IMG/VR virus record: IMGVR_UViG_3300051212_000340
Span: 1 to 21,919 of that record
Reading direction: 5' to 3' (one strand)
From: a virus
Length of the DNA: 21,919 nucleotides
Of this stretch, positions 1 to 21,919 are shown piece by piece; the first letter of the stretch is position 1, and each line of letters begins with the position of its first letter. The position numbers were made by a program, and so were the translations under genes. A model generated the notes under the pieces. It did not search any database and had not been told where the DNA came from. It saw nothing but the letters and a program-made list of their open reading frames with translations.

Positions 1-136
1 ACAATCCGTGACTACAGCTATCTACACAAACTGCGTATTGGCTACCTGCGTACTCTGCTAAACGCTGTTCAAATAATGTAACAGCATCCCAAGGATCATT
101 TATCTTATAACCTTTATCGATGAGCTCGGTTATCAT
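1..136 (-). CDS. DegT/DnrJ/EryC1-type sugar aminotransferase, N-terminal fragment
   Basis: This reading frame opens with ATG at 134-136 and stays open to the left window edge, so only about 45 residues are visible. The segment (ending FEQRLAEYAGSQYAVCVDS followed by CSHGL) matches the N-terminal signature of PLP-dependent DegT/DnrJ/EryC1/StrS aminotransferases, which typically read F-E-x-x-x-A-E-Y-x-G-x-x-Y-A-V-x-V-x-S. Family members transaminate keto-sugar nucleotides for glycan synthesis. The PLP-binding lysine would lie outside the window. The start overlaps the end of the upstream oxygenase gene by 23 bases and no clear ribosome binding site is seen. The function is inferred from a short fragment. 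A glycine C-acetyltransferase-like fold-type I enzyme cannot be excluded. Confidence 0.6.
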   Translation of the reverse strand, partial: MITELIDKGYKINDPWDAVTLFEQRLAEYAGSQYAVCVDSCSHGL

Positions 137-854
137 AAGCAGTATTAGTATCGTTATTGTACCAGTATAAACTTCTATGCGGCGGGTCGTCTTCTAGGTA
201 TTGGCTATTGCTTACATAGTAAAACAATCTAAGAGTATTTCTACTTAAATGATCAGGACACTGTATAGGATTAGGATATCCGTGAAATCCTGTTTTATGA
301 TATTGCCAAATGACACACCGATTGAATCGAGTAAAAATCTTTTTAACTAATTGTTGATTGGTATCGTCGTAGAACTCAATATGACCACCATATTCTTCTC
401 TCCACTGTTCGCTTAGATATACAATTAAAGTTAATTTTCTATGTAATCTTAATTCTTCATTCCAATTAAAGTCAGTGTGTATTTTTAAACTGTCGCCATT
501 GAAACTACGACTATAGCCTGCGCCTGTTAGGTGCGGATCAGGTAACAGTCCTTGTATGCCAGTTATATTTTCTAACCATTTAAGGAATTGGCCACTGTTT
601 AATTGATTAACTAATTTAACTGCTTCTGGACTGTGATCTAAATTTTTACACTCCTTCATGTAACTACCTCGACGTGTAAATTCAGTCCAATGTTCGGCAG
701 GAATATTATCGCATTCTTTTTGTAGTGTTCGGGCAGTTTTAATAGGCAAAAAATCATCCAATACTATGATTGGATGAGGTTTTGTTGATACATAATTTAA
801 ATTAAGTTCTTGAAAATTATTAAACTTATTTCTTATATACTGTATATCATACAT
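114..854 (-). CDS. 2OG-Fe(II) oxygenase, prolyl-4-hydroxylase-like
   Basis: The 246-residue protein carries the double-stranded beta-helix iron site: His126-x-Asp128 (in LKIHTDFNW), distal His191 (in TGFHGYPNP) and a downstream Arg (205 or 209, in RNTLRLFYY) that should bind 2-oxoglutarate. The GGHIEFYD segment near 156-163 is typical of the P4H-like branch. Such enzymes hydroxylate a protein, nucleic-acid or small-molecule substrate using O2 and 2-oxoglutarate; the substrate here cannot be read from sequence. They are common in marine T4-like phages. The ATG overlaps the thyX stop (ATGA). A base hydroxylase role in DNA modification is possible but unsupported. Confidence 0.85.
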   Translation of the reverse strand: MYDIQYIRNKFNNFQELNLNYVSTKPHPIIVLDDFLPIKTARTLQKECDNIPAEHWTEFTRRGSYMKECKNLDHSPEAVKLVNQLNSGQFLKWLENITGIQGLLPDPHLTGAGYSRSFNGDSLKIHTDFNWNEELRLHRKLTLIVYLSEQWREEYGGHIEFYDDTNQQLVKKIFTRFNRCVIWQYHKTGFHGYPNPIQCPDHLSRNTLRLFYYVSNSQYLEDDPPHRSLYWYNNDTNTAYDNRAHR

Positions 855-1519
855 CAGGTATTTATAGTGTCAAGCATAGGGAATACTTTAGCTATAACCT
901 CCGCACAAGCTTTAGCAACTTCTTGATGTTCTTTTTGTGTGCCATTCGCGCTGCGCAGTTCTATAAAGTGAACCCAGCTGCGTAGCGTACCATTCATGTA
1001 CAAACGACTTTCCATCAATCCTTCTGGCAGCACTGCCCTAGCTTGTTCTTTGGCAATGCCGTTATTAACGGCCCAGCTATATTGCTCACGCACCAAATCA
1101 ATAACTATTTGCTGCCGGTGCTCCCACTCGGCTTGTAGTTCTTTGTCATCTGTTTCTATACTGTTTTGTCTATTAGATGTGTCTTGTAGTCTTGCTTCTC
1201 GTCTAACGAAGTTAAGATCTTTTGTAGGGTCTGCATATCTCTGACTGAACTCCTGGAAACTGAAACTTCTGTGACGTAAGATTTGCCTTGCAATATCTCG
1301 TGTTGTCGTAATTTCCAAGCAAGCTGAAACCATCTCGAGCGGACTCCAGTGTTGGTGTCGTATGAGGTACCTGATGAGCTTACTACTGGTATCGTTGTTG
1401 AACTGATTACTCGGGTTTGAGACTCTTGCGCAGTATGCGATGAGTTCTTGGGCATCTGAAATTCCAAGGGCGGCAAAGTCGCTAGTTGGTTGACTGTAGG
1501 ATAAAAGTTTGACATGCAT
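854..1519 (-). CDS. thyX: Flavin-dependent thymidylate synthase ThyX
   Basis: The 221-residue protein has the ThyX signature R82-H83-R84-x7-S92-x-R94 (RHRSFSFQEFSQR) and the upstream HxxxSPLEM helix near 57-63 that corresponds to the H-x-S-x-x-E-H region. ThyX makes dTMP from dUMP with methylenetetrahydrofolate, FAD and NADPH, and works as a homotetramer. Length fits the family (about 210-250). In the phage it supplies thymidylate for DNA replication. The ATG at 1517-1519 lies just before the preceding gene's stop, and the gene's own TGA overlaps the next start, so it sits inside a coupled operon. Confidence 0.95.
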   Translation of the reverse strand: MHVKLLSYSQPTSDFAALGISDAQELIAYCARVSNPSNQFNNDTSSKLIRYLIRHQHWSPLEMVSACLEITTTRDIARQILRHRSFSFQEFSQRYADPTKDLNFVRREARLQDTSNRQNSIETDDKELQAEWEHRQQIVIDLVREQYSWAVNNGIAKEQARAVLPEGLMESRLYMNGTLRSWVHFIELRSANGTQKEHQEVAKACAEVIAKVFPMLDTINT

Positions 1520-1828
1520 TTATTTAAGCTTTCTTTTCTTTAAAAATTTGTTAGTGTGTTTAATAATGTCTTTTTTAATTCTCTCTGTGTCTAGTTTAAA
1601 ATCTACATTATCTATCTCGCTTTCGTAAGTGGATAGCATATCTTTGAGGCTAGGCTCAAATTCTTCCCAGTTTTTGTTGGCTAAATCTATCTCCCAAACT
1701 TTGCCGTTCTTAAATTTAACTGTCACTGAATCTAAATATCGTAAGGGTACGACATTTAAATTTATTTCACCAAATACTTCCGGCCAGTGCTCAATTACAT
1801 CTTTGGGAAATTTCTTTCCCAAGGTCAC
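1520..1828 (-). CDS. Conserved hypothetical protein, 102 aa
   Basis: Function not recognised. The small protein has a middle part that reads like a beta-hairpin (VTVKFKNGKVWEIDL, about 35-49) and a strongly basic C-terminal tail (KKRKLK). The pattern HWPEVFGEI followed by a KNGKVWEIDL segment resembles proteins I associate with marine T4-like phages, but I cannot name a family. The start is GTG at 1826-1828, overlapping the upstream TGA (GTGA), which fits the coupling seen throughout the window. A basic tail could suggest nucleic-acid contact, which is only inference. Confidence 0.7.
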   Translation of the reverse strand: MTLGKKFPKDVIEHWPEVFGEINLNVVPLRYLDSVTVKFKNGKVWEIDLANKNWEEFEPSLKDMLSTYESEIDNVDFKLDTERIKKDIIKHTNKFLKKRKLK

Positions 1829-2448
1829 TTAGCTAGTGCTACCTTTTTCTTTGTAGGCACTAGATTTTCAGCTAGACGTCTAAGATGTGCTGCTTCTTTG
1901 CTTAACCTGTCAGCATCACTTCTGTACTTTTTAGCAACTTCTTCGTCGCTAAGACCTTCTATGCTAGTTATATCTACAGAAGCATCGGTATTGCCTTGTG
2001 GAGGACTGATATCTTTAGCAGTTGCTATCTCTTTCACTTCTACATCTGTTTTAGGAGCATCAGGCTGTAAAGCTAGGTCTTGTACGCTTACACCTCTTTG
2101 TTCTGCTATCAGCTGATTTAACTCGGACAACAGAATACTTACGCTGGCATTTGGTGTCATTTCAATTGCTGCTGTAGGAACCTTTGTTAACATACCTTTC
2201 ACATGTAAGGACGGCAACATAGTGCTTCCATCTGGAAATACAGCTCTAGCTAATACTTCACTGAGTTCTGGATTAACCTGAGCAGCATTTGATTCTACAA
2301 GACTAATCATAGCATCATGGTAGCTTTCTGTTAATGCTTCTGTCATAACTACAAGAGCACTGAAAGCATCTCCCGGCAATGTGCGGAAAACTACAATACA
2401 TTTTCTGCCATTATCTTTAATTCTACCAACGTGTTTTAAGTCAGCCAT
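1825..2448 (-). CDS. Conserved hypothetical protein, 207 aa, marine T4-like type
   Basis: The first 120 residues look like a folded domain (GRKCIVVFRTLPGD near 14-27, HDAMISLVESNAAQ near 44-57, then a stretch ending MTPN at about 97-100). A low-complexity acidic linker and a charged helix (about 165-200, with SDEEVAKKYRSDADRLSKEA) follow. It resembles a conserved protein of marine T4-like phages with no function known to me. The ATG is supported by an AAGGAG ribosome binding site seven bases upstream, one of the best in the window. It lies between two other small unknown genes in the operon that leads to thyX. Structural or regulatory roles are equally possible. Confidence 0.75.
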   Translation of the reverse strand: MADLKHVGRIKDNGRKCIVVFRTLPGDAFSALVVMTEALTESYHDAMISLVESNAAQVNPELSEVLARAVFPDGSTMLPSLHVKGMLTKVPTAAIEMTPNASVSILLSELNQLIAEQRGVSVQDLALQPDAPKTDVEVKEIATAKDISPPQGNTDASVDITSIEGLSDEEVAKKYRSDADRLSKEAAHLRRLAENLVPTKKKVALAK

Positions 2449-2449
2449 A

Positions 2450-2710
2450 TTAAACTCCTTTTGGCTGTTGTTTGGCTACCGAATCCAAGAAGTTGGTTAG
2501 TTTTGTATATGTTTGTCCAACAATTGTCATTTCACCTGGTTTAAATGCTCCTCTAGCACTAGCTACGTCAATAATTGTTTTCATAGCATTTAAGTCAGCA
2601 ATATTTAATTCAGCTGCTTCTTGTGCTACAGCTTCAGCTGGCGGCACTGGCGGCACTGGCGGCACTGGTGGTACAGTATTTTCAGTTACGTTTTTAAGTT
2701 CTTCGGTCAT
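2450..2710 (-). CDS. Conserved hypothetical protein with Pro-Val repeat, 86 aa
   Basis: Residues 13-24 are a proline-rich run made of repeated Pro-Pro-Val units, followed by an Ala/Glu stretch and a compact C-terminal part (VASARGAFKPGEM, VGQTYTKLTNFLDSV, about 49-78) predicted helical. The C-terminal part looks like the conserved portion, since the pattern with an invariant-looking RGAFKPxEM is familiar from marine T4-like phages. No function is known to me. The start ATG at 2708-2710 has AAGGA upstream. The proline run is encoded by a near-perfect 9-base DNA repeat and probably varies in copy number between relatives. Confidence 0.7.
   Translation of the reverse strand: MTEELKNVTENTVPPVPPVPPVPPAEAVAQEAAELNIADLNAMKTIIDVASARGAFKPGEMTIVGQTYTKLTNFLDSVAKQQPKGV
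2640..2673. repeat. 9-base tandem repeat encoding the Pro-Val run
   Basis: The plus strand reads the unit GGCGGCACT three times in a row, followed by a degenerate fourth copy. Read on the minus strand in frame, each unit encodes Pro, Val and Pro. This is a small in-frame minisatellite that could change length by slippage without a frameshift. Confidence 0.85.
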
Positions 2711-2747
2711 ACTAAATCCTTATAAAAAAGTACACACTTAATTATCT

Positions 2748-3026
2748 TTATTTTATATAAGGACAGGCAATTTTGAAGAAGCTTACTTCCTTTTCTTGTT
2801 CAAAACCTACACGTAATACGTAACTAATAGAATTGTCTACAAGGTCAACACTTTGCCCTATATAATATCTACTGTTTAGATTAGCAAAGATCCATTTATC
2901 TATACTTTTGTATAGCAGTGGACTGTATTTGGGAATTGTTATATAATGAAAGTGATGCGCTGGGAATTCACACTTTCTAATCCCCAGCGCATTAAGCGGA
3001 TTCACCTTACCATTTTTTAAAGCCAT
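2748..3026 (-). CDS. Hypothetical protein, 92 aa
   Basis: Function not recognised. The protein has His/aromatic-rich sequence near residues 19-32 (FPAHHFHYITIPKYSP) and a beta-rich C-terminal half. The ATG overlaps the stop of the VWA/metallopeptidase gene by one base (TAATG), so it is probably translated by coupling from that gene and may serve the same process. A 37-base gap follows before the next gene. That gap is AT-rich and holds a ribosome binding site (AAGGA) but no convincing promoter. Confidence 0.65.
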   Translation of the reverse strand: MALKNGKVNPLNALGIRKCEFPAHHFHYITIPKYSPLLYKSIDKWIFANLNSRYYIGQSVDLVDNSISYVLRVGFEQEKEVSFFKIACPYIK

Positions 3027-4195
3027 TACCGTTTAAATTCGTAATAAGCATGAGTGCCAAATGGCGGAACAATACTGTCATTGCCATGAATAATAAACAC
3101 AGTATCACAGTAATCTGGATCGCCCCAACTATCCCAAGGATATCCATCTGTAAACATAATCAATTTTTTAGGATTGATTTCATGTTCTTTCATGTAAGTC
3201 CAGTTACACATAAAGTCAGTACCACCCCCGCCCATAAGCTCATAGCCCATGATGTCGTCGTTGTAACCGTCAAAGTCAGCTTCGTTGTACACCTTAGTAT
3301 CAAAACACCACAATTTAATTTTGTAGTCTTTATATTCTTCCATAATACCTTTAATTTCGCTGATAAAATCTTTACCCATTTCGTCAGTAATACTACCCGA
3401 CATATCAATAGAGCAGCAAATATCAATGGTTTCATCAAATTGTGTGCCAGGCAGTATAGCACTCATATGCCAGGCTTTGCGACTAGGACGCATAAATGTG
3501 TAATCGTTTTTAATTACACTTTGAATTTGTTGACGCAGAATTTCGCGCCAGTTCATTTTAGGTTCAGTAAGATCTTTGATCATACGTGCTACACTAGAAG
3601 GCACATTGCCAGCACCAGCTGCCTGTGCTGCCTGAATAGTAGCTTCTTTGATCTCGTCACGAATCTGTTTTAATTCTTCTTTGGTGTAAGAAGGACGTCC
3701 ATCCTTGCCTTCTTTTTCCCAATCGATGTGTTCGTCAAGCAACTGGCCTAGAGCCTTGAGTTGCTCTTCATCCATTTTTTCAAAGATTTCATCATAGATC
3801 TGTTCAGTGCTTTTTCCGTAATGATTAGTATCATGGAAGATTTTAATATCCGATGGCACTTCGCCAATTCTATCACGAATTAATTGTCCATTAACACTAT
3901 AGTCAGCAGCGGCATTCCAAATGAATCTATCACGGCCTTCCACACGCAACATGTGTTCGAAAACATTATGAAGAATTTCGTGAGCTACTACGAACTCTAC
4001 TTGTTTGTTACTAAGCTTTTCGAAAAAAGAACGATTGTAATAAAGATTACGTCCATCAGTGGCAGCAGTAGGGCACCATTCACTGCCGTCTTGTATCTTA
4101 AGACGAGTGGCCATGTTACCAAAAAATGGATGACGCAGTAGAAGACCCACTCGTGCTACAACAATTTTGTCTACAACAGGATCTAAGTAACTCAT
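3026..4195 (-). CDS. VWA-like/putative metallopeptidase partner of MoxR ATPase
   Basis: The 389-residue protein has two recognisable parts. Residues 1-120 carry a zinc-metallopeptidase motif H72-E73-I-L-H76, with a downstream NAAADYSVN segment typical of DUF2201-type proteins, where the third zinc ligand is expected. Residues 255-389 form a VWA-like domain with a MIDAS-type D264-x-S266-x-S268 (DMSGS) and a later FTDGYPWD segment. The middle (140-200) is charged and helical. The gene follows a MoxR-type AAA+ ATPase, the classic MoxR-VWA pairing used for remodelling or metal-insertion machines. In cyanophages similar pairs have been labelled CobS plus peptidase. It has its own promoter and a GAGGAG site before ATG. 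Whether the HExxH is catalytic is unknown. Confidence 0.85.
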   Translation of the reverse strand: MSYLDPVVDKIVVARVGLLLRHPFFGNMATRLKIQDGSEWCPTAATDGRNLYYNRSFFEKLSNKQVEFVVAHEILHNVFEHMLRVEGRDRFIWNAAADYSVNGQLIRDRIGEVPSDIKIFHDTNHYGKSTEQIYDEIFEKMDEEQLKALGQLLDEHIDWEKEGKDGRPSYTKEELKQIRDEIKEATIQAAQAAGAGNVPSSVARMIKDLTEPKMNWREILRQQIQSVIKNDYTFMRPSRKAWHMSAILPGTQFDETIDICCSIDMSGSITDEMGKDFISEIKGIMEEYKDYKIKLWCFDTKVYNEADFDGYNDDIMGYELMGGGGTDFMCNWTYMKEHEINPKKLIMFTDGYPWDSWGDPDYCDTVFIIHGNDSIVPPFGTHAYYEFKR

Positions 4196-4224
4196 TTTTG
4201 CTCCTCTATTTACTGTACTTATAT

Positions 4225-4253
4225 ATTATAACAGGGCCCGCAGGCCCTGTCAA
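4225..4253 (-). promoter_or_regulatory. Perfect sigma70-type promoter for the VWA gene
   Basis: Read on the minus strand, TTGACA (4253-4248) is followed by exactly 17 bases and then TATAAT (4230-4225), both full matches to the bacterial consensus. Transcription should begin about 4217-4219, giving a leader of some 20-25 bases before the ATG at 4195 with GAGGAG in between. It lies in the only gap between the MoxR gene and its partner, so the partner can be expressed separately. Confidence 0.88.
4231..4250. repeat. Palindrome filling the promoter spacer (operator candidate)
   Basis: An 8-base perfect inverted repeat (ACAGGGCC / GGCCCTGT) with a 4-base loop CGCA occupies the space between the -10 and -35 boxes and includes part of the -35. 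It is far more GC-rich than its surroundings. No T-run follows on the transcribed strand, which argues against an intrinsic terminator alone. A protein-binding operator or a read-through attenuating hairpin are the simplest readings. Confidence 0.7.
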
Positions 4254-4263
4254 TGGCTTTAGA

Positions 4264-5355
4264 TTAATTTCGATCTGTAGCCGCTGCGATATACTTACCA
4301 TACTTCGCATGGAATTGATCAAAGCACTCAATTTCGTCTGGATCCAGCGGCAGCTGATACTGTGTAAGTGCCAACTTAGTACCCATAACAACCAATTCAG
4401 TTTCAAAGTTATTCATAATGAAATTAAAGAAGTTGTTAACCTTTTTGTTCCAATCTTTTTCCTGCTTGTCGCAAGAGTCTTTGAGTTCATAGCACAAGCT
4501 AACAGTCAAAGAATACATAGCCGAAATCTCTTTAGACTCCATTTTAGTAACTTTGCCACTCAAAATATCTTCAGGCTTCGGCATCTTACTAGCAATCTTT
4601 CGATGTGCCATAAACTTAACAGCAAGACCTTCACCAACAGCACCGGAAACCAAATCAGTTAGTGTGCCTTCATCTTCTTCATCATCGAACAGCAGTTCAC
4701 TAACAAAGGCCCACGAACGAGGAGTAGCAAAAGCACGGCTACCACTCTTAGGATCAAAATCATACAAGTCTTTTTTGCTAAAAGAAAGAAAACCAAGTAC
4801 GTCTTTGTGAATACGATTGTCAGTGGCCCAAGTAAAGTAATCGTCCCAGTCTACACGCATCTCCAAGTGTACGAAACGGTTAGCCAGCGGAGCAGGCATA
4901 CGATAGGTTACACCTTTGTCGCTTTCACGGTTACCAGCAGCTACAATTAGCACATTGTCTGGCAAGTAGTAAGTACCAACACGGCGATTTAGTACCAACT
5001 GATAAGCCGCTGCCTGTACAGCAGGAGCAGCCGAATTCATCTCATCCATAAAAAGAATGATCTGCTTATACTTCTTTGCCATTACAGCATCAGGCAATTC
5101 AATAGGAGGAGCCCAAGACATTTTGCCGTTATCGCTATCAAAATATGGAATACCTTTAATGTCAGTAGGTTCCCACAAGCTCAATCGAATATCAATAACA
5201 TGGGCGTCAAGTTCTTCACCCATTTGTTTAATAATATCGGATTTACCGATACCGGGAGGACCCCAAAGGAAAATAGGACGCTTTGCTTTGAAAGCTCTGC
5301 GTAGAGATTTTTTAGCGGCTTTAGGACCAACTTGGCGCGAAGAAATTTCGCTCAT
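4264..5355 (-). CDS. MoxR-type AAA+ ATPase (CobS-like label in marine phages)
   Basis: The 363-residue protein has Walker A G32-PPGIGK-S39, Walker B ILFMDEMNSA with D104-E105, a sensor segment AAGNRESDKG and an arginine-bearing LANRFVHL. This order is typical of MoxR-family ATPases, close to the CobS/RavA branch. These proteins form hexamers that use ATP to remodel a target held by a VWA protein. The next gene is such a VWA protein with an HExxH motif, so the two probably work together. The C-terminal third is helical and has no recognised domain. Expression is from a perfect consensus promoter 60 bases upstream. The target, virion-assembly factor or host protein, is unknown. Confidence 0.9.
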   Translation of the reverse strand: MSEISSRQVGPKAAKKSLRRAFKAKRPIFLWGPPGIGKSDIIKQMGEELDAHVIDIRLSLWEPTDIKGIPYFDSDNGKMSWAPPIELPDAVMAKKYKQIILFMDEMNSAAPAVQAAAYQLVLNRRVGTYYLPDNVLIVAAGNRESDKGVTYRMPAPLANRFVHLEMRVDWDDYFTWATDNRIHKDVLGFLSFSKKDLYDFDPKSGSRAFATPRSWAFVSELLFDDEEDEGTLTDLVSGAVGEGLAVKFMAHRKIASKMPKPEDILSGKVTKMESKEISAMYSLTVSLCYELKDSCDKQEKDWNKKVNNFFNFIMNNFETELVVMGTKLALTQYQLPLDPDEIECFDQFHAKYGKYIAAATDRN

Positions 5356-5416
5356 TTACATGCCTTTCAAAAAAGTTTATAAAAAATTACTGTTTGTTTT
5401 GTTTCGCAGTATCGTA

Positions 5417-5445
5417 ATTATATGACAGCTTACTAGGAATGTCAA
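5417..5445 (-). promoter_or_regulatory. Perfect sigma70-type promoter for the MoxR gene
   Basis: On the minus strand TTGACA (5445-5440), a 17-base spacer and TATAAT (5422-5417) match the consensus at all twelve positions. The predicted start near 5410 leaves a leader of roughly 55 bases, AT-rich with two T-runs, before the ATG at 5355. It lies in the largest intergenic gap of the window (5356-5460); nothing else is seen there. Confidence 0.88.
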
Positions 5446-5460
5446 AGGATATTTGACGAA

Positions 5461-5862
5461 TTAGAACCCGTTTTGGCTATCTTGTTTTCGATTATTCATA
5501 GCTTTGATTAGACCGTATCTGCGAATATCGTCAGAAAACATATAAAGTTCAAAACTTTTCTTTTCGGAAAATACTACTATTGCTTTATTAGTAAGAAAGT
5601 ATGGACAGTCCATATGACGATCAAAGAAGATGATTACCTGAGGACTTAAATCGATTGATTCGGTAAACGGAACTTCGTAGCTTTTAAGTTCCAATTGATT
5701 GGTAAGAAAATCAAAACCTTCTTCGCTTAAACGTAGACCGCCTTCGGATTTTGATCTATGACTTTGCCACCATTTGTATAGGTGTAACTTAACATTGGCA
5801 GCGTCTGTGCTTTTGCTATTTTGTTGTAAAAAAATTCTTGTATAAGTTTCTTTAGATATCAT
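5461..5862 (-). CDS. Conserved hypothetical protein, 133 aa
   Basis: Function not recognised. The protein has an N-terminal helical part (about 1-60), a central segment FFDRHMDCPYFLTNKAIVVF (about 77-96), and a C-terminal part with FELYMFSDDIRRYGLIKAM. The DCPYFLT plus SDDIRRYG pattern recalls conserved small proteins of marine T4-like phages. I place the start at ATG 5860-5862, two codons inside a TTG-opened frame, because it overlaps the upstream gene by 11 bases in the usual way for this window. It is the last gene before the MoxR promoter. Confidence 0.65.
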   Translation of the reverse strand: MISKETYTRIFLQQNSKSTDAANVKLHLYKWWQSHRSKSEGGLRLSEEGFDFLTNQLELKSYEVPFTESIDLSPQVIIFFDRHMDCPYFLTNKAIVVFSEKKSFELYMFSDDIRRYGLIKAMNNRKQDSQNGF

Positions 5863-6145
5863 TGGCAACTACTGTACCGGTAGTTAATTTATAAACTTCA
5901 AAGTCTGTACAATTAAACATTTGATTTAATTTTTTAGCAAGATTAAACGCATGTCCTGGATTACTAAAACTTACCTTCTTGTATTTTGGTCCAGGGTAAC
6001 TGGTAAGACTGTTAGAACTTTTTAAATTGAAAGGTTCGCCCTTATAGAACACTGCCCAAATAGCGTCGGCTTCTAATACCTGTTCACTTTTATAGTTCTT
6101 TTTGTTTATATATTCTAATAAAACTTTTGGCTTTGGCCTACTCAT
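5852..6145 (-). CDS. Hypothetical protein, 97 aa
   Basis: Function not recognised. Residues 1-30 are basic and polar, and the C-terminal half has a helix (FSNPGHAFNLAKKLNQMF) followed by a beta strand FEVYKLTTGTVV, an arrangement like a small alpha/beta domain. The start is the ATG at 6143-6145, four codons after a possible TTG, because GGAG lies six bases upstream of it. That site sits in the loop of an 8-base hairpin whose stem ends in the ATG, which suggests translational control. Confidence 0.65.
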   Translation of the reverse strand: MSRPKPKVLLEYINKKNYKSEQVLEADAIWAVFYKGEPFNLKSSNSLTSYPGPKYKKVSFSNPGHAFNLAKKLNQMFNCTDFEVYKLTTGTVVANDI

Positions 6146-6169
6146 ATACGTCTCCAAATGTACGTATAT
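6144..6169 (-). promoter_or_regulatory. Hairpin presenting a ribosome binding site in its loop
   Basis: An 8-base perfect inverted repeat (ATATACGT / ACGTATAT) encloses a 10-base loop holding GGAG, and the stem ends in the first two bases of the ATG at 6145. Folding of the mRNA would expose the binding site but bury the start codon base. It could equally be a protein-binding palindrome. The nearby sequence GATAAATA, just upstream, differs at one base from the T4 late promoter box. Confidence 0.5.
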
Positions 6170-6181
6170 ATTTATCTGGTT

Positions 6182-6418
6182 TTATTTAAAGCCGCCGCCA
6201 TCCATCTGTATATTGATACTTTCTCCGGTATTTTGTAACACCTTTTGTAGCACAGCGTCATAATTCTCTAATAATCTGGTATTGACGTCCGCAAGACAAT
6301 ATACCAACAGTTTAGCTGTTTTAATATCTAGTTTTACTTCTTTTTGTTGATTTAAGTCAGCTGCTTTTACCTGCTGTATGAAACTTTGTATTGGCTGTGT
6401 GTTAATTTGATTTTGCAT
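6182..6418 (-). CDS. Hypothetical protein, 78 aa
   Basis: Function not recognised. The sequence is Gln-rich at the N-terminus, predicted mostly helical (KLDIKTAKLLVYCLADVNTR, about 28-47; ENYDAVLQKVLQNTG, about 51-65) and ends in a Gly-rich tail. The regular spacing of hydrophobic residues suggests a helical hairpin or oligomer. The ATG overlaps the upstream gene by 17 bases. A 36-base gap follows, holding the hairpin and ribosome binding site of the next gene. Confidence 0.65.
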   Translation of the reverse strand: MQNQINTQPIQSFIQQVKAADLNQQKEVKLDIKTAKLLVYCLADVNTRLLENYDAVLQKVLQNTGESINIQMDGGGFK

Positions 6419-6878
6419 TACTCAACGCCTGTTTCATTTCTAATTCAGTTTTAAAAGGCCCTCTTGATTCATATCTTTCAATAGTAATCAACTTAGGACA
6501 AAAACTTTTTACCCAGCCTTTGTCAAATTTAATAGTGTAGTATCCAGCACAGTATAAACTTTTGCTAGCTAGACTTTTAGTAAACAACGGTAATTTTTTC
6601 TGTACATTAAACAATGGATTGTATGGATAACAACTTGTAGGAAATCCATACACTTCTCTTAAATCTATATGACTTACTTGTGTTTTAATTTTAGTTTCAA
6701 AAAAATCTTGACCAAAAAGTTTTGTAAGTTCGTCTTTTTTGTTAAAAAACTTTTCTCCATTTTTAGAACTTAACATAAATTTGTTATTTTCTTTTTTATG
6801 AAGTGTACCAATTTTTTCACCGTCTTCTTCGACGATCCAAAATTTTCCATCTACAACAGGTTTAGCTTTTATATTCAT
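6402..6878 (-). CDS. Conserved hypothetical protein, 158 aa
   Basis: The N-terminal 60 residues look like a small beta-rich domain (WIVEEDGEKIGTLHKK). The C-terminal part has a distinctive cysteine-bearing block: GFPTSCYPYNPLF, then KSLYCAGYYTIKF, then WVKSFCPKLITIERY, ending in a helix (TELEMKQALSNA). Three cysteines in conserved-looking contexts could bind metal, but no standard zinc pattern is present. I associate this block with proteins of marine T4-like phages that have no known function. It is translated directly after the 5'-3' exonuclease (17-base overlap), so a nucleic-acid role is plausible but not shown. Confidence 0.75.
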   Translation of the reverse strand: MNIKAKPVVDGKFWIVEEDGEKIGTLHKKENNKFMLSSKNGEKFFNKKDELTKLFGQDFFETKIKTQVSHIDLREVYGFPTSCYPYNPLFNVQKKLPLFTKSLASKSLYCAGYYTIKFDKGWVKSFCPKLITIERYESRGPFKTELEMKQALSNAKSN

Positions 6879-7860
6879 GTGTGTATCTCGCTTGAAATGG
6901 TTCTGCGTAATTTTGAATACTATCCATAATTTTTTTCATGTCGTATAGTTGACAAAACTTCATTAGTCTAATACCTACTTGGCTAATATTTTTAGGTTCT
7001 TGTGTCTGTGTACGAATTGTTTCTTGAATAATAGTTTTTATGTGATCTGGTTGATAGCTAAGATCGATTAGCCTACGATTGCGTTCGTAGTCGTCTAGTA
7101 CTCTGTGTTCTTTTTTCTCGTGATCGATCCATTTCTGCAACATGAGATTATTCCAAGAATAGCCTTTTTTATTTTTATCTTCGAACGCTTCTTGTAAACC
7201 TACTTTATTCTTAGTGCCTTTAGTACGCACTCCCGGATATGCCGAGAATACATTATCGCTAGTGTCACCACGCATACACTTTTCAAATAAAATCCATTCT
7301 GGATTAGGCGCAGGCACTTCTTCTTTGGTTTTTTTATCGATTACACGTTTGCCTTTTTTGTCAAAGATGCCTTCGTATGTAGTAGTTGTTTCTGCTACTC
7401 CATTATATTGGCTGACATTTTTAGCAATCAATTGATGAAAGTCGCTGTCTGTGCTGATAATAATATGATTATCATCGGGATGTGCTTGTATAAAGCCAGC
7501 AATAAGATCGTCTGCTTCTAATTGTTGATTGTGTAATACAGTACAGTTAGTTTTTTCAGACACAAAGTTCTTAAACTGATCAAATGTTTCCCAAAATAGT
7601 TTATCTTCTTCCTGTTCTTTTACAGTCATAGCAGCACGAGTTTCTGCTCTATTAGCTTTATAAGGAGCGTAGAAATCTTTACGCCAACTGCGACCTTCTA
7701 AACAGAAGACCACGTGGTCACCATTAAAATCTTGCCAAGCTTTTTTGATACTGTTAAAAGTGATATGTAGCGCCATGCCCAACTTTATATCGGCATCTCC
7801 GCGCACTACATGTCTAGATCTAAAAAAAGTGTTAGCTGTATCTACTAGGATATAATTCAT
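6862..7860 (-). CDS. rnh: T4 RNase H-like 5'-3' exonuclease (FEN/PIN family)
   Basis: The 332-residue protein shows the acidic metal-binding residues of the FEN superfamily in order: D7 (ILVDTAN), an arginine/lysine-rich segment WRKDFYAPYKANR (59-71), E115-A-D117-D118 (EADDLIA), D138-x-D140 (STDSDFHQ) and a later GDTSDN motif. After that comes the helix-hairpin-helix region expected to contact DNA. In T4 this enzyme removes RNA primers and flaps during lagging-strand synthesis. Length is close to T4 RNase H (305). An insertion with Lys-rich sequence (about 155-185) lies between the two acid clusters. It overlaps the coiled-coil gene upstream by four bases. Confidence 0.85.
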   Translation of the reverse strand: MNYILVDTANTFFRSRHVVRGDADIKLGMALHITFNSIKKAWQDFNGDHVVFCLEGRSWRKDFYAPYKANRAETRAAMTVKEQEEDKLFWETFDQFKNFVSEKTNCTVLHNQQLEADDLIAGFIQAHPDDNHIIISTDSDFHQLIAKNVSQYNGVAETTTTYEGIFDKKGKRVIDKKTKEEVPAPNPEWILFEKCMRGDTSDNVFSAYPGVRTKGTKNKVGLQEAFEDKNKKGYSWNNLMLQKWIDHEKKEHRVLDDYERNRRLIDLSYQPDHIKTIIQETIRTQTQEPKNISQVGIRLMKFCQLYDMKKIMDSIQNYAEPFQARYTHEYKS

Positions 7861-8306
7861 GAAACTTCTGAACGACCTTTCGCGATCGGAACAACGTTAA
7901 TATAACCGGCACCACGAGTTACATCCTGGCCTTCTTCTGCCAAAACATTTCTAGCCAAATCGCGGAACCAACGATCTACTATTTCTTCGTCTGGATCACC
8001 ATCGAAACCATATCCAGCTTGCTTCAATTGTACAATAAAATACTCGTTCCAGTCAAGTTCAAAAAAACCATTTCGTGGATTTTCCGGATTAACTTTGGTA
8101 TCTAATACTGCTACATAAGGTTCTTTCTGTTCTGTAGCACGTTCTTTGGGAGATAATTTTGCCAAACGTTCTTGTTCTTTAGCTTGTTCTTCTGCTAATT
8201 TGGCTTGTTCTTCTCTAAGCTTTGCCTCTGCTAGACTGGCCAACGCCTCTGCTTTTTGTTTTTCGATTTTATCTATGCCTGTAATTCTTTTAATGAAGTC
8301 TTTCAT
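7857..8306 (-). CDS. Conserved coiled-coil protein, 149 aa
   Basis: Residues 10-58 are an uninterrupted Ala/Glu/Lys/Gln-rich coiled coil. The rest (about 60-149) is a compact domain with KEPYVAVLDTKVNPENPRNG, FFELDWNEYFIVQL and EEIVDRWFRDLARNV. I associate this arrangement with conserved but functionally unknown proteins of cyanophages and relatives. The start is ATG 8304-8306, which overlaps the queE stop by one base (TAATG), rather than a TTG four codons earlier. Its place between queE and the exonuclease gives no clear functional link. A structural or scaffold-like role is a guess. Confidence 0.75.
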   Translation of the reverse strand: MKDFIKRITGIDKIEKQKAEALASLAEAKLREEQAKLAEEQAKEQERLAKLSPKERATEQKEPYVAVLDTKVNPENPRNGFFELDWNEYFIVQLKQAGYGFDGDPDEEIVDRWFRDLARNVLAEEGQDVTRGAGYINVVPIAKGRSEVS

Positions 8307-9154
8307 TAGGTTCCCCAAGCGTTTTTGAATAACGGCACTTGAAGTCTATCACTGTACCGCCATCCTTTTTGCATTGCCATCTCTGCCACTGATCGATTAT
8401 TAAGATGGTACACCCGTTCAACACCGCCAACAGGCATAAGATAAATGTGACCCTCAAAACCACTATCGCGATATTCTTGAACTGCTTGTTCAGCATCATG
8501 TAGGTCCTCTTTGGTGGCCACTACAAATTTTAGATAAGTGTGTCCAAGTTCTTCATACTCTCTTACTATATCTGGACGTATAGCATCTTCTTTTTTCTCA
8601 CCGCTGACACCTAATTTCGGACTCACACTAAAAGTTAAATTATGATAACCATGCTTGTGTGTCCATTTTTCAAGATATTTTCTAAAATCTTTACTAATTT
8701 CCTGAGTGCCGTTAGTTTCAAATGTAATATCTTTTACTTTCTTTAACTTATCATGACCTAGCAAATCTGGATAACTACGCTGCCAACCTAGTAAAGGTTC
8801 GCCGCCAGTAATTACTAAATGTACTCCACGCCATTTATTGTCAGGTAGTATGTCTATCATTCTGTCTGCTATAGCATCTACTGTGAGTACAGGGCTTAGG
8901 TCTTTAAATCTAGGATCCCAAGACGCATAACTGTCACAACCTGTTTCAACTATTGGAAGTTCTTCATATTTATTGAACATATGAACTACTTCGGCTACGT
9001 CGTCGTGTGCTGTGCTACGTTCTCCACGCGGCATACCAAACCCTGAACAGGTAAAGTTACATCCAAAGGTGCGTAAGAAAATAGAAGGAACACCCATAAA
9101 GCGTCCTTCTCCTTGTATACTATAAAATAATTCTGCTACTTTAATTTTACTCAT
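8306..9154 (-). CDS. queE: QueE-like radical SAM 7-carboxy-7-deazaguanine synthase
   Basis: The 282-residue protein opens with the QueE signature FYSIQGEGRFMGVPSIFLR (10-28), then G31-C32-N-F-T-C36, and has the SAM-binding LVITGGEPLLG near 114-124 and a VSPKLG segment. QueE rearranges 6-carboxytetrahydropterin into CDG, the third step toward 7-deazaguanine bases. The third cluster cysteine is not at its usual place. The normal CxxWCDT-type block appears as TGCDSYASW with C73, giving C-x3-C-x36-C, so an insertion of about 35 residues splits the cluster motif. The gene follows three small genes downstream of folE, supporting a joint pathway. Radical SAM chemistry is likely, but the exact product depends on this variant site. 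Confidence 0.88.
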   Translation of the reverse strand: MSKIKVAELFYSIQGEGRFMGVPSIFLRTFGCNFTCSGFGMPRGERSTAHDDVAEVVHMFNKYEELPIVETGCDSYASWDPRFKDLSPVLTVDAIADRMIDILPDNKWRGVHLVITGGEPLLGWQRSYPDLLGHDKLKKVKDITFETNGTQEISKDFRKYLEKWTHKHGYHNLTFSVSPKLGVSGEKKEDAIRPDIVREYEELGHTYLKFVVATKEDLHDAEQAVQEYRDSGFEGHIYLMPVGGVERVYHLNNRSVAEMAMQKGWRYSDRLQVPLFKNAWGT

Positions 9155-9450
9155 TGTTTTAGTGCCTCCAATGTAGCTATCTTAGCTATCTTTTCTCCAA
9201 AGTCATCGTCTTTGCCAATAATGTACATTTGTGTATGTGAACGATCAGATTTTCTATCGTGGTATCTAAATTCTACAATCTTTCCACCAACAGCATTATA
9301 AATTGTAAAATTTAGTACTGGATCGCTGCGTAATGAATTTGATCCAACTATGCCTATACCCTCGCTAACTACAACTTCTTTCTCTTGTGCACTTTGCCAT
9401 GCTTCTATAGACCATTGCTTAAATTTTTTCTTAAACCATTTAACTATCAT
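9151..9450 (-). CDS. Hypothetical protein, 99 aa
   Basis: Function not recognised. The N-terminus is a basic amphipathic helix (IVKWFKKKFKQWSIEAW, 2-18) that could bind membrane or nucleic acid. The C-terminal half has strands NFTIYNAVGGKIVEFRYHD and a helix FGEKIAKIATLEAL. It overlaps queE (ATGA) and the small gene upstream by 11 bases, so it is cotranslated with the 7-deazaguanine genes. That is context only and does not show a role. Confidence 0.65.
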   Translation of the reverse strand: MIVKWFKKKFKQWSIEAWQSAQEKEVVVSEGIGIVGSNSLRSDPVLNFTIYNAVGGKIVEFRYHDRKSDRSHTQMYIIGKDDDFGEKIAKIATLEALKQ

Positions 9451-9664
9451 CTTTCATCCCCGTTATGAACTCGCTCACTCTACGTTCTGCTTCTTGTTTG
9501 TCCACAGCCATTAATGTTACAGTTAATACATTATTTTTATCGAGTTTAACATCATAAGGCATTTTTCCATTTAGTACAAAGTTATCATCCATTGTACGTT
9601 TAATTTTAAATTCTTTAAGATTCTTCATTCTAAAAATTACATCATCGACGTCATTTTTATTCAT
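9440..9664 (-). CDS. Hypothetical protein, 74 aa
   Basis: Function not recognised. The 74 residues appear to form alternating strands and a C-terminal helix (VDKQEAERRVSEFITGM, about 54-70). The start ATG overlaps the stop of the preceding gene (TAATG). Together with its two neighbours it makes a run of three tiny genes between folE and queE. Confidence 0.6.
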   Translation of the reverse strand: MNKNDVDDVIFRMKNLKEFKIKRTMDDNFVLNGKMPYDVKLDKNNVLTVTLMAVDKQEAERRVSEFITGMKDDS

Positions 9665-9855
9665 TAGCTATCTCTTTCCATATTAGTAATTTCTGTTACT
9701 AATTCTATGACTTGTTCTAAGTTTTGACAAAGGATTCTAGCACTTTTATATTCATTATCTGAATCTCGTCCTGACACATCGATCATAAAACCGTTGTCAT
9801 ATATGTTAACAGTAAAACTGTCTGAAACTTTTTCTAATTTATCACTAACATTCAT
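9664..9855 (-). CDS. Hypothetical protein, 63 aa
   Basis: Function not recognised. Acidic protein with strands FTVNIYDNGFMIDVSG (14-29) and a long C-terminal helix CQNLEQVIELVTEITNM. AGGAG lies seven bases before the ATG, so translation should be efficient. It is the first gene after folE, with a 15-base gap containing only that binding site. It resembles its 74-residue neighbour in secondary-structure order, which could mean a duplicated pair, although identity is low by eye. Confidence 0.6.
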   Translation of the reverse strand: MNVSDKLEKVSDSFTVNIYDNGFMIDVSGRDSDNEYKSARILCQNLEQVIELVTEITNMERDS

Positions 9856-9870
9856 TTTATTTCTCCTAAA

Positions 9871-10635
9871 TTATCTTGGGGCAAAGTCTTGTTGTAATTT
9901 GATGTTATCAAAAAACTCTTTTTTAGTTCCTTGATCATCTTTAAAGGCACCTTTTAATACTGTGGTCTGTGTGAGACTGCTATGTGCCATAATTCCTCTG
10001 TTTTCGCAACAACCGTGAGTGGCTTGTATGTACACACCTACATCTTTGGCGTCAGTAGCCTTACTAATTTCTCTTGCGATGTCATTGGCCAGTTCTTCTT
10101 GTAAAGTACCACGCCTAGCACACCATTGAGCAATGCGAGTATACTTACTCAAACCAATGAGCTTGTTGGCAGCGATAATGCCAATATAGGCGACACCATT
10201 AACTGGTTGATGATGATGACTACACATACTGCGAAGTTCACTGCGTACAACCAACATGCCTTCGTAACGGTCCGCTGAATCGTTTGGAAATGCTGTACAA
10301 TCTGGGTTTGGTTCATATCTTCCTGCCATTATTTCGTTATAATACATCTTAGCAAGGCGTCGTGCTGTGCCTTTGCTATTGGGATCTGTAGCTCGATCAA
10401 TCAACAAGGTATCTAACACTTGCTCAAATGCTTGTGTAGCTTCTTCGATTAATTTTGCTTTATGTTCTTCTGTAACATAATCACTGATGTTGTCTCCTGC
10501 CCAGAATCTTTTACCATCACGTGTCATTTTAAAACGAAGATGATCACTGAGCTTGGCTTCTTCGTAGCCGCCATCACCTGCCATAGCATCTAAACCAGTT
10601 TCGTCGTTACTTTCATACATTTTATTATAAACCAT
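9871..10635 (-). CDS. folE: GTP cyclohydrolase I (FolE)
   Basis: The 254-residue protein has the type I T-fold core with zinc ligands C138 and H141 (SMCSHHHQP) and C209 (THGCC), plus the GLSKYTRIAQWCARR segment and the substrate-binding Q/E-rich stretch that follows. It hydrolyses GTP to 7,8-dihydroneopterin triphosphate, the first step of both folate and 7-deazaguanine synthesis. An N-terminal extension of about 40 residues precedes the usual start of the fold, so it is longer than E. coli FolE (222). It has its own near-consensus promoter and an AAAGGA site before ATG. With queE, a QueD-like protein and a DpdA-like enzyme nearby, a role in phage base modification is more likely than folate supply. 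Confidence 0.95.
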   Translation of the reverse strand: MVYNKMYESNDETGLDAMAGDGGYEEAKLSDHLRFKMTRDGKRFWAGDNISDYVTEEHKAKLIEEATQAFEQVLDTLLIDRATDPNSKGTARRLAKMYYNEIMAGRYEPNPDCTAFPNDSADRYEGMLVVRSELRSMCSHHHQPVNGVAYIGIIAANKLIGLSKYTRIAQWCARRGTLQEELANDIAREISKATDAKDVGVYIQATHGCCENRGIMAHSSLTQTTVLKGAFKDDQGTKKEFFDNIKLQQDFAPR

Positions 10636-10655
10636 AAGATATCCTTTGTTGCTAT

Positions 10656-10683
10656 TTTATAATGTTATTTAGGTTTTTGTCAA
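10656..10683 (-). promoter_or_regulatory. Sigma70-type promoter for folE
   Basis: On the minus strand TTGACA (10683-10678) is followed by 16 bases and TATAAA (10661-10656). This is one mismatch and one base of spacing from the ideal. It lies at the end of the UDP-glucose dehydrogenase-like gene and in the 33-base gap before folE, so transcription should start about 15 bases upstream of the ATG at 10635. Confidence 0.75.
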
Positions 10684-11466
10684 CCGCAAAAGAGTATTTT
10701 TCTTTACTGCTGCTGACAGTGTATTTAGGTTTACATTAAGAGCTTCTGCGTACTTTATAAATGCTTCAGTATCTTTAGGAAAGCAAGCACCGCCAAATCC
10801 ATAGTGGCCGTCTGGCCCAGGAACCTGTATATGACTGTTACTTATGCGTTTATCCATTGTTATTAGACCGGCTATCTTTCTCCAGTCATAGTTGTTAACT
10901 TCAGCTAATTGATGTAGTTCATTCATGAATACAACTTTAGTGGCTAAAAATGAATTGATAGAATATTTTACAAAGGCAGCTTCGCCTATGCCGCACAATT
11001 CTACGTGTTTTATTTCGGACTGTAGCTGATGTAGTATTCGAACTGCGTCGCTTTGATAGGCTCTTACAGTGCCTCCTACTATGATCCATTCTGTGCTATG
11101 AAAATCAGTAATATGACTTTGTGCTCGTAAAAATTCTGGTACATATACTAGATTAGGTAATTTTTTACTCCACGCTTCGTAAAAGTCTGGAGGAGCAGTG
11201 GTTTTACTAATTATAGTGCCGTGATATCCTGCTAACTTATTAAACACATCTTCGATGATACTAGTATCGCAGTGACCATCTTGCCCTTGTGGACTAGGGA
11301 CACAAACAAAAACAGCGGCGCAATCTTTTTTTATTTCGTAGTAAGTAGCAGTATAACCTTTGGCAGGATCAATAATTACAGTTTGAAATGGAGGAATTAT
11401 ACTTTGAGCAATGGCTTCTCCTACGTAACCATACCCAATAATGCCAATTTTTTCATGACCCATCAT
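10669..11466 (-). CDS. Short UDP-glucose/GDP-mannose dehydrogenase-like protein
   Basis: The 265-residue protein has the Rossmann GYGYVG motif (11-16), the catalytic lysine and asparagine of the central helix (K167, N171 in KYSINSFLATKV), and the catalytic cysteine block GFGGACFPKD with C228. These residues are those used for the two-step oxidation of a UDP-sugar to a uronic acid. It ends about 30 residues after the catalytic Cys and lacks the C-terminal sugar-nucleotide-binding domain of full-length enzymes (roughly 390-450 residues). It may use another donor or be a minimal phage version. The ATG is the first of two in tandem and overlaps the upstream stop. It is one of several sugar-type enzymes in the window. 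Confidence 0.82.
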   Translation of the reverse strand: MMGHEKIGIIGYGYVGEAIAQSIIPPFQTVIIDPAKGYTATYYEIKKDCAAVFVCVPSPQGQDGHCDTSIIEDVFNKLAGYHGTIISKTTAPPDFYEAWSKKLPNLVYVPEFLRAQSHITDFHSTEWIIVGGTVRAYQSDAVRILHQLQSEIKHVELCGIGEAAFVKYSINSFLATKVVFMNELHQLAEVNNYDWRKIAGLITMDKRISNSHIQVPGPDGHYGFGGACFPKDTEAFIKYAEALNVNLNTLSAAVKKNTLLRLTKT

Positions 11467-11714
11467 TTTGTCATATACTCACTTAATAATATTTCACATA
11501 GTGTCATATCTTTTTCATTTTTAAATTTAAAACACATGTAAAAATCTGTCGTATGATAGGTAAATCTGTTGCCAGGAAGACCAAATACTTCTATTACCTT
11601 GACACAGATTTCGTTCCACGGCATATTATTATGCCAAACTATCCAGACTGTGTGTTGTTTTTCTATAGTTTCCACGTTCTGGAATAACGTGCCTGACTCC
11701 GCCTCTTGGGTCAT
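11463..11714 (-). CDS. Hypothetical protein, 83 aa, nested start in the HIT gene
   Basis: Function not recognised. The product is a small alpha/beta protein with HTVWIVWHNNMPWNEICVKVIEVFG and FYMCFKFKNEKDMTLCEILL (shown here in parts: strands near 21-27 and 57-64, helix near 33-44). Its ATG lies 86 bases inside the HIT gene in another frame. I keep this start because AGGAG sits six to seven bases before it, better than the GTG at 11675. The first 14 residues would then be read from DNA that also codes for HIT. Confidence 0.6.
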   Translation of the reverse strand: MTQEAESGTLFQNVETIEKQHTVWIVWHNNMPWNEICVKVIEVFGLPGNRFTYHTTDFYMCFKFKNEKDMTLCEILLSEYMTK

Positions 11715-12027
11715 CCATATCTCCTATGCGTCGAGGTATCATGTGTACGTGCGGATACATCACTGTTTGGCCTGCTGCTTCACCTACATTCTGACCTACA
11801 TTAAATGCGTCCCAGTGACCCATTCTTACACCTTCGTAGCCGAAATCGTATGCTGCTTTGTAACAGGCAGCGAGGCAGTCCCAGTTTTCTTGGGTCGGCA
11901 CAAATAACAAATGTCCTTCTGTAACAGGGAATCCGTCTTTAAAGACCCAGAAGTCTTTGGTTCTGTGTTCAATTTCTTTCCAAGGAGCGATCCCATCGTT
12001 CAGTGCCTTTTCAATATTTGTTTGCAT
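11629..12027 (-). CDS. HIT-family nucleotide hydrolase/transferase
   Basis: The 132-residue protein has the histidine-triad region TVMYPHVHMIPRR (88-100). H93 corresponds to the nucleophile and H95 to the last His, while the first His of the triad is Tyr91. The ending with VRHVIPERGNY is typical of phage-type HIT proteins. HIT enzymes cleave phosphoramidate or dinucleotide substrates such as Ap4A or AMP-lysine, and the precise substrate cannot be read. It sits between a phosphoribosyltransferase and a UDP-sugar dehydrogenase-like gene, so a nucleotide salvage or clean-up role fits. Its 3' end overlaps the next gene by 86 bases. Confidence 0.85.
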   Translation of the reverse strand: MQTNIEKALNDGIAPWKEIEHRTKDFWVFKDGFPVTEGHLLFVPTQENWDCLAACYKAAYDFGYEGVRMGHWDAFNVGQNVGEAAGQTVMYPHVHMIPRRIGDMDDPRGGVRHVIPERGNYRKTTHSLDSLA

Positions 12028-12400
12028 AATCGTGATATACCAAATTTAATAAAGTACAATAATTATCCCAAGCTTTTTTAACAGTTGGATTATTGTTTCT
12101 AATTTTAATTTCTAGATTTTCATCTCTTTTTATTTTTTCAATATACTCTTTATCGTTCATAGACTTATAAACTAAGTCTTTATTATTCTTTTCTATTTCT
12201 GCTAGAGCATGAAGATTATTTTTTGGAATAATGGCTTCATAACAGTCTATTTCTTCATGTTCAATATACACATTAGGAGTGCTAAAGTCATAGATCTTTA
12301 AATTTAGATCAACTCTCTTAGGACGACGAACTTTATAAAAACTGTCTCTCAATCTAATTTCCCAATTAAGACAAAATCTTTCTACTTCTCGATTATCCAC
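12011..12400 (-). CDS. Hypothetical protein, 129 aa
   Basis: Function not recognised. The protein is charged and largely helical in the second half (about 70-129: NNLHALAEIEKNNKDLVYK, then KEYIEKIKRDENLEIKI, then a Tyr-rich end). The start is GTG at 12398-12400, supported by an unusually strong GGGAGGAG site seven bases upstream. That site and the 8-base overlap with the phosphoribosyltransferase end fix the start. Confidence 0.65.
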   Translation of the reverse strand: MDNREVERFCLNWEIRLRDSFYKVRRPKRVDLNLKIYDFSTPNVYIEHEEIDCYEAIIPKNNLHALAEIEKNNKDLVYKSMNDKEYIEKIKRDENLEIKIRNNNPTVKKAWDNYCTLLNLVYHDYANKY

Positions 12401-12968
12401 GCCAAAACTCCTCCCAAGGATAAACTAACCAACAGTCTTCTTCGGCTTTGTTTACTTCTTTGTCAGAGTAATCTATATCTTCTTTACTAGCTAGATTATT
12501 AGTTAATACAGCAAATCGAACATTGTTGTGGAAAATATTATTCCAAGCATAGCTATTTGGAAGACAACCACTAGGCCAATCTTTTTTAATCCAAGCTATA
12601 GTAGCACCAGTATCATTAATATCGTCTACGATAAGGATATTTTTTCTACGAGCAGGATCAGTTGCATCTTCTCTAATAGGCATCATGCTTACTTCTATAT
12701 GTACAGTGCCTCTTTCTTCCATAGGTACGTACCCGAACGCATCTTCAGCCATGCCTAGATCACTTACACAATCGCCTCCGTCACGTAGGCTAACTTGTAA
12801 TGGACGCATAGGAACGCCAAGATATTGACTGAGCATCACCGCAGGAACAGCTCCGCCTCTTGTTATACCTACAATGTAATCGGGACGCCATGCGTCTTGT
12901 TGTATTTGCCTTGCTATTTCGATCACACTGCCCTGTATATCAGACCAACTGTAATAAATCTTTTTCAT
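12393..12968 (-). CDS. Purine (xanthine/guanine-type) phosphoribosyltransferase
   Basis: The 191-residue protein begins with YYSWSDI (5-11), has IVGITRGGAVPAVMLS (32-47) and the PRPP-binding loop DDINDTGAT (115-123), and ends with WLVYPWEEFW. This set is typical of the bacterial/archaeal xanthine-guanine phosphoribosyltransferase group, which attaches a purine base to PRPP. An extra loop with EDATDPARR precedes the PRPP motif. In the phage it may recycle guanine or xanthine from host nucleic acids. Its closeness to folE and queE allows a role in handling guanine released by base exchange, but that is inference. The ATG overlaps the upstream stop (ATGA). Confidence 0.88.
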   Translation of the reverse strand: MKKIYYSWSDIQGSVIEIARQIQQDAWRPDYIVGITRGGAVPAVMLSQYLGVPMRPLQVSLRDGGDCVSDLGMAEDAFGYVPMEERGTVHIEVSMMPIREDATDPARRKNILIVDDINDTGATIAWIKKDWPSGCLPNSYAWNNIFHNNVRFAVLTNNLASKEDIDYSDKEVNKAEEDCWLVYPWEEFWRG

Positions 12969-13177
12969 TTTACACCGTTAGCTAGAGTTGTCCAAAGTTT
13001 TGCAACATCTTCTTTATCCAGAAAAAAATCGTAAGTACTAGTATTGGTCAATTCACCTTTTTCGTTGTACTGTTCGCCAGTAAACATAAGATGTTTAAGT
13101 CCTTCGGGTCGCATACAATCATTTACTTTCAAACGAAGTTTCCATGCTGGTTGATCTGTGATAAGTTGTTCAATCAT
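12965..13177 (-). CDS. Hypothetical protein, 70 aa
   Basis: Function not recognised. The short protein has an N-terminal strand-rich half (AWKLRLKVNDCMRPEG) and a later STYDFFLDKEDVAKLW segment ending in a helix. I start it at ATG 13175-13177, which overlaps the upstream TGA (ATGA), instead of a TTG eight codons earlier. It is coupled to the phosphoribosyltransferase downstream. Confidence 0.6.
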   Translation of the reverse strand: MIEQLITDQPAWKLRLKVNDCMRPEGLKHLMFTGEQYNEKGELTNTSTYDFFLDKEDVAKLWTTLANGVK

Positions 13178-13587
13178 TTTGAGTTCTTTAACCTTTCCCA
13201 AGTTTTATATTCTTCAAGTGCTTGTTTATATCTATCTGACAGTTCTCGAAGTTTTGCGTACTTCTCCTCCATTATAGCATCTCTTGTAGGAATGTTCAAT
13301 GATTTTTCAATAATAGACAGCCGTTCTTCTAAGTCTATGCCATTAATAACCATTCTGCCTTTGACTTCAAGTGTTGCTGTTTCATCTAGTACCACTTTAT
13401 CTTCACCGTATGGTATTGTCATAACAGCTTTACCGCGGCTATTTGTAAAGTTTGAATTAGAACTAGTAATAGTACCAGAGCCACCAGAGCCACCACTACC
13501 TACAGAAATTGAAGTGGTTGTTCCGTTAATTGTAGGAATGGTAAAAGTGGTATTACTTAAGGCCACGACGCTCTCTTTCCTTTCCAT
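13174..13587 (-). CDS. Conserved hypothetical protein with Gly-Ser linker, 137 aa
   Basis: The N-terminal half is Thr/Ser-rich (SNTTFTIPTINGTTTSI), followed by a Gly-Ser linker (about 31-38). The C-terminal half is a helical domain with VKGRMVINGIDLEERLSII, then NIPTRDAIMEEKYAKLRELS, then YKQALEEYKTWERLKN, a pattern I link to conserved unknown proteins of T4-like marine phages. This arrangement suggests a virion-associated or assembly part joined by a flexible linker, but this is not proven. The start is ATG 13585-13587, 17 codons inside a TTG-opened frame, because the longer form would overlap the upstream gene by 86 bases. Confidence 0.7.
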   Translation of the reverse strand: MERKESVVALSNTTFTIPTINGTTTSISVGSGGSGGSGTITSSNSNFTNSRGKAVMTIPYGEDKVVLDETATLEVKGRMVINGIDLEERLSIIEKSLNIPTRDAIMEEKYAKLRELSDRYKQALEEYKTWERLKNSK

Positions 13588-13912
13588 CGTAGTCTTCTTT
13601 GACCATCGTATATACTTCTTTAAATTTCTTATAAGCAATATCTAAACCTGGATATTCTTTACACATTTCTTGTACACGGTCGTAGTCTGGAAATCTGCCA
13701 TCGAATTCTTCTTTAAAGAATCCTGTAAAACTGTCTATGGATATAGTCTCCATGCCTGTATAAGACATAGACTGATTAGCATAACTACTACCGGTAAGTG
13801 TAATTATATCAGCAGAAGTTAGAGCAGGTATAGCAGATGTGTCTATTGTGTAAATAGGTTCCACATCATCTAAAGTTATTGTAAAGAGTTGTCCCTGTGA
13901 AGAATCGTTCAC
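13553..13912 (-). CDS. Conserved hypothetical protein, 119 aa
   Basis: The N-terminal half is Thr/Ser/Ile-rich with strand-like repeats (FTITLDDVEPIYTIDTSAIP), and the C-terminal half is helical and charged (EMCKEYPGLDIAYKKFKEVY, about 82-101). The layout mirrors that of the next gene (beta-like head, helical tail), so the two may be parts of one complex. The start is GTG at 13910-13912, clearly supported by GGAGG six bases upstream. It begins 47 bases inside the glycosyltransferase gene. Function not known to me. Confidence 0.72.
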   Translation of the reverse strand: MNDSSQGQLFTITLDDVEPIYTIDTSAIPALTSADIITLTGSSYANQSMSYTGMETISIDSFTGFFKEEFDGRFPDYDRVQEMCKEYPGLDIAYKKFKEVYTMVKEDYDGKERERRGLK

Positions 13913-14960
13913 GTAATGCCTCCGTTTGCTTGTGTAATGCTGGCAGTCGTTGTTCGTAAAAGGTCATATGATCGATTATTGTTTTAGCCAGCATCTGCCT
14001 ATGATCCATGTAGTTATCCCATGTATCTGTCCAATTACTAGGATATTTAAATGTATCAAAGTACATTTCTGCGTAACTTAGTCTATCAGGCACCATAGGG
14101 ATAGAATTGAGCACACAGCCCTCGTAACAACTTATGCCTAATGTTTCTTGTAAGTTAGCACTGAAAACGATTTTAGCTTCGCCTAGTAAATTATGATATT
14201 CATTTTTTGTAAGTTCTTGATCTTGACAAACAACGAATTCATATTGTGGTAATATGGATTTTAGATCTCTAAAAATATTGACTTGTTTTTCTGGTGCTAG
14301 TCTATGAGGAAATAAAATTAAATCACGTTTGGTCATTCCTTGATATTGTGTAAAAATATCATGAAAGTATTCCATAGGATAACCTGTACGTATTATTTTG
14401 TTGCTATTGATTAAATCATCAAAATCTTCTTCATACCAAGGATTCTCAGATTTTATACCGTTCATTAACAAATTGTCAACAAACATTTTGATATGAAAGT
14501 CTGTGGCAAAATAATTATGATCAACCGCATCAAAGAAAGCTTTTTCGGCATACCTTACCCAAGGCTTATTACCAATTAACCTACCTAAGAAGTCCTGAGG
14601 ATCATAACTACCAGCATGCCATATAGCGTGGATCTTAATTGGTATACTAAGTAGTTCACTCATATACTTTAAGTTTATGATACCTGGATGCCAAGCATCT
14701 GTAAACAAAAAGTGATCATAGGCTTTTATTTTACCGGTAGTAAATAGCCTACTAATTTCTTCAGTTTGTCGAGACTTGTAAATATTAGTGCCGCCAAAAT
14801 TAAGAAAGGCGCCAGGAGTAGTGGCACGAGGAATATCCTCAGGGCCAGATATAACTTGAACATCTTGATTTACCTTTCTAAGTGCTCGGGGTAAGTGCTC
14901 TTTCCATTGGGCAGTATAACGTGTTTCTACTGCCTCTAGATCTATAATATAGATAGTCAT
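13866..14960 (-). CDS. GT-B glycosyltransferase
   Basis: The 364-residue protein has a Rossmann-like N-terminal half ending in HAIWHAGSYDPQDFLG and, in the C-terminal half, DLILFPHRLAPEKQ (the start of the donor-binding domain) followed by EAKIVFSANLQETLGISCYEG, an E-x7-E motif of GT4-like enzymes. It should move a sugar from an activated donor onto an acceptor. The acceptor could be phage DNA, a virion protein or host glycan. Neighbouring sugar enzymes (UDP-sugar dehydrogenase-like, Gfo/Idh, alcohol dehydrogenase, DegT) support a glycan product. The ATG overlaps the broken 74-codon gene (TAATG). Confidence 0.85.
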   Translation of the reverse strand: MTIYIIDLEAVETRYTAQWKEHLPRALRKVNQDVQVISGPEDIPRATTPGAFLNFGGTNIYKSRQTEEISRLFTTGKIKAYDHFLFTDAWHPGIINLKYMSELLSIPIKIHAIWHAGSYDPQDFLGRLIGNKPWVRYAEKAFFDAVDHNYFATDFHIKMFVDNLLMNGIKSENPWYEEDFDDLINSNKIIRTGYPMEYFHDIFTQYQGMTKRDLILFPHRLAPEKQVNIFRDLKSILPQYEFVVCQDQELTKNEYHNLLGEAKIVFSANLQETLGISCYEGCVLNSIPMVPDRLSYAEMYFDTFKYPSNWTDTWDNYMDHRQMLAKTIIDHMTFYEQRLPALHKQTEALRERFFTGTTLYNNFR

Positions 14961-15184
14961 TAGCGATCTTTGTGTTTGCGATAATTGTTGCTACGACCTT
15001 TAAAATTTCTATTAGCTTGTAGAAATCTTTTCCATACATCGCTTTCTTTGTTGTACAAATCTGCCTGATTAAATGGCAGTAACTCCCAACGACAGAAATC
15101 TAGTAATGATTCCAAATCGTCAAAGATTTTTACGATGTTAGGGTTGTTGTCAAAATAAGCCTAGCCTTTATAATTACGAGCCAT
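14960..15184 (-). pseudogene. Small conserved gene interrupted by in-frame TAG at codon 8
   Basis: From ATG 15182-15184 (AGGA six bases upstream) the frame reads MARNYKG, then TAG at 15163-15161, then continues without a stop for 66 codons to TAA at 14960, exactly at a TAATG junction with the glycosyltransferase. The continuing part (AYFDNNPNIVKIFDDLESLL, then a Cys-Arg-Trp block, then ADLYNKESDVWKRFL and a basic Asn/Lys/Arg-rich tail) looks like real protein and resembles small conserved proteins of marine T4-like phages. No ATG follows the TAG. It may be a dead gene, a sequencing error (TGG or CAG to TAG) or a read-through product. Role unknown. Confidence 0.75.
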
Positions 15185-15209
15185 TTTTGTTCCTATATTA
15201 TTGTTAAGA

Positions 15210-15605
15210 TTAATATTTGATAAAACTACCATTTTCTCCATCTTCGGAGACTTCAATCCAAACTTCTCTATTTGGATACTTTTTAGAAATCATGTCATAC
15301 AAGTCGTCTGACATCATTTCGCAACTTTTATAATCTAATTGCAGTACAGCTTGGTCGCCATTGTACAGTTCTTCAAGCCATCTTTTAAACTGGATGAATT
15401 CAATGTCTCTGTCGTTGTGAGTAACACCAATCCACACACGAAAGTGAAAGATATGGCGATGAGGATGGCCAAGGAACGAAACGTCATATTTGTCTCCTGT
15501 TGCTAGGTTAGGATCAGTTAATGCTGCTGGATATTTATGAATGCCTTCTTTGCGAAAGGTAACCCATATCATTTTATTTGGTCTTACGTCTTGTCGAATA
15601 ATCAT
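15210..15605 (-). CDS. QueD-like T-fold protein with degenerate active site
   Basis: The 131-residue protein follows the pattern of 6-carboxytetrahydropterin synthase. It has zinc-ligand candidates H23 (EGIHKYP) and H49-R-H51 (HPHRHIFHFRV), a RDIEFIQFKRWLEE segment at the usual place of the DF-xx-LK helix, and E118 near the end (VWIEVSE) that would bind the pterin. QueD converts dihydroneopterin triphosphate to carboxytetrahydropterin, feeding QueE. The catalytic Cys expected four residues before the HxH is Leu45, and the LDH motif is D91-Y92, so Cys and His of the usual triad are missing. It may be a divergent QueD or a paralogue with another reaction. The start is ATG 15603-15605 (ATGA overlap), not the upstream TTG. 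Confidence 0.75.
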   Translation of the reverse strand: MIIRQDVRPNKMIWVTFRKEGIHKYPAALTDPNLATGDKYDVSFLGHPHRHIFHFRVWIGVTHNDRDIEFIQFKRWLEELYNGDQAVLQLDYKSCEMMSDDLYDMISKKYPNREVWIEVSEDGENGSFIKY

Positions 15606-16135
15606 ACTGGTTTGTCTTGTGTGTACTGATCCCAATGTGTATATTTTGTTTTACGCATGAGATCGTGTAGTTGATGAGTCCATACGCCGGGGTTAGTTGC
15701 TCCCCAAGTACGGTCGTCGATTTTAAGTGTGGTGTTATAATTGTAAAGTTTAATGTAAGGTAATTTTACACTAATCATTGGAATAAATCTATTCTGTTCG
15801 CACCAGCCTTCTTCGTGTATTTCTTCAGCATACTTGCTATCAAAGTCTAAGGTGACCCAATAACCTGCTTCTAAGCAACCTTGAATTCTCTCATCCCAAG
15901 TTTTCCAGTCGTCATACGTTGCTGGATTAAAACTTTGACTAGTACCAAAATAAATGTGTTTGATGTGTCTAGCAGTATCTTCATATCCTTGACTATCTTC
16001 TGCTATAGCTAGAATATCTTTTAGCGATGGTGTTCCAACTACAAATAATGTTCTCATACCATATGCTACAGTATGCTCTACTTCATAACCTGTAAAAAAG
16101 GTTATGTCTTTTCTTTCTTCTGTGGTTAATCCCAT
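15602..16135 (-). CDS. Conserved unknown protein coupled to the QueD-like gene, 177 aa
   Basis: Function not recognised. Blocks that look conserved include ITFFTGYEVEHTVAYGMRTL followed by FVVG (about 11-34), HIKHIYFGTSQSFNP (about 57-71), AGYWVTLDFDS (about 90-100), then FIPMISVKLPYIKLYNYN (about 117-134), IDDRTWGATNPGVW and a C-terminal helix. The mix of strands and helices suggests a soluble enzyme. It has no PP-loop SGGxDS motif, so it is not QueC. It overlaps the QueD-like gene (ATGA) and lies behind a perfect promoter, so the two are made together. From memory, a similar protein sits beside QueD-like genes in marine T4-like phages. It may be a pathway component, but this is inference. 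Confidence 0.75.
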   Translation of the reverse strand: MGLTTEERKDITFFTGYEVEHTVAYGMRTLFVVGTPSLKDILAIAEDSQGYEDTARHIKHIYFGTSQSFNPATYDDWKTWDERIQGCLEAGYWVTLDFDSKYAEEIHEEGWCEQNRFIPMISVKLPYIKLYNYNTTLKIDDRTWGATNPGVWTHQLHDLMRKTKYTHWDQYTQDKPV

Positions 16136-17031
16136 TTGATATAGCCTCTACTGTAGCCTTGTGGTCTGTTTAATCCGTCTTCAAATGCCTGCTGCCATTC
16201 AGTGTTGCGATTATAGCACTTGGTCCAAAATGTGTCAACTTTTAATGAATTTGTTTTTATCCAAATCCTGGCATCACTCATTTTATCAATAAATTGTGGA
16301 TGTCTTGGACTAGGCATAATAATTGTATTAGCGTTCCAAAGTAATGGACCAAAGGTGGTCACTATGGGTTCTTTTTCAGCAGCAATAATCCAAATACCTC
16401 TAGGGGCTAGTAATTTACGTCGTAGGACTAGATCATGCTCTCTAATATCAATAATAACATCATACTGATCTAAACTTGGTTCACTGACCAGCACATTTTC
16501 CTTAGCCCATAAATCTCGATTGCTGTTACCCCAAACTTCTAATGTGTTAAATTTAATGTATTCTAATTTAATGGTATGATAGGCTACCCAAGCAAGAAAT
16601 CCGCTGCCAATGATCAAACAGCGTCCTTGACTCTTACCTCTGATCATATCTATGTGTTGTTTTACAATATTGACGCCACAGGCAACGGGTTCTAAGATAT
16701 ATTTAGGATCAGCTTCTGGTACAGAAATAAATTCATACCTACGTACATTATAATAATCAGCATAGGCAGGCTCACCTCTGGTAGCAACATAGTCGCCTTC
16801 AAAGACATTTTGCATATTCTTACCCACTCGAGTAACAATTCCTAAGCCCTCGTGCCCATTCATATGTGCTGGTAATGTAGGAAACTTACCCGTCATCATG
16901 TCGATGTCGCTACGACACACACCAGTCATTACAGACTTTACTTCAATTTCATCGTCTGTAGGATCTGGTTTAATCCATTCTTCTTCTACAAACTTGCCAT
17001 CACCATGTGTTCTAAGTAGTCGGACTTTCAA
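16126..17031 (-). CDS. Zinc-type alcohol dehydrogenase (MDR family), phage variant
   Basis: The 301-residue protein has the GroES-like N-terminal part with catalytic-zinc ligands C39 (TGVCRSD), H60-E61 (NGHEGLG) and probably C118 (EPVACGVN), and a Rossmann half with IIGSGFLAWVAY. The usual four-cysteine structural-zinc loop is absent, which shortens it compared with typical family members (about 340). It should oxidise or reduce an alcohol/aldehyde with NAD(P). The start is TTG 17029-17031, which overlaps the upstream TGA (TTGA) and has GGAG five bases before it, rather than a TTG nine codons earlier. Together with the Gfo/Idh enzyme it forms a redox pair, possibly for sugar precursors. Confidence 0.82.
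   Translation of the reverse strand: MKVRLLRTHGDGKFVEEEWIKPDPTDDEIEVKSVMTGVCRSDIDMMTGKFPTLPAHMNGHEGLGIVTRVGKNMQNVFEGDYVATRGEPAYADYYNVRRYEFISVPEADPKYILEPVACGVNIVKQHIDMIRGKSQGRCLIIGSGFLAWVAYHTIKLEYIKFNTLEVWGNSNRDLWAKENVLVSEPSLDQYDVIIDIREHDLVLRRKLLAPRGIWIIAAEKEPIVTTFGPLLWNANTIIMPSPRHPQFIDKMSDARIWIKTNSLKVDTFWTKCYNRNTEWQQAFEDGLNRPQGYSRGYIKWD
16210..16238 (-). promoter_or_regulatory. Perfect sigma70-type promoter inside the dehydrogenase gene
   Basis: On the minus strand TTGACA (16238-16233), 17 bases and TATAAT (16215-16210) match the consensus at all positions. It is placed in the last 110 bases of the alcohol dehydrogenase gene, with the predicted start near 16203, about 68 bases before the ATG at 16135. 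It would separate expression of the QueD-like genes from the polymerase/clamp operon upstream. Confidence 0.82.
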
Positions 17032-17903
17032 AAATTCTCCATTCGTTCGTGAATCCAAAAATCAATTGTATTTTGTCTACCCCAGAATATATTATTATCC
17101 AGATTGATCATGGCATCTTGGATCATACGTTGATAAGCATCTTCTGGACATAAACCTAACTCGTGTGTTAGTGTGCTGTTTCCAAAATCCATTTCGATGT
17201 TGCGTAGATCTTTATTTAAACTACGCCAGTCTGCGGTTAGTGCCCATTTGTTACCAAAGCGTATATTAGCAAAATCATCTACATCATATATGCCATCGGG
17301 ATTTACTGTACCGTATTCTGTTTTTAACAAATCTTTTAAATGATATCTCATTAAACTGTGACGATCATTCATTCCGGTGGTTAACCAATTAGGATTTAGA
17401 GATATGTACAAACTTAGTAAGTGTGGCATTAAATCTCTGCTTACACCACCATAAGCCAGTTTTTTTGTAGTGAACCAACTACCTGGACTAGGCACACGAT
17501 CCTTGTTTATCCAATTTAGTCTTACTCGATCTGCTGCCTGTGCTGATTCTTGTAATTCTTTAATGTTACTGCGCCACATATTATTCTTAACCATCATAAA
17601 ACGTGTATCGGGAAAGCTTTGTACTAAAGTAATCCAATTACTGGCTGTGGCTACACCAGGCTTTTCGATAAAAACAATTTTACAATCGTGTGCTATTTTT
17701 ACTGCTATTTGAAAATGTGTGTAGTTTGGTGTACAGATATGTGCTGTATCGAAAGGCCCACGTGCCATTACAGCCGAAATAACATCTGGAAAATCGGCAC
17801 CTTTGTTAATATCAGAATCTACAGTGGTGATTTCGCTGCCTAGGTTGGTCAATACTGTTTTATACAGTTGACCAATACCCATTCCTATAATTAGGCTTTT
17901 CAT
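17028..17903 (-). CDS. Gfo/Idh/MocA-family oxidoreductase
   Basis: The 291-residue protein has the N-terminal nucleotide motif G7-x-G9-x-G11, the ICTPNYTHF segment (56-64) and E80-K81-P82 (IEKPG), all typical of Gfo/Idh/MocA dehydrogenases, which oxidise or epimerise sugars and inositols with NAD(P). The region around 164-176 (GGVSRDLMPHLLS) is the usual G-G-x-x-x-D-x-x-x-H active-site block. It is somewhat shorter than the common 330-350 residues. The ATG overlaps the upstream TGA (ATGA) and its own TGA overlaps the dehydrogenase start. A role in making an unusual sugar for a glycosyltransferase is likely but unproven. Confidence 0.87.
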   Translation of the reverse strand: MKSLIIGMGIGQLYKTVLTNLGSEITTVDSDINKGADFPDVISAVMARGPFDTAHICTPNYTHFQIAVKIAHDCKIVFIEKPGVATASNWITLVQSFPDTRFMMVKNNMWRSNIKELQESAQAADRVRLNWINKDRVPSPGSWFTTKKLAYGGVSRDLMPHLLSLYISLNPNWLTTGMNDRHSLMRYHLKDLLKTEYGTVNPDGIYDVDDFANIRFGNKWALTADWRSLNKDLRNIEMDFGNSTLTHELGLCPEDAYQRMIQDAMINLDNNIFWGRQNTIDFWIHERMENF

Positions 17904-18403
17904 TTGATGTTTAGTTCTTGTCTAAGAATGTTTTCTACTAATTCATTTAGAGTAATATCTTGTTCGTGAGCCATTCTGAATAATTTATTCATAAGACTGT
18001 CTGGAAGGTCTAGAGGCACTTGAACACGTTCATCGTAGTCAATACCCATAACAATGTGTGTTGCTTTTTGTAAAATATCATCAGCTACTTCTAGATCAAT
18101 AAAATTTACATCGTCGTATGCTTGTTTGCTATTAACATTTCGATTTTTAGATTCTGTGTCGTGTGCCAGTTTAAAATCTGGATGTATCCAACGATAACTA
18201 TTTTCTTTAGAATAGTCGTGTGCTTCGAATTTATATACAGTTGTATTTTTAGTATCAAATACAATACCAATACTAAATCCATCGTGATTGCCGCTCCAGC
18301 AATCTAAACTATGAGCATTTGGACCAAAGCACGACCAAAGATATTCACTACCTTCGGTTATACGATAGTCTACACATTCCATAAAATCTTTAATTGTAAT
18401 CAT
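17900..18403 (-). CDS. Unknown protein with ribbon-helix-helix-like C-terminus, 167 aa
   Basis: The N-terminal 120 residues are not recognised, but they are rich in aromatic and acidic residues and have two cysteines (WSCFGPNAHSLDCWSG). The last 40 residues (a strand VQVPLDLP, helix DSLMNKLFRMAHEQ and helix TLNELVENILRQEL) match the shape of an Arc/MetJ ribbon-helix-helix DNA-binding or dimerisation unit. It is sandwiched with four-base overlaps between the DpdA-like gene and the Gfo/Idh gene. It could regulate, or dimerise with, the modification enzymes. This is inference from order and fold pattern only. Confidence 0.65.
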   Translation of the reverse strand: MITIKDFMECVDYRITEGSEYLWSCFGPNAHSLDCWSGNHDGFSIGIVFDTKNTTVYKFEAHDYSKENSYRWIHPDFKLAHDTESKNRNVNSKQAYDDVNFIDLEVADDILQKATHIVMGIDYDERVQVPLDLPDSLMNKLFRMAHEQDITLNELVENILRQELNIK

Positions 18404-20091
18404 TCTACACTTTCTATTAGTTGATCAAGTTTGGACTCATCTAGCGAATCTTCTTCTAATTCTACTATATTTGATTCTTCTACGTCAAATAGATTGGCAA
18501 ATGTTGTAGAACTATTAATGGTTTTCTTCCCAGTAGCACCTCTAGTACCTGGAATAGCCATCCAAAATTTACTATATTCTTCAATTATAGCATCAGCTAT
18601 ATCACGATCACTAGTAGAGAAAATGGCTTCAACAACATCTTTAAAATATGTGCGTTCGAATTTTTCTTCTACTAACATACTGGGGCACAGTCCAGCATCG
18701 TATTGTCTGTTTGCTTCTTGTACACTGTTTACGTGTTGCCAAACATTATGACCCATCATAATAGCATAACTAAAACTGTCCCAACTAGTTTTTCCTTCTT
18801 TGCCTATTTTATTTAGGTCGCCAGGTTTGTATATACAAATATCTTTTATTGGCACATTTTCCATCACTGGACTATTAGTAAATAGTCTGCCTTCGAAAAT
18901 ATTATCTGTATTTACAGCATCGATAAATTCTCTAGTGTCAGTAGCGTATTTTTTATCATCAGCACTAGGCAACATTCTATATAACCATTTTTTCCTATCT
19001 TCTATTTCTGTAGAAACATAAATTTGGCCATTAGCAGTTGCTAAAAACGGACTAGCACAATCAAAACTAATAGTAAAGTTTTCATTATGATATTTTCTTA
19101 CAGCTCGTTGGATGTCAGTTAACAACAAAGCCCACTCTAATTTGCTAGTGCCTAGAAAGTGCATCCAGTCTTGATGACCTTTTTCTAGTAAGCCATCAAA
19201 TTTTAAAGCAACTAATCGTTTTAATACAAGATGTACATCACACATATTCTGTCCGCCCATGGCCCAACCATTGAATGCTCGATCTCCATAGACTTTAGGA
19301 TCACAAAAGGATTTCATCTTCTCATACCAATCGTCTGCTTGATCGTGATTTTCACCTTGTAGTACATTTAAGAATTTACAGTTGCCATTACGGTGCTTGA
19401 TAAAATATTCATTGTTGTACTTTGTGGCCATTACAGCTTGATCATACGTAGAAATGCCGCTGTTTTTGGCTCCTACAGGACTACGACCAACCCAAGCAGG
19501 AATATCTAGTACCATACCGTAATCCATTAGAGCATCCATCCACGCTAGTACTTGCTCTCGTTTTTTTTGCGCAGCATCTAGTTTAGCTTGGTAAACTTTC
19601 ACATGATCTACTTTGGTATATTTAGGTTTTCCATTTTTATCAAGTTTAAGATTTCCTGAATTATCTAATTGCGGAACTAATTCAATTCCTTTAGCTATAG
19701 CTTCTGCCATAGCTGCCTGAACTTCTGGCCCTGTAGGATCTTTCCACTCGCCTTCCCAGACACCTTTGCCTATCTGAAAGCCCCCACTGTCTCCTAGTAC
19801 CCAGCTTTTACTACGATCACGATTACGAAACATATCCTCGCCGTCATCTTGTTTGGACAAGTCTAAGTTAGCATGACCTGCGCTGTACAAACAATGATCA
19901 TAATAAAATAATCCTTTGTCAGGATCTAGATAATTTAAACTTTCTACACCGTTTTTCCAAGCAGCAGGAATTCTAGCTGGATCTACATAGTTACCGTATC
20001 GTTGTTTGCCTATATAGGTAGCATAGAATCCGCTGGTGGCAGGAAGAAAGTAAGCATAGTCTTTCTGTGCTGTGGTTAAATTTCTATTCAT
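18400..20091 (-). CDS. dpdA: DpdA-like guanine-7-deazaguanine transglycosylase
   Basis: The 563-residue protein has the key motifs of the tRNA-guanine transglycosylase/DpdA superfamily in order: D101-S-G-G-F-Q106 (base-binding Asp and Phe), MVLDIPAW (D196), FLNVLQGENHDQ (240-251), GWAMGGQN (275-282), MHFLGTSK (310-317), and SFDCASPF with D344 as the expected nucleophile, followed by NGQIYVS. It should exchange guanine in DNA for a 7-deazaguanine. It is much longer than bacterial TGT (about 375). The CxCxxC zinc site of tRNA TGTs is not seen. There is an extra Lys/Asp-rich loop near 140-185 and an acidic C-terminal tail. Phage context with folE and queE favours a DNA over a tRNA target. Confidence 0.82.
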   Translation of the reverse strand: MNRNLTTAQKDYAYFLPATSGFYATYIGKQRYGNYVDPARIPAAWKNGVESLNYLDPDKGLFYYDHCLYSAGHANLDLSKQDDGEDMFRNRDRSKSWVLGDSGGFQIGKGVWEGEWKDPTGPEVQAAMAEAIAKGIELVPQLDNSGNLKLDKNGKPKYTKVDHVKVYQAKLDAAQKKREQVLAWMDALMDYGMVLDIPAWVGRSPVGAKNSGISTYDQAVMATKYNNEYFIKHRNGNCKFLNVLQGENHDQADDWYEKMKSFCDPKVYGDRAFNGWAMGGQNMCDVHLVLKRLVALKFDGLLEKGHQDWMHFLGTSKLEWALLLTDIQRAVRKYHNENFTISFDCASPFLATANGQIYVSTEIEDRKKWLYRMLPSADDKKYATDTREFIDAVNTDNIFEGRLFTNSPVMENVPIKDICIYKPGDLNKIGKEGKTSWDSFSYAIMMGHNVWQHVNSVQEANRQYDAGLCPSMLVEEKFERTYFKDVVEAIFSTSDRDIADAIIEEYSKFWMAIPGTRGATGKKTINSSTTFANLFDVEESNIVELEEDSLDESKLDQLIESVE

Positions 20092-20594
20092 TTTGCTTCT
20101 AATTTGTCTAATAATGATCCTACTTTTACATCAATTTGATTTACAGCATTGGCTTGAAAATATTCTCCTGTAATAGTTGAACTACCTCCACCATTTCCAC
20201 CGCCACTTATTATTGTGCCTGGAGGAAAAGTTCCAGGTAGTGTAGTTGTATATGGAGATTGTCCACCATTATAGCCTGGACCGGTCCAATGTCCTGGTGT
20301 GGGAACAGCAGTACCTGGGCTGGTTATAGTAGGAGCATAAGTTGATCTGTAAGCACCAGCACTTTCTAAATTGCTCATTCTTTTATTCAAAGCTTTAATG
20401 TCTTCTACTAATCTACGTAGTGGACCTCTAGTTAAACCGTTCGCATCTTGTTGAGCATTTACCATAGCACTGATAAGCACTAAATTTTTAAGTGCTCTTT
20501 GCACTGCTGGATTATCTGAACTCATTGCTGTGTCAAATAAATCAACAAATGTTTCTAAATCAAAATCTGCTTGATCTTTTTCTCTCATACTCAT
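20088..20594 (-). CDS. Hypothetical protein with Gly/Pro-rich tail, 168 aa
   Basis: The first 80 residues are helical and acidic (DFDLETFVDLFDTAM, then RALKNLVLISAMVNAQQ, then LRRLVEDIKALNKRMSNL). They are followed by a Thr/Pro/Gly-rich segment (about 85-145) and a short helix at the end. The start is ATG 20592-20594, which overlaps the DUF2061 stop (TAATG) and has a GGGGGA site upstream, rather than an ATG five codons earlier. Disordered linkers of this type often join a partner-binding helix to a body. The function is unknown. It sits directly upstream of the DpdA-like gene. Confidence 0.65.
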   Translation of the reverse strand: MSMREKDQADFDLETFVDLFDTAMSSDNPAVQRALKNLVLISAMVNAQQDANGLTRGPLRRLVEDIKALNKRMSNLESAGAYRSTYAPTITSPGTAVPTPGHWTGPGYNGGQSPYTTTLPGTFPPGTIISGGGNGGGSSTITGEYFQANAVNQIDVKVGSLLDKLEAK

Positions 20595-20797
20595 TATTCT
20601 TTCCCCCATTTAATTTTTAACCATATACGTTCGTGAATATAATAATCTATACTGAGAAGTATATGTAAAGTTGTAGCAAACCCTGTAGCTGACCCTACAT
20701 CGCCAATAAATAACCAAGTCCAGAATATTGTAAATAACCAAGCAGTTATTCTGTAGGTTATCATTCTTACTACAGTACGTTTTTTTGTTTCAATCAT
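20594..20797 (-). CDS. DUF2061-like small membrane protein, 67 aa
   Basis: The protein has an Arg/Lys-rich start (TKKRTVVRMITYRITAW), two hydrophobic segments (about 15-31 and 37-51) and a YYIHERIWLKIKWG tail. The N-terminal RxxxxxxxxRxxA pattern and the Y-x-x-HER-x-W-x-x-I-x-W-G end are characteristic of DUF2061 family predicted inner-membrane proteins. No molecular function is known for the family. It is coupled to the sliding clamp (ATGA). A membrane role during infection is an inference. Confidence 0.8.
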   Translation of the reverse strand: MIETKKRTVVRMITYRITAWLFTIFWTWLFIGDVGSATGFATTLHILLSIDYYIHERIWLKIKWGKE

Positions 20798-21525
20798 TTT
20801 GTTTGTGCTGGTAATATGTAGTCATATCCTGCTAGACCACTGTTTACAGTAATCATCATAGCACCTTGATCACTGATTTTCATAACTTTGTCACCGTCTA
20901 AGTTTAGAATACTCATAACTTGTGTAACAGGCCAGCTCCACATCTGTTTTAGTTTGCCTTTAACGCCTGCTTCAAATACAAAACTTCCTGCGTGTGTATT
21001 AGCGTCGCCAAAGTAAAATACTAGATTACCGCCGTCTGTTTTTACTTGAAACACACTTTCTTCGTTATGTGCTTGTGCTTGTAATTTTAGTCTAGCAATA
21101 GCAGCCATGCTAGGTTCGAATTCTATTTCCCACTGTGCGCCTTTAAACTTTACACTTTTTAATTTTTCATTAACAATCTGTTGATTCATAAATCTGTAAT
21201 CATTAACAAAGTCTCCTGTGGAATTTTCAAAATGTAAATTTACAGGAATAGTTTCACCGTTGCGTTCTGCTGTAACCACTTCAATCTTGGCATTTTCTTT
21301 GTATTCTGGATTGCGTAAGTGTAAATTTAGTTTATCTAAATTAGGCATGCCAAAAGTACCATTGAATTCTGCTACAGGACTATTAGTCTTAGCATTGATA
21401 ATTACACTGCGATCTTCGGCCATAGATTCGATCAATGTTTCTGCTTCTGTGCCAGTAATTTTTACCAAAGGAATAATTCCCAGGCTGTGTGTGTGCGATA
21501 CAATATCAGTTAAAATGTCTTTCAT
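20794..21525 (-). CDS. 45: Sliding clamp, T4 gp45-like
   Basis: The 243-residue protein fits a T4-type DNA polymerase processivity clamp (gp45, 228 residues). It has two similar beta-alpha domains, the second containing FEPSMAAIARLKLQAQA, then a strand-rich part, and the end DKVMKISDQGAMMITVNSGL then YDYILPAQ that matches the closing strands of phage clamps. It encircles DNA as a trimer and holds the polymerase, and in T4 also couples late transcription. The DNA polymerase gene ends 27 bases upstream, with an AGGAG site before ATG, giving a polymerase-clamp order. Identification rests on position and recalled family pattern, not on a strict motif. Confidence 0.75.
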   Translation of the reverse strand: MKDILTDIVSHTHSLGIIPLVKITGTEAETLIESMAEDRSVIINAKTNSPVAEFNGTFGMPNLDKLNLHLRNPEYKENAKIEVVTAERNGETIPVNLHFENSTGDFVNDYRFMNQQIVNEKLKSVKFKGAQWEIEFEPSMAAIARLKLQAQAHNEESVFQVKTDGGNLVFYFGDANTHAGSFVFEAGVKGKLKQMWSWPVTQVMSILNLDGDKVMKISDQGAMMITVNSGLAGYDYILPAQTK

Positions 21526-21552
21526 TTGCTTTCTCCTTGTGTTTATTTAGAC

Positions 21553-21919
21553 CTAGAAGTCAAAAAGACTGTTAAAAGTGTTTTTTTCTTCTGTGCTACT
21601 GATGTTCCAATTTAATACACCGATTAAATTTTCCAACTTCTTATCAATAATTGTAGCTTCCATTTCAGCATGATCAAAAGGCAAGTCCTTAAACCATTGC
21701 GGTAGACGTAGTTCATCTACAGGATAGGCTACACTGTTGTACTCTAAAGGATTATCTTTTAGTTTACAAACAATTACTTTCATACCATCTACTACGTTCA
21801 TAGAATATTTGTCATTCATCATTCTTTTCAAAGTATTCCAATTTATACTGGCACGTACATGTCCTGGCAGATTGGCTTTACCTTGTCGTTTTTCTTTAGC
21901 TTCATATTCAGTAATATTA
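21553..21919 (-). CDS. 43: DNA polymerase (T4 gp43-like, family B), C-terminal end
   Basis: The frame is open from the right window edge to TAG at 21553, giving 121 residues of a protein whose start lies outside. The visible part (LPGHVRASINWN, then VVDGMKVIVCKLKDNPLEYN, then a run to the end NTFNSLFDF) corresponds to the thumb and tail of T4/RB69 gp43. The latter has HVRG, a DG-K-V strand, an N-P turn, and ends in LFDMFDF. The final hydrophobic tail is the clamp-binding peptide. It is the replicative polymerase; catalytic residues are not in the window. An internal TTG at 21831 is not the true start. This is the only gene here that ends in TAG. Confidence 0.85.
   Translation of the reverse strand, partial: NITEYEAKEKRQGKANLPGHVRASINWNTLKRMMNDKYSMNVVDGMKVIVCKLKDNPLEYNSVAYPVDELRLPQWFKDLPFDHAEMEATIIDKKLENLIGVLNWNISSTEEKNTFNSLFDF

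Follow-up and report, generated by a model that had tools for sequence, protein, structure and literature searches.

The window, as the whole 21.9-kb stretch of DNA analysed here will be called, is an IMG/VR virus record that carries nearly every gene on the minus strand. Its kin are 356–383 kb in size, and the window is a fragment of a jumbo phage; the nearest named phages are also jumbo phages, e.g. Phosso, Atu_ph07, PA5oct, CBB and GAP32. The element described below is carried by big phages of the T4-like kind, which make up a large family. This element lies between an ATPase gene and a gene for a protein with a VWA-like domain, and reads TTGACA-GGGCCTGCGGGCCCTGT-TATAAT on the minus strand from 4253 to 4225 (Table 1). 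The promoter boxes match the consensus at 12 of 12 positions, with a 17-nt spacer and the TG of an extended −10. An inverted repeat of 8 bases with a 4-base loop (ACAGGGCC/TGCG/GGCCCTGT) slightly exceeds the spacer, covering the ACA at the end of the −35 box and the TGT of the extended −10; these pair with each other and are letters common to promoter and hairpin. Both the boxes at 4225–4253 and the repeat had been described in an earlier note, and both were confirmed, coordinates included; the strand, absent from that note, is the minus one.

Table 1. Features at and around the ATPase–VWA junction of the window
Feature	Positions	Strand	Basis or remark
Consensus promoter of the ATPase gene, without hairpin	5417..5445	-	kept upstream of the ATPase gene in relatives
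AAA (MoxR-like) ATPase gene	4264..5355	-	stop 10 nt ahead of the -35 box
-35 box TTGACA	4248..4253	-	final ACA forms the outer 5' arm; TTGACA in 47/49 distinct relatives' elements
5' stem arm ACAGGGCC	4243..4250	-	sequence, folding, covariation
UNCG-type loop TGCG with closing pair C-G on the coding strand	4239..4242	-	
3' stem arm GGCCCTGT, final TGT = extended -10	4231..4238	-	sequence, folding, covariation
-10 box TATAAT; the proposed terminator would use it, as UUAUAAU, for a weak U-tract	4225..4230	-	
Predicted transcription start	4217..4218	-	from the -10 position alone
Shine-Dalgarno AGGAG of the VWA gene	4201..4205	-	AGGAGC also seen repeatedly in relatives
VWA gene, DUF2201_N metallopeptidase-like + VWA-like domain	3026..4195	-	Pfam

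When folded as RNA, the element gave a stable GC-rich hairpin of 10 pairs (−19.5 kcal/mol), as is characteristic of intrinsic terminators. The window contains three perfect promoters, and only that of the ATPase–VWA junction has a hairpin in its spacer; a perfect 8-bp stem would be expected here by chance in ∼1e-3 of promoters (a rough estimate), or 4e-5 if GC-rich. The earlier note had suggested looking for the same palindrome elsewhere in the genome, and no second copy was found in the 21.9-kb window, which was also without a match to Rfam. Many relatives repeat a motif near ATATACATACAGTAAA on the 3′ side of the −10 box (4217–4195 in the window), which may be an additional early-promoter element. 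The PHROG match of the VWA protein is ‘HNH endonuclease’, a label copied in many records, and one that looks wrong since Pfam identified the domains given in Table 1.

Conservation and covariation of the hairpin

Relatives were fetched by means of their ATPase and VWA proteins, the element itself not being used as a query. A hairpin was present at the same promoter position in all 159 readable junctions (99 distinct sequences), 1–20 nt 3′ of the ATPase stop codon. This conservation is the decisive evidence that the palindrome exceeds chance. Combining the junction set with loci found by the pattern of the element provided 49 distinct 29-mers, 46 of which are hairpins, the other three coming from distant relatives (VWA proteins 52–56% identical). 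In the alignment of the 46 hairpins, which omits those three and so favours pairing, 99.5% of the cells pair and 75 cells have changed on both sides; with all 49 elements included, 375 of 392 cells pair. The covariation of the 46 hairpins was 0.517 (0.132 when shuffled), and sliding their alignment by one base reduced pairing to 45–48%.

On a quick tree of 121 VWA proteins, at least 18 switches between GG/CC and CC/GG stems were counted, versus 40 expected if shuffled. Two relatives with VWA proteins 95% identical, the same promoter and near-identical leaders (L056 and L059) have AGGACC/GGTCCT versus ACCTCC/GGAGGT as inner stem, and in another (L068) TTGACG is matched by CGT, a paired change within the promoter boxes themselves. 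At one junction (L041), ∼570 extra bases with an apparent GTG-start gene lie between the element and the VWA gene, and the promoter now serves this other gene ahead of VWA.

Of the 49 distinct elements, 24 have a UNCG-type loop on the coding strand and one has it on the opposite strand. In other contexts, the non-Watson–Crick pairs of stems with at least 7 pairs comprised 10 G.T and no A.C. The bias of the loop and the G.T wobbles argue for a coding-strand transcript rather than DNA, and point to a hairpin that would act in coding-strand RNA produced by readthrough from the upstream gene; transcripts of the promoter itself are predicted to start downstream of the hairpin.

Searching viral sequences for TTGACA-N4-CTNCGG-N4-TGTTATA rendered at least 117 or so elements, and 115 of 117 among the matches listed are fully paired; with the same pattern, 3 of 44 matches in bacterial genomes pair, which is near chance. 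Generic promoters of viral contigs (TTGACA-N14-TGTTATAAT) showed a GC hairpin in none of 129 distinct spacers among the matches listed. Composites outside the ATPase–VWA gap are found mostly 0–23 nt past a stop codon, and precede genes for a clamp loader, a gp32-like SSB, ribonucleotide reductase, a lipoprotein-like protein and others. A 364-kb relative has a single composite and ordinary terminators at other sites, and other long contigs of the kin have one perfect composite apiece. Since the composite of the 364-kb relative stands alone amid ordinary terminators, something besides general punctuation may keep it at this gap. BLAST of the element against named phages returned, among the matches examined, classical CUUCGG terminators and weak matches, and no composite at this junction.

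Related arrangements in other phages

In 10 cultured relatives (CBB, GAP32, BF, Kaldavass, Munch, RaK2, 121Q, XaC1, Atu_ph07 and Phosso) the ATPase–VWA gap contains a hairpin followed by a T-run; that of Munch is annotated as a terminator. Three distant relatives (L208, L266 and L301) have in this gap a classic terminator and then a separate TTGACA-17-TATAAT. The arrangement of these three and of Phosso shares the gap, gene order and proposed function with the element in the window, but comes in two pieces instead of a nested 29-mer. In the 121Q gap (L475), TTGACA is found immediately ahead of the classic terminator hairpin, possibly an intermediate between the separate and nested forms. The nested element itself precedes a different small gene (PHROG 1987, MGTRSRVAVMHG...) in L208, L266, L301, L207, L284 and L299; where one contig of these distant relatives carries both this element and the ATPase gene, the element lies ∼3.4–3.8 kb upstream of the latter.

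An identical core, AGGACC-TTCG-GGTCCT, forms a canonical CUUCGG intrinsic terminator in the T4-like phages VR26, TH40 and VR20, where it is followed by six T's, whereas here TTATAAT, containing the −10 box, takes their place. The score of the UUAUAAU tail (3.5) was the lowest when compared with 11 terminators of relatives (4.3–5.6), and was no higher than random AT-rich sequence can give (95% limit 3.8). A terminator scan of the window did not flag the element, the tail of which has 4 T in 8 and falls short of a U-rich tract. The weakness of the U-tract would follow from the constraint on the same bases as a −10 box, and makes partial termination or pausing as likely as full termination.

PMC4503421 and PMC3950731 describe PeSLs (promoter early stem-loops), cassettes of T4-like phages. 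The element in the window resembles these in that a strong sigma70-type promoter and a stem-loop lie together between genes. PeSLs have an effective terminator stem-loop, are present in many copies in hyperplastic regions and take part in gene shuffling by recombination; the cassettes of T4-like phages were reportedly the subject of Arbiol 2010. Two observations may bear on such shuffling: the apparent gene lying between the element and VWA in L041, and the stem-type switches on the quick VWA tree. Unlike PeSLs, however, the element is single-copy at one orthologous junction. RB49, the type phage of PeSLs, contains in 99 kb at least 10 promoters with a spacer hairpin of the same nested geometry, a lower bound given that the same scan missed the element in the window, whose stem reaches the allowed edge. 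The RB49 copies largely share one stem (GGGGATC), whereas the stems at the junction studied here covary and enclose a UNCG loop. RB49 additionally holds terminator-then-promoter pairs. A third promoter–hairpin geometry was seen in this phage (L312; 39130, 38220, 36985 and 3201), in which the arms flank the −10 box and TATAAT lies in the loop. To judge from these comparisons, the element would be best filed as a PeSL-like, nested, single-copy variant, the parts of which are ordinary and the overlap unusual and strongly conserved; it was not classed as a PeSL proper because it lacks the many copies and because its termination is a prediction.

Interpretation of the nested element

The element probably (with a probability of roughly 0.74) combines two signals, a strong early promoter of the sigma70 type and, nested in its spacer, an RNA hairpin of the intrinsic-terminator type; it would end or attenuate ATPase transcription and start that of VWA. 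This is supported by the promoter match, the covarying structure, the RNA-type loop on the coding strand, the placement behind a stop codon and the signals in the same gap of relatives. Since these relatives have separate terminators, or a terminator and then a promoter, the element would be both signals merged. Termination at the hairpin, the efficiency of that termination and early use of the promoter are inferences. A polymerase leaving the ATPase gene would transcribe the hairpin just past the stop codon; the nascent RNA would then fold, and the polymerase would be released, or held, over a U-tract whose bases also serve as the −10 box. In duplex DNA the same bases would be an ordinary 17-nt spacer, allowing a new polymerase to start at ∼4217 and produce the VWA transcript.

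An alternative that we consider unlikely, while giving it some weight, is that the hairpin is a 3′-end or processing structure that keeps 3′ exonucleases off the ATPase mRNA or makes the polymerase pause, readthrough into VWA being common. The weak U-tract is in keeping with such a role, as is a very stable UNCG hairpin of the exonuclease-blocking sort, and covariation would suit any RNA function; against it stands the finding that relatives have genuine terminators, T-runs included, in this gap. The perfect symmetry between the boxes could also suggest a cruciform or strand hairpin that forms in DNA under supercoiling and regulates the promoter by altering the −35/−10 spacing, and paired changes would preserve a DNA hairpin too. 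This is improbable: the loop is biased by strand to UNCG, an RNA motif, the wobbles on the coding strand are G.T and not A.C, arms of 8 bp are short for a cruciform and the element is mostly found right behind a stop codon.

The earlier note had read the dyad as an operator for a repressor or activator of the MerR or TetR type, through which the VWA gene might be switched apart from its ATPase. MerR-like regulators commonly use dyads between the −35 and −10 boxes, and a protein binding site keeps its letters. At this junction the stem letters vary freely, with no conserved half-site, and pairing alone is kept; that the pairing persists while the letters change is a strong argument against an ordinary sequence-specific operator. 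Nor was there a second site in the window, and large relatives have one perfect composite each. The operator, now very improbable, was rejected on covariation. The part of the claim that stands is that VWA very probably has a strong promoter of its own, the ATPase gene having a separate one; conservation among relatives, the absence of which the note had named as evidence against its reading, was found at every readable junction, as structure and not as sequence. Mere coincidence, with a palindrome falling by chance into a strong promoter, has nothing in its favour beyond a single sequence; it has next to no probability and is already refuted by the conserved hairpin, its covariation and the difference in pairing between the viral and bacterial matches listed.

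Within the reading of a terminator nested in a promoter, a polymerase released at the hairpin would find itself on the promoter and might restart there, the enzyme being recycled from gene to gene. We hold this hand-over to be rather doubtful. Bacterial polymerase has been seen in vitro to diffuse after termination and to reinitiate (PMC6978380); if hand-over is true, the terminator-in-promoter would be a natural use of such post-termination reinitiation.

These phages would illustrate how evolution can pack a terminator and a promoter into one stretch of 29 bases, with part of the −35 box pairing with the extended −10. The relatives provide a natural series in which many stem variants are combined with a constant promoter. 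Such variants allow a direct test of the extent to which a −10 box is able to act as a U-tract, and of whether a terminating polymerase is handed over to an overlapping promoter; they may also be of use as compact, insulated promoter parts.
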